NCBI GenBank assembly: GCA_016196295.1
Contig: JACPYA010000076.1
Coordinates: forward strand, 1 to 44,845
Length of the DNA stretch: 44,845 nt
From: Candidatus Peregrinibacteria bacterium
Lineage (GTDB): Bacteria; Patescibacteriota; Gracilibacteria; Peribacterales; Peribacteraceae
Direction of reading: 5' to 3'
Each line of letters begins with the position of its first letter. Position 1 is the stretch's first letter. The notes below the pieces were generated by a model. That model saw only the letters and a program-made list of their open reading frames with translations, made no database searches and was not told the DNA's origin. This document shows positions 1 to 44,845 of this stretch, piece after piece. A program made the translations under genes and the position numbers.

Positions 1-539
1 GAACGTTCAACATCCGCAGTTCTTACATATAAGTTTTTTCTGTGGAACAAATTATAAGGTCGCTTGATGATGCAAGCTTGGGCGATTGCAAAAAAGGCGA
101 TTGCAAATTTGTACGCACTGTCCAAATGACGCATGTTTGAAAATGTGCGATCGATCCATCTGTTTTCTTCATTAGTAAAATAGATGTCAGGGAAAATGCG
201 CTCGATCAAATTCGTGTATTTGATTTCCCCATGTTCGGATACCAACCAGTTTACTTCTTCGTCTGAAAGCTTCTCTGTACTGTTTTCGATGAGAGCAGAT
301 GCCATCAAGTGATTGAACTGCAAATAATCGTTATAAGTTACCTGCCTGCCTTCCTGTTTCAGACGATACGCAACGGCACCTGTGCCTCCAAATACGTCCA
401 AACATGTATGAAAATCTAAATTGGAAATTTGATGCCAAATCCAATCGAGTAATTTTGCCTTGCTACCTTGGTATCTTGTTTGTGGAAAAATCGGTTTAAT
501 TGCGATGGCTTCTGCCGGAAACAACGTTAGATTTGCCAC
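1..539 (-). CDS. D12-class DNA adenine-N6 methyltransferase, N-terminal part (runs off the left edge)
   Basis: The minus-strand frame reads without a stop from a GTG at 539 to the window edge (179 residues). It contains YQGSK (23-27), typical of the amino end of D12-class adenine methylases, then LDVFGGTG (47-54), the SAM-binding motif I, and NDY (70-72). By family it should methylate adenine N6 in a short DNA target. The catalytic DPPY motif would lie beyond the edge and is not seen. GTG was chosen because a perfect TATAAT sits 6 nt upstream, the pattern shared by many genes here. The frame stays open further upstream (to about 719) without a Met, and a second frame there is also open, so the 5' side may hold the tail of a lost partner gene. 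The more A+T-rich DNA and the nearby scar suggest transfer. Confidence 0.8.
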   Translation of the reverse strand, partial: MANLTLFPAEAIAIKPIFPQTRYQGSKAKLLDWIWHQISNLDFHTCLDVFGGTGAVAYRLKQEGRQVTYNDYLQFNHLMASALIENSTEKLSDEEVNWLVSEHGEIKYTNLIERIFPDIYFTNEENRWIDRTFSNMRHLDSAYKFAIAFFAIAQACIIKRPYNLFHRKNLYVRTADVER

Positions 540-545
540 TTCCGA

Positions 546-551
546 ATTATA
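546..551 (-). promoter_or_regulatory. -10 box of the methyltransferase gene
   Basis: Exact TATAAT on the minus strand with 6 nt (tcggaa) before the GTG start. A transcript starting about 7 nt downstream would begin at or next to the start codon, so the mRNA would be leaderless (inference). Confidence 0.6.
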
Positions 552-680
552 GTGCTGAATGGGGAATATGCCAATTTTTGATCCACCGACCGTCTTGCCC
601 AAAAGCTGCTCAATAATTCTCCTCGAATTCCCTTGCCAGGATTCAAAATCAAAAGTTCTATTCCCTCCTGTTCTGCCATC

Positions 681-711
681 CGGCTTCGTCCGCCTTCGGC
701 GGACTACGCCG
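681..711 (-). repeat. REP-like palindrome, copy 1
   Basis: Read on the minus strand: CGGC-GTAG-TCCGCC-GAA-GGCGGA-CGAAG-CCG. It has a 7-bp inner stem, a 4-bp outer stem and a conserved asymmetric internal loop. It shares the GTAG-TCC...GGA-CGAAG frame with copies at 9382, 10715 and 16211. Confidence 0.75.
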
Positions 712-900
712 AGATTGGCTTTCATGTGCAATTTTTCGGGGTTCGACAAAGCCTCGGCGAAGTTCCCAGAGGAACGGAGCCGGGTTCCCCGTGGGGCTGC
801 CACGTAAAAACGCTCGCAGTGCGCTGCTCGCGTTCACATGGCGCTGCCGCGAGCTTGCGCGAGAAAAACATATAAGCGCACGAGAAGCTTTTCTACTTGG
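712..900. other. Gene-free stretch rich in small palindromes (insertion scar)
   Basis: No convincing protein is encoded here. The stretch holds short hairpins such as GTTCC-CAGA-GGAAC (about 768-781), GGTTCCCCGTGGGGC and CGCGAGCTTGCGCG. They resemble the hairpins in the 9.1-9.8 kb and 16.2-16.4 kb repeat islands. It separates the methyltransferase side from the stump of the DsrE-like gene. Confidence 0.5.
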
Positions 901-906
901 CCCGTG

Positions 907-969
907 AAGCCGCAGCGCGTTCCACACATGCTCCGGCGCGTTCGATTGCAGGATGATGCCGAGTTTCAT
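907..969 (-). pseudogene. Truncated DsrE-family gene (5' stump)
   Basis: An ATG at 969 starts MKLGIILQSN followed by APEHVWNALRL, which matches the conserved amino end of DsrE/DsrF-like sulfur-relay or peroxiredoxin-like proteins (typically MKLGI..SNDPE.VWNA.R). After about 21 residues the resemblance stops and the frame runs into palindromic repeat DNA. The start lies 6 bp after the stop of the SHOCT gene, as expected for the next gene of the same operon. The remaining 100 or so residues of a normal DsrE protein are missing. This is best read as an operon end cut off by a rearrangement near 900-907. Confidence 0.6.
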
Positions 970-975
970 GTGTGA

Positions 976-1677
976 TCAGGAGAGATCCTTCTTGCGCTCA
1001 TCGAACTCTTTCTTGTCGATCTCCCCCTTGGCGTAGCGCTCTTTCAGGATGTCGAGCGCGGAGTTTCCTCCCGCCGTACCGGAGGTGCGCGAGATCCATT
1101 TCACGAGCGCGACGATCCCGGCGATGATGAGCACCCACCAGAGGAGCATGAAGAGGAAGCCGAAGGGCGCGAAGCCCGATCCAAATCCCATCATGGATGA
1201 CATCGTATCAGGAGCAGTGCCGTTTGACCACCCTCCCATCATCGGGAATGCATTGTTCCAGCCTCCCCCCATCATGCCGTTGCCCATCATCATCCCCATC
1301 ATGGGCATCATCATTCCCGCGTTCCCCATAGGAAGCGTCCCGTCCCCTCCGCATCCGCTCATGCGCTTTCCCATGACGATGTGCATCTGTTCTTCGCCCT
1401 CCTCGCCCATCATCCGCGTCATCATGGTGTTCATTGCCTCGTGGGCGTCGCCCGTCATCTCTCCCATAAAATACTCACCCAGCATAGCGAACTGCTCGTC
1501 AGTGAGATCCTTGCACCCTACTTCCTTCCGTTCCATCTTCTGCCAGATTTCTTTCCCCTCCGCTTCCTCGCGTGCGGTGTGATCATCGGAAGGCATGCCG
1601 CCCGTTTCCTGCGCGAAGGCGATGGGCGAGAGGAAAAGTGTGCCGGTGATGAGCGCGACGGAGAGGCGGTGGAGCAT
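976..1677 (-). CDS. Secreted/membrane Met-rich protein with C-terminal SHOCT domain
   Basis: 233 residues. Residues 1-22 form a signal peptide (cleavage probably after AFA). Residues 40-110 are charged, with Cys55 and Cys109. Residues 117-150 are rich in Met, Gly and Asn. One membrane helix spans about 173-194. The tail from 206 (LDILKERYAKGEIDKKEF) is a SHOCT domain, a short helical oligomerisation module common at the end of small membrane proteins. Met-rich extracytoplasmic segments often bind Cu(I), which fits the metal-related neighbours, but metal binding here is inference. The leader is C/U-rich (1678-1693), with TATAAT at 1701-1706. DUF302 is divergent; the DsrE stump follows. Confidence 0.75.
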   Translation of the reverse strand: MLHRLSVALITGTLFLSPIAFAQETGGMPSDDHTAREEAEGKEIWQKMERKEVGCKDLTDEQFAMLGEYFMGEMTGDAHEAMNTMMTRMMGEEGEEQMHIVMGKRMSGCGGDGTLPMGNAGMMMPMMGMMMGNGMMGGGWNNAFPMMGGWSNGTAPDTMSSMMGFGSGFAPFGFLFMLLWWVLIIAGIVALVKWISRTSGTAGGNSALDILKERYAKGEIDKKEFDERKKDLS

Positions 1678-1700
1678 AGTGTGAGGGGGAAATATCTGGC

Positions 1701-1706
1701 ATTATA
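1701..1706 (-). promoter_or_regulatory. Divergent promoter core between the SHOCT and DUF302 genes
   Basis: On the minus strand this is an exact TATAAT, 23 nt before the SHOCT start, leaving a short C/U-rich leader. On the plus strand the same bases give a TATA-like element 5 nt before the DUF302 ATG at 1712. Both genes may share this core. Confidence 0.5.
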
Positions 1707-1711
1707 CGCCC

Positions 1712-2101
1712 ATGGATTTCGAGTACACGGTCATCACGGGCAAAGACTTCGCTGCCGCGCTCGCGAACGTGCAGGAGGAGATCGCGAAGGCTGGAATGCG
1801 CGTCCTTCACGTCCACGACGTGCAGGCGACCCTTGCGGAGAAGGGCATCCAGCGCGATCCGTACAGGATCGTGGAGTTCTGCAACGCGAAGTACGCGAGC
1901 GAGTTCCTTCGCGCCGACCCCAAGATCGGTCTCTGCATGCCCTGCAAGATCAACGTGTACGTCCATGAAGGGAAAGTTCTTCTCTCCGGCATGCGTCCCA
2001 TCGTCCTCCCGCAGTTCTTCCCGCACGTCGATCTGGGCGATATGCCGCAGGAAGTCGATGCCGTCGTGCGGTCGATCATCGACAAGGCGAAGGGGGAATG
2101 A
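1712..2101 (+). CDS. DUF302 domain protein
   Basis: 129 residues, cytoplasmic, no signal peptide. The fold-defining segment runs from VIVEFCNAKYAS-like residues (52-63; here YRIVEFCNAKYAS) to IGLCMPCKINVY (72-83), with Cys57, Cys75 and Cys78. The CxxC and the following strand are the DUF302 hallmark. The biochemical role of the family is unknown. It is often found next to thiol, sulfide and heavy-metal resistance genes, which fits this island. It is the only plus-strand gene in the island. Its leader is only a few bases long, so it may be leaderless. Confidence 0.8.
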   Translation: MDFEYTVITGKDFAAALANVQEEIAKAGMRVLHVHDVQATLAEKGIQRDPYRIVEFCNAKYASEFLRADPKIGLCMPCKINVYVHEGKVLLSGMRPIVLPQFFPHVDLGDMPQEVDAVVRSIIDKAKGE

Positions 2102-2128
2102 GAGGAGGGGTAAGGCAAGATGCTGGGG

Positions 2129-2845
2129 TTACATATAACGTTCGGTGTGAATATTCTGCTCCGGGATACCGAGTATATGGCAGAGATTCTGCACGTTGTT
2201 GACCATCTCGGTCGCCCCGCAGATGTAGACGCTCACGTTGGAAGGATCCTTTACTATACGTCGGATTCTCTCCTGCACCGATCCGGTTTCCACGTGCCAA
2301 TCGGGCTCACCGCTGAGGAAGGAAGCATGGGCGTGAAGATTTGGATATTCCGCTTCCAGCGCTTTCCATTGGTCCTCCCAAAAGAAATCCCGTCTCTTTA
2401 CGACGCCGGCGATGAGATGCATCGGACGGGTGTCATGCGATTCTTCGAGCGACCAGAGAATGTGCGAACGGAACGGCGCAATCCCCGTCCCTGTCGCGAT
2501 GAAGAGATACGGCTTATCGGTCTTCCGATCCAGCAGGAGTGCGCCGAACGGTCCCTTGAACGAGATAGTCATGCCGGGTTCCACCCTCTCTTCTATCCAC
2601 ATACTCGCTCTCCCGCGCGGGACAAGTTTGATGACGAAGAGGAGATCCTCTTCGGAGGGGGCGGAAGCGATGGAGTACGCACGCGTTTGCACGTCCTGCG
2701 GATTCCCCGATGCGGGCACGTCGAACAGCACGAACTGCCCCGGCAGGAATGTGAATCCTTCCGGTTTCTGCAAGCGGAGTTCGTACACGCCGGGAGCGAT
2801 GAGCCGCTTGTTGAGGCAGCGAGCGAAGAATGCGGGAATGGACAT
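2129..2845 (-). CDS. Ferredoxin/flavodoxin-NADP+ reductase-like FAD oxidoreductase
   Basis: 238 residues from the ATG at 2845; the frame upstream is a shadow of the next gene. FAD-binding RAYSIAS spans 55-61. GPFG is at 98-101. The NAD(P)-binding ATGTGIAPFRS is at 117-127 and the C-terminal VYICGATEMVNNV at 206-218. This is the classic ferredoxin-NADP reductase fold without an extra iron-sulfur domain. It should transfer hydride electrons between NAD(P)H and a one-electron carrier. The two flavodoxin-like genes at 4554 and 5039 in the same transcription unit are the obvious partners (inference). The start lies 17 bp after the stop of the upstream membrane protein gene. Confidence 0.85.
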   Translation of the reverse strand: MSIPAFFARCLNKRLIAPGVYELRLQKPEGFTFLPGQFVLFDVPASGNPQDVQTRAYSIASAPSEEDLLFVIKLVPRGRASMWIEERVEPGMTISFKGPFGALLLDRKTDKPYLFIATGTGIAPFRSHILWSLEESHDTRPMHLIAGVVKRRDFFWEDQWKALEAEYPNLHAHASFLSGEPDWHVETGSVQERIRRIVKDPSNVSVYICGATEMVNNVQNLCHILGIPEQNIHTERYM

Positions 2846-2862
2846 AGGTCGCGGAGGGGATG

Positions 2863-3120
2863 TCACTCGCTCATCCTGTTCCAGATCACGCTGAACGCCC
2901 AGCCGACGACATACCCGGTCACGAATGTCACGACGATGAGGCCGACGGCAAGCACCAGCGAAAATTGCCCGACCGTGTACGGCGGAGTGATGAAATGCAA
3001 CCGGAACACCCGATCGATCACGAACTGCGCCCACCCGGCGAGGACGAGCAAGGACCAGAGGAGATGCCAAGCAGCGATCGTGCCGCCGAGCGCGAGGCCG
3101 GTTTTGTGGGGATTGATCAT
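2863..3120 (-). CDS. Small membrane protein, function unknown
   Basis: 85 residues with two clear membrane helices, about 10-32 (after a short charged start) and 50-75, and a C-terminal NRMSE tail. I do not recognise the family. It lies between the SDR and reductase genes on the same strand. The mRNA leader is C/U-rich (3121-3150), as for most genes of this island. The architecture resembles the 95-residue protein at 5610. Confidence 0.65.
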   Translation of the reverse strand: MINPHKTGLALGGTIAAWHLLWSLLVLAGWAQFVIDRVFRLHFITPPYTVGQFSLVLAVGLIVVTFVTGYVVGWAFSVIWNRMSE

Positions 3121-3165
3121 GGAATGGAAGGGGAAAGAAATGAAAATAAGAAATGGAGTACGCGT

Positions 3166-3933
3166 TCATGCGGCAAGCCAGCCGCCATCGACGTAGAGCG
3201 TCGCACCCGTGACGTAGCTGGCTTCTTCGGATGCGAGGAAGACGACGGCTGCGGAGATTTCTTCGGGCTTTCCCAACCTCTTGAGCGGGATGTGAGCGAG
3301 TGTGGCCTGCATCGCTTTCTTGGACATGTGTGCGGCATCCACCATCGGTGTATCAATTGCGCCGGGGGCGATAGCGTTTACGGTGATCCCATACTCCGCC
3401 CATTCATCCGCGAGCGTCTCCGTCATTCCAAGGATTCCGCCCTTTGAAGCTGTGTAGTGGGCAGCGCCTGAGAATCCAATGCCTGCTCCGCCGGAGGCGA
3501 TAGAAGAGATGTTGATGATGCGGCCCCAATTGTTCTTCTTCATCTCCTTCGCGGCTCTCTGGGCGCAGAAGAACTGTCCTCGAAGGTTGATGGAGAGCAT
3601 TTCATCCCACTCAGCTTCGGTGATATCCAGCGCGGGCTTCGGCTTGAAGATTCCCGCGTTGTTCACAAGGATATCGATACGTCCAAAGCGCTTCATGACT
3701 TTGTCGAAGATCACATCGATTTGCTCTTTCTTCGAAACATCCATCGCGTAGGCGTACGATTCGCCGCCCTGCGAGCCGATCTCTTCTGCGACGCGGTCGC
3801 AATCGCCCTCCTTTCTTCCGGTGAGGATGACTTTCGCGCCTTGTGAAGCGAGAGACAGCGCATCCATGCGGCCCATGCCGCTGCCGCTGCCCGTGATGAG
3901 TGCCACTTTACCGTAGAGGTTGAACATGGTCAT
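3166..3933 (-). CDS. Short-chain dehydrogenase/reductase (SDR)
   Basis: 255 residues, the classical SDR length. Cofactor motif TGSGSGMG spans 14-21 and the structural NNAG is at 91-94. The catalytic triad is Ser (143/144), Tyr160 and Lys164 (YTASK). Arg40 after the second strand suggests NADP(H) preference. The C-terminal YVTGATLYVDGGW is typical of FabG-like enzymes. The substrate cannot be inferred. An 18-nt uninterrupted pyrimidine tract precedes the ATG in the mRNA. A second Met two codons later is an alternative start. Confidence 0.9.
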   Translation of the reverse strand: MTMFNLYGKVALITGSGSGMGRMDALSLASQGAKVILTGRKEGDCDRVAEEIGSQGGESYAYAMDVSKKEQIDVIFDKVMKRFGRIDILVNNAGIFKPKPALDITEAEWDEMLSINLRGQFFCAQRAAKEMKKNNWGRIINISSIASGGAGIGFSGAAHYTASKGGILGMTETLADEWAEYGITVNAIAPGAIDTPMVDAAHMSKKAMQATLAHIPLKRLGKPEEISAAVVFLASEEASYVTGATLYVDGGWLAA

Positions 3934-3951
3934 AGGAGGAAGGAGAAAGAA
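3934..3951 (-). promoter_or_regulatory. Pure pyrimidine tract before the SDR start
   Basis: Eighteen consecutive C/U in the mRNA end directly at the AUG. It is complementary in character to a Shine-Dalgarno sequence, so it cannot pair with the 16S tail. It may be a non-SD ribosome-recruiting element (inference). Confidence 0.5.
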
Positions 3952-4557
3952 TTAACAACCGAATTGCCCCTCGGTGCAGGGAGTGGTGGACGGCGTACCT
4001 TTGAAAGAGCCGGGTTCCTTGCCGGATGCGACGTACTCCTCAACGTTCGTCCGGCTCCACTCATGCTCGTGATTCCAGAGCGTCCAGAAGTGCCGCCACT
4101 CATTCCAGCCGATGCCGAGGTGCTGAACGTAGATCCCGTGCTCCGTGAGCATCTGCCCGATCTTCCGGCCCGTCATGCAGGGCATGGAATAGCAGTACAC
4201 GATGATGTTTTTGTCCTTCGGGAATTCTCGGAAAGCAGCAACGATCCTGTCTACCGCGCCGTAGTCCGACGTATCTCTGTCCTTGTAGGCGGGGATGCTG
4301 ACCGCTCCGACGATGTGCTCCTTCTCATACTCTTCCTGGCTTCGCAGATCGACGAGGATGAAGTCCTGCGCCCCTTCCGCAATCTTTTTGCGGATGCTGT
4401 GGGGGCTCACATGGACGGCATTCTCGGTGTCGTAGAATTCACGGATGAGCGCTTCCTTGCTCGGCTGGTAGGTCAATATCGAGAGATATCCTCCGCCAAC
4501 CCCGGCGAGGAGTGAAAATGGGAGCATGAGCACGATGACTGTGGTGACGGGTTTCAT
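3952..4557 (-). CDS. Membrane-anchored rhodanese-domain protein
   Basis: 201 residues from the ATG at 4557. Residues 5-30 are a signal anchor facing the periplasm. The rhodanese fold runs about 48-165: LVDLRSQEEYEKEHIVGA is the usual first half, and CMTGRK (127-132) is the CxxGxx active-site loop with catalytic Cys127. The family moves sulfane sulfur as a Cys persulfide. The tail has several Cys residues. The ATG overlaps the stop of the upstream flavodoxin gene (ATGA), so the two are probably translationally coupled. The context suggests sulfur or thiol handling at the envelope. Confidence 0.8.
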   Translation of the reverse strand: MKPVTTVIVLMLPFSLLAGVGGGYLSILTYQPSKEALIREFYDTENAVHVSPHSIRKKIAEGAQDFILVDLRSQEEYEKEHIVGAVSIPAYKDRDTSDYGAVDRIVAAFREFPKDKNIIVYCYSMPCMTGRKIGQMLTEHGIYVQHLGIGWNEWRHFWTLWNHEHEWSRTNVEEYVASGKEPGSFKGTPSTTPCTEGQFGC

Positions 4558-5030
4558 GGGAGTGAAAGGGTGAGGGAGGAGAGGAGTTTCTTGCCCCACT
4601 TGTGGATTTTTTCTTCCTGCCCGTAGGGCTCGTTCACGATGACGAGTGGCGGGAGGAGCTGCTTGCCGTTGTGGGTGCGCAGAAACCGCTGGAAGTGCTC
4701 GGTGCAGCGGGTCGTGAAGTAGTAGCGGTCATCTCCGAGGCTGACGAATGCAAGAGGCTTGCCGTGAAGATCTGCATCTGCAGCCCGCTCAAGGAGAAGT
4801 GCATACATGTGCGGATTGAGCTGGCCCTCCGTGCCTCCCGTGTTCCACGTTCCGGAACCGAGGATGACGGCGTCGCCGCGCAGGAGATCGAGGCTCTCCG
4901 CCCTCTCCGCCCGCTGCACCTCGATCTTGAGATCGGGCGATTGCTCACGCAGGAATGTGGTGAGCGTGTCCACGACGTACTCGGTGTTGCCGCTCGTGGA
5001 AGCATAGATGATGTGGAGGGAAAGGGGCAT
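4554..5030 (-). CDS. Flavodoxin
   Basis: 158 residues from the ATG at 5030, the usual long-flavodoxin size. The FMN phosphate loop is STSGNTE (11-17) after strand IIYA. The flavin-flanking loops are GSGTWN (58-63) and SLGDDRYY (97-104). It should shuttle low-potential electrons, most simply with the reductase at 2129 (inference). Its stop overlaps the rhodanese start, and its start lies 8 bp after the stop of a second flavodoxin-like gene. All are on one strand in one apparent operon. Confidence 0.85.
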   Translation of the reverse strand: MPLSLHIIYASTSGNTEYVVDTLTTFLREQSPDLKIEVQRAERAESLDLLRGDAVILGSGTWNTGGTEGQLNPHMYALLLERAADADLHGKPLAFVSLGDDRYYFTTRCTEHFQRFLRTHNGKQLLPPLVIVNEPYGQEEKIHKWGKKLLSSLTLSLP

Positions 5031-5038
5031 GGATGCAT

Positions 5039-5560
5039 TCAGGTTGAGTGGAGTGGTTCTTCCACGATTGCAGGACGTTTGCGCAGATGCGCGGGTTTCA
5101 GTTGATGAAGAATGTGTGTGAGGAGCTTGTCCGCCCACAGGCGAATTTCTTTCTCATATGCATAGAGATCCTCGCCCGTGAGCAGCAAAGGATGAATGAA
5201 GAGCCGTCCGTTGTGCTGCTCGATGAACTGCCGGAACTCCGCATCAATTGCTTTCTCCGCATCTTCGCTCAGGCTGAGCCCGGCGAACGCCAGGAAACGT
5301 TCTTCAAGATCGATGTCCTTTGCCCGGTCGAGGAGCGCCTTCATGTCCGCATGGACGTGCTCTTCCCCATGCGCATCCGCCGCGACAAGCACGATCACGT
5401 CGCCCTGTAGAAGATGCTTTCGCGTCGCCGTCTGAGCCGATTGCTTGTTCACGACGATCCGCGCCGACTCCGGGGATGCCGTGAGCACTTCTGTCAGGGT
5501 GTCGGCCACGTGCTTCGCGTGGCCGCCGGTGGATGCGTAGATGATGTGGATGGATGGCAT
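5039..5560 (-). CDS. Divergent flavodoxin-like protein
   Basis: 173 residues. The amino end mirrors its neighbour (HIIYASTGGHAKHVADTL), with phosphate loop STGGHAK at 11-17. The second loop is degenerate (VAADAHGEEHVHAD in place of GSGTW), so aromatic stacking residues for the flavin are not evident. It looks like a tandem duplicate that has lost or altered flavin binding. It could instead use the His/Glu-rich loop for metal (speculation). Confidence 0.65.
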   Translation of the reverse strand: MPSIHIIYASTGGHAKHVADTLTEVLTASPESARIVVNKQSAQTATRKHLLQGDVIVLVAADAHGEEHVHADMKALLDRAKDIDLEERFLAFAGLSLSEDAEKAIDAEFRQFIEQHNGRLFIHPLLLTGEDLYAYEKEIRLWADKLLTHILHQLKPAHLRKRPAIVEEPLHST

Positions 5561-5609
5561 AGTCTGAAATTAAGAGAATCGGGAAAGATCAGACAGACGA
5601 TGACTCCGC

Positions 5610-5897
5610 TCAAGGAAACCACCGCTGGCAGTGATTGAGGCATGCCGCGAGAATCCATCCCGCGAGAAGACCGCCGATGTAACTAACGATGATCCCTGCG
5701 ATGAACGTAAGGAAGTTCAACCCCACGAATTCAGCATCTAGGAACAGGATTCGGAGGCCATTCATATGCAGTTCCTGCAAAGCGGGATTCGTGAGCAGGA
5801 AACCCCAGAGGAAGCAGACGACGAAACCGATGCCAGAAACCAGGCCGACGGCGGGCCCCCAGTGCGCGAACCGGTAGGGTGAAGGTGAAGAGAACAT
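5610..5897 (-). CDS. Two-helix membrane protein (DUF5676-like)
   Basis: 95 residues from the ATG at 5897. The helices span about 13-35 and 58-88, with LNFLTFIAGIIVSYIGGLLAGW in two glycine-zipped halves. Layout and setting resemble small membrane proteins of copper-resistance clusters (DUF5676-like), but I am not certain of the family. The start was chosen where an almost pure pyrimidine tract of 37 nt ends. It follows the DUF2933 gene on the same strand. Confidence 0.55.
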   Translation of the reverse strand: MFSSPSPYRFAHWGPAVGLVSGIGFVVCFLWGFLLTNPALQELHMNGLRILFLDAEFVGLNFLTFIAGIIVSYIGGLLAGWILAACLNHCQRWFP

Positions 5898-5934
5898 GGG
5901 AAGAAGGAAAGAAATGGAAGAAGAAAGAATGAAA
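5898..5934 (-). promoter_or_regulatory. Long pyrimidine tract before the start at 5897
   Basis: 35 of 37 bases are C/U in the mRNA between the DUF2933 stop and the next AUG. It fills the entire intergenic gap. Confidence 0.5.
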
Positions 5935-6174
5935 TTACATGATGTGATGGGTATGCCCAGAGTCGTCATCCGAATTTTTCTTCCGGCTTCCATGCCCTTC
6001 ACGGTTTCCATGTCCTCCATGCATGCCGATCATCATCAGCGGACAGAGCAGGAGGAAGAAAAACGGCAAAATGGAGTACAGAGACTGCCACTGAGATGCG
6101 TAGGCGAAGATCAGGAGGACGATGAGTCCGGCGATGATGCAGTAGAGCCAGAAGGCGGGAATGGGAGATTTCAT
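5935..6174 (-). CDS. DUF2933-like small membrane protein
   Basis: 79 residues. Helices span about 8-25 and 33-49, and the end of the second helix carries CPLMMIGMHGGHG, the DUF2933 signature. A His/Asp-rich cytoplasmic tail ends in HTHHIM. The family is common in heavy-metal and copper islands; its function is not established. Cys and His near the membrane suggest metal contact (inference). The start lies 4 bp after the permease stop, so it is probably coupled. Confidence 0.7.
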   Translation of the reverse strand: MKSPIPAFWLYCIIAGLIVLLIFAYASQWQSLYSILPFFFLLLCPLMMIGMHGGHGNREGHGSRKKNSDDDSGHTHHIM

Positions 6175-6178
6175 GGTG

Positions 6179-7282
6179 CTATGTCACAGGAAATTGATTA
6201 AGCAGCCAGCCTAGCAGAACAACTTGAGGAACGGTCACGAGCGGAAGGAACAGCGGGATTTTCCAGGACTTCGTTGTTTCTCGGAGGATCAGGATCTCTG
6301 TGTAGTCCGTTGATACCCCTGTCATGAGGAACGCGAAGGAATTCCCGGCCGCCCCTGCACGGGTGAGGATGTCCGTTGCCACGGGCATCGATCCCTCGGA
6401 ACAGACCTCCAGAATCGTCGCGACGATGATGGTGAGGCCCAGTCCCGCGAGAGTTGGTCCAAAGAGCGTGCCGAACATTTCTGTTGGAATGATGGCACGA
6501 ACGAGCGCGGCGAGGATGATGCCGAAGAAGATCCACCGCATGATGAGACGCGATTCGAGGAGTCCAGTCTTGGCAACACTCTTCGTCCACGCTCGAGAAG
6601 GACGGAAGTGCCGCAACCCATCTTTCGCTTCCTTCCAGAACGAATACGTCGGAGGAATGGAGATGGCATTGGGATTCGGCGGCAGGATCTTCCGTCGAAC
6701 GAACATATCGAACAGGAGACCGGCAATCAGACCAACGGTCATGCTCAAGAGGACGAACACGAGCATCCATTGGAATCCCACGAGCTGCCAGAGGAGCAAC
6801 GTGAGGACAATCGAGTTCCACGGACTCGCAATGAGGAAGGCGACGACTTGTCCTACGCTGACGCCGCGCTCATAGAGCTTGCTTCCGACAAAGAGGATGC
6901 CGTGCGAGCAGAGATCGAGAAGGACTCCCGCGAAAACGGCGCGGAGCATGCCGCTGACCGTGCCGCTCCTTCCCATTGCAGAGATCACCATCTCGCGCGG
7001 AACCTGGCCCAACACCCCAACAAAGATCATGCCAACGAGGAGACTCCACCAGATCGTATGGATGAGTTCCACGATGCTCTCCGAAAACGTCGTGAGAGCG
7101 GGCGTTGCGAGCGCAACGGATGGAAGAAGGAAATAGGAGGCATAGGTGGCGATGAGCACGGCACTCGTTCCCCAGAGAAAATAATCCCTACGAACTTGTG
7201 CATGCGCTCCATGTTCATGGTTCTCACCATGTTCATGGGTTGCTCCTGCGGGCCGATGAGCGGAGAGAGCGCTGTTGGTCAT
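6179..7282 (-). CDS. Permease of the DUF318 / SO_0444 metal-efflux type
   Basis: 367 residues from the ATG at 7282. The first 30 residues are His-rich (HEHGENHEHGAHA), a likely metal sensor or chelator. Eight or so membrane helices follow, with family motifs DLCSHG in the first half and EVCSEGSMPVA in the second, giving an internal two-fold pattern. This protein class exports As(III), Zn or Cu-type ions or organo-metal compounds in characterised relatives. The actual ion here is unknown. It heads a tight group with the DUF2933 protein. Confidence 0.75.
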   Translation of the reverse strand: MTNSALSAHRPAGATHEHGENHEHGAHAQVRRDYFLWGTSAVLIATYASYFLLPSVALATPALTTFSESIVELIHTIWWSLLVGMIFVGVLGQVPREMVISAMGRSGTVSGMLRAVFAGVLLDLCSHGILFVGSKLYERGVSVGQVVAFLIASPWNSIVLTLLLWQLVGFQWMLVFVLLSMTVGLIAGLLFDMFVRRKILPPNPNAISIPPTYSFWKEAKDGLRHFRPSRAWTKSVAKTGLLESRLIMRWIFFGIILAALVRAIIPTEMFGTLFGPTLAGLGLTIIVATILEVCSEGSMPVATDILTRAGAAGNSFAFLMTGVSTDYTEILILRETTKSWKIPLFLPLVTVPQVVLLGWLLNQFPVT

Positions 7283-7293
7283 AGAGGCAAGAA

Positions 7294-7449
7294 TTACTGG
7301 GTATAGCCCCAGTCTCGAAGCCACTGATTCATCTGGTCAATTTCCCGTTGCTGCGCCGAAATGATGTCCCTCGCCATCTGCTTGATCTCCTCATGCTTGG
7401 CGGATGTCAGAGCCTTTCGGGCCATTTCGATCGCTCCCTGGGGAGGCAT
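7294..7449 (-). CDS. DUF305 remnant (C-terminal half only)
   Basis: 51 residues from the ATG at 7449. MPPQGAIEMARKAL aligns with the middle of DUF305 (normally M.PHHQGAI.MA), and the rest matches the C-terminal helix pair (EEIKQMARDIISAQQ). The amino half is absent, and the family's His-His pair reads Pro-Pro. It is either a decayed gene or a miniaturised protein. It keeps a perfect 22-nt pyrimidine leader that fills the gap to the gene upstream, which suggests it is still translated. Confidence 0.55.
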   Translation of the reverse strand: MPPQGAIEMARKALTSAKHEEIKQMARDIISAQQREIDQMNQWLRDWGYTQ

Positions 7450-7471
7450 AGAAGAGAAGGAGAAGAAAAAA
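7450..7471 (-). promoter_or_regulatory. 22-nt uninterrupted pyrimidine tract
   Basis: The whole gap between the upstream stop and this AUG is C/U in the mRNA (all purine on the plus strand). Confidence 0.55.
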
Positions 7472-7846
7472 TTACCGGGCCGCATCTTTATCGAGCCAAT
7501 CATTCTCCTGTTCCTCCTCGAATCCCTCCCATGCACTGCGCTCCGGAACGGCATGTCCCGCCTCCGTCACCTGCTCGCTGTGCTCGATGTCTGCTGCCGT
7601 CTCGTCCCTGTGCCCGATGGCTTCGGGAGTGCCGGTGCCGGGAAAGTCCCTGCGCGGTCGTACCGGTTCGCCATTGTTGTTTCTGTTCCGCGGGCGTTCG
7701 GGGAAGCAATGCTCATGTTCCGGAAGAAATCTGCCGTGCGTATCCCGAGGGGAAGCGTGCACGAACCTGCCGTGGGGATCCCAATGGGAGGGATGCACAT
7801 ACCCTGCGTGAGCCGGTGCCGATGGTGTGAAAGCGTTCTTTGCCAT
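7472..7846 (-). CDS. His-rich small soluble protein with HGRF repeats
   Basis: 124 residues, hydrophilic. The first 50 residues carry short repeats DPHGRF and DTHGRF with many His, and the C-terminal half is acidic and disordered-looking. No family is recognised. It lies between an 85-residue His-containing protein and the DUF305 remnant, and it is preceded by a C/U-rich leader (7847-7876), like its neighbours. A metal-buffering role is plausible from composition only. Confidence 0.5.
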   Translation of the reverse strand: MAKNAFTPSAPAHAGYVHPSHWDPHGRFVHASPRDTHGRFLPEHEHCFPERPRNRNNNGEPVRPRRDFPGTGTPEAIGHRDETAADIEHSEQVTEAGHAVPERSAWEGFEEEQENDWLDKDAAR

Positions 7847-7876
7847 GGGAGAGTGATGGAAAGAGATAAAAGGAAA
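7847..7876 (-). promoter_or_regulatory. Pyrimidine tract before the His-rich protein
   Basis: 27 of 30 bases are C/U in the mRNA, filling the gap between the preceding stop (7878) and the AUG. Confidence 0.45.
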
Positions 7877-7877
7877 T

Positions 7878-8135
7878 TCAGAGCTGATCGCGTGTGACGG
7901 AGGATTCCCTCCGCTCGATCTCGTGGTGAGCGCCCTCTTCGTTCACGAGAGGAATCTCGTTGTCCCGCTCTCCTATCGATGGCGGTTCAGGGACAGAAAG
8001 CTCGTGATGCTCATCGAGGAGCGATGCTGCGAATGCAGCGGAACTCGCCGAGCCCCGGTGAGCATGACGCGTCTTCCGTTTTCGCGTCGCATGCGCCTTT
8101 TTCTTGTGCCAACGGCTGAGAAACTGATGGAGCAT
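7878..8135 (-). CDS. Small basic/acidic hypothetical protein
   Basis: 85 residues: a Lys/Arg/His-rich start, then an acidic half (EGAHHEIERRES). No recognised domain. Support comes from position (same strand, spaces between stops and starts made of pyrimidine tracts) rather than from homology. Confidence 0.4.
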   Translation of the reverse strand: MLHQFLSRWHKKKAHATRKRKTRHAHRGSASSAAFAASLLDEHHELSVPEPPSIGERDNEIPLVNEEGAHHEIERRESSVTRDQL

Positions 8136-8137
8136 GA

Positions 8138-8233
8138 TCAGTGAAGGAGAAAAAGAGTGAGAAGACAGACCATTCCCGCGAATGTGATGAACATTCTCTG
8201 CACGGTGCCGGTGCTGTGAGTGCGAGTGATCAT
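8138..8233 (-). CDS. Possible 31-residue single-helix membrane peptide
   Basis: MITRTHSTGT, then a hydrophobic helix (MFITFAGMVCLLTLFLLH). The stop lies 2 bp before the next ATG (8135), and a C/U-rich leader precedes its own ATG. Part of the Leu/Phe helix is encoded by a pyrimidine tract, so it could be an artefact of that tract. Confidence 0.35.
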   Translation of the reverse strand: MITRTHSTGTVQRMFITFAGMVCLLTLFLLH

Positions 8234-8314
8234 GGTTGGAAAGGGAGCAGTGAGGCAGTGAGAGAGCGGTGGGGGCGGCAAGGTTAAGCGGAACCCCGCC
8301 GTCCTGTGGAACGG

Positions 8315-8794
8315 TTACGATTCGATGGCGAGTTTGCGGGCCTTGCTCTCGATGGGCTTCGCTTCCTTCTTCGGGAGCGTGATCGTGAGCGTGCCGTTCT
8401 TGGCTTTGCAGCTCGCCTTCGTCTCATCGACGGGAGGGAGAGCGATCTGCCGGAAAAAGGAACCTGAGCATCGTTCCTGGCGGTAGTACTTGCGCTTCTT
8501 CTCCTCGGTTTCCTTCTCCATTTCTCCTTTGATCGTGAGGACGTTGTCCTCGATTTCGATATCGATGTCCTTGGGCTCGTAGCCCGCGACGTTCGCTGCG
8601 ACTGTTATTTCCTTGTCTGTCTCGGAGACATCGACATCGGGCATCCAGTCTGTCGAGAATGGTGTCATTGCGCGGAAGGGGCTGCGGAAGGAATAATCAT
8701 CCCAGAATCGATTCCAGAAGGAGTCGTCGAGCGGGAACCCGAGGCGGGTGCGGGGAGCAAGGAGAGGCCGTTGGCGTTGGAGGAGTTTGACCAT
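8315..8794 (-). CDS. Hsp20 / alpha-crystallin small heat-shock protein
   Basis: 159 residues. The alpha-crystallin domain is about 52-150: VDVSETDKEITVAANVAG, EDNVLTIKGE and NGTLTITLPKKE are the standard strands, including the GTLTITLPK signature. It binds unfolding proteins without ATP as a cytoplasmic oligomer. The short C-terminal tail lacks an obvious I-x-I. TAGAAT upstream (about 8832-8837) and a C/U-rich leader precede the ATG. Placement among metal and redox genes suggests a general-stress island. Confidence 0.95.
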   Translation of the reverse strand: MVKLLQRQRPLLAPRTRLGFPLDDSFWNRFWDDYSFRSPFRAMTPFSTDWMPDVDVSETDKEITVAANVAGYEPKDIDIEIEDNVLTIKGEMEKETEEKKRKYYRQERCSGSFFRQIALPPVDETKASCKAKNGTLTITLPKKEAKPIESKARKLAIES

Positions 8795-8833
8795 GATGAT
8801 GAGATGGGAAAGAAATAGAGAGAAATGATCATT

Positions 8834-9088
8834 CTACCAATGACGACGGACAGGGTGGTAGAACTTCGTGAAGAAAAGCACCACGGCCGCCGCGATGAGG
8901 GCGAAGGAAGCCGATCCCCACAGCCCATAGGGATTGAGTCCGTAATAATCGATGAGATAGCCGCCAGCGAGTGCCGCGACGAGCCCGACGACGATCTCGA
9001 TGGGCATGCTGAAGCCGTAGTCCTTGGCGACTTCTCCGGCGATCCAGCCGGCAATGAGGCCGATGGCGAGAAAGAGGAGGATTTCCAT
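8834..9088 (-). CDS. GlsB/YeaQ/YmgE-family stress membrane protein
   Basis: 84 residues from the ATG at 9088. Three helices carry the family pattern GLIAGWIAGEVAKDYGF and a second glycine-rich helix (GLVAALAGGYL). The family is tied to envelope stress and was once misnamed transglycosylase-associated. TATTCT and a C/U-rich leader precede it. It is the promoter-proximal gene of the whole minus-strand island. Confidence 0.85.
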   Translation of the reverse strand: MEILLFLAIGLIAGWIAGEVAKDYGFSMPIEIVVGLVAALAGGYLIDYYGLNPYGLWGSASFALIAAAVVLFFTKFYHPVRRHW

Positions 9089-9381
9089 GATTGGGAAGGG
9101 AAAGAATAATGAAGAGAAGTGCGCGGGAATGGAGACATCTCCGGCTATCTCCACTCCCGATGCGCACGAGAGGCGGGTGATGCCCAGCCCCTTCTGCTGC
9201 CCGTACCGTTTGTCTTTGAGAACTTGGGTACGGGCATGAGAAGGAACTGGGTCGCACGTAAGAAAGAAAAAGAGAATGAACGAGGCCTACCGGTGAGCCG
9301 TCCGCCGAACCGCAGACTCCAACGGGAGTCGTGCGTGGATAGAAGAGGGCTGGCGCGATGCTTGGCGTGCGAGCGGGATGA

Positions 9382-9415
9382 CCCGACTTCGTCCGCTGAA
9401 GGGGACTACGCCGGG
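9382..9415 (-). repeat. REP-like palindrome, copy 2
   Basis: Minus strand: CCCGGC-GTAG-TCC, then CCTTCAGC, then GGA-CGAAG-TCGGG. It has the same frame as the other copies with a degenerate inner stem. Confidence 0.7.
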
Positions 9416-9448
9416 CAAGATCCACGTTCGCAAGCGGATGGAGAATCG

Positions 9449-9511
9449 CGTGCCTGCACGCCGTAGTGCTGCTGACCGTTCACTGATGACGGCGTTACGG
9501 CACGCAGGCGT
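9449..9511. repeat. Long imperfect palindrome
   Basis: Arms around GCCTGCACGCCGTA and its near reverse complement (TTACGGCACGCAGGC) are separated by about 35 bases. Not obviously coding. Confidence 0.5.
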
Positions 9512-9518
9512 GGGAGGC

Positions 9519-9552
9519 CGACCCTTCGACTCGCTTCGTTCGCTCAGGGTCG
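9519..9552. repeat. CGACCCT...AGGGTCG hairpin
   Basis: A 7-bp perfect outer stem encloses an inner CGACTCGCTTCGTTCG palindromic segment. Confidence 0.55.
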
Positions 9553-9593
9553 TTCGATCGATCATGTGATGGAAAGGAACGGATCGTGAGCGA

Positions 9594-9612
9594 GCCCCGC
9601 AAGTAGCGGGGC
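9594..9612. repeat. GCCCCGC-aagta-GCGGGGC hairpin
   Basis: Perfect 7-bp G+C stem with a 5-nt loop. No T-run follows. Confidence 0.6.
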
Positions 9613-9734
9613 GAGTCGAACGGCAGGAGTGGTGTCCATGCGCGACTCCAACGCTACTCACCACAAAGATTTCCGCAAGGGTATGCGGTATACCTTATGT
9701 TGTCAGGATTTAGGATCTAGGCACGAGACTGGAC

Positions 9735-9765
9735 CGCGTAAAGGCGCGAAAGCAGCCTTTACGCG
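9735..9765 (-). repeat. Strong hairpin overlapping the transposase stop
   Basis: CGCGTAAAGGC and GCCTTTACGCG form a perfect 11-bp stem with a 9-nt loop. The transposase TAA lies in one arm. It could end transcription, though no T-run follows. Confidence 0.55.
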
Positions 9766-10676
9766 CCACGTGGCCGCGCAGCGGCTTTACGTGGCTCTGT
9801 GTCGCGCCCACGCGGCACAGCCGCATCCAGCTGAATTGTGTCCGCATGCGCCCACGAGACGAGGAAGTCCGCAGGCATGAGTTCCGTGATCTTCAATGCT
9901 TGGGTTTCGGAGGTGAGCAGACGGTTGTTGTACTTCCACTCGAGTTCCTTCAGGTACAGGCCGATGTTGCTCTTCCAGATGCCATGATGCTTCTGCAGCC
10001 GTTCACTCATCCACGCCCACAGTCTCTCCGCTCCATCCTTCAGCCGTTCGTTGTCCGTGAAGCGGTGAAACTTCCCGCGACAGATGAATCCCGCGTACGC
10101 TGAGAATTTCCGCTTCTCGTCTGTGAGCGGAGCATCGAAGCGGAAGCTCGCTTCGTCGTCGGGAAGCGGATCGATGAAGATGCGGTTATCCGCCAGCACT
10201 TTCACTCCGAAGATGGGGCTGTCGCCGCTCTTGCGCCCCTTGCACCCGAAGCGGCTGCGGCAGCGTCGGCAGAAGGCGCTGTCGTGGATTGCATGATCGC
10301 ATGCCTCGGGGGTCTTTAGGAGTTGCAGTTTCCCCGGCGTGAGATTCTGCGAGGCGAGCAGCATCCGGAAGCGGTCGTAGACGGCGGAGGCGAGGCGGTA
10401 GTGGTAACCCGTCATGTCCGATGCCTGCTTCGCGGTGAGGTTAAGGCAGAAGCAGAGGAGGAGGTCTGCATACTGTTTGAGCTTCGTTGCATCGGTCTTT
10501 TTCTCCGGATTGAACTTCGTGCCGCAGGCGCTGCATTTTTTGCGTCCGTCCTTGAGCGTGTAGAGCTTGGTGCGGACACGGCAGGAGGGACAGAGCAGAT
10601 GGCGAGAGCGATCCTGTGCATGGGTCTGCACTTTCTCGGTAAGTTTTGCCAAGAGGGATTCTGACCGGATAATCAC
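9759..10676 (-). mobile_element. IS1595/ISXO2-like transposase
   Basis: 305 residues from a GTG (TACAAT 13 nt upstream). The amino-terminal zinc ribbon is CPSC (29-32) with CSAC (53-56). A helix-turn-helix-like region follows, then a DDE-type core. By position I assign IHD, LTD and the Glu of GAERLWAW as the acidic triad. The C-terminal HHGIWKSNIGLYLKELEWKYNN matches the IS1595 pattern. A cysteine-rich insert (CRRCRSRFGC) is unusual. The last 20 or so residues (RGRDTEPRKAAARPRGA) are encoded by palindromic repeat DNA, so the gene's 3' end has probably been remodelled. I could not find clear terminal inverted repeats or target duplications. Confidence 0.75.
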
Positions 10677-10714
10677 GGTTGGAAACCCGATTGTACCACG
10701 GAGTCGGCTCGCCG

Positions 10715-10743
10715 GCCGTAGTCCGCCTGAGGCGGACGAAGGC
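10715..10743 (+). repeat. REP-like palindrome, copy 3
   Basis: GCC-GTAG-TCCGCC-TGA-GGCGGA-CGAAG-GC. It lies just upstream of the transposase gene and opposite in orientation to copies 1, 2 and 4. Confidence 0.75.
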
Positions 10744-10768
10744 TGGTCCTATCCTGTGCATAGACACT

Positions 10769-10790
10769 AAAAAAACTCCAAGGAGAGTTC
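10769..10790 (-). terminator. Rho-independent terminator after rtcB
   Basis: Minus strand: AACTCTCCTTGGAGTT followed by a run of T. It lies 33 bp after the RtcB stop. Confidence 0.6.
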
Positions 10791-10822
10791 GCTTTGACGC
10801 ATTTGTTGCCCATTTCCTGTTG

Positions 10823-12295
10823 CTATCCCTTGATGACTCCGAGCGGCCGGAGCTTGGCGACTTTCAAAGAGATCCCCTCATCATGCATCACCTGCACGAC
10901 CTCGGAGACGTCCTTGTATGCGTGGGGCATCTCTTCGGCAATCGTGCGATACCCGTGAGCGCGTACCTCGACGCCGAAGCGATCCATTTCGTCGCGGAGA
11001 TTCCTCCCTTTGCACGCACGCATCGATGCATGCCTGCTCATGACTCTGCCCGCGCCGTGGCAGCAGCTCCCGAATGTCTCCGTCATCGCCTTCTGCGTGC
11101 CTTTGAGGACGTAGCTCGCCCTCCCCATATCGCCGGGAACGAGAACGGGCTGACCCGTCTCGCGGTAGATCTCCGGCAAGTCGGGATGCCCCGGCGGGCA
11201 TGCGCGGGTGGCACCTTTGCGATGAACGCAGCACATTTGTTTCTTCCCGTTGATCACGTGCTCTTCCTTCTTCGCGATGTTGTGGCAGACGTCATAGACG
11301 AGATCCATGCCGAGCGTGCGATCCGGCATGCGCAGCGTCTCGCGGAACACCTGCCGCACGACATGCATCATCACCTGCCGATTGCTCCACGCGAAATGCG
11401 CGGCAGCAGCCATTGCGGCCCAGTATTGCTCACCTTCGGGCGAATGGAGCGGCACGGAGCAGAGTTCCGGATCGGGCAGCTCGATGCCGTACTTCTCTCG
11501 CCCGATTCTCGTGAATGCATGCACGGCATCGTCGCAGACTTGGTAGCCGAGCCCCCGCGAACCGGAGTGGATGAGGACGGTGATCATGCCTTTTTCGAGA
11601 CTGAATACACGCGCGGCCTCTTCATCGAAGATTTCCTCGACTACCTGTATTTCGAGGAAGTGATTGCCGGATCCGAGAGAGCCAAGCTGCTTGCTGCCTC
11701 TCTGCTTTGCTCTGTCGGATACCGCCGAGGCATCTGCCCACGAGAGGAACCCCTGCTGCTCAATCCGTTCTTGATCTTCGGGTGAGCCGAATCCTTTGCG
11801 AATCACCACGCCGACTCCGCCGTTCAGAATACGATCAACCTCTTCGATACTGAGCGTACCGGCAGCGCCTTCCGAACCGACTCCGGTGGGAATCGCCGCG
11901 AAGAGCGCGACGACGAGGTCGCGCACCTTCGGTTTCACGTCGTCCAGATGCAGATTGCTCCGCATCAACCGCACGCCGCAGTTGATGTCATAGCCGACCC
12001 CTCCCGGCGAGATGACGCCCGTCTCGATATCGGTTGCAGCAACCCCGCCAATCGGGAATCCGTAGCCCCAGTGGATATCCGGCATGCCGAGCGAAACCTC
12101 AAGAATGCCCGGCAAGTACGCGACGTTCTTCACCTGCTCGAGCGCGCGGTCGTGGTCCAGGTCCCCCAGCATTTTTCGGGAAGCGTAGACACGGCCCGGA
12201 ACACGCATCCCGCCTTCCTTGGGGATTTCCCACGAATTTTCCGTGCGTTGTACCAAACGAATACCGCCGATGGCGAGTTCTGAATGTTTCGTCAT
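10823..12295 (-). CDS. rtcB: RNA-splicing ligase RtcB
   Basis: 490 residues, full length. It joins 2',3'-cyclic phosphate or 3'-phosphate RNA ends to 5'-OH ends using GTP and Mn. Visible metal and nucleotide residues are D-I-N-C (103-106), SLGSGNHF (206-213), HSGSRGLG (243-250), CHNIAK (337-342) and the guanylylated His413 in HGAGR. The ATG overlaps the stop of the archease gene (ATGA), giving coupled expression of enzyme and activator. Likely substrates are damaged or spliced tRNA. A terminator hairpin follows at 10769. Confidence 0.97.
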   Translation of the reverse strand: MTKHSELAIGGIRLVQRTENSWEIPKEGGMRVPGRVYASRKMLGDLDHDRALEQVKNVAYLPGILEVSLGMPDIHWGYGFPIGGVAATDIETGVISPGGVGYDINCGVRLMRSNLHLDDVKPKVRDLVVALFAAIPTGVGSEGAAGTLSIEEVDRILNGGVGVVIRKGFGSPEDQERIEQQGFLSWADASAVSDRAKQRGSKQLGSLGSGNHFLEIQVVEEIFDEEAARVFSLEKGMITVLIHSGSRGLGYQVCDDAVHAFTRIGREKYGIELPDPELCSVPLHSPEGEQYWAAMAAAAHFAWSNRQVMMHVVRQVFRETLRMPDRTLGMDLVYDVCHNIAKKEEHVINGKKQMCCVHRKGATRACPPGHPDLPEIYRETGQPVLVPGDMGRASYVLKGTQKAMTETFGSCCHGAGRVMSRHASMRACKGRNLRDEMDRFGVEVRAHGYRTIAEEMPHAYKDVSEVVQVMHDEGISLKVAKLRPLGVIKG

Positions 12296-12723
12296 AGATC
12301 GAGGGTGAATGTCGCTTTCCAGCCTTCTTGCGTTTGCTTCAACTCCGCCCCGTGGTACGTCACGGCTTTGATCTCGGTTCTGTAGGGATGTTTTTTCCGA
12401 TCGAACCGCTCGCCCGTGAGAGTCGCCTGAATCGAGCAGAGCCAGTCACTGCCGTCGATGCCGAGGAAAGTGATGCGGCAGTCACGCGCGACGAAGCCGT
12501 CATCGTTGAAGAGATCCAGCGCTTTGCGCAGAAAATTGATGAAGAGTTCCTCATCCACTTGACCGAATGCTTCTATCCGCCGCTCGTCCTTCGCCTCCAC
12601 CTTGTCGAGATCCGTGATGGTGGAAAAGAGCGCCTTCGCGGCATCGGCAAAGAGTTCTTCTCTCGTCGCTCCCGTCACGCGGTATCGGATGTCGCCTGTG
12701 TGCGGGAGTTCGGTGAAGGGCAT
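12292..12723 (-). CDS. Archease (RtcB cofactor)
   Basis: 143 residues from the ATG at 12723. Family features include the start LPHTGDIRYRVTGATREELFADAAKALF, with the metal-binding Asp near the amino end, and the C-terminal VTYHGAELKQTQEGWKATFTLDL. Archease speeds RtcB guanylylation and widens NTP use. It is the first gene of a two-gene operon. TAGAAT sits 7 nt before the ATG, so the mRNA is probably leaderless. The upstream in-frame Met at 12795 overlaps the divergent gene and is unlikely. Confidence 0.93.
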   Translation of the reverse strand: MPFTELPHTGDIRYRVTGATREELFADAAKALFSTITDLDKVEAKDERRIEAFGQVDEELFINFLRKALDLFNDDGFVARDCRITFLGIDGSDWLCSIQATLTGERFDRKKHPYRTEIKAVTYHGAELKQTQEGWKATFTLDL

Positions 12724-12730
12724 ACGAAAT

Positions 12731-12736
12731 ATTCTA
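12731..12736 (-). promoter_or_regulatory. -10 box of the archease-rtcB operon
   Basis: TAGAAT, 7 nt before the ATG. Confidence 0.5.
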
Positions 12737-12780
12737 GCGGAGATCATGCGGAAAACGTACCCGCGCATGCGCAATGAGCG

Positions 12781-12786
12781 TACAAT
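12781..12786 (+). promoter_or_regulatory. -10 box of the gene at 12795
   Basis: TACAAT, 8 nt before the ATG. It is back-to-back with the archease promoter in a 71-bp spacer. Confidence 0.5.
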
Positions 12787-12794
12787 GAACTGCA

Positions 12795-13133
12795 ATGCTC
12801 ACATGGACACCTCGCATCCTGGCCATCCTCTACATCGGCTTCATCAGCATCTTCGCGTTCGATGTCTTCGACCAGGGTTACTTCCTATGGGAAACAATTC
12901 TGGCGCTCTTCATGCACCTCATCCCTTCATACATTCTCATAGGTGCGACCGTGCTTGCATGGAAGAGGCCGAAGCTCGGCGGCATAGGGTTTCTCCTTCT
13001 CAGCATTGTCTTCACGCTGTTCTTCAAGACGTATCAAGCTGTCGTGAATTTCACGCTCGTCTCCGTGCCGCTGCTCATCATCGGGGCGCTGTTCCTCGCC
13101 GATGCATCTTTGCGGAGTCGTTTCACGCGTTGA
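12795..13133 (+). CDS. Four-helix membrane protein (DUF7670-like)
   Basis: 112 residues with helices about 7-28, 33-55, 61-82 and 86-103. Glu33 and His41 (WETILALFMHLIPSY) and the WKRPKLGG loop are the recognisable points. The pattern matches small conserved membrane proteins annotated DUF7670; the function is unknown. It is divergent from archease and leaderless by its promoter position. Confidence 0.7.
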   Translation: MLTWTPRILAILYIGFISIFAFDVFDQGYFLWETILALFMHLIPSYILIGATVLAWKRPKLGGIGFLLLSIVFTLFFKTYQAVVNFTLVSVPLLIIGALFLADASLRSRFTR

Positions 13134-13149
13134 GCGCTATACCCTTTCT

Positions 13150-13299
13150 ATGGATCCACGCACAGATCGGACAGTGTGCGAAGGAAGGCGTTTCGCGGAC
13201 GATCATCATACACTGCAAATCGCAGATCGTGGAACGAGAGACAAGGGAAAGGGCGTGTCTGCATCGGTTGCTTACGACAGTATGTATCTTGCTTTGTAG
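13150..13299 (+). CDS. Possible 49-residue leaderless small ORF
   Basis: TATACC sits 6 nt before the ATG, as in other genes here. The peptide is hydrophilic (RTDRTVCEGRRFADDHH...) with no recognised family. A competing minus-strand frame over the same bases encodes an HCPIC-containing peptide. Neither is well supported. Confidence 0.25.
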   Translation: MDPRTDRTVCEGRRFADDHHTLQIADRGTRDKGKGVSASVAYDSMYLAL

Positions 13300-13358
13300 G
13301 AAATAATTCACGGAAAAGGCAGGCTCTGGTAGAGTGGAGCTTTGCTTCCCTTCGTCCT

Positions 13359-13556
13359 ATGCTTCCCAACCACGTTTACAACCTCATGGAGCAGCTTGTG
13401 CAGGAGAGCCAGAGCCTCTGGCGGCTCGACCAGTACATTCGCGACGCCAAGAAGTGCAAGGACTGCAGGACGTTCTGGAAGAAGTTGAAGAAGGATAAAG
13501 AAGCGCACATCAAGGAACTCACCGCGATGGTGAAGAAGCACTGCAATGACAAATAA
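13359..13556 (+). CDS. Small Lys-rich protein with Cys pair
   Basis: 65 residues from the ATG at 13359. It is helical and charged, with CKDC at 33-36 and a C-terminal coiled-coil-like LKKDKEAHIKELTAMVKKH. No family recognised. TAGAGT and a C/U-rich leader precede it. It lies 15 bp before gpmA on the same strand, so it may be cotranscribed. Confidence 0.55.
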   Translation: MLPNHVYNLMEQLVQESQSLWRLDQYIRDAKKCKDCRTFWKKLKKDKEAHIKELTAMVKKHCNDK

Positions 13557-13571
13557 TCCTCTCTGCGCTGC

Positions 13572-14270
13572 ATGAATGCTGTTTCGTTCCCAACGGCTCG
13601 CCGACACACCCTGCACGCAGGGACGCTCGTGGCGTTCCGTCACGGGCAATCCGAATGGAACCTCGAGAACCGTTTCACAGGATGGACGGACGTACCGTTG
13701 ACGGAACAAGGAAGAAGGGACGCTGTTCTTCTCGCGGAAGCATTGCGAGATTTTCGTTTTGACAGGGCCTTTGCGTCCAGACTGGAACGCTCGCAGGAAA
13801 CCGTCCGTATCATCCTCCGAACGCTGGGACAAGAAGGCATTCCGATGGAAGTGGATTCGGCTCTCAACGAGCGCCATTACGGCGATCTGCAGGGCATGAA
13901 TAGAGTCGAGATTGCCGCGAAGTACGGCGCGGAGCAAGTGCGACTCTGGCGGCGCACATATACGGCGCGTCCTCCGAACGGCGAAAGCATCGAGGACTGC
14001 GAAGCGCGGACGTGGCGCTATATGCAGCACTATGTCCTGCCGCATGCGGAAGCCGGGAAGACCGTGCTCGTTTCCGCCCACGGCAACAGTCTGCGCCCGA
14101 TCGTCATGCATTTCGAGAATATGAGCGGCGAAGAGGTTGCGGCACTCACGATCGATTCCTGCTGCCCTCATATCTACACTCGGCGAAACGGCATGATGCG
14201 TACGGAAGTGAGGAGAGTGCCGGGCGTGTCGGTCTTCGAAGATCATCTCACCGTTCCCGCACGACGATGA
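13572..14270 (+). CDS. gpmA: 2,3-bisphosphoglycerate-dependent phosphoglycerate mutase
   Basis: 232 residues. RHGQSEWN (23-30) holds the phosphorylated His24. NRFTGWTDVPLTEQG is the GpmA-specific stretch. Glu100 is in ERHYGDLQGMN and the second catalytic His170 in SAHGNSLR. It interconverts 3- and 2-phosphoglycerate in glycolysis. It is slightly shorter than the E. coli enzyme at the C-terminus. Its TGA overlaps the ATG of the hydrolase gene (ATGA). Confidence 0.93.
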   Translation: MNAVSFPTARRHTLHAGTLVAFRHGQSEWNLENRFTGWTDVPLTEQGRRDAVLLAEALRDFRFDRAFASRLERSQETVRIILRTLGQEGIPMEVDSALNERHYGDLQGMNRVEIAAKYGAEQVRLWRRTYTARPPNGESIEDCEARTWRYMQHYVLPHAEAGKTVLVSAHGNSLRPIVMHFENMSGEEVAALTIDSCCPHIYTRRNGMMRTEVRRVPGVSVFEDHLTVPARR

Positions 14271-14917
14271 AGCACAAAAGGAACTCCACCACCGTGCAGA
14301 TTCCCGCGGACGGAGTGGAACTCCCCGGCATTCTGATGATCCCTGGGCATGCGCGAGGACTCGTCATTTTTGCGCATGGCACGGGCAGCAGCCGCTTGAG
14401 TCCGCGCAATCAGTACGTTGCGGGCGTCTTGAACGACGCAGGCATCGCCACCCTGCTCTTCGACCTTCTCACACCGGAGGAGGATCAGACCTATGAGAAT
14501 CGCTTCAACATCGATCTCCTCACCGACAGGCTCGCGGCGGCAACACGCTGGACGATGGGTTTCTCTCAGACAAAAGACCTTCGGCTCGGATACTTCGGCG
14601 CGAGCACCGGCGCGGCATCTGCATTGCGAGATGCGGTGCAATTCCCTGCTGAAATCCGCGCTGTCGTCTCGCGCGGCGGGAGACCGGATCTTGCGATGGA
14701 TGTACTGCAGAACGTCGAGGCGCCGGCCCTGTTGATCGTTGGGGGATGCGATTATGAAGTGATCAAACTCAATCAGAAAGCCTACGACCAACTCCATCGC
14801 GCACGGGAGCGGGAGCTTGCCATCGTCGATGAGGCTACGCATCTCTTTGAGGAACCGGGGACACTTGAGGAGGCTGCACGGTTGGCGAAGGAATGGTTCC
14901 TGAAGTTTTTGCGATGA
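14267..14917 (+). CDS. Dienelactone-hydrolase-like alpha/beta hydrolase
   Basis: 216 residues. Core strand LVIFAHGTGSS forms the oxyanion loop, the nucleophile elbow GASTG (111-115) has Ser113, the likely acid is Asp162 (GGCDYEV), and His192 (EATHLF) completes the triad. These are conserved in the short-lid subgroup often annotated as phosphoribosyl transferase partner. That fits the nearby phosphoribosyltransferase at 15471, although the latter is on the other strand. The substrate is unknown. It is translationally coupled to gpmA. Confidence 0.8.
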   Translation: MKHKRNSTTVQIPADGVELPGILMIPGHARGLVIFAHGTGSSRLSPRNQYVAGVLNDAGIATLLFDLLTPEEDQTYENRFNIDLLTDRLAAATRWTMGFSQTKDLRLGYFGASTGAASALRDAVQFPAEIRAVVSRGGRPDLAMDVLQNVEAPALLIVGGCDYEVIKLNQKAYDQLHRARERELAIVDEATHLFEEPGTLEEAARLAKEWFLKFLR

Positions 14918-14927
14918 AAAGATCAAC

Positions 14928-14944
14928 CCAAGCAACGTGCTTGG
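14928..14944. terminator. Hairpin between convergent genes
   Basis: CCAAGCA-acg-TGCTTGG, a perfect 7-bp stem, lies 10 bp after the hydrolase stop. A second small hairpin (GCAAC.../GTTGC) follows. There is no long T-run. Confidence 0.5.
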
Positions 14945-14976
14945 ATATACCATCCAACAACCATGTTGCTTTCACG

Positions 14977-15474
14977 TCAATGATTGGCCCCTTGAGGTTC
15001 CTTGGCAAACAGCCAAAAACCGAGGAGCAGAAGTGCTGTCGAGAGGACGAGCGGCGTGATGACCGGCCCCGCCCACGGTACGGGCAGGAGGAAGAAAATA
15101 TCGGGATCAAGGACGCTCTTCGGCCAACCGAGCAGGATCCAGAGGAAAAAGTAGTAACCGAGATCCCATACCGCGAACGCGACGAGAAATGCACCAATCC
15201 ATTGACGAAAGGAGTTCGATGCAAGAGCTGCGACTGTCACGAGCATGATGATGGTCGCCGCTTCTCGTACCATTTCCACTGTCGCTACGGTTGCGTTCGG
15301 GAGGATGACGGTACTTGGGGAGAGGAACGCGATGACTCCGAGATTGAGCAAAACGATCGCCTGTGGCGGATCCATCGTATCCATACCAAACCATGAGCGC
15401 AGATACAGCACGACCACCGCTTCGACGAATCCGAAAGCGAGGCCGAAGAGGACAAGGAGGAGCGGACGCTTCAC
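14977..15474 (-). CDS. Five-helix membrane protein, function unknown
   Basis: 165 residues from a GTG that overlaps the stop of the upstream phosphoribosyltransferase gene (GTGA). Helices fall at about 4-24, 40-60, 70-88, 93-115 and 130-155. The most distinctive segment is WDLGYYFFLWILLGWP, followed by SVLDPDIFFLLPVPWAGPVI, which looks like a conserved family core. I do not know a function. The coupling suggests it works with the phosphoribosyltransferase. Confidence 0.7.
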   Translation of the reverse strand: MKRPLLLVLFGLAFGFVEAVVVLYLRSWFGMDTMDPPQAIVLLNLGVIAFLSPSTVILPNATVATVEMVREAATIIMLVTVAALASNSFRQWIGAFLVAFAVWDLGYYFFLWILLGWPKSVLDPDIFFLLPVPWAGPVITPLVLSTALLLLGFWLFAKEPQGANH

Positions 15475-16100
15475 GTTTTGAGAATGCGAATGACTTCCTC
15501 ATCTTCCACCTGCGGGAACTCATCGAAGAACTGTCCGACCGCCATGAACCATGCAGGTGTCTGGAGACAAATCACTTCATCGGCAACTCTCTCCAGACGC
15601 TTGATCGACTCTTGCGGAGCAACGCCAATGGCAACAACGAGCTTCTTCGGCTTTTTCTCTCGAATCGCATGCAACGCCGCGAGCATCGTCGACCCCGTCG
15701 CGATTCCGTCATCCACGACGATGACGGCGCGATCCTTCGGATCGACCGGAGCACGAATGGGCGTATAGAAGGCGCGGCGCTTACGCATCGTGTCCATCTG
15801 CGTCCGCACTTCCTGTTTCAGGTATTCCTCATCGGCAACACCCTCCGCCTCGGGATTGAGCGTCACATGACCGCTCTCATCCACCGATCCGATGGCGTAT
15901 TCGGGATTCCCCGGCGCACCGAGCTTCCGGACGAGGACGACATCAAGTGCTCCGCCGAGCGCGTCCGCGATAATCTTGCCCATGGGCACGGCTCCGCGCG
16001 GGATGGCGAGGACAAGCGGAGCCATCCCTTTGTAGGGAGACAAACGTTCTGCGAGTTTCTGTGCCGCTTCTTCGCGATTGGCAAACGCTATATTGACCAT
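15471..16100 (-). CDS. Phosphoribosyltransferase-family protein
   Basis: 209 residues. The PRPP-binding motif VIVVDDGIATGST spans 126-138. The early PRGAVPMG loop and VVLVRKLGAPGNPEYAIG are typical of the stand-alone predicted phosphoribosyltransferases that occur with or fused to dienelactone-hydrolase-like proteins. The base or acceptor is unknown. The stop overlaps the start of the membrane protein gene at 15474. Confidence 0.85.
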   Translation of the reverse strand: MVNIAFANREEAAQKLAERLSPYKGMAPLVLAIPRGAVPMGKIIADALGGALDVVLVRKLGAPGNPEYAIGSVDESGHVTLNPEAEGVADEEYLKQEVRTQMDTMRKRRAFYTPIRAPVDPKDRAVIVVDDGIATGSTMLAALHAIREKKPKKLVVAIGVAPQESIKRLERVADEVICLQTPAWFMAVGQFFDEFPQVEDEEVIRILKT

Positions 16101-16210
16101 TATCCCACTTCAGCAACGACAAGGCGATGCGAAGAGCGTACACTGCCGATTCCGGATCCACAGGAGAAATGTGAATGGTGCACTTATGCAAAAGCAATCA
16201 CTGCTTTCAA

Positions 16211-16246
16211 TCCGACTTCGTCCCGCAAGTGCGGGACTACGCCGGA
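16211..16246 (-). repeat. REP-like palindrome, copy 4
   Basis: Minus strand: TCCGGC-GTAG-TCCCGC-ACTT-GCGGGA-CGAAG-TCGGA. This is the best-formed copy, with a 7-bp inner stem and a 4-nt loop. Confidence 0.75.
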
Positions 16247-16292
16247 CAAGGGGTTTTTGTGTTGTGGCATTGCAAGCGAAGCCGATGGTTTG

Positions 16293-16330
16293 ACCCGCCC
16301 GAACGATCTGATCGTTCGGATCGGGCGGGT
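16293..16330. repeat. Compound 38-bp hairpin
   Basis: The outer stem is ACCCGCCCGA / TCGGGCGGGT (10 bp) and the inner stem GAACGAT / ATCGTTC, separated by a small bulge. It is exceptionally stable. Confidence 0.65.
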
Positions 16331-16351
16331 TCCCCGGAGCTTGCTCCGGAA
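16331..16351. repeat. CCGGAGC-GCTCCGG hairpin
   Basis: TTCC-CCGGAG-CTTG-CTCCGG-AA. It abuts the preceding hairpin and resembles elements near 790. Confidence 0.6.
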
Positions 16352-16366
16352 GAGGAAGTCCAGAGC

Positions 16367-16386
16367 CCTGCCTGCCGGCAGGCAGG
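16367..16386. repeat. Perfect 20-bp palindrome
   Basis: CCTGCCTGCC and GGCAGGCAGG are adjacent with no loop. It is a self-complementary site rather than a hairpin with a loop. Confidence 0.7.
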
Positions 16387-16541
16387 TTGCTCTGGGGTTC
16401 ATACCAATGATTTGAGCCTAAACAGACGCATCTGGGCCACATGGGCGCGTAAAGAACCATTGTTACGGATGGATTGTCGGGCTGGCGGAAAAAGCCGGAA
16501 AAGCTCGTAAGAAGCACTCGAGAGGCTCGTCAGAAAGGGCA

Positions 16542-16570
16542 TCTCACTTTTTTCCTTTTCCACTTTTTTT
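16542..16570 (+). promoter_or_regulatory. Pyrimidine tract before the cupredoxin gene
   Basis: 27 of 29 bases are C/T, ending in seven T directly before the ATG. No Shine-Dalgarno is present. Confidence 0.5.
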
Positions 16571-17275
16571 ATGCAGATCCGAAAAGCTTTATCTCTCCTG
16601 GGAGTGGCGGCGGTCATGAGCGCCTTCCTTGTCACAGACAGAAACATCGCGTCTGCAAACCATACCGGGCTTTCCCGGAGGGTCCGCCTGTGTCTCTCCA
16701 TGCACTCTCCCGTCCGGTTCTTGGATGAGAGCCGCGAGGAACGCATGCGCCATCGCCGGCTCCTGCGCCAGTGCATTCGCGCAGCCATTTTTGGAGTCGA
16801 TGTTGGAAGTTCCAGCTCCAGGAGCAGCATGAGCTCGAGCTCACAAAGCAGTGTCAGCAGCAGCTCGCTCAGTTCCGTGAGTTCATCTCGTTCGTCTTCG
16901 CTCTCAAGTTCGTCCGTGAGCAGCGGCCCAAGTTCATCGTCGGTCAGCAGTAGCATCGGTTCTTCTCCGTCGTCATCGTCGATTTCATCTTCGTCTCAGA
17001 GCAGCGCCGGCACCACGCAGGCGACGGCCGCCGTGAATATCACAAACTTCGCGTTCAGCCCCGGCAGCATCACGGTCACGCGGGGTACGCGCATCACGTG
17101 GACCAATAACGACACCGCTCCGCACACGGTGACGCGTGACGGCAGTTCGGGCCCGTACAGCTCTGTCCTCACGGAGGGCGAGTCGTACTCTCGCACATTC
17201 AACGCCGTCGGCACCTTCCCGTACCACTGCGCCATTCATCCCGAGATGACAGGCATGGTGACGGTCACTCCGTAA
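16571..17275 (+). CDS. Exported cupredoxin (blue-copper) protein on a Ser-rich stalk
   Basis: 234 residues. Residues 1-29 are a signal peptide. Residues 30-78 are Arg-rich. About 80-146 is an almost pure Ser stalk with occasional Val, Leu and Arg. The plastocyanin-like domain is about 152-234, with type-1 copper ligands His185 (APHTV), Cys220, His223 and Met226 (YHCAIHPEMTG). It probably carries electrons or holds copper outside the membrane. A low-complexity Ser stalk is common in surface proteins of this kind and may be extended or glycosylated (inference). It stands alone, with its own terminator. Confidence 0.9.
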   Translation: MQIRKALSLLGVAAVMSAFLVTDRNIASANHTGLSRRVRLCLSMHSPVRFLDESREERMRHRRLLRQCIRAAIFGVDVGSSSSRSSMSSSSQSSVSSSSLSSVSSSRSSSLSSSSVSSGPSSSSVSSSIGSSPSSSSISSSSQSSAGTTQATAAVNITNFAFSPGSITVTRGTRITWTNNDTAPHTVTRDGSSGPYSSVLTEGESYSRTFNAVGTFPYHCAIHPEMTGMVTVTP

Positions 17276-17298
17276 CAGTCATGCATGCATGCAGAAAG

Positions 17299-17328
17299 AC
17301 CCGGGAGGAAGAGTCCTCTCGGGTTTTT
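17299..17328 (+). terminator. Rho-independent terminator of the cupredoxin gene
   Basis: ACCCGGGAGGA-agag-TCCTCTCGGGT is an 11-bp stem with one G-T pair, followed by TTTTT. Confidence 0.9.
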
Positions 17329-17386
17329 AATACAGAAGGATCATAAAAATTGAAGAGAAGATAATCGCTCAGAATTTTCTCCCTCT

Positions 17387-17421
17387 CCCCCACCCCTCTC
17401 CCGCTGGGAGAGGGGTGGGGG
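17387..17421. repeat. Perfect 16-bp stem, C-rich/G-rich palindrome
   Basis: CCCCCACCCCTCTCCC, 3-nt loop gct, then its exact complement. It continues into a G-run-rich stretch to 17475 that could form G-quadruplexes on the plus strand. Confidence 0.75.
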
Positions 17422-17483
17422 GTGGGGGTCTCATCGGGAAGGGTTGGGGATAGGGGGCCGTTGGGAGAGGGAGGGTCTTGCAG

Positions 17484-17489
17484 TATCCT
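17484..17489 (+). promoter_or_regulatory. -10 box of the PRMT-like gene
   Basis: TATCCT, 6 nt before the ATG at 17496. Confidence 0.4.
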
Positions 17490-17495
17490 TTCCCC

Positions 17496-18416
17496 ATGAT
17501 CGAGTTTCAGCGTTTACTGATGGGTGACAAGGTGCGCAATGAGGCATTTGCCCGTGCGCTCAAGAACGTGATCGTGCCTGGGAAGTCGGTCGTCTGCGAC
17601 ATCGGGTCCGGGACGGGCTTCCTGAGCTTCCTTGCGTCGAAACTGGGCGCGAAGCACTGCTATCTCTACGAAGTCAGCGATCTCTTGAAGCTGAGCAAGA
17701 AGATCGCCCAGGAGAACGGCATCACAAACTGCACGTTCGTCCAGAAACACTCGACGGAGGTGAAGAGCCCGCCCGAAGCGGACATCGTCCTTGCGGAGAT
17801 GCTGGGCAACCACGCGCTCGAGGAGAACATCATCGAGACGCTTGGGGACGCGAAGCGATTCCTGAAACCCGGTGGCGTGATGATCCCGCAGGCGCTTACG
17901 CAGGTCATCGCTCCCGTCATGAGCAGCCGCCTCTGGATGGAGATCAACGTATGGGATGACATCGGGTTCGCTCTCTCCTTCTCCGCCGCCAAACGTGCCA
18001 CGTTGGAAAATGTGTATGTGCGAGACATCGAGAAAGAGGATTTTCCGGGGAATGCGGTGAAACCCCTCGATCATATCAAGTTTCTCGAGGAGAATGCGAG
18101 CGTGCGCGATGCCAATGTCTCCTGGGACTCCCTTGCAGGACCGGTCTACGGCTTCGCCCTGTGGTGGGATGCGCTGCTCGTGCCAGGCATCACGCTCTCC
18201 ACAAGCCCCCTGAGTGCGCCCACACACTGGAAGCAGATCTTCTTGCCCGCGCTCATGCCGCTCACGCTCCAATCGGGCGATCATTTGGAACTCTCGGTGC
18301 ACAGCGACTCGCGCTACCACGTGAAGATCAACCTCGTGTGGAAAATCACGCAGCGGAGGGGAAAGAAAGTAGTGGCAGAGCAGGAGATGGATATGCGGAG
18401 AGGACAAATAGATTGA
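17496..18416 (+). CDS. Protein arginine methyltransferase (PRMT)-like SAM methyltransferase
   Basis: 306 residues. The SAM motif I is CDIGSGTGF (34-42), with the acidic ribose binder Glu59 (YLYEVSD). The double-E loop is present as AEMLGNHALEEN, with Glu101 and Glu109 in the spacing used by PRMTs to bind guanidinium. After a barrel-like C-terminal part comes STSPLSAPTHWKQ; THW (243-245) is the PRMT signature loop. These together are strong evidence for the PRMT fold, which is mainly eukaryotic. The bacterial substrate is unknown, and it could modify a small molecule. The gene is flanked by CCCTCTCCC-type palindromes at both ends, which suggests it entered as a cassette. Confidence 0.75.
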   Translation: MIEFQRLLMGDKVRNEAFARALKNVIVPGKSVVCDIGSGTGFLSFLASKLGAKHCYLYEVSDLLKLSKKIAQENGITNCTFVQKHSTEVKSPPEADIVLAEMLGNHALEENIIETLGDAKRFLKPGGVMIPQALTQVIAPVMSSRLWMEINVWDDIGFALSFSAAKRATLENVYVRDIEKEDFPGNAVKPLDHIKFLEENASVRDANVSWDSLAGPVYGFALWWDALLVPGITLSTSPLSAPTHWKQIFLPALMPLTLQSGDHLELSVHSDSRYHVKINLVWKITQRRGKKVVAEQEMDMRRGQID

Positions 18417-18436
18417 TTGTTCCACCCTCACCCTAG

Positions 18437-18461
18437 CCCTCTCCCTCCTTGAGGGAGAGGG
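18437..18461. terminator. CCCTCTCCCTC-ctt-GAGGGAGAGGG hairpin
   Basis: Perfect 11-bp stem, 3-nt loop, between convergent genes. It shares its word with the palindrome at 17387 upstream of the same gene. Confidence 0.65.
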
Positions 18462-18484
18462 AAGAGCTCCCCGGGTTAAGGACG

Positions 18485-19702
18485 CTAAAACTCAAACCTC
18501 ATCGGCAACGGCCAGCTGGATCCTTTTGTGAAGAGCACTTGGTAGAGCTGGGCTCTCCCATAGCGAAAAGCCGCCTCGCAGGATTGCAGGTAATAGCTCC
18601 ACATGCGTAAGAACCGCGTGTCGAACGGAGCGCCGAGACCTGCGATCCGCTCGGTGTTTGCTTGAAAGATCTCGTGCCAGCGCCTCAGCGTCTCCGCGTA
18701 GTGCGGTTTCCAATTTTCGACGTGCACGACATTCAGTCCCGCCGCGCGCATTTCTGCTGCGATCTCGCTCAAACGCGGCAAGCGGCCTCCCGGAAAAATG
18801 TAGCGCTGGATCCACGGGTCCGGCCCTCTAGCCGGCGGCTCCGTACTGCCGATCGCATGGAGCAGCCCGGTGCCTCCCTCTCGCAGAAGCTTCTTCACCT
18901 GCCGCATGAACGTTCCGTACTGTCCTTTGCCTACGTGCTCGAACATCCCGATGCTCACGATCTTGTCGAACTCTCCTTGCACCTCCCGATAATCTTTGAG
19001 TGCGACTTCGATGCGTCCCGCGTATCCCGCTTGGCGAAAGACCTCCGTCGCCCAGACCTGCTGATTGTTGCTGAGCGTGACGCCGAGGCCGGAGACGCCG
19101 TGCTTCTCCGCCGCATGGAGGAGCATCGTGCCCCATCCGCAGCCGATATCCAGCAGGCGATCGCCCGGAGCGAGCATCAGTTTCCGCGAGATGCGCTCAT
19201 GCTTCTGGCGCTGCAGGTCGTCGATCGTATCTTTGTCACTCTTCAGGTAGCCGCAGGAGTACGTCATCGACGGTCCCAGGAACGTTCGGTAGAACTCATT
19301 GCCGAGGTCATAATGAAACGACGCGTTCTTGCGACTGCGCCCCTTCGTGAGCGGGAGCGTGCGCAGGTAGAAGAGAGCCGTCCTAAGCATCTGTCCGCGC
19401 GACATCCGGATCTTTTTCCCCAGACGATTCAGAAGCAGGATCCCGATGAAGTCCGTGATGCCGCCCCCGCGGATGTTCCACTCGTTTTCCATGTAGGACT
19501 CGCCGAGCCCGAGCGATGGGTTCTGAAACACGCGTTCGTAGAACGCCGGCGACTCGATGACGAGCTCCGCTTTCGGCAGGCTGCCTGCCTTGCCAAACAT
19601 TTGCCGCAGGCCTCCCGGGTGCTCGACCGTCAGTTCCCCCTGATCGATATGTTTCAACACAGACTCCAGTGCGCGGATGTATTTGGTTTCGTTTTGAGTC
19701 AT
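18485..19702 (-). CDS. cfa: Cyclopropane-fatty-acyl-phospholipid synthase family methyltransferase
   Basis: 405 residues, full family length. The amino-terminal lipid-binding domain is followed by the catalytic domain: YDLGN (131-135), MTYSCGY (146-152) and SAM motif LLDIGCGWGT (183-192), with GVTLSNNQ and FDKIVSIGMFEHVG further on. It adds a methylene from SAM to unsaturated acyl chains in membrane lipids. In a reduced genome it probably modifies host- or environment-derived lipids (inference). TACAAT lies 8 nt before the ATG. Confidence 0.93.
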   Translation of the reverse strand: MTQNETKYIRALESVLKHIDQGELTVEHPGGLRQMFGKAGSLPKAELVIESPAFYERVFQNPSLGLGESYMENEWNIRGGGITDFIGILLLNRLGKKIRMSRGQMLRTALFYLRTLPLTKGRSRKNASFHYDLGNEFYRTFLGPSMTYSCGYLKSDKDTIDDLQRQKHERISRKLMLAPGDRLLDIGCGWGTMLLHAAEKHGVSGLGVTLSNNQQVWATEVFRQAGYAGRIEVALKDYREVQGEFDKIVSIGMFEHVGKGQYGTFMRQVKKLLREGGTGLLHAIGSTEPPARGPDPWIQRYIFPGGRLPRLSEIAAEMRAAGLNVVHVENWKPHYAETLRRWHEIFQANTERIAGLGAPFDTRFLRMWSYYLQSCEAAFRYGRAQLYQVLFTKGSSWPLPMRFEF

Positions 19703-19710
19703 GTTCGGTC

Positions 19711-19716
19711 ATTGTA
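19711..19716 (-). promoter_or_regulatory. -10 box of cfa
   Basis: TACAAT on the minus strand, 8 nt before the ATG. Confidence 0.55.
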
Positions 19717-19758
19717 CCTCTCGTCTGGTCGAGCTGCCATGATTTCGGCGAGAAAAAG

Positions 19759-19850
19759 AAACCAGGGAGACCAATGGGACCAAGGAAACCGATGAGACCA
19801 ACGATAAAAAATACATCCTTGGTTTCCTCCTCGGAAACTCCATTGCTCCC
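19759..19850. repeat. Locus-private word repeat with inverted copy (word GGAAACC/ACCAAGG)
   Basis: The left half repeats ACCA, GGGACCAAGG and AAACC. The right half carries their reverse complements (CCTTGGTTTCC, GGAAACTCC). It lies between the divergent cfa and bPH genes. Confidence 0.5.
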
Positions 19851-19864
19851 ACCCGCGTGCGGAC

Positions 19865-19870
19865 TACAAT
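19865..19870 (+). promoter_or_regulatory. -10 box of the gene at 19878
   Basis: TACAAT, 7 nt before the ATG. Confidence 0.55.
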
Positions 19871-19877
19871 AATTCCC

Positions 19878-20447
19878 ATGCGTCTCTTCGCCCTCGAGAC
19901 CGACATCGACAAGCTTAAGCGTCCGTTCCTCTCGGCCGATGAACAGGAAATCATGACCGTGTACTTCCACGGCTTTCGGTTCTTCATCGCGTTCACGGCA
20001 AATATCCTCTGGACGCTCTTCCTCGTCGGCGTGCTGATCGTACTCGGGTACGCGCGTATCCCGCCGCTGTGGCTCACGACATCGGGCTCTGTCATCTGGT
20101 TCTTCTTCATCTTCATCCCGATCGTGAAGGCGTTTCTTGACTGGCGCTACGACTTCATCCTCGTCACCTCCGACAAAGTGATCGTGGTCGATCAGTCCTC
20201 GTTCTTCCATCAGAAGATCACGCCAATGAACCTCGAGAACTTCGCGAGCGTCAGCACGGAAACGCAATTTTGGAATTTATTCCCGTTTGGCATGCTGCGC
20301 TTCAACCTGAAAGAGGGGACGGGAGAGGGCGTGGATCTGCCGTACATCCCGCATGTCCATCACGTCGCGTCGAAGATCTCCGATGCGATCACTATCTTTC
20401 AGAGGCGGAAGGATTTGAGAAGATACGGATCGGGACAGGAAGGATGA
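19878..20447 (+). CDS. Membrane protein with bacterial PH-like domain
   Basis: 189 residues from the ATG at 19878. Helices span about 34-58 and 66-88. The segment RYDFILVTSDKVIVVDQ starts a bPH/YdbS-type domain, and VSTETQFWNLFPFGMLRF is the usual linker strand pattern. The C-terminal helix is amphipathic. The role of such proteins is not established; they are thought to act at the envelope. The leaderless promoter is at 19865. A related architecture occurs at 22392. Confidence 0.75.
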   Translation: MRLFALETDIDKLKRPFLSADEQEIMTVYFHGFRFFIAFTANILWTLFLVGVLIVLGYARIPPLWLTTSGSVIWFFFIFIPIVKAFLDWRYDFILVTSDKVIVVDQSSFFHQKITPMNLENFASVSTETQFWNLFPFGMLRFNLKEGTGEGVDLPYIPHVHHVASKISDAITIFQRRKDLRRYGSGQEG

Positions 20448-20452
20448 CCCTC

Positions 20453-20480
20453 CTTCGTCCTCCCGCATGTGCGGGACGGG
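20453..20480 (-). repeat. Partial REP-like element
   Basis: CTTCGTCC then TCCCGC-atgt-GCGGGA. The left half fits the family but the TACG side is lost. Confidence 0.45.
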
Positions 20481-20499
20481 ACTTCGGACGGGCGGGCAG

Positions 20500-20577
20500 G
20501 CAAAGAAGACAAGGAAGACAAAGACAATCAAGAGCACACGAGGATTCGTTGTCGTCGTTGCCATCTTTGTCGTCTTA
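20500..20577. repeat. Locus-private word repeat (word GACAA)
   Basis: AAGAAGACAAGGAAGACAA and following GACAA units face TTGTCGTCGTTG and TTTGTCGTC in inverted order. It follows the bPH stop. Confidence 0.5.
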
Positions 20578-20598
20578 TACCATTGACGTCGGCGTATC

Positions 20599-21036
20599 AT
20601 GACACCCGTCCTTCCCCACTTTTCTATGATGAACATGATCAGCTCGCCGGGCGTGTCCGCTTTCGTGTGGTTGTGGATCATCCACTCCATTGCGGTCTTC
20701 CTCTCCGGCGTCGGATTGCTGCTCCTCTTCGTCTGGGCGATCAAAACATTCACGCATCATCAATTGAAGAGCTGGGGGCTCTCGCTGCTGATCAGCGGCA
20801 TTCTCCTCTGCCTCTTCACGGTCGTCATGAAAGGAGGGCCGTGGATCGGCGGAGGGTACGGCTATGGCAGAATGATGCGGGGCAATAACATGGTGATCAA
20901 GAGAGATATGATGGAGCAACTCAGGGATCGGATGATGGACTACAATCCGCGGTCGAATGCTGCGGAGTTCGAGGACATGCGTGAGATGATGGAGGACATC
21001 ATGGATGATCAGGATGGTCGCGGGATGATGCGCTAA
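20599..21036 (+). CDS. Two-helix membrane protein with Met/Asp-rich tail
   Basis: 145 residues (or 136 from the Met codons at 20626, which follow a C/U-rich tract). Helices span about 20-47 and 58-76. A glycine-rich GGGYGYGRMM hinge leads to an acidic cytoplasmic helix rich in Met and Asp (MREMMEDIMDDQDG). No family recognised. Its stop overlaps the -10 element of the next gene. Confidence 0.6.
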   Translation: MTPVLPHFSMMNMISSPGVSAFVWLWIIHSIAVFLSGVGLLLLFVWAIKTFTHHQLKSWGLSLLISGILLCLFTVVMKGGPWIGGGYGYGRMMRGNNMVIKRDMMEQLRDRMMDYNPRSNAAEFEDMREMMEDIMDDQDGRGMMR

Positions 21037-21039
21037 ACT
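21034..21039 (+). promoter_or_regulatory. -10 box of the dehydrogenase gene, overlapping a stop codon
   Basis: TAAACT, whose TAA is also the stop of the previous gene, lies 6 nt before the ATG at 21046. Confidence 0.4.
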
Positions 21040-21045
21040 CTGTCC

Positions 21046-22050
21046 ATGATCGTTTCTCCCCAGCGAGGCATTCTCTTCCTCGAAGTGGATGCGGAAGATC
21101 GCCCTCTCGTGCTCGAGCGCTTTCCCGAGGCCCAGATTCTCGATCGTCCTCTGGACGGTGATGCCATCCTGAAAGAAGCCAATAAGGCGGAGATCATTTC
21201 CTGCTTCGTCCAGAGTTCGTTCGACGCACAAACCTTGAAAAAGCTTCCACAACTGAAACTGCTCTGCACGCGGTCGGTGGGCTACGATCACATCGACCTT
21301 GAGGCTGCGAAGAAACAGCGTATCACCGTGTGTAATGTTCCAGACTACGGTTCGTACGTCATTGCGGAGCATGTGTTCGCGTTGTTGCTTGGAACCCTGC
21401 GCCACGTCGAAGAAGGGGACAAGCGCGTGGAAGGAGGCACGTTCGATTACCATGGCCTCCGAGGGGTTGCCCTCTTCGGGAAGACGATGGGCATCGTGGG
21501 CACGGGCCGCATCGGGAGGCATGTGGCGAAGATCGCCTGCGGCTTCGGGATGAACATCCTTGCCGTCGATCAGTGCCGCACGAAAGAACTCGAGGAAAAG
21601 TTCGGGGTGCGGTATGTTTCGATGGAAGAGCTGCTTTCTGGAAGCGACGTTGTGACGCTCCATTTGCCCGCGACGAACGAGACGGAGCACATGCTGGATC
21701 GGAAAGCGTTCAAGAACATGAAACAGGGCGTCGTTCTCGTGAATACGGCCCGCGGCACCTTGATCGACTCACAAGCATTGCTTGCGGCATTGAACGATGG
21801 AACGGTGGCTCACGCGCTCCTGGACGTGCTGGAACACGAGAAGAATTTTGAGGAAGATCGCGCGCTCATCGATCATCCGAACGTGGTGACCACTCCTCAT
21901 ATCGCCTTTTTTGCGGATAGCAGCATGCGCAACATGTATTTGGACGCGTTCCAATCAATCAATGAATTCTTGTCCGGAAAAGAGCCCGTGCACATTATCA
22001 AGGCGCCTGCCGTCGTTTGTGATCTGCCACGCATAAAAAAATACACGTAA
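21046..22050 (+). CDS. D-2-hydroxyacid dehydrogenase
   Basis: 334 residues, family length. NAD-binding GTGRIG (152-157), substrate Arg236 (NTARGTLI), Glu263/265 (DVLEHE) and catalytic His285 (TPHIAFF) are in the right order and spacing. VKLLCTRSVGYDHID-like text (here KLLCTRSVGYDHID) points to the D-lactate dehydrogenase branch. It probably regenerates NAD+ by reducing pyruvate in a fermentative cell (inference). Confidence 0.9.
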   Translation: MIVSPQRGILFLEVDAEDRPLVLERFPEAQILDRPLDGDAILKEANKAEIISCFVQSSFDAQTLKKLPQLKLLCTRSVGYDHIDLEAAKKQRITVCNVPDYGSYVIAEHVFALLLGTLRHVEEGDKRVEGGTFDYHGLRGVALFGKTMGIVGTGRIGRHVAKIACGFGMNILAVDQCRTKELEEKFGVRYVSMEELLSGSDVVTLHLPATNETEHMLDRKAFKNMKQGVVLVNTARGTLIDSQALLAALNDGTVAHALLDVLEHEKNFEEDRALIDHPNVVTTPHIAFFADSSMRNMYLDAFQSINEFLSGKEPVHIIKAPAVVCDLPRIKKYT

Positions 22051-22094
22051 AGCAGATCGTCATTACATTTCGCAGGGGCTTCGTTTACGTGGTG

Positions 22095-22100
22095 TACAAT
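22095..22100 (+). promoter_or_regulatory. -10 box of the gene at 22108
   Basis: TACAAT, 7 nt before the ATG. Confidence 0.55.
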
Positions 22101-22107
22101 CCAGACG

Positions 22108-22389
22108 ATGCTGAATCTTTTTGCGTCTCCGGCCATGGCTGCAGCCATGGCGATGGTACTCGCTCTCGAATTCTTGTCCGTGGGATTTATGTTCTTGTTG
22201 GTCCTGATATTCCGACGGAGCATGTACAGAGAACAGTCGTTCCTACGTTCGTTTACGGCGCACATTCCACCGCATCTGCTGCAGGAACGGATCACGCAAT
22301 CGTTGCTTCTCTGGATCTACATCATCCTCACCCTGACCATCACATTCGTGACGTGCGGGCTCTTCACCTTCCAGCCACACGTATTGTAA
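22108..22389 (+). CDS. Small two-helix membrane protein
   Basis: 93 residues with helices about 12-35 and 66-88. It is first in a three-gene run with the bPH protein (2 bp gap) and the VIT transporter (1 bp gap). No family recognised. Leaderless promoter at 22095. Confidence 0.65.
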   Translation: MLNLFASPAMAAAMAMVLALEFLSVGFMFLLVLIFRRSMYREQSFLRSFTAHIPPHLLQERITQSLLLWIYIILTLTITFVTCGLFTFQPHVL

Positions 22390-22391
22390 CC

Positions 22392-22868
22392 ATGCATCAT
22401 CAATCTGACGAGCGGCTCGTTCGTGTCATGAAGGAACATTGGATGAAGTACGTTCCCTCGGTCATCATCTACATCCTCCTGACCGGCATCAGCGTGCTGC
22501 TGTTCTTCTTCGCGGGAATGGGTGTGCACCATTACATGTGGCTCTCCCACAGCACTTTCCTTATCGCGCTCACTCTCCTCTGCGTGAGCCATCACTGGTT
22601 CTTCTGGACGCTCCTGAACGAAGATTTGGGCTTGATCATCATCACCGATCGTCGAGTGATCTTCATGGAGATACGTTTGCTTTCACAGGATCATATCTAT
22701 GAAATTTCTTTTGAAAAGATGCGCATGGTGCATGCGCGTAAGCAAGGACTGTTTCAAAATATCTTCCGTTACGGAACGGTCTGGTCGGAGGGAGGGTTGA
22801 ACATTCCGCTCGTTCCGCATCCTAACAGCGTCGTTCGAGACATCGAACGGGCGATGGGCATGAAATAA
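22392..22868 (+). CDS. Membrane protein with bacterial PH-like domain (second copy)
   Basis: 158 residues from the ATG at 22392. Helices span about 21-44 and 50-72 (with HHWFFWTLL). The soluble part [20 protein letters not shown] then [15 protein letters not shown] has the bPH strand pattern. It shares architecture with the protein at 19878 but little sequence. It lies in a tight operon between a small membrane protein and a metal transporter. Confidence 0.7.
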
Positions 22869-22869
22869 T

Positions 22870-23607
22870 ATGACGCATCCACGACCCACGCAGGCAGCCA
22901 TGCGGGCACACCTCGAACAAGAGGCCCACGGCCACGGCATCGGCGCGTTCGTCCAGGATATGGTCTACGGCGGGAATGACGGCATCGTGACGACGTTCGC
23001 AGTCGTCGCGGGAACCGTCGGAGCAGACTTTCCCTTCACGGTCATCATCGTGCTCGGGCTCGCGAACTTGCTCGCGGACGGCGTATCCATGGCGACCGGC
23101 GCGTACCTTTCGACGAAGTCGGAGCGGGACCAGTACGAGCGTCTCTGGAAGGAGGAGAGCCGTGAGATCGCCGATCATCCGGCCTTGGAGAAGGAGGAAG
23201 TCCGCTCGGCGTACGCCGCGAAAGGGTTCTCGGGAAAAGATCTCGATCGTGCGGTGGAAGTCATCACGGCGGATCGCTCCGTGTGGGTGGAGACGATGAT
23301 GGTGGAGGAGCATGGACTCACGAAGGAGCGCTCCTCTCGTCCGGCGGCCCACGGCATCGTCACCTTCTTCTCGTTCGTGTTCTTCGGGGCGATTCCGCTC
23401 CTGCCCTACCTGCTCCAAATCGACGACCGGTTCCTCATCGCGATCGTTGGAGCGCTGACCGCCATGGCGGTGCTCGGCGTTTCCCGCAGCTACATTACCC
23501 GTGAACGGATCTTCCGAGGAATTGTTGAAGTCGTGGGAGTTGGCGCCGCCAGTGCCACCGTCGCGTACGGGGTCGGTCTGTTCCTACGTGGCTGGATCGC
23601 TTTCTAG
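22870..23607 (+). CDS. VIT1/CCC1-family iron/manganese transporter
   Basis: 245 residues. The first-helix motif [17 protein letters not shown] is diagnostic, and [23 protein letters not shown] is the second. The Glu-rich cytoplasmic region between helices 2 and 3 (about 85-150) binds metal in characterised members. Five helices in total. It should export or store Fe(II)/Mn(II). Its TAG shares a CTAG palindrome with the stop of the convergent proS gene, so the two genes overlap by 4 bp. Confidence 0.9.
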
Positions 23608-25034
23608 TACGCCTTCGCAAACAATGCCCACTCTTTGGCTGTCTCTCCGGAAAGCATGTCCTTCTTCCCCTTTGCGTGCTTGGCGTCCCCGAGCAGGCGA
23701 ATCGTCGCTTTCGTTTTATCCTTGATGGCATTCGCGGTCTTCATGGTGCCATCCCACGGCGCCCAGACGAACCCTCCTTCCCCGTCGATATGTTTTTGGA
23801 GGTCTTTCATCGTGTCCGCTTCGTACGTGTGGTCGTCCATGTACTTCTTCGCTTGGGCGTAGAGAGATTCTTGGATGTTCTGGAGTACTGTCTGCAGGAA
23901 GAAGGTCTCGCACGTCGCCATCGGCAAGCTCTCCTTCGCTCCCGTATCGCGGCGGCACGTCATCACCGCTTTCTTCTCGAGGTCTTTGGGGCCGATCTCG
24001 ATCCTGAGCGGCACGCCTTTCACCTCCCACTCGTTGAACTTGAAGCCCGGCGACTTCTCGTCGCGGTCATCGATGCGCACGCGCAGCTCGGAACCGATCT
24101 GCTCCTTAAGCTTCGTGCAGGCATCCTGCACGGCTTTGCGCTCTGCATCGGTCTTGTAGATCGGCACAATGACGATCTGGATCGGCGCGAGGGAAGGGGG
24201 CAGCCGCAGCCCTTTCTCGTCGCCGTGCACGACGATCACGGTTCCGATGAGGCGCGTCGAAACCCCCCAGCTCGTGATCCACGGCCGCTGCGACTTGCCT
24301 GCTTCGTCGAGGAACGAGAGGTCGTAGGCCTCGGAGAACCCTTGGCCGAGGTTGTGGGACGTACCCGCTTGGATCGCCTTGCCGTCCTTCGCGAGCGCTT
24401 CCGTCGTGAGCGTGTAGAGCGCGCCCGCAAACTTGTCGTGGTCGGGCTTGCGTCCCTGCAGCACGGGGAGCGCGAGGAACTCCCGGTCGAAATCGACGTA
24501 CATCTGCAGCGCCGCTTCCGCCATCTCATCCGCTTCGGCCTTCGTCGCGTGCGCGGTGTGTCCTTCCTGCCAGAGGAATTCCAACGTCCGGAGGAACGGG
24601 CGCGTGCGCATCTCCCACCGGACGATGTTCGCCCACTGGTTGATCTTCAGCGGCAGATCCCTGTGGCTTTGGATCCACTTCGCGAACGTCGCATAGATGA
24701 TGGTCTCGCTCGTCGGGCGGACGTAGAGTTTCTCCGTGAGCTCCTTGCCGCCGCCGTGCGTCACGACCGCGCACTCCGGTGCAAATCCCTTCACGTGCGC
24801 CTGCTCCTTCGCCATCACGGACTCCGGGATGAAGAGCGGGAAGTACGCGTTCTGGACCCCAAGCGCCTTGATGCGACTGTCCATGTCGCGCTGCATCGCT
24901 TCCCAAAGGGCGTACCCGTATGGCTTGAAGATGATGCAGCCCTTCACGATCGCATGTTCCGCGAGGCCCGCCTCCGCGATCACGTCCAAGTACCACTGCG
25001 GGAAATCTGTTTTTGGGTCGGCGAGGCGGGGCAT
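23604..25034 (-). CDS. proS: Prolyl-tRNA synthetase, archaeal/eukaryotic-like short type
   Basis: 476 residues. Class II motif 2 is [24 protein letters not shown] and motif 3 is [18 protein letters not shown]. There is no bacterial editing insertion. The C-terminal zinc-binding-like domain retains CRRDT and ends in [11 protein letters not shown], the conserved terminal Tyr of this type. It charges tRNA-Pro. TAGCAT lies 6 nt before the ATG. Confidence 0.95.
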
Positions 25035-25040
25035 GGGGAT

Positions 25041-25046
25041 ATGCTA
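25041..25046 (-). promoter_or_regulatory. -10-like box of proS
   Basis: TAGCAT on the minus strand, 6 nt before the ATG. Confidence 0.4.
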
Positions 25047-25100
25047 GCAACGCGGGATGACGTTGTCATTGCTTCCAAATCGGTCGGAGACAGGTTATTG

Positions 25101-25183
25101 GTTGATTAGTTTTTGGTTTTTCGTTCACATACTCAAGCTTGCCGTGAGCATAACCAAAAACTAAAAACCAAAAACCAATCAAC
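25101..25183. terminator. Long inverted repeat over the dehydrogenase stop (word AAAACCAA)
   Basis: 21-nt arms at 25101-25121 and 25163-25183 match at 20 positions. The loop is about 41 nt. The right arm includes the TGA of the upstream minus-strand gene, and the left arm supplies T-rich sequence on that transcript. A locus-private word repeat that can act as a terminator. Confidence 0.65.
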
Positions 25184-26501
25184 GGTCCTTCAGGACCACC
25201 CTCCATATACTGCTTCCTCCCTCCGTCTCGTACCCTCGCACCGTGTGGATGATGTGGCTGTGCGCAGGGATGTGGTCTTCCTCCGTGCCCGGCGGGAGCC
25301 GGGGGCAGACGCCGTGGTCGGTAATGGAGAGGGGATACGTTCCCGTGTAGATGTAGCCATCCGGACCGACGGTCCAATCCACCGTCATCTCCATGTGCGC
25401 CACGTGATCATTGGCATTGAGCGTGCCATTGCCGTCGAAGCGCAGCGCGCGGATCCACCCCGCGCAGAAATCTCCGTAGAGGATCTTGTCCGTGAGCTGC
25501 CCGTGGTAGCGATCGACGGGCGGATCATGATACTCCACGCCCACCCAGCCCGTGCGGTGCTCCGTGAACGCGCCGAATGGATCTTCTTTCCGAAATGCTT
25601 CCTTCAAGTGGTGCCCCCAGGAGAGAATCGGTTGGGTAAATCCGGTGCAATTTCCGCGACAGGGTCCTTCGTGGAGGGGCCAACCGAAGTTCTGCCCCGG
25701 CGCGGTGACGACATTGAGCTCCTCGAAGATGTTCGCGCCGACGTCCCCGACGACATACCATCCTTTGCTGTCGCGGATTCCCCGCCACGGCATCCGAAAG
25801 CCGTACGCATACGTTACGGGACTCTTGCCCGATCCTTCCTCGAAGGGATTTCCTTCCGCGGGCAGGTATCCTCCCGCATTCGGATCGCGATTGGGCATCA
25901 CCCGCAGGAGGGCTCCCAGGTTCTGTGCGGCTCCCTGCACGGCACTCGATACATCTTTTTCCCCGGTGAAGATCCAGAGCGTGCCGTCCGGGTCGAAGCC
26001 GATGGATCCGACCGCGTGGAGCGAGTACACGGCCTCCGGCGTGCCGAAGGAAATGATTTCCCGGGCGGATGCGGGAATCGCGGCATAATTGCCCGGGTCA
26101 AAGGTGATGCGCGTGACCGCAGTAAACTGGGGACTGACACAGTGCGCGAAGTAGACATACTGATTATTCTCAAAATCCGGGTCCACCGCGATCGAGAGGA
26201 GTCCGCAGTCGTGCTTGTGATGCACGGGCAGCGAAAAGCCGCCGAGCTTCTTTGCGCGATTTCCCTCCAAGCGGTAGTGAAGGACCGTGCCGTCTTGGAG
26301 GATTGCGAGGAATTCGGAGCCTCCCCCCTTGGGGGGCAGAAACCGAAAACCGGTGAGGAACATGAGCGATCCCTCCACATCGATCTCCTCGAACGTGAGG
26401 ATGGCGTTTTCGGACGCGGGCAGGGGGTCGCCTGCGCGGCTCTGGATGGAGATGGAACACGCAGCGAGGAAAAAAGCCGAGACAAGGACGGCATAGCGCA
26501 T
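25179..26501 (-). CDS. Lipoprotein PQQ-type glucose/sorbosone dehydrogenase (six-bladed propeller)
   Basis: 440 residues from the ATG at 26501. A lipobox LAAC (12-15) predicts a lipid anchor. The propeller signatures are present: CGLLSIAVDPDFENNQYVY, GSIGFDPDGTLWIFTGE, QNLGALLRVMPNRDPNAGG, YAYGFRMPW and a late DGYIYTG. Members oxidise sugars with PQQ or have lost the cofactor. PQQ genes are not in the window, so activity is uncertain. It acts outside the membrane. It is divergent from the gene at 26655. Confidence 0.85.
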   Translation of the reverse strand: MRYAVLVSAFFLAACSISIQSRAGDPLPASENAILTFEEIDVEGSLMFLTGFRFLPPKGGGSEFLAILQDGTVLHYRLEGNRAKKLGGFSLPVHHKHDCGLLSIAVDPDFENNQYVYFAHCVSPQFTAVTRITFDPGNYAAIPASAREIISFGTPEAVYSLHAVGSIGFDPDGTLWIFTGEKDVSSAVQGAAQNLGALLRVMPNRDPNAGGYLPAEGNPFEEGSGKSPVTYAYGFRMPWRGIRDSKGWYVVGDVGANIFEELNVVTAPGQNFGWPLHEGPCRGNCTGFTQPILSWGHHLKEAFRKEDPFGAFTEHRTGWVGVEYHDPPVDRYHGQLTDKILYGDFCAGWIRALRFDGNGTLNANDHVAHMEMTVDWTVGPDGYIYTGTYPLSITDHGVCPRLPPGTEEDHIPAHSHIIHTVRGYETEGGSSIWRVVLKDR

Positions 26502-26535
26502 GGGGGATAGGGTATCGGTGAATCGATGAGTCTTC

Positions 26536-26617
26536 AAAACGTTTTTGGTTCTTCGTTCGAAGAATCCGCATTGTCACTACACTGAAAAAACGAATAAACC
26601 AATAAACGAATAAACGA
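26536..26617. repeat. Locus-private word repeat (word TTCGTT/AACGAATAA)
   Basis: CGTTTTTGGTTCTTCGTTCG on the left faces direct repeats of AATAAACGAATAAACCAATAAA-like units on the right (AATAAACC, AATAAACG). It lies between divergent genes. Confidence 0.45.
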
Positions 26618-26642
26618 GTCCGCGATCGCATGTGGAGCTTGC

Positions 26643-26648
26643 TATACT
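26643..26648 (+). promoter_or_regulatory. -10 box of the gene at 26655
   Basis: TATACT, 6 nt before the ATG. Confidence 0.5.
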
Positions 26649-26654
26649 CCCGCA

Positions 26655-27176
26655 ATGATCCGATTCTGGACGTGGTACGAGCGCAACGAGCGGCTGTATC
26701 TGATCCTGGCGACGGCGCTCTTCGCGCTGCAACTGATCCACCTCTATTGGCTGACGACGGATGTCGCGCTCTTCCGGTTGCTTGGGGAGAGCTTTTTCCA
26801 GCCGTCCCGCGCGTGGGAGCTCCTCATCATTGCCGTGGATTACACGGAGATTCCCGCGCTCATCTCCACGTCTCTCATCTACGTGCATGATTTCCAGAAA
26901 GGAAAAAAGCTGCGCAGCATCCTCTTCCTGCTCTTCCTGAACTCTCAGTGGCTGCATATCTTCTGGATCACCGATGAGTTCGTCGTCGCGCACATCACGA
27001 GCGACATGCCAGATACCGTGCTTCCGCACTGGCTCGCGTGGGTGGCCATCTTGATTGACTACCTGGAGCTGCCGGTTATCGTCGATACCATGCGCCGTGT
27101 GATCTACGCGCTCCGGACGAAGAACACGAAGGTGTTGCTGCGAGAGTTCGGGCGAGAATCATTGTGGAGGAGATAA
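26655..27176 (+). CDS. Polytopic membrane protein with internal DYxE(I/L)P repeat
   Basis: 173 residues, about five helices. DYTEIPALIST (62-72) and DYLELPVIVDT (135-145) are near copies inside two helices 73 residues apart, and LHIFWITDEFV (100-110) adds His, Asp and Glu within another helix. Charged pairs buried in repeated helices suggest an inside-out duplication and an ion- or proton-linked role (inference). No family recognised. Leaderless promoter. Confidence 0.65.
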   Translation: MIRFWTWYERNERLYLILATALFALQLIHLYWLTTDVALFRLLGESFFQPSRAWELLIIAVDYTEIPALISTSLIYVHDFQKGKKLRSILFLLFLNSQWLHIFWITDEFVVAHITSDMPDTVLPHWLAWVAILIDYLELPVIVDTMRRVIYALRTKNTKVLLREFGRESLWRR

Positions 27177-27177
27177 A

Positions 27178-27256
27178 CAGACGCAGCAGAAACAAGACGC
27201 AAGAAACGAGAAACAAAACGACGATGTGTCTTGCGTCTTGCAGCTTGTTTTTTATC
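27178..27256. terminator. Bidirectional hairpin between convergent genes (word CAAGACGCAAGA)
   Basis: CAAGACGCAAGA (27193-27204) and its exact complement (27229-27240) form a 12-bp stem with a 24-nt loop, followed by T-rich DNA. Extra copies of AAACAA/TTGTTT surround it. Confidence 0.65.
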
Positions 27257-27258
27257 GC

Positions 27259-27678
27259 TCAACTCAGCCAGATGCCGACCAACGTCACGGCTGCGCCAAA
27301 AACAATGCCACCCAGGACCTCCAGGAACGAGTGGCCCAGGTTCACCGAGAGCTTCTGCCATTTCTGCAAACGATTGAGCAGCTCCGCCTGGCGGCCGACC
27401 TCGCGCCGCACGCCCATCGCGTCGTACCAGACGATGGCCGCGAAGCAGAATGCGATCGCAAACTCCACGGACTCGATCCCTCGCTTGTGTTCGACGATCA
27501 TGAGGAGCGATGTGACGAACGCACTGTGACTGCTGGGCATGCCGCCACTGCGAAAGAGGCGCTCGTGCCAGTTTCCGGTCCGGATTCCTTCTACGGCAAT
27601 CTTCACGAGCTCGCTCAAAACCAGCACGAAGAGGGGAATGAGGAAGAGGTAGGCTCGCAAGTACTCGTGGAGGAGCAT
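27259..27678 (-). CDS. Divergent PAP2 / DUF212 (YuiD-like) membrane protein
   Basis: 139 residues. The phosphatase-like motifs are SGGMPSSHSAFVTSL, VWYDAMGVRREVGRQAELLN and LGHSFLEVLGGI, the three blocks of the DUF212 family related to acid phosphatase/vanadium haloperoxidase. Four helices. Likely a lipid-phosphate phosphatase; activity is unproven for the family. TAAAAT lies 7 nt before the ATG. Confidence 0.88.
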   Translation of the reverse strand: MLLHEYLRAYLFLIPLFVLVLSELVKIAVEGIRTGNWHERLFRSGGMPSSHSAFVTSLLMIVEHKRGIESVEFAIAFCFAAIVWYDAMGVRREVGRQAELLNRLQKWQKLSVNLGHSFLEVLGGIVFGAAVTLVGIWLS

Positions 27679-27685
27679 GGCCTGT

Positions 27686-27691
27686 ATTTTA
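27686..27691 (-). promoter_or_regulatory. -10 box of the PAP2-like gene
   Basis: TAAAAT, 7 nt before the ATG. Confidence 0.5.
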
Positions 27692-27699
27692 TCTGCACT

Positions 27700-30600
27700 T
27701 CAGGACTTTGCGAGCTCTTTGAATAGTCCTTCGACGGAGAGCAAGTCCGTACGATCTCGATAGAGCGAAATGTTTGGATTCTTGGCAATTCCTCGATTGT
27801 AGAATTCCATGGGTTCCCGCTGCAGTGCCGCGGCCAGACGGGCGAGTCCCTTGTCGTACTGTTCGACGGTGATGTCATCCTCTTGAAGGAGAGCGACACC
27901 GATATCGTCCAAACGGTCTCTCAATTCCTCATAGACTTCGTATCGCGCGAGATCCATCTCGTATCCGTCTGCGATGCCAGGATAATCGGTTGCTTGAAGC
28001 TTCGCTTCCATGCGTTGCAACGGTCCTTGCATGTCACTCAGCAGCATGGCCACCAATTGTTCCAACGCTTGACCTGTTTCCCCGAGCTCGAGTGCCACAT
28101 TGATCTGCAGCACTTTGGCTGCTTGTTCCACGTTGCTCTTGTAATCCTGAAGGAGTTTCCCGCGTTCAAGTTGCTTGTCATCCTTCTTCGGTGGCAAGTC
28201 GGCGTAGATAGCGAGATCAAACTTTTCCGTTTTGCCATCGGCATCCATTCGTCGGTCGATGACCATCGATTCGCCCTTCTCCTGTAATTTTCTGGATACT
28301 GCAATGAGCTCCGCATGACGCAGAGCCGATCGGAATACATCCATGTTCACCGTGTCGAACTGCCCTTGCGTCATCCATCCGATGTACTGGATCTGATCCA
28401 TGACGAGCTGGTCGTACCGATTTTTGAATTGTTGGGGAGTTTCGTCCGGAAGGGCAAGTGGCTTCGTCGTCTTCACCACGTATGCACGACAGAGCTTGTA
28501 TCGTGTCCCGGCATTTTCATTTTCCAGAGCCTTGAAGTTTTCCTCTTCCGCTTTTCTAAATTCATTGCGCGAATAGGTCGCTTTGCGCCAGAGCCATTCT
28601 GCCTGTGTCCCGTATACGATCTTCTGTCCGAATTGATCGAACGTTTTTTCCTGCGAACCCGGTTTCAACTCCATCAGTTTCGCGAGGAGCGCATCCGGAG
28701 ATTTTTTTGCCCAATCTGCCTCCTCCTTCAGCCATCCCCCCGAGGCTTCCTCGAGTTTCTCGTAGTACCAATATGCGACGTAGACCTCTGCGGAGATAGC
28801 GCCGACAGCGAGAGTGGCTCCAGAAGTTACTCCTGTCGCGACCATGGTGCCGATGGTGCCGCCACCAAGCGCCACTTGGGATGCAGATTTGAAATCGCGC
28901 ATGGCATAAAGCTCTTTTAGAGACTCGTTGTCTGTTCCTTCGATACGCGCCCTGTTCATGACGAGCTCGGCCGCGCCCAAGGCAATATCAAAGGAGCCGG
29001 CTGCCGGTCCCAGTGAGCGTCCTGCAAACTTCGCGACGGTTGCCAGTCGCATCATGTATTGAAGGCCGCGCATGCCTCCCGTTCGGATCGCATTGATGAG
29101 CATCTGCAACGCTGGTTTGCACGCATTGAATGCATCCGCCATCCACTGCGGCATGCTGCGGAGCATTCCGGGGATCTCCGGCGCGACATTTTTCACCGCT
29201 CCGAGTACTTCCTGCGTCAGGCGGGTGACGCCGGTGGCATTACTGATAATACGGCCACCTTCAACAGTCATTTTTGCGACATTGTAGGGGGCGATGACGG
29301 GATATTTACCCATCCACAGAGGAAGTCTCGTGTACCATCGATGATGTTGAATGGCGGCGAGGATGCTTTTTTCTGTTCTGAGGGATTGAATGATGCTGGC
29401 AATTTCATGGGGGAGAGCGCCCGAAAGTGTTCGCAGCTCTTTTTCCATTTTTGACAGCTCAGCGAGGTTTCTTGTTGGGCTCTTCAAAAAGTTATGGAGA
29501 ATATCCAAGCCCTGCTGCCCCATTCCTTCTGTAACTATTTTAGCGCGTAACTCGCTGATAAGTGTGCCGGCTCTCTTTTGAATCTCTGCGAGAGCCTGTA
29601 TTTTTGTCAGCTGCTTTCTGAACGTATTAATTTCTCCGGCTGCACTGAGAGATTTTGCAAAATTTTCTGGCAATGTTGCACGTTCATACCAAAATTTCAC
29701 TCCACCAGTCGTTACAAGCAGCGCCAACACAGACGCTGGGATGAATTTATCTGGATTTTCAACTGCCCAATCGAATCCTTCCTGCGCCGTTCCCTTGATA
29801 GCCCCCGCTGTGTTACGAATTCCTTCCGTCGCAACATCCCACACTTTTCCTCCAACCGTTGTGACGATCGTTTCTCCCGCCTGTTGAGCCTCTTGCACCA
29901 CAGCTTCCACCTTTTCGGGGTTTAACTTGTAATACTCTTCTAGCAATTTTCGCACGCCCTCCTTGCCAAGACGTTCTGCGATACGAAATTTTGTCTCCGG
30001 GAACCAGTCGCGTGCTTCTTCGGATGAGACGAAGCGCAGGACCTCCAGCTGCATCATGACGAGACCGATCGGGTTGCCGCTCTGGAGCATCTTGCCATAG
30101 AACGCGAGTCGAACCGCCTGTGCCAGAGGCATTTTTTCAAGGAGGTAGCGGTTTACGGTCTCTCTATTCACCGCTTCGTCCTCTGAAAAGCGGTCATTGG
30201 GGAAAAGTCCGTGGAAGAATGGCAAAATATTCGGAGGATTGTCGCGTATGTGTTCGCAGAGATGGTAGAGCACCTCTTCCGCCGGTTTTGCTGTACCTGA
30301 TGTCATGTGATTTTTTGTTTCTGCATTATTCAAATAACCAAAAGCTGTTCCGGAATAGGTCAGTGAGATGACATCAGCCAAGCTGACATTCTCAAACTGC
30401 GATCGTCCCTTTTTGGTTTTATCGATCACTTTTTGCAGCTCCGCTTTCACAATGGGATCCTGAGTCATCAGGAACTGTTGCTCGATGTTCTTCCACGGTT
30501 CCTCGCTCAAAAACTTCTCACCGTGCAGTTTCGCCTGTTCCAGAATACTTCCAAGCGTCGAGTAGGCTCCGCCTGCTTCTTGCATGAAGCGCTCCAGAGT

Positions 30601-31872
30601 TTCCTCTTCCAGATTTTGCTTCGCGTCCGGACTTCGCTTGTACATCTTCTCCAAATTACTGCGTCTCTGGTGGAAGAATCGCACGACGGCTTCCCCCGCG
30701 ACTAAGTAACTCCGCTGTACTTTGGGATCCGTTGCTTTTTCGTGGAGAGAGAAGAGCCGCGAGAGCGCGTTCTGGTTCACGATGTCGCCATGCATGCAGC
30801 GATAGAGATCGCCGAGCGTCGTCTTCTTGCCGATCATGTCGAAGAGCACATCGGTCACGTATTTGCGTTCCGCCTTGGAGTTTCCCGCAAGAGCGACGAT
30901 GACAGGCGGAAGCATCATGAGTGAGGCGGGCAGCTTTGCTTTCTCCAATTCTTCCTGAGCCCTCTTTGCTGCCCGATTGGCAGGGGTTTGAGGCACTTCT
31001 TGTTCTTTCTTTTCCGCCATTTTCTTCTCGTACATTTCCTGCAGCTTCCGGAGGCCCGCGATCTCTTTCTCGTACGCTTTCTTCTTCCACGCATCCGTCT
31101 CGAGCGCCAGTTTTTGCCGCAGGTCTTCGACGCGAGAGGCGATCGACTGGAGATCCTTGTATTTTTCGGCGAGTTTCCAAATACCAAAGCCGATTCCCGT
31201 CAGCACCGCGCCCGTGAGAACCCACTTGAGGAAAGACCAGGAACTGGAAGCCGCTTCCTTGGTCACCTCTTTCGTTTTCTGCGCGCCCGCCCGCAGCTTC
31301 GAGAGTCCCCATAATGTAAATCCGACGAGAGCGCCGACGCCAGCCACTTTCAAGACGTCACGCACAGTTTCGTTCTTGATGAACGATAGGGTGTTGTCCT
31401 TTGCGACTGTCACCCCCTGCTTCATGACGTCTACACTCTGTCTGACAGCAGAGGATGTCACATCGACGGCAGTGTCCAAGTGCTGTTTTGCTTGATCGAC
31501 GAGTCCTACGGGTGTTTCTGGCCGAATCTTCGTACGAAGTCTTTCGATGTTCGCTTTGGTGCCTGCAATCGTTTGATTCTCTGCCATTGCACGAAGATTT
31601 CTGTCGATCTCCTGACGCTCAATGTCGGGAAGCGTGTTTACGTTCTGCCCGAATTCCTGGAAGAATGCTTCCTGGGCCTTCGGATCAATTCTCTGAATCA
31701 GCGTGGCCAGCTGACGCCCCGTTTCCTGCCGCTGCTCCGGACTTTGTTTTGATTTCTCGGCCTGCAGGATGGTCATCGCTTCTCGCACTTCGGGCGACGG
31801 TCGCAGGTAAGCGAGGCGACGTTCACCAACATGGAAAGGATTGAACCTATGAGGATGAGAGAGGATGAACAT
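27700..31872 (-). CDS. Giant membrane/coiled-coil protein, function unknown
   Basis: 1390 residues, no signal peptide. Two helices near 174-191 and 214-232 are followed by a charged coiled coil (about 235-292). Further hydrophobic segments lie near 710 (VLALLVTTGGVKFWY) and in a glycine-rich stretch around 1045-1090 (ALGGGTIGTMVATGVTSGA). Long helical soluble regions lie between. I recognise no catalytic motif. It is the last of three tightly spaced genes (2 bp after the 66-residue ORF, which is 4 bp after the 397-residue gene), so the three proteins probably form one assembly. Base composition is visibly A+T-richer than the flanks, especially about 29.3-30.5 kb. Confidence 0.75.
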   Translation of the reverse strand: MFILSHPHRFNPFHVGERRLAYLRPSPEVREAMTILQAEKSKQSPEQRQETGRQLATLIQRIDPKAQEAFFQEFGQNVNTLPDIERQEIDRNLRAMAENQTIAGTKANIERLRTKIRPETPVGLVDQAKQHLDTAVDVTSSAVRQSVDVMKQGVTVAKDNTLSFIKNETVRDVLKVAGVGALVGFTLWGLSKLRAGAQKTKEVTKEAASSSWSFLKWVLTGAVLTGIGFGIWKLAEKYKDLQSIASRVEDLRQKLALETDAWKKKAYEKEIAGLRKLQEMYEKKMAEKKEQEVPQTPANRAAKRAQEELEKAKLPASLMMLPPVIVALAGNSKAERKYVTDVLFDMIGKKTTLGDLYRCMHGDIVNQNALSRLFSLHEKATDPKVQRSYLVAGEAVVRFFHQRRSNLEKMYKRSPDAKQNLEEETLERFMQEAGGAYSTLGSILEQAKLHGEKFLSEEPWKNIEQQFLMTQDPIVKAELQKVIDKTKKGRSQFENVSLADVISLTYSGTAFGYLNNAETKNHMTSGTAKPAEEVLYHLCEHIRDNPPNILPFFHGLFPNDRFSEDEAVNRETVNRYLLEKMPLAQAVRLAFYGKMLQSGNPIGLVMMQLEVLRFVSSEEARDWFPETKFRIAERLGKEGVRKLLEEYYKLNPEKVEAVVQEAQQAGETIVTTVGGKVWDVATEGIRNTAGAIKGTAQEGFDWAVENPDKFIPASVLALLVTTGGVKFWYERATLPENFAKSLSAAGEINTFRKQLTKIQALAEIQKRAGTLISELRAKIVTEGMGQQGLDILHNFLKSPTRNLAELSKMEKELRTLSGALPHEIASIIQSLRTEKSILAAIQHHRWYTRLPLWMGKYPVIAPYNVAKMTVEGGRIISNATGVTRLTQEVLGAVKNVAPEIPGMLRSMPQWMADAFNACKPALQMLINAIRTGGMRGLQYMMRLATVAKFAGRSLGPAAGSFDIALGAAELVMNRARIEGTDNESLKELYAMRDFKSASQVALGGGTIGTMVATGVTSGATLAVGAISAEVYVAYWYYEKLEEASGGWLKEEADWAKKSPDALLAKLMELKPGSQEKTFDQFGQKIVYGTQAEWLWRKATYSRNEFRKAEEENFKALENENAGTRYKLCRAYVVKTTKPLALPDETPQQFKNRYDQLVMDQIQYIGWMTQGQFDTVNMDVFRSALRHAELIAVSRKLQEKGESMVIDRRMDADGKTEKFDLAIYADLPPKKDDKQLERGKLLQDYKSNVEQAAKVLQINVALELGETGQALEQLVAMLLSDMQGPLQRMEAKLQATDYPGIADGYEMDLARYEVYEELRDRLDDIGVALLQEDDITVEQYDKGLARLAAALQREPMEFYNRGIAKNPNISLYRDRTDLLSVEGLFKELAKS

Positions 31873-31874
31873 GT

Positions 31875-32075
31875 TTAGTGAGGATTACTAAAAAGAGCGT
31901 TGCCAAACCTCTTGGCAAATCCTGCTGTGCGATTGAGAACAGTCGCACCTGCTGCACCCGCTACATCCGCAACGTCGAAGATGCCGTTGATGCCATCCAC
32001 CGTGTGCGCACGAATAGCTTCGATCCGATTGTGCCGGCCGAAATGTTCCGGTGAGGATGTGGGTGTGAGGGGCAT
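31875..32075 (-). CDS. 66-residue middle protein of the three-gene operon
   Basis: From the ATG at 32075; an earlier in-frame Met would overlap the upstream gene. A polar start (TPTSSPEHFGRHNRIEAIRA) is followed by an Ala/Gly-rich helix (VADVAGAAGATVLNRTAGF). No family recognised. The gaps of 4 and 2 bp to its neighbours support translation. Confidence 0.6.
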   Translation of the reverse strand: MPLTPTSSPEHFGRHNRIEAIRAHTVDGINGIFDVADVAGAAGATVLNRTAGFAKRFGNALFSNPH

Positions 32076-32079
32076 GGCC

Positions 32080-33273
32080 TTATGAAAGGAAGCGCACAAG
32101 ATCGGCGCCGGTATCGTTGCCCTGTTCATCTTTGATCATTTTGGGTTCCTGCGACGTTGCAAGGTGTTCCAAAAATTCACCGACCTTAGAGGCATTGAGA
32201 GATGATTTTTTTGTTTCCGCGAAGATCCAACCACTTCCCGTCACTTCCATTGCTAATTTTTCGCCTGTCCATTCAAGTGCATCGATGGTGATTTTCTTCC
32301 CTGCTGCCTTACCCCGTTTCCCAACGATTGTCCACGTTTTTCCGTTCACGATGATTTTTGCTTTATCTCCATGTGTCTCTATACGATAGGGTTTTCCATT
32401 GAAATTAAAGCTAAATATTCCGCTCAAGAGATCCATGGCAGGCGGGAGATCTTGAGGTTTCTCCGGGGACGCCGCGGGAGGAGGATTCTCGCCTGGCTTG
32501 TTTTGCCCCGCTGTGGCCGGAGCTTTTGGCTGCGGTTTGGGCGCTTCCTGTTTCATGCCATTGACCATCGTGTCAGCCAGAGGAACAAGTTCTTCGACGA
32601 TCAGGTTCGTACGACCGCTTTGATTTTTGATAAATTCAGCGACGAGATCGTTGTAAAAATCCTGCGATTCGTAGCCGGGCCGTTTCGCCTTCGCTTGCTT
32701 CGCATATCCTGTCAGCTTCTCGATCGCAGCGCTGTCGATACTCGGGTCTGCCGGATTGAAGAGCGGCTGGAGCCCGGCATTTTTCAGTGCAGAGCAGAGC
32801 ATCAGCGTATCCATTCCCAGGAACCCCGCGGCCATCGAGACGTAGCTTTCAATACTCTCTTTGAAGAAGGGAATTTTGATTTTCTTCAGTTGATTGACGA
32901 TCGGAGCCAAGTAATAGGATAGCTGATTCTGGAAATAACTCAGCTTTGTGATGAAAGTTTCAAACATTCCCGTAAATCGATCCAAAGTACCCACGACCAG
33001 TCCTGCGGTGGGTCCTGCAACGGTCGAAGCTGTCGCTTCCACTCCAGCTTTCAACGCGGTACCTGCCGCAGTTCCATTCATGCGATTTTCAATGTTCGAA
33101 AGCTGTTGTGCTTGGGTTTTCTTTTCCACCTTTTCACGCTGTCTTCGCGCGTCCGCTTCCACTCGCTCGCGTTCAGCCTCAGCAGGGGGTTTCCGTTGTT
33201 CCTGTGGTGCAACAGATGGCCTTGCGGGAGTGATGTTCGGAGCCTCTGGCGGGGTTTTGTCCGGGGGGGGCAT
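32080..33273 (-). CDS. First protein of the three-gene operon: Pro/Glu-rich head, helical middle, beta tail
   Basis: 397 residues. Residues 1-60 are Pro-, Arg- and Glu-rich and probably disordered or coiled. Residues 68-95 form a Gly/Ala-rich amphipathic stretch. About 100-245 is helical. A Pro/Ala linker (250-285) leads to a strand-rich C-terminal domain (FNGKPYRIETHGDKAKIIVNG, then KTWTIVG). No enzyme motif seen. The promoter with an operator-like inverted repeat is directly upstream; HPF is divergent. Confidence 0.7.
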   Translation of the reverse strand: MPPPDKTPPEAPNITPARPSVAPQEQRKPPAEAERERVEADARRQREKVEKKTQAQQLSNIENRMNGTAAGTALKAGVEATASTVAGPTAGLVVGTLDRFTGMFETFITKLSYFQNQLSYYLAPIVNQLKKIKIPFFKESIESYVSMAAGFLGMDTLMLCSALKNAGLQPLFNPADPSIDSAAIEKLTGYAKQAKAKRPGYESQDFYNDLVAEFIKNQSGRTNLIVEELVPLADTMVNGMKQEAPKPQPKAPATAGQNKPGENPPPAASPEKPQDLPPAMDLLSGIFSFNFNGKPYRIETHGDKAKIIVNGKTWTIVGKRGKAAGKKITIDALEWTGEKLAMEVTGSGWIFAETKKSSLNASKVGEFLEHLATSQEPKMIKDEQGNDTGADLVRFLS

Positions 33274-33286
33274 TGCGAATCAATAA

Positions 33287-33308
33287 ATCTATGTATTTTA
33301 GCATAGAT
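33287..33308 (-). promoter_or_regulatory. Promoter of the three-gene operon with 7-bp inverted repeat across the -10
   Basis: ATCTATG-N8-CATAGAT is perfect, and the N8 contains TAAAAT (minus strand, 33295-33300). TTGTAA lies 17 bp further upstream as the -35. A protein bound to the repeat would block RNA polymerase (inference). Confidence 0.6.
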
Positions 33309-33348
33309 ACGCCATTTTTACAACGTTCGGAGCGGGTGCGATTTATGC

Positions 33349-33354
33349 TAGGAT
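33349..33354 (+). promoter_or_regulatory. -10-like box of the HPF gene
   Basis: TAGGAT, followed by a C/U-rich leader (33361-33381, 19 of 21) before the ATG. Confidence 0.4.
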
Positions 33355-33381
33355 ACGCCATTCCATTCCTCTCTTTTTCAC

Positions 33382-33744
33382 ATGAATGTCCAACACTTTG
33401 AGAAGGGACTGCACTATTCGGACCGCGAGTTTTTGCTTCTGGCGAAGAAAATCGGGCGGCTTGCCACGTACTGCGAGCGTCTCAAGGATGAAGCGTCGTG
33501 GATCCGCATCGATGCGGATCGCCGCCCCACCGAAAAAGCACAAGATCGAATAAAAGTGACGATCACCGTGGAACTTCCGAAGGCGGCATTTCGGGTGGAA
33601 TCGCGCCGATCCACGGCTTTGCGAGCTATCGATCGCTGCATCGAAAAACTCGAACCCCAAATCAAGCGGTACAAAGAGATGCACACGGGCAAAGGGAGAG
33701 CGAGAACGCATTACATGCGAGCGAGGAAAAAGCGCGCCGCATAA
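33382..33744 (+). CDS. hpf: Ribosome hibernation-promoting factor, short S30AE type
   Basis: 120 residues. The S30AE pattern is present: a helix with a conserved KKIGRLATYCERL stretch, strand pairs ending in DRIKVTITVELP, and the final helix AIDRCIEKLEPQIKRYKEMH. The basic tail (GRARTHYMRARKKR) suits rRNA contact. It binds the 30S decoding region and silences ribosomes in starvation. It lacks the dimerisation domain of long HPF. Divergent from the three-gene operon. Confidence 0.8.
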   Translation: MNVQHFEKGLHYSDREFLLLAKKIGRLATYCERLKDEASWIRIDADRRPTEKAQDRIKVTITVELPKAAFRVESRRSTALRAIDRCIEKLEPQIKRYKEMHTGKGRARTHYMRARKKRAA

Positions 33745-33757
33745 GTGCAAAGTGCTG

Positions 33758-33763
33758 TATAAT
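33758..33763 (+). promoter_or_regulatory. -10 box of the PKD-7TM gene
   Basis: Exact TATAAT, 7 nt before the ATG at 33771, the clearest leaderless promoter in the window. Confidence 0.65.
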
Positions 33764-33770
33764 GCCGCGT

Positions 33771-35303
33771 ATGCAGAAAACGATCGCCGCGATCGGTCTC
33801 GCGTTCCTCATGCCTCTGCTCGTCTCCGCACAGGAGGCCGACGATCTTCCCGAAGCGGATGTCGTGGAGGAGTCGGGCGCCATCCGCGCCGTCATTCGGG
33901 GCCCGGAAGATATCGCCGTCGGCCGCACCATCATTTTGGATGCCTCAGCCAGCCGCATCGTCGGCGAGAACGTGCAGTACCGGTGGTACGTGGGGAGTTC
34001 CTTCCAGCCGATCAGCCGCACATTGGAGGCCGTCTACACGCCCGAACAGCCCGGAGCGCTCATCTTTCGCCTGGTCATCCACTCGACGATCGACGGGCAA
34101 GTTCAGGAGTCCGAGACGGAACACCAGGTCATCGTATTTGATCGCAAGATCGTCCTCATCGCCGATCCGGCGATCCCGAAAGACAAGCTGGAGCTCCACG
34201 CGAAGTCGGCGGATGCCGCGGGCGTGTACCTGAAAGTCCTGCAGCCACAGGCGGAGACGACGCCGCTCGGGACGGAAGAGGCGCTCTTCAACCTGCTCTC
34301 GGAACGCACGACCGCGCTCGTGGATGCGGAGGCAACCATCATCTGGACGGATGGCATCGCGGGGCTTCAGGCGCTCATGCGATCCGCCGAGGGCAATCCC
34401 GAGCGCCTCACGTCCATTCAGAATCAGTCGATCATGCTCATCACCGAGCAGAGCCTGCAGACCCTCGCGCGCACGGCTCGCGGACCGTTCTCCATCCTCC
34501 GCCCCCGGCAGATCCTCGTCACGCGTCCGGAAGCCATCCATCCGCTTCTGACAGCGGAAAACATGGAGACGTTCCTGCAGGAGTTGATCCAGCGCGACAT
34601 CGGCCACCTCATCGTCGATGCGACGACTGCGGGCGTTCGCCCGTGGAACCTGCTCTCCTCGCTTGTGAACTACATGCTCACGCACGGCGTCTCCAGCCAG
34701 ACCGTCATCCTCCTTCTCGTGCTCCCGATCATCGCGACGATCCTCGCGTTCATGAAACAGGTGATCGGCATCACGACCTTCGGGCTCTTCGCCCCGTCCA
34801 TCGTGGTGCTCAGCTTCCTCGTGCTCGGGTGGTGGGTCGGCGTCATCTTCCTGCTCTTCATCCTCTCGACGGGGTATGTGACGCGCATGTTCATGCGCCG
34901 GTGGCGCCTCCTCTATATACCCAAGGTCGCGATCATCCTGACCGTCGTCAGTATCACGCTCCTCCTGTTGCTCGGCCTCGGCGCGTTCTACGGCATCGCG
35001 TTCAACCGCGACACGGTGTTCGTGCTGCTCATCATGTCTACCCTCGCGGAGAGCTTCTTGAACTTGAAAACGGAGGAAGGGTGGTACACGGCGGTGCTGG
35101 AAGTGGGGGAGACGATCCTCGTCGCGCTCCTCTGCGTGTTCATCATCCAGTGGCCGTCATTCCAATCGATGCTGCTCGCGTATCCGGAGCTGATCCTCCT
35201 CACGATCGTCGCAAACGTCTTCCTCGGACGGTGGACGGGACTGCGGATCGTGGAATATTTCCGATTTAGAGAAGTGTTCCGCCATCTTCAGGAGGAGGAA
35301 TGA
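33771..35303 (+). CDS. Exported PKD-like domain fused to a seven-helix membrane domain (7TM_transglut type)
   Basis: 510 residues from the ATG at 33771. Residues 1-20 are a signal peptide. About 38-124 is a PKD/Ig-like sandwich (GRTIILDASAS and YRWYVG are classic). About 126-290 is an alpha/beta region. About 311-495 holds seven helices with GITTFGLFAPSIVVLSFLVLG, matching the 7TM module usually fused to an inactive transglutaminase. Such modules are encoded with ATP-grasp peptide ligases and peptidases, exactly as found next door. A role in making or exporting a peptide-modified product is inferred. Confidence 0.75.
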   Translation: MQKTIAAIGLAFLMPLLVSAQEADDLPEADVVEESGAIRAVIRGPEDIAVGRTIILDASASRIVGENVQYRWYVGSSFQPISRTLEAVYTPEQPGALIFRLVIHSTIDGQVQESETEHQVIVFDRKIVLIADPAIPKDKLELHAKSADAAGVYLKVLQPQAETTPLGTEEALFNLLSERTTALVDAEATIIWTDGIAGLQALMRSAEGNPERLTSIQNQSIMLITEQSLQTLARTARGPFSILRPRQILVTRPEAIHPLLTAENMETFLQELIQRDIGHLIVDATTAGVRPWNLLSSLVNYMLTHGVSSQTVILLLVLPIIATILAFMKQVIGITTFGLFAPSIVVLSFLVLGWWVGVIFLLFILSTGYVTRMFMRRWRLLYIPKVAIILTVVSITLLLLLGLGAFYGIAFNRDTVFVLLIMSTLAESFLNLKTEEGWYTAVLEVGETILVALLCVFIIQWPSFQSMLLAYPELILLTIVANVFLGRWTGLRIVEYFRFREVFRHLQEEE

Positions 35304-35420
35304 TTTTTGAATTGTTGAATTGTTACATTGGTGCATTGTTCGCAAGCGATTACCAAACTTTATGACATCGATCCTCACAACAGGCTTAGCTAACAATGTA
35401 ACACTGTAGCAATGTAATTT
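35304..35420. repeat. Locus-private word repeat (word TTACATTG)
   Basis: GAATTGTTGAATTGTTACATTG on the left (35309-35330, in two overlapping units) and AACAATGTAACACTG, AGCAATGTAA on the right form a long imperfect hairpin between the two co-directional genes. Confidence 0.5.
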
Positions 35421-37808
35421 ATGCTCCCATTTTTCTCATCACGCGGCGTCCTCGGATTGAATGCGCGCAATCTGCTCTACATCAAGCCGTTCAATCCCCG
35501 CAAAGCGGTCGCGTTCGCGGATGACAAACTGAAAACGAAGGCATTCCTCGCGGCGCGCGGCATTCCGGTTGCGAAAATCTACGCGAAGATCGAGACCCGG
35601 GCACAGCTTCAGGCGTTTGATTTCGCTGCACTCCCCGATGAGTGTGTCCTGAAGCCAAACTACGGTTTCGGCGGCGAGGGGATTTTGATCCTCAAAGGAC
35701 GCAAGGACGGGGAGTTTCTGGTCCAGGGCAAGAAGCCGATCTCCGATCTCGAGCTCCGCGAGCACATCGAGGACATCCTCGACGGAAAATTTTCCATCAG
35801 CGGGCGAGCCGACACCGCCTTCTTCGAAAAAATCCTCGTCGCGGACCCCGCATTCGCGCCCTTTCGACCCACGGGACTGCCCGACATCCGCATCGTCGTC
35901 TTCAATCTCGTGCCGATCATGGCGATGATCCGCATTCCGACCGCGCAGAGCTCGGGCAAGGCCAATGTCCACCTCGGGGGCATTGGCATTGGCATCGATA
36001 TTGCAAAAGGAGTCACCACCCACGCGACGCAGTACAACAAGATCCTCAAGGAGCTGCCGCACGGCGGTTCCCCCGCGGGCATCGCGATTCCCCGCTGGGA
36101 AGAGATGCTTCTTATTTCCTCGCGCATCCAGCAAATCACGAACATCGGCTACCTGGCGGTCGATCTGACCCTCGACGCCGACCAGGGCCCGGCGCTCCTG
36201 GAGGTCAATGCGCGCGCAGGACTGATGCTCCAGGTCGCGAATCTCGCGCCGCTTCGGTCGCGCCTCGAACGGGTGGAAGGATTGAAGGTCAGCTCACCGG
36301 AGAAAGCCGTGCGCATCGCGCAGGATCTTTTCGGCGAGAAAGTGCGTACGCGCAAAGAAGAGGAAGGCGGACAGAAGCCGCTCCTCGGCACGCGCGAAGT
36401 GATCGTCATCTCCGGTGCGGGCGTGACGATCTCCGTGCCGAGCATCATCGCTCCGTACGAAGAGCGTTCCGTTTTCTCACCCGATCTCGTGGAGGAATTG
36501 CGCAAAGCGAACGGGCTCGACGTGGAAGACGAAGAAGAGGGGACATACCGCGTGAAGTTTTCGCTCGCGGGCAAAAAGATCCAGACGCTTGTGCACGAGG
36601 GCACCGTTCCGGTTCCCTCCGCTCGCGCGCTCATCGGGCGCCGGGACCTCTCCGGGTTCCTCATCGATCCCGTGAAGGAGACGAAGCATTCGCTCGTCGG
36701 CCTTGCGGTGCGGGAAGATCTCCGCGCGGTCGATAACGTGCTCGCCATGGCCGACAGGGCGCTTCTGCCGCTGAAGCAATTGAAGCCCACGAACCTGCAG
36801 GAGGAGCGCCAGAAAGCGACGAGCGACCGCGCCTACAACCCCGTCTTCAGCTTCCCGCCGCTCCCCGAAAACATCGACGAGCTCGAACAGCGGCTCTCCG
36901 GCCTCGTGCCGGATGACACGCCGCTCGGGATCCTCTTCCAGAAGAAGAGGCGCGAACTCCTCACGCGCATCTCGCTCTTCCGTGCGCGTGGCAATGCCGT
37001 GCGGTTCACCGAAGCATCGCTCTCGCTCTACGGCTCTCCGAGCGCGGTCCTCCTCTCCCATGCCGCCGCAGTGCTGCGCTCACGGATCGCGTGCGACCTC
37101 CCCGCGAGCGAAGGAAAAGTCCTGGATGCGGCCGCCGCCTCCGTGCGCTTCGAGCAAGCACTGGAGCAGTACGGCCTCCACGAGTGGCAGGTGCAGGTGC
37201 GGCCCGGCGTCGTCTCCGACTGTACCGTGGGGCGCAAGCGCGTGTACCTGCGGCAATCCGCCACCTTCACCCAAGCGCGTCTGGAAGCGCTGATCGCGCA
37301 TGAGATCGAGACGCACGCGCTGACGCAGGTCAATGGAGACCATCAGCCTTTTGAACTCCTGCACATCGGCACCGCGAACTACATGGATACGCAGGAAGGT
37401 CTCGCGATCTATAACCAAAACGCCGTGCTCTCGCCGCATCACGACAAGCGCTACGATCCCGCGAAGAACGTCCTCGCCGTGGCGTACGCGCTTGACCACT
37501 CCTTCGCGGATGTCCGCCGGTACCTGGAAGAAGGGCTCTCCTACGCTCCCGACGCGGCGCTCATGCGCGCGATCCGCCTCAAGCGCGGCATGGGCGACAC
37601 GTCCGAGCCCGGAGCGTTCACGCGTGACATCGTCTACTTCCGCGGGTTCCGCGCGGTCGAACGCTTCGCGGAAGAAGGAGGGGATTTGAAACGTTTGTAT
37701 GTGGGCAAAGTTGCGGTGGAGGATCTTCCTCTTATCGAGCAGATTCCGGGGTTGAAACAACCGCTCGTGCTGCCGGAGTTTTTGAGAATGGCGAAGAAAG
37801 GCAAATAG
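35421..37808 (+). CDS. Triple fusion: ATP-grasp ligase / RimB-like domain / DUF1704 metallopeptidase
   Basis: 795 residues. The alpha-L-glutamate-ligase-like ATP-grasp spans about 1-305 (VLKPNYGFGGEG 76-87, DIRIVVFNLVP 155-165, LEVNARAGL 260-268). A RimB-like retropepsin-fold domain follows at about 322-420 (GRRDLSGFLIDP 406-417); its usual DTGA reads ISGAG, so the aspartyl active site looks lost. The DUF1704/MATCAP peptidase spans about 435-795, with zinc motif HEIETH (627-632) and the QEGLA motif (658-662). Ligase and peptidase in one chain suggest addition and removal of amino acids on the same target (inference). Confidence 0.85.
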   Translation: MLPFFSSRGVLGLNARNLLYIKPFNPRKAVAFADDKLKTKAFLAARGIPVAKIYAKIETRAQLQAFDFAALPDECVLKPNYGFGGEGILILKGRKDGEFLVQGKKPISDLELREHIEDILDGKFSISGRADTAFFEKILVADPAFAPFRPTGLPDIRIVVFNLVPIMAMIRIPTAQSSGKANVHLGGIGIGIDIAKGVTTHATQYNKILKELPHGGSPAGIAIPRWEEMLLISSRIQQITNIGYLAVDLTLDADQGPALLEVNARAGLMLQVANLAPLRSRLERVEGLKVSSPEKAVRIAQDLFGEKVRTRKEEEGGQKPLLGTREVIVISGAGVTISVPSIIAPYEERSVFSPDLVEELRKANGLDVEDEEEGTYRVKFSLAGKKIQTLVHEGTVPVPSARALIGRRDLSGFLIDPVKETKHSLVGLAVREDLRAVDNVLAMADRALLPLKQLKPTNLQEERQKATSDRAYNPVFSFPPLPENIDELEQRLSGLVPDDTPLGILFQKKRRELLTRISLFRARGNAVRFTEASLSLYGSPSAVLLSHAAAVLRSRIACDLPASEGKVLDAAAASVRFEQALEQYGLHEWQVQVRPGVVSDCTVGRKRVYLRQSATFTQARLEALIAHEIETHALTQVNGDHQPFELLHIGTANYMDTQEGLAIYNQNAVLSPHHDKRYDPAKNVLAVAYALDHSFADVRRYLEEGLSYAPDAALMRAIRLKRGMGDTSEPGAFTRDIVYFRGFRAVERFAEEGGDLKRLYVGKVAVEDLPLIEQIPGLKQPLVLPEFLRMAKKGK

Positions 37809-37814
37809 GACGAG

Positions 37815-37903
37815 GAAAATCAGAGTGGGCATACCTGCCCGCGGATCATAAAAAAATCATGAACAATAGAATCCGCGGGGTAGTAACCCCGCTCTGATTT
37901 TTC
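37815..37903. terminator. Cruciform bidirectional terminator
   Basis: The outer arms are AAAATCAGAG / CTCTGATTTT and the middle arms CCGCGGAT / ATCCGCGG. Each side also carries its own small hairpin (GGGCA-tacc-TGCCC; GCGGGGT-agt-AACCCCGC). A-run and T-run ends suit termination on both strands between convergent genes. Confidence 0.75.
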
Positions 37904-37921
37904 GTTGTGTCCTTGTGCTTC

Positions 37922-38959
37922 CTAAAGAGAATCCTCCCACTTCACCCGTTCCAACGTCGGCTGAGCGGTGATCCACGTCAGTCCCTGTGCGAAGACGAGC
38001 GGCTGCCCGTGCTTGTCCTCAAAGGTAAACCACTGATCGGTGGAGCGTTTTTTCCATCGCCCGTGCTGCACCGTGCCGCTGCGAAAGAGGAGCGCCTTGC
38101 CTTCGCCCGTGACCGAGATCTCCAACCGTCCGAAGGAACCGATATTCGTCACGGGGATTTCCAGGAGCAGCACGTTCTTCGGTTGTGCCCGACTGACGGT
38201 GAAGCCATTGGTTCGCTCGTAGGATTGCGTGAAGAAGTCATAGGCGTACGAAATATTATTGGTGATGTTGAGCAGATTGATCGAGATCTTGAGCGCCCCC
38301 GAGCCACTGGGAGCGGCTCCCACGTGGTACGGCGGCCACCGGAGCGTCTTTGCAGTCGCATTCGTCAGGAGGCTTTCGAGCCCCTTGTCGTCGATGAAGA
38401 GGTTATGCGGAGCGGCGATGCCGTCGTCGCGCATAAATTCCTTGTCATGCGCGAGACCATTGACCGCAAAGACGATGCCGATCTCTTGGACCCGGGCAAA
38501 TGCCTCCGGACTGCCGCCCGCATGAATCTGCGGCGGACCCCACGGGAGGAACGCGTCGAGGAAGTACGGGCGCAGCGACCGGACGGGACCGATCAGTTTC
38601 GGGAGCTTCTTCAGATCGTAGAGGACGTTGAAGCGCGTGATGAACCCCTCCACGGGCATTTCGAAAATCATCAGCGCGTCCTCGAGTCCCTGATGGTAGG
38701 GGCGCGCACGTTCGTGATTTTCGATGATGACGGACACGAGAGATCGCTTGCGCCACGCACTGGGGATCAAGCTCAAACGCGAGAGAAATCCGCCCGGATT
38801 TTCGGCTTGGATGCCGGGAAGAGGGGTGTGCGCGGGCTCGGGGCCGAACGAGCGGTATGCGAGGACACTCGCGATGCCAATGCACGCGATAAGCAGCGCG
38901 ATGAAGGGTCGTGAACGAAACATCATGCGGCTACGCGATGAGGGCGTGGGGATGGTCAT
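37922..38959 (-). CDS. DUF3048 (YerB-like) exported protein
   Basis: 345 residues. A signal anchor spans about 17-35, then the DUF3048 core: VIIENHERARPYHQGLEDA, EGFITRFNVLYD and IGPVRSLRPYFLDAF. The second half (about 215-335) is the C-terminal beta domain. The family occurs in the envelope of Gram-positives and CPR; its role is unknown, possibly cell-wall related. TAAAAT lies 9 nt before the ATG. Confidence 0.85.
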   Translation of the reverse strand: MTIPTPSSRSRMMFRSRPFIALLIACIGIASVLAYRSFGPEPAHTPLPGIQAENPGGFLSRLSLIPSAWRKRSLVSVIIENHERARPYHQGLEDALMIFEMPVEGFITRFNVLYDLKKLPKLIGPVRSLRPYFLDAFLPWGPPQIHAGGSPEAFARVQEIGIVFAVNGLAHDKEFMRDDGIAAPHNLFIDDKGLESLLTNATAKTLRWPPYHVGAAPSGSGALKISINLLNITNNISYAYDFFTQSYERTNGFTVSRAQPKNVLLLEIPVTNIGSFGRLEISVTGEGKALLFRSGTVQHGRWKKRSTDQWFTFEDKHGQPLVFAQGLTWITAQPTLERVKWEDSL

Positions 38960-38968
38960 TCTCAGAAG

Positions 38969-38974
38969 ATTTTA
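38969..38974 (-). promoter_or_regulatory. -10 box of the DUF3048 gene
   Basis: TATAAAAT on the minus strand with 9 nt to the ATG. Confidence 0.5.
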
Positions 38975-39073
38975 TAGCGGCGTAGCCCCGCATCTTCATT
39001 GAAGAAGATTCATCGAAGCGCCACTGAACGAAACAAAAATATTGCAGGTGGGAAGGTGCGGGGCGAAGCCGTA

Positions 39074-39790
39074 TTACTTCTTCTCCTTGCCGGCAGCTTT
39101 GTCTTTCGCAGGGGCACCGGCCTCCGCAGTCGGCGCGGCACCTTCCTTCGGCGCTTCTCCTTCCGGCGTCGTACCCGCTGCCGCCGCCGCGGCTGCCGCT
39201 TCCTCCGGTGTCGGTGTCGGCGGTGCGATCTCCTCTTCCTTGCGCGGCTCTTGGACGGTCGCGAGCACCGTCTCGGGTCCTTCCATGACCGTCACGCCCT
39301 TCGGCAGCTTCAAAGCCGAGACTTTCACGGTGTCGTGGAACTCCGCGAGGCCGGAGACATCCACTGGGAGATCGTGGGGGAGATCGGCTGGCAGACAGCG
39401 CACGCGCACGTGATCGTGCGAAGCGACGAAGATGGCGCCGAGCTCCTTGACGGCGATCGGCTCGCCCTCGAAGCGAACAGGCACCGTCGTTTCGATCTCT
39501 TTCTTCATATCGACCGCGTAGAAATCGACGTGCGTCTCGCGGCCGGACACGGGATCAAACGTGATGTCCTTGATGAGGACCGGGATCCTCTTGCCCGCGA
39601 CATCGAGCTCGATCAACGTGCTCTCGCCCGCCTTCACGAAGGCTTTGTGGAGCGGCATGATGGGGCACTCGATCTGCAGATTCTTCACTTCGCTGCCGTA
39701 GACGACGCACGGCACGGAGCCGGCCGCACGCAATGTGCGGGGCGTCAGCTTGTCTCTACGGGCCTGTGCGGAGAGTTTGACCATTTCCAT
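39074..39790 (-). CDS. rplY: Ribosomal protein bL25 (CTC/TL5 form)
   Basis: 238 residues from the ATG at 39790 (a TTG two codons earlier is possible). The amino 5S-rRNA-binding domain is about 1-92 (LRAAGSVPCVVYGSEVKNLQ; FVKAGESTLIELDV; HVDFYAVDM). The second TL5-type domain is about 95-185. The tail (190-238) is Glu-, Pro-, Ala- and Lys-rich with an eight-Ala run, longer than usual and probably disordered. Confidence 0.92.
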   Translation of the reverse strand: MEMVKLSAQARRDKLTPRTLRAAGSVPCVVYGSEVKNLQIECPIMPLHKAFVKAGESTLIELDVAGKRIPVLIKDITFDPVSGRETHVDFYAVDMKKEIETTVPVRFEGEPIAVKELGAIFVASHDHVRVRCLPADLPHDLPVDVSGLAEFHDTVKVSALKLPKGVTVMEGPETVLATVQEPRKEEEIAPPTPTPEEAAAAAAAAGTTPEGEAPKEGAAPTAEAGAPAKDKAAGKEKK

Positions 39791-39841
39791 CGGCAACCCA
39801 GGGTAAACGGAATTCGGTTATTGGTCAATGGAGTCGCCGGG

Positions 39842-39908
39842 AGTGACCGAGGGGACCGAAGAAGCCGAGGTTGCCGAGGTGTTCCGCACGTCGGTCCCCT
39901 CGGTCCCA
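39842..39908. terminator. Hairpin with 15-bp exact stem (word GACCGAGG)
   Basis: GACCGAGGGGACCGA (39845-39859) and its exact complement (39891-39905). Each arm is itself a near-tandem of GACCGA, and the loop repeats GCCGAGG. It lies just downstream of the glycosyltransferase stop (minus strand). Confidence 0.65.
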
Positions 39909-39912
39909 CCGG

Positions 39913-40746
39913 TCACTTCGGTACCCTCAACCCCTTCCACTTCCAGAAGTACCAGAGGGCGCTTTTGAGGTGAATGCGCACCGTTTTCTTGGTGAACAAG
40001 CTGAGGATGCCGCCTTCGCTGAGACGGCCTTTGCGGTCGCCTGCCACGACGTCCGGGAAGTACACCACCCGTTTCCCGGCTGTCCACGTTCGGCGGCACA
40101 GGTCCATGTCTTCGAAGAAGAGGAAAAAGTGCGGGTCGAAGCCCCCCAGCGCCTGAAAGAAATCCTTGCGGATGAGGAAGCACGCTCCCACGACCCAATC
40201 GACGTCTCGCGTGACGCTGGAGTCCGTCTCTTTTTCCAAATACCTGTCTACGCGCTCCGGGAAGAAGGTGATCAAAAATGTCCGCTTGATGAACACGTCC
40301 GGCATGCTCGGGAACTTTCGAAACGACGGGCGGATTGTCCCGTCCGGGTGCACGAGCTTCGGCGCGAGGATGCCGATTCCGGGGTCATTCTCCATCTTCG
40401 CGACCATCTTTTCGAGGCCGGTCGGCTCCAGCTGATTATCCGGGTTGATGATAAGGAAATATTTGCCCCGCGCACCGCGAATCCCGAGTTCATTGCCCTG
40501 TCCGTACCCGCGATTCATCGCCGACTCCACGATCTTCACCTTCGCATTTCCTTTGAATTGATTGCGGATCCATCCGATCGATTCATCGTCGCTGTGATTA
40601 TCCACGACGATGATCTCTATGCGATCGGCGATGGTCTGCGCGAGCAGCGCGCGGATACAACCGAGGGTATCTCGCGGAGATCGGTAATTGAGAATGATGG
40701 CGGAGACACGTCGGTCGCGACCGACCGTGTCGGAGACGAGGGGCAT
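39913..40746 (-). CDS. Family 2 glycosyltransferase
   Basis: 277 residues from the ATG at 40746. GT-A core: SAIILNYRSPRDTLGCI, VVDNHSDDES (nucleotide-sugar binding), INPDNQL (the DXD-like site) and VGACFLIRKDFFQALGGFDPHFFLFFEDMDL-type text in shorter pieces (GGFDPHFF, FFEDMDLCRR), the rhamnosyltransferase-like subgroup signature. It transfers a sugar in polysaccharide or surface-glycan synthesis. It is soluble or peripheral, with a hydrophobic C-terminal helix. Confidence 0.92.
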   Translation of the reverse strand: MPLVSDTVGRDRRVSAIILNYRSPRDTLGCIRALLAQTIADRIEIIVVDNHSDDESIGWIRNQFKGNAKVKIVESAMNRGYGQGNELGIRGARGKYFLIINPDNQLEPTGLEKMVAKMENDPGIGILAPKLVHPDGTIRPSFRKFPSMPDVFIKRTFLITFFPERVDRYLEKETDSSVTRDVDWVVGACFLIRKDFFQALGGFDPHFFLFFEDMDLCRRTWTAGKRVVYFPDVVAGDRKGRLSEGGILSLFTKKTVRIHLKSALWYFWKWKGLRVPK

Positions 40747-40815
40747 CGTGAATATAGAATATAGTATGTTGAATGTTGGGCTTCCAACATTCCATATTCC
40801 ACATTCAACATTCAA
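40747..40815. terminator. Nested hairpin after the pyrophosphatase gene (word AATGTTG)
   Basis: GAATGTTGG-gctt-CCAACATTC is a perfect 9-bp stem, extended by ATATAGTATGTTGA on the left and CATATTCCACATTCAACATTC-like units on the right (each under 15 bases). It also supplies TATATT/TATTCT just before the glycosyltransferase start. Confidence 0.6.
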
Positions 40816-42891
40816 TTAAATAAAGAGTGCAGCCAATGCCAAGGTCAGTGTCGAGAACAACTTAATCAAGACGTGCAAGCTCGGGCCCGCCGTGTCCTTG
40901 AACGGATCTCCGACCGTATCGCCCGTGACGGCGGCCTGGTGGGCCGGGCTGCGCTTGCCTCCGTGCGCGCCCATTTCGATGAACTTCTTCGCGTTGTCCC
41001 ATGCGCCTCCGGAATTATTGAGGTAGCAGGCGACGAGCACGCCGACGATGGTGCCGACCATCAGGAGCCCCGCGACGGCTTCCGCGCCCAGCGTCACGCC
41101 GATGGCGATCGGCGCGGCGACGGCCAGCACTCCCGGGAGGATCATCTCATGCAGGGCGGACTTTGTGGCGATGTCTACGGCCGCTGCATAGTCCGGCTCT
41201 TCGGTGCCATCCATGATTCCCTTCTTCTCTTTGAATTGGCGGCGCACTTCTTCGACGATCACGCCGGCGGCCTTGCCGACCGCGCGGATGGTGAGCGAGG
41301 TGAAGAAGAAGACGACCATCGCGCCGAGGAACGCTCCGACGAAGACGTTTACGTCCGCGAGGTTCACGACGGTCAGGTCTACTTCTTCCATGTAGGCGGA
41401 GAAGAGAAGGAAGGCGGCGAGAGCCGCGGACCCCACGGCATATCCCTTCGTAAGCGCTTTCGTCGTGTTGCCCGCGGCATCCAGCTCATCGGTGACGCGA
41501 CGCATCTCTTCCGGAGCCTTGCTCATCTCCACGATGCCACCCGCGTTATCCGTGATCGGTCCGAACATGTCCATCGAGAGGACGTAGCCGACGACGGCCA
41601 ACATTCCCATGGTGGCGACGGCCGTGCCGTAGATGCCTCCGCCCTCCAGTCCCGTTTGGTCACCCAACCAGAATGCACCGAACAGAGCGGCGCACACCGC
41701 GAGCACGGAGAGGCCCGTGGATTCCATACCGATAGCGGTGCCGGAGATGATGTTCGTTGCGTGTCCGGTCTTGCTTGCGTTGGCGATCGCCTGCACCGGG
41801 CGGTGATTTTTGCCGGTGTAGTAATCCGTGATGTAGACGAATGCGACGGAGCAGAGCACGCCGACGAGACCAGCGAGAGCGAACATCCACCACGTTTGAC
41901 CGCCATCCGCAGTCTGGGTGTTCAGCATGGTGTAGCAGGTTGCAAAGAGGGCAGCGGTCGTCAGGACCGCCGTCACCCAGAATCCGCGCGTCATCGCTTT
42001 CATCGGGGCTTCGCCATCCTTCGCCTTCACGCTGTAGACGCCGATGATGGCGGCGACGAGTCCGATGGAGCGCAGGATCAACGGGAAGAGGATTCCTTTG
42101 AGGCCGAAGACCGGGAAGAGCGCGACACCGAGGACCATCGCACCGATGTTTTCCGCGGAGATCGATTCAAAAAGATCCGCTCCGCGACCGGCGCAGTCTC
42201 CGACGTTATCTCCGACCAGGTCGGCGATAACGGCAGGGTTCCGTGGGTCATCTTCCGGGATGCCCGCTTCGATCTTTCCAACGAGATCCGCCCCCACGTC
42301 CGCTGCTTTCGTGTAGATGCCTCCGCCGAGCTGGGCGAAGAGCGCGACGAACGACGCGCCGAATCCGTACCCGACGATCAGCTCCGGAATGTCATCGATC
42401 GGCAAATCCAACACGAAACGGTAGAGCAGGTAGAGCCCGCTGATGCCGATGAGAGAGAGCGCCGTGATGACGATCGCCGACACCGCGCCTCCACGCAGAG
42501 CCATCTGCAGCGCCGCATTGAGTCCATTCTTCGCGACCCCCGCCGTCTTCAAGTTCGCTTTTGTCGCAACGATCATCGAGACGATGCCAGAAAGCGCGGA
42601 GAAGAGACACCCAAGCAAGAACGATCCGCCGATCTCAAACCCGTGTTCCCAGCTGCCCAACAGTCCGTAGACGACGATCATGCCGCCGCCGACCACGAGC
42701 GAGAGGACCGCGATGGTCTTGTACTGGCGACGCACGAAGGCGCGTGCACCCGTCGAGATGGCTTTCGCGACTTTCTGCATGGCAGGCGTGCCGTCACCGG
42801 CGTTCTTCACCTGATTCCAGAAGACCAAGCTGTAGAGGAGGCCCGCAATCGCGAGGACCGGGGCGAACAATTCGAGCGAGAGCGTACTCAT
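40816..42891 (-). CDS. hppA: Membrane H+-translocating pyrophosphatase, K+-independent type
   Basis: 691 residues from the ATG at 42891; an earlier Met would lie in the promoter. [16 protein letters not shown] (191-206), [12 protein letters not shown] (213-224), [14 protein letters not shown] (227-240) and the late [17 protein letters not shown] are the PPi/Mg binding blocks. [10 protein letters not shown] (474-483) has Lys478 and Thr481 where K+-dependent enzymes have Ala and Gly, so it is K+-independent. It hydrolyses PPi to pump protons. An ArsR-type regulator gene lies upstream and may control it. Confidence 0.97.
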
Positions 42892-42921
42892 ACAAAAAAG
42901 AGGGGACGGATCAAAAAGTGC

Positions 42922-42935
42922 TGAGAGAGTACTCA
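42922..42935 (-). promoter_or_regulatory. hppA promoter with operator-like palindrome
   Basis: Minus strand: TTGCCG (42949-42954), 17-bp spacer, TACTCT (42926-42931). The -10 is embedded in TGAG-N6-CTCA, similar to the palindrome at 43240 before the regulator gene. Confidence 0.55.
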
Positions 42936-42963
42936 AGGATGATGTTTTCGGCAAGGATGAGCT

Positions 42964-43233
42964 CTATAGCCCTTTTATCATTGTTTCCGCGATAGGACTC
43001 ATTTTTTCAGCGAGTACATATTCAACAGTCTTCTTTTGGCGTCGATCGAGAATAATCCCGGCATTGCGAAGTAAACGAAGGTGCTGAGAAGTGGCCTGTA
43101 TGCTGCATCCGAGTTCTTTCGCTATGTCCCCCACAATGGCTTTCCGATTCTTTTTGAGAAATGCCAGCAGACGAATCCTCCGCCATTGAGCGAGAGCTTT
43201 ACATTGCTTTTCGAGGAATCGGATGTCGGCCAT
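42964..43233 (-). CDS. ArsR-family winged-helix transcriptional regulator
   Basis: 89 residues. The winged helix is clear: AQWRRIRLLAFLKKN, AIVGDIAKELGCSIQATSQHLRLLRNAGI (recognition helix ATSQHLRLLRNAG), then the wing LDRRQKKTVEYVLA. It has one Cys (GCS) and no ArsR-type CxC metal site, so the signal is unclear. Only 72 bp separate it from hppA downstream. TATTCT lies 8 nt before the ATG within a perfect palindrome, suggesting self-repression. Confidence 0.88.
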   Translation of the reverse strand: MADIRFLEKQCKALAQWRRIRLLAFLKKNRKAIVGDIAKELGCSIQATSQHLRLLRNAGIILDRRQKKTVEYVLAEKMSPIAETMIKGL

Positions 43234-43239
43234 AGCGGA

Positions 43240-43253
43240 TGAGAATACTCTCA
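43240..43253 (-). promoter_or_regulatory. Operator over the -10 of the ArsR-type gene
   Basis: TGAGA-ATAC-TCTCA, 5-bp perfect arms. On the minus strand it contains TATTCT (43242-43247). Confidence 0.6.
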
Positions 43254-43299
43254 GAATGATTTGCGCAAAAGATTGAGATAAGAGAGATAAGAAAATGCG

Positions 43300-43524
43300 C
43301 TATCGCCTTCGTCTCTCCGTTTCCAGGACAATTCCTACAAGCGCCAGATTCGGATCTGCCTGCAGCACTTTATAAATTCGCCGCCTATGTTCTTCGGTGG
43401 CCTTCATGCCTTTCGGGGAACGACCTTCTCGAATGGCTTCTTCTCGGGCCAAAGCATCGGCTGCTCGAGTGACGATCGCCCCCAGGGGATCCTGACGCTC
43501 TTCGATGGCTCCTTTTTTTCTCAT
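43300..43524 (-). CDS. Small charged hypothetical protein
   Basis: 74 residues, soluble, Arg/Glu-rich helical (AIVTRAADALAREEAIREGR, EEHRRRIYKVLQADPNLALVG). TATGAT lies 18-19 nt before the ATG. It could be a small regulator or antitoxin-like protein; no family recognised. Confidence 0.5.
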   Translation of the reverse strand: MRKKGAIEERQDPLGAIVTRAADALAREEAIREGRSPKGMKATEEHRRRIYKVLQADPNLALVGIVLETERRRR

Positions 43525-43580
43525 GATGTCTGCGTTTCTCGATCATATCCCGTGATCTGCACGGTCTGCTGATCCGGATT

Positions 43581-43745
43581 TCATTCTTGCGGACTGGCAT
43601 TCAATGCAATTCTCCGTCGTACGTTCAGAATATGATTTGGCGGAAGAGGCGCGAGTGGTTTCGATGGCGTGTCGTCCAGTGGTAACTCCATGCCGTTGAT
43701 GTGTTCTGGTTTTGTCATGTCTTTAGGATAATCCCCGATGTTCAT
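43581..43745 (-). CDS. Possible 54-residue hypothetical protein
   Basis: MNIGDYPKDMTKPEHINGM, then a Pro-rich middle and a basic NVRRRIALN end. It precedes the 74-residue gene by 56 bp. No family and no clear promoter. Confidence 0.3.
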   Translation of the reverse strand: MNIGDYPKDMTKPEHINGMELPLDDTPSKPLAPLPPNHILNVRRRIALNASPQE

Positions 43746-43771
43746 CGTCACAATCAAAGAAGAGGTACCAT

Positions 43772-44845
43772 ATGGACCGCATGAAGAGGCAAGAATCTCC
43801 CACAGAAGTGCTTCGCAAAAGGATTGCCGAGGTTCCGACCGACCCCGGCATTTACCGCTGGCTGAGTAAGGAGGGGGAAGTGCTCTACGTCGGGAAGGCC
43901 AAGAGCCTCCGGAACCGTGTGCGCAGTTACCTGAATGGAAACGGCAAGGCACAGGGGCCCTGGAAGGAGTCCCTTATCAAGCAGATCGCGGACTTCGACG
44001 TGACCGTCACAACCAGCGAGCTCGAGGCGCTCGTGCTCGAGACCAATCTGATCAAGAAGCTGCGACCCAAGTACAACGTTCTCATGAAGGACGACAAAAA
44101 TTACGTCTACGTCCGGATCACCGTCTATGAAGATTTTCCTCGGATCGAGGTCGTGCGGCGGATCGTGGAGGATGGAGCCAGATACTTTGGACCGTATCTG
44201 AGTGCGTACGACACGCATCGAACGCTGGAAGTTCTTCATCAGATCTACGGCTTCAAAGCGTGCAAGGCATCGCTGGATTTCAAAAATGGCATCACCAAGG
44301 TGGAGCCGCGCGAGTGTCTGGAGCATCAGATCGGCCGCTGCAACGGACTCTGCGTGAACGCGGTCACACAGGAGCAGCATGAAGCTGCGATCGATCAGGT
44401 CATGTCGTTCTTCAAGGGCCATCGCGATCCTGCCATCGCACGCTTGAAGGAGATCATGCGGGAGGTGGCGGCCGCGAAGAAGTTTGAGAAAGCGGGGGAG
44501 CTGCGTGATTCCTTGAAGTTGTTTGAGCATTATCAAGTGGGACAACTCGTTTCGGATCCTTCCGGCGACAATACCGACGTCGTCGGCGTCGCACTCCTCT
44601 CCGGGAGAGCCTCGGTCGTTGTGATGCAACAACGCGGTGGGAAAGTCGCGGGTGAGCAGCAAGTGAATCTCTCCGGTCAGGCGGAAACCATCTGCGACGT
44701 GCTCGAACAATTTCTTCCCCAGTACTACGAAGCGATTACCGATCTGCCCGATACGATCCTCGTTGCGGAGGACTTCGATGAGCGCGAACTCCTGAGCGCC
44801 TACCTGACTCTCCAAAAGGAGAAGAAGGTGACGGTCGCGGTGCCC
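43772..44845 (+). CDS. uvrC: Excinuclease ABC subunit C, N-terminal part (runs off the right edge)
   Basis: 358 residues visible. The GIY-YIG nuclease is about 20-100: GIYRW, VLYVGKAKSLRNRV, and later LVLETNLIKKLRPKYN and KDDKNYVYVRIT. Then RYFGPYLSA, a CRN-like Cys cluster (GFKACKAS; PRECLEHQIGRCNGLCV) and the UVR motif region (AIARLKEIMREVAAAKKFEKA). It makes the 3' incision in nucleotide-excision repair. It is the only gene here with a credible Shine-Dalgarno (AGAGG, 6 nt before the ATG). Confidence 0.97.
   Translation, partial: MDRMKRQESPTEVLRKRIAEVPTDPGIYRWLSKEGEVLYVGKAKSLRNRVRSYLNGNGKAQGPWKESLIKQIADFDVTVTTSELEALVLETNLIKKLRPKYNVLMKDDKNYVYVRITVYEDFPRIEVVRRIVEDGARYFGPYLSAYDTHRTLEVLHQIYGFKACKASLDFKNGITKVEPRECLEHQIGRCNGLCVNAVTQEQHEAAIDQVMSFFKGHRDPAIARLKEIMREVAAAKKFEKAGELRDSLKLFEHYQVGQLVSDPSGDNTDVVGVALLSGRASVVVMQQRGGKVAGEQQVNLSGQAETICDVLEQFLPQYYEAITDLPDTILVAEDFDERELLSAYLTLQKEKKVTVAVP

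What the first reader, a model, noticed from the sequence alone, without database searches (positions are those of the whole stretch)
27700..33308. Unknown three-gene operon (397 + 66 + 1390 residues) with its own operator
Gaps of 4 and 2 bp, one promoter with a 7-bp inverted repeat across the -10 (33287-33308), no recognisable domains, membrane helices and coiled coil in the giant partner, and A+T-richer DNA. It occupies one eighth of the window in an otherwise compact genome, so it must matter. A cell-surface or envelope-spanning assembly is a reasonable guess.
Basis: partly seen in the sequence, partly recalled or inferred. Interest (0 to 1): 0.75.

Follow-up and report, generated by a model that had tools for sequence, protein, structure and literature searches.

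The report
Swappable giant-protein operon of Peribacteria
Peribacteria, a group of tiny uncultured bacteria, keep at one fixed place in the chromosome a small operon for an unknown, probably membrane-bound giant protein and its partners, whose back halves are exchanged between close relatives while the genes on either side stay the same; its function is unknown, but it behaves like a molecule shaped by contact with other cells or viruses.

Summary
The three-gene operon is real (397, 66 and 1390 aa; gaps of 4 and 2 bp; one good promoter). The "operator" is not supported: the 7-bp inverted repeat is one of 104 comparable ones in the window, is unique in the genome and absent from relatives; what recurs is an extended -10 promoter. 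No domain, PDB or fold library recognises the proteins. Relatives occur almost only in the window's own family of Candidatus Peribacteria. There they fill one fixed slot, divergent from an S30AE gene and upstream of PDDEXK/DUF212/ProRS: 20 of 31 fully bordered slots hold a giant, 7 hold other genes only, 4 are empty. Giants share an N-terminal chassis with a membrane hairpin and carry one of two mutually exclusive C-terminal module types. Type differs within three genera whose bordering genes are 63-93% identical; slot genes are 17-21% identical between loci where neighbours are 51-72%. dN/dS of 0.16-0.33 (readable pairs) shows they are maintained. Best reading: a membrane-anchored, polymorphic giant-protein assembly, probably facing hosts, neighbours or phages (confidence 0.4). 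Which side of the membrane the giant lies on, and what it does, are unproven.

The parts
32080..33273 (-). Gene 1, 397 aa (P3 family): disordered Pro-rich start, long amphipathic helices (30-131), compact helical domain (135-240), Pro/Ala linker, C-terminal beta domain
   Evidence: ORF; AF2 model pLDDT 75, helical domain 88-97; family only in own taxonomic family
32092..32436 (-). C-terminal beta domain of gene 1 (aa 280-394): seven strands then a helix
   Evidence: Same domain in 20 proteins of the slot, E 1e-6 to 1e-28; secondary structure; resemblance to PH domains weak (E 0.27-0.36)
31875..32075 (-). Gene 2, 66 aa small protein with a Gly/Ala-rich amphipathic stretch
   Evidence: ORF; small ORFs of 66-151 aa at the same place in most relatives
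27700..31872 (-). Gene 3, 1390 aa giant
   Evidence: ORF; family by profile in 36 of 74 genomes of the own family
31093..31872 (-). N-module of the giant (aa 1-260)
   Evidence: Profile positions ~1-260; the part still shared when the rest is exchanged
31180..31356 (-). Membrane hairpin of the giant (aa 173-231): helix, basic loop, helix
   Evidence: 28 relatives: median charge of loop +4, flanks +1 and +1
29488..31035 (-). M-module of the giant (about aa 280-795), all helical
   Evidence: Profile; AF2 pLDDT mostly 80-96 for aa ~315-450
27715..29268 (-). C-module of the giant, type C (about aa 869-1386), all helical; replaced by unrelated type L in some relatives
   Evidence: AF2 pLDDT mostly 87-97 over the last ~300 aa
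33295..33323 (-). Promoter of the operon, TTGTAA-17-TAAAAT with extended -10
33287..33308 (.). 7-bp inverted repeat ATCTATG-N8-CATAGAT (the proposed operator); not beyond chance, not conserved
33382..33744 (+). Border gene: S30AE (ribosome-hibernation-factor-like), divergent from the slot
   Evidence: Pfam PF02482 E 1.3e-7; borders the slot in most relatives
33762..35303 (+). Neighbour: 7TM protein of the inactive-transglutaminase type (RloB-like); start not certain
   Evidence: PF14402 E 2.7e-24; found in 56 of 74 family genomes
35421..37808 (+). Neighbour: ATP-grasp fused to MATCAP peptidase domain
   Evidence: PF14397 E 5.6e-59, PF08014 E 1.1e-51
27259..27678 (-). Border gene: DUF212, starts 21 bp after the giant's stop codon
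   Evidence: PF02681 E 8.6e-39
23604..25034 (-). Outer border: prolyl-tRNA synthetase-like gene
   Evidence: PF00587, PF03129, PF09180

Best explanation
The operon makes a membrane-attached protein assembly peculiar to Peribacteria. SHOWN: a constant N-terminal chassis with a hydrophobic hairpin, exchangeable C-terminal modules of ~480 or ~740 aa, a partner with an amphipathic or hairpin part plus a C-terminal beta domain, and a small amphipathic protein, all in one fixed slot that can be full, partly filled or empty. The genes change far faster than their neighbours yet stay under purifying selection. INFERRED: the hairpin anchors giant and partner in the cytoplasmic membrane with their working parts on the same side; the small protein helps insertion or assembly; the exchangeable helical part is the working or recognition end. 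The pattern (constant anchor, swapped end, presence and absence) best fits a polymorphic molecule that meets something variable outside the cell: host or neighbour cells, or phage.
For: Conserved operon and slot in many genera and an out-of-sample confirmation in G084 and G081. N hairpin in 28 giants, loop charge +2 or more in 25. Two mutually exclusive C-terminal types on one chassis (NMC 7, NML 3, NC 12, NL 1, none with both), differing within three genera: g60 (L106/L107 type L, L114 type C), g32 (L126 L; L035, L140 C), g28 (L025 L; L148 C), whose bordering genes are 63-93% identical; in L106/L114 similarity stops at aa 235-238; in L025/L148 the partner's similarity stops before the beta domain. 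Median identity between loci: giant N 19-21%, C 17-19%, against 7TM 56%, ATP-grasp 72%, S30AE 55%, PDDEXK 51%. dN/dS of giant genes 0.16-0.33. Empty slots in L112, L120, L123, L125. Literature: strain variation in Ca. Peribacter riflensis concentrates in very large proteins (PMC4736985); giant membrane proteins of the related epibiont Vampirococcus are held to act in host attachment (PMC8080830).
Against: No signal peptide, no known adhesin, secretion or surface domain, and few cysteines (0.29%), unlike the Cys-rich exported giants described for Ca. P. riflensis (PMC4736985). The basic loop suggests termini outside, the lack of an export signal suggests inside; side unresolved. Fast evolution alone does not prove contact with hosts. 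Giant identities are near saturation, so the missing correlation of giant and backbone distances is weak support. No host, expression or localisation data.
Confidence: 0.4

Rival explanations
1. A scaffold on the inner face of the cytoplasmic membrane (cell shape, membrane organisation), fast-evolving because structural helical proteins tolerate change.
For: No signal peptide; all-helical giant model; few cysteines; anchoring hairpin; small amphipathic partners.
Against: Exchange of whole C-terminal types within genera and empty slots are unusual for a housekeeping scaffold; the basic loop would sit outside against the positive-inside rule.
Confidence: 0.25
2. A secreted or delivered contact-dependent effector or pore-former: the hairpin inserts in a target membrane and the exchangeable C-terminal part is the payload.
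For: Constant N-terminus with exchanged C-terminus is the layout of polymorphic toxins; hydrophobic segments in N and C modules.
Against: No toxin or delivery domain; no consistent small gene downstream that could be an immunity gene; similarity to tripartite alpha-pore toxins is at noise level (SmhB E 0.37; SmhA E 1.7).
Confidence: 0.13
3. An anti-phage or conflict system in a variable defence slot.
For: Fixed slot with variable, sometimes absent content; two mutually exclusive modules.
Against: No PADLOC match; no nuclease, NTPase or other effector recognised in the operon; modules are long helical proteins without recognisable catalytic motifs.
Confidence: 0.1
4. A phage-tail-derived injection apparatus in which the giant is a tape-measure-like protein.
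For: Long all-helical protein with hydrophobic hairpin and variable length; best viral fold hit is a tape measure domain protein (E 0.01).
Against: TM-scores about 0.1; no tail tube gene in the own genome (assembly 86% complete) and only 1 of 70 family genomes over the cut-off; no tail genes next to the operon; no match among phages.
Confidence: 0.05

Closest known systems
Very large variable proteins of Ca. Peribacter riflensis (PMC4736985)
   Same: Same bacterial group; very large proteins are where strains differ. G027, whose length of 1,248,026 bp fits that species, carries the operon (L025).
   Different: Those described in detail are Cys-rich and mostly with signal peptides; this family is Cys-poor without one. 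Whether the 1865-aa giant of G027 is among the seven variable proteins could not be checked.
Giant membrane proteins of Vampirococcus lugosii (Absconditabacteria; PMC8080830)
   Same: Giant, membrane-located proteins in a related lineage, thought to mediate host attachment.
   Different: No sequence link tested; the paper says most have known domains; this family has none recognised.
Polymorphic toxin and contact-dependent systems (from general knowledge)
   Same: Constant N-terminal part with exchanged C-terminal part between close relatives.
   Different: No known delivery, pre-toxin or toxin domain, no immunity gene; the exchanged part is 480-740 aa or more, not ~100-150 aa.
Rlo system of Pseudomonas aeruginosa (RloB 7TM inactive transglutaminase, RloC ATP-grasp; PMC12239564)
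   Same: Domain types of the divergent neighbours match RloB and RloC, which act in osmotic and envelope stress.
   Different: Only neighbours: in G027 (L025) and G015 (L030) the giant operon stands without them near by, so it is not dependent on adjacent copies.

Membership tests
Polymorphic toxin (contact-dependent or secreted) | Recognisable N-terminal delivery domain (signal peptide, LXG, filamentous haemagglutinin, PAAR, Rhs etc.) | tested here: not met
   Pfam, NCBIfam, PHROGs without matches
Polymorphic toxin (contact-dependent or secreted) | C-terminal toxin domain exchanged between relatives | tested here: inconclusive
   C-terminal exchange is present but no toxin domain is recognised
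Polymorphic toxin (contact-dependent or secreted) | Immunity gene directly downstream | tested here: not met
   Downstream genes are housekeeping types PDDEXK, DUF212, ProRS in most loci
Cys-rich exported giants of Peribacter | High cysteine content and signal peptide | tested here: not met
   0.29% Cys in the giant, 0.25% in gene 1; no hydrophobic N-terminal segment
Phage tail / contractile injection system | Tail tube protein in the genome | tested here: not met
   PF06841 not found in own genome (assembly 86% complete); 1 of 70 relatives over the cut-off
Anti-phage defence system | Match to known defence proteins | tested here: not met
   PADLOC without match
Membrane-anchored surface assembly | Membrane-spanning segment | tested here: met
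   Hairpin in 28 giants, inferred from hydropathy only
Membrane-anchored surface assembly | Bulk of the protein outside the cell | not testable with these tools
   Topology signals conflict (no signal peptide)

The most novel reading that the evidence does not exclude
A new polymorphic contact system confined to Peribacteria: a membrane-anchored giant with exchangeable C-terminal working modules, co-encoded with a beta-domain partner and a small membrane peptide, kept at one chromosomal address and changed by cassette exchange as hosts, neighbours or phages change.
Probability: 0.3. Interest if true: 0.85.

Novelty: new variant of a known kind. Interest (0 to 1): 0.62.

Why it matters
How Patescibacteria recognise and hold other cells is a long-standing open question, and candidate molecules are few. 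This locus gives a concrete, address-defined candidate family in a whole family of Peribacteria, with module types that can be compared with host ranges or phage pressure. If instead it proves an internal scaffold, it would be a giant, rapidly evolving structural protein family unknown elsewhere.

Tried and rejected
Operator idea: rejected by chance level, uniqueness and non-conservation. Known domains: Pfam, NCBIfam, PHROGs, PADLOC and PDB sequence searches gave nothing credible. Fold searches gave no hit at E 0.001 or better; weak PH-like and tape-measure-like hits not relied on. Phage, plasmid and viral-contig origin: no relatives found, though the viral-contig scan used a single protein and reaches close relatives only. 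Shared domain between gene 1 and the giant's M-module: not supported; the N hairpin model does not hit gene-1 proteins either. The giants as substrates of the neighbouring Rlo-like enzymes: weakened because L025 and L030 have the operon without those genes near by. Distance correlations (giant N against giant C r -0.01; giant against 7TM negative) are reported with a saturation warning. 'ProRS' identities are ignored because that profile mixes several tRNA synthetases.
Full report
OBSERVATION. The three minus-strand ORFs are as described: 33273-32080 (397 aa), 32075-31875 (66 aa), 31872-27700 (1390 aa), separated by 4 and 2 bp. A sigma-70-type promoter with extended -10 (TTGTAA-17-TAAAAT, 33323-33295) is the only one found in the 108-bp divergent spacer. 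G+C is 0.52 against 0.57 for the window. The proposed operator is an ordinary repeat: 104 perfect 7-bp inverted repeats (spacers 0-15) exist in the window, 7.3% of shuffled spacers contain one, the site is single in the assembly, and spacers of relatives do not have it. What recurs there is the -10 box: 15 of 42 spacers carry GCTA[AT][AT]AT on the operon strand against 1 of 42 in the reversed control.

IDENTITY. None of the three proteins matches Pfam, NCBIfam, PHROGs, PADLOC or PDB sequences credibly. Profile searches of whole genomes find the giant's C-terminal region in 36 of 74 genomes of the window's own family, in one further family of the class (G255; 288 genomes drawn), and in no genome outside the own family in a phylum-wide draw of 380. 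The 397-aa family was found only in the own family (18 of 269 genomes of the class).

ADDRESS. I fetched the surroundings of giants and of the neighbouring 7TM gene. The operon occupies one slot: on one side a divergent S30AE gene, then usually the 7TM and ATP-grasp/MATCAP genes; on the other side PDDEXK, DUF212 and a ProRS-like gene in the same direction as the operon. Of 31 slots with both borders in hand, 20 hold a giant of at least 1000 aa, 7 hold other genes only, and 4 are empty (L112, L120, L123, L125). In many filled slots the order is [optional ~73-aa protein][optional 300-540-aa proteins][beta-domain protein][66-151-aa protein][giant]. Gene calls are longest-ORF based, so small genes and starts are approximate. 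As an out-of-sample check, four new genomes found only through the 397-aa family were fetched: G084 and G081 show the full arrangement, G087 has a 1679-aa ORF in the slot not recognised by the giant profile, and G071 has the beta-domain protein without a giant. A second group of giants lies elsewhere, preceded by ~150- and ~200-aa genes, in several cases next to LepA- or lysyl/aspartyl-tRNA-synthetase-like genes. So the triplet is a real unit but not an obligate one.

ANATOMY. The giants have an N-module (~260 aa), an M-module and a C-terminal module; in L026 and L144 the N and C modules are separate genes. All 28 giants with an N-module show two moderately hydrophobic helices around a loop that is usually basic (median charge +4, flanks +1 and +1; loop at least +2 in 25). 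Several relatives of gene 1 have a similar pair of helices, although the N-module profile does not detect them and profile comparison finds no relation between gene 1 and the giant. AlphaFold2 on alignments of relatives gives an all-helical giant (aa 215-1390, mean pLDDT 75, mostly 87-97 over the last ~300 residues) and, for gene 1, a compact helical domain, a Pro/Ala linker and a seven-stranded beta domain ending in a helix. That order of elements recalls a PH domain, but the fold search is not significant. No fold match for the giant in PDB or viral models.

EVOLUTION. Between slots, giant modules are 17-21% identical while 7TM is 56%, ATP-grasp 72%, S30AE 55%, DUF212 56% and PDDEXK 51%. Among closer pairs giant genes have dN/dS 0.16-0.33 against about 0.03-0.15 for reliable neighbours: maintained, but less constrained. 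Beside the type-C module (~480 aa), a second type L (~740 aa) sits on the same chassis: N-M-C in 7 proteins, N-M-L in 3, N-C in 12, N-L in 1, never both C and L. In three genera close relatives differ in type although bordering genes are similar (7TM 80-83% in g60 and g32; S30AE 89% and PDDEXK 68% in g28). In L106 against L114 similarity ends at aa 235-238 of the giant; in L025 against L148 the partner is 61% identical over aa 112-317 and then unlike. In G011/G096 the C-module gene has dS 0.17 while S30AE and PDDEXK have 0.41-0.55, which would fit a more recent exchange. Correlations of giant with backbone distances are absent, but identities are near saturation and I give this little weight. 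All genomes are taken to be metagenome assemblies; chimeric contigs cannot be excluded singly, but they would not explain a repeated pattern with the same borders.

MECHANISM. Shown: family, slot, modules, exchange, purifying selection. Inferred: membrane anchoring by the hairpin, complex formation of the three products, and a role at a changing external interface. The main uncertainty is sidedness: a basic loop suggests that both ends lie outside, the missing signal peptide suggests inside. I favour a polymorphic membrane-anchored assembly (0.4), then an internal scaffold (0.25), an effector (0.13), a defence system (0.1) and a tail-derived device (0.05; the tube gene is missing).

KNOWN KINDS. 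Very large, strain-variable proteins are reported for Ca. Peribacter riflensis (PMC4736985), and giant membrane proteins are proposed to act in host attachment in the related Vampirococcus (PMC8080830). The present family differs in lacking signal peptide, cysteine richness and known domains. The divergent neighbours resemble RloB and RloC of P. aeruginosa in domain type (PMC12239564), but at least two operons stand without them near by.

Noticed in passing
L115, L121, L122, L024, L107, L114, L140 small proteins; several giants: Small slot proteins often end in Ala-Ala (7 of 15, giants 10 of 50) against 31 of 670 called genes overall; could be a C-terminal degradation or processing signal. The window's own three proteins do not end so.
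   Followed up: partly
window 33762-37808: 7TM inactive-transglutaminase-type protein followed by an ATP-grasp protein fused to a MATCAP peptidase domain: an Rlo-like pair with a different peptidase type, widespread in this bacterial family.
   Followed up: partly
L023, L147, L028, L033, L151, L154, L163: A second group of giant genes, preceded by ~150- and ~200-aa genes in several genomes and in some next to LepA- or lysyl/aspartyl-tRNA-synthetase-like genes.
   Followed up: partly
L026 and L144 (G011, G096): Giant C-module gene has dS 0.17 while flanking S30AE and PDDEXK have 0.41-0.55, suggesting more recent exchange of the giant.
   Followed up: no
L210 and L212 (G080): Two T4 gp19-type tail tube proteins (E 3e-37, 6e-35) in one Peribacteria genome: a possible contractile-tail-like element.
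   Followed up: no
L206 (G084), L104 (G030): Two tandem beta-domain proteins upstream of the giant, suggesting duplication of the partner gene.
   Followed up: no
window 33274-33381: A sequence close to AATGGCGTATC..TA occurs twice in the divergent spacer on the minus strand, about 50 bp apart, the second copy overlapping the operon's -10 box (seen by eye).
   Followed up: no
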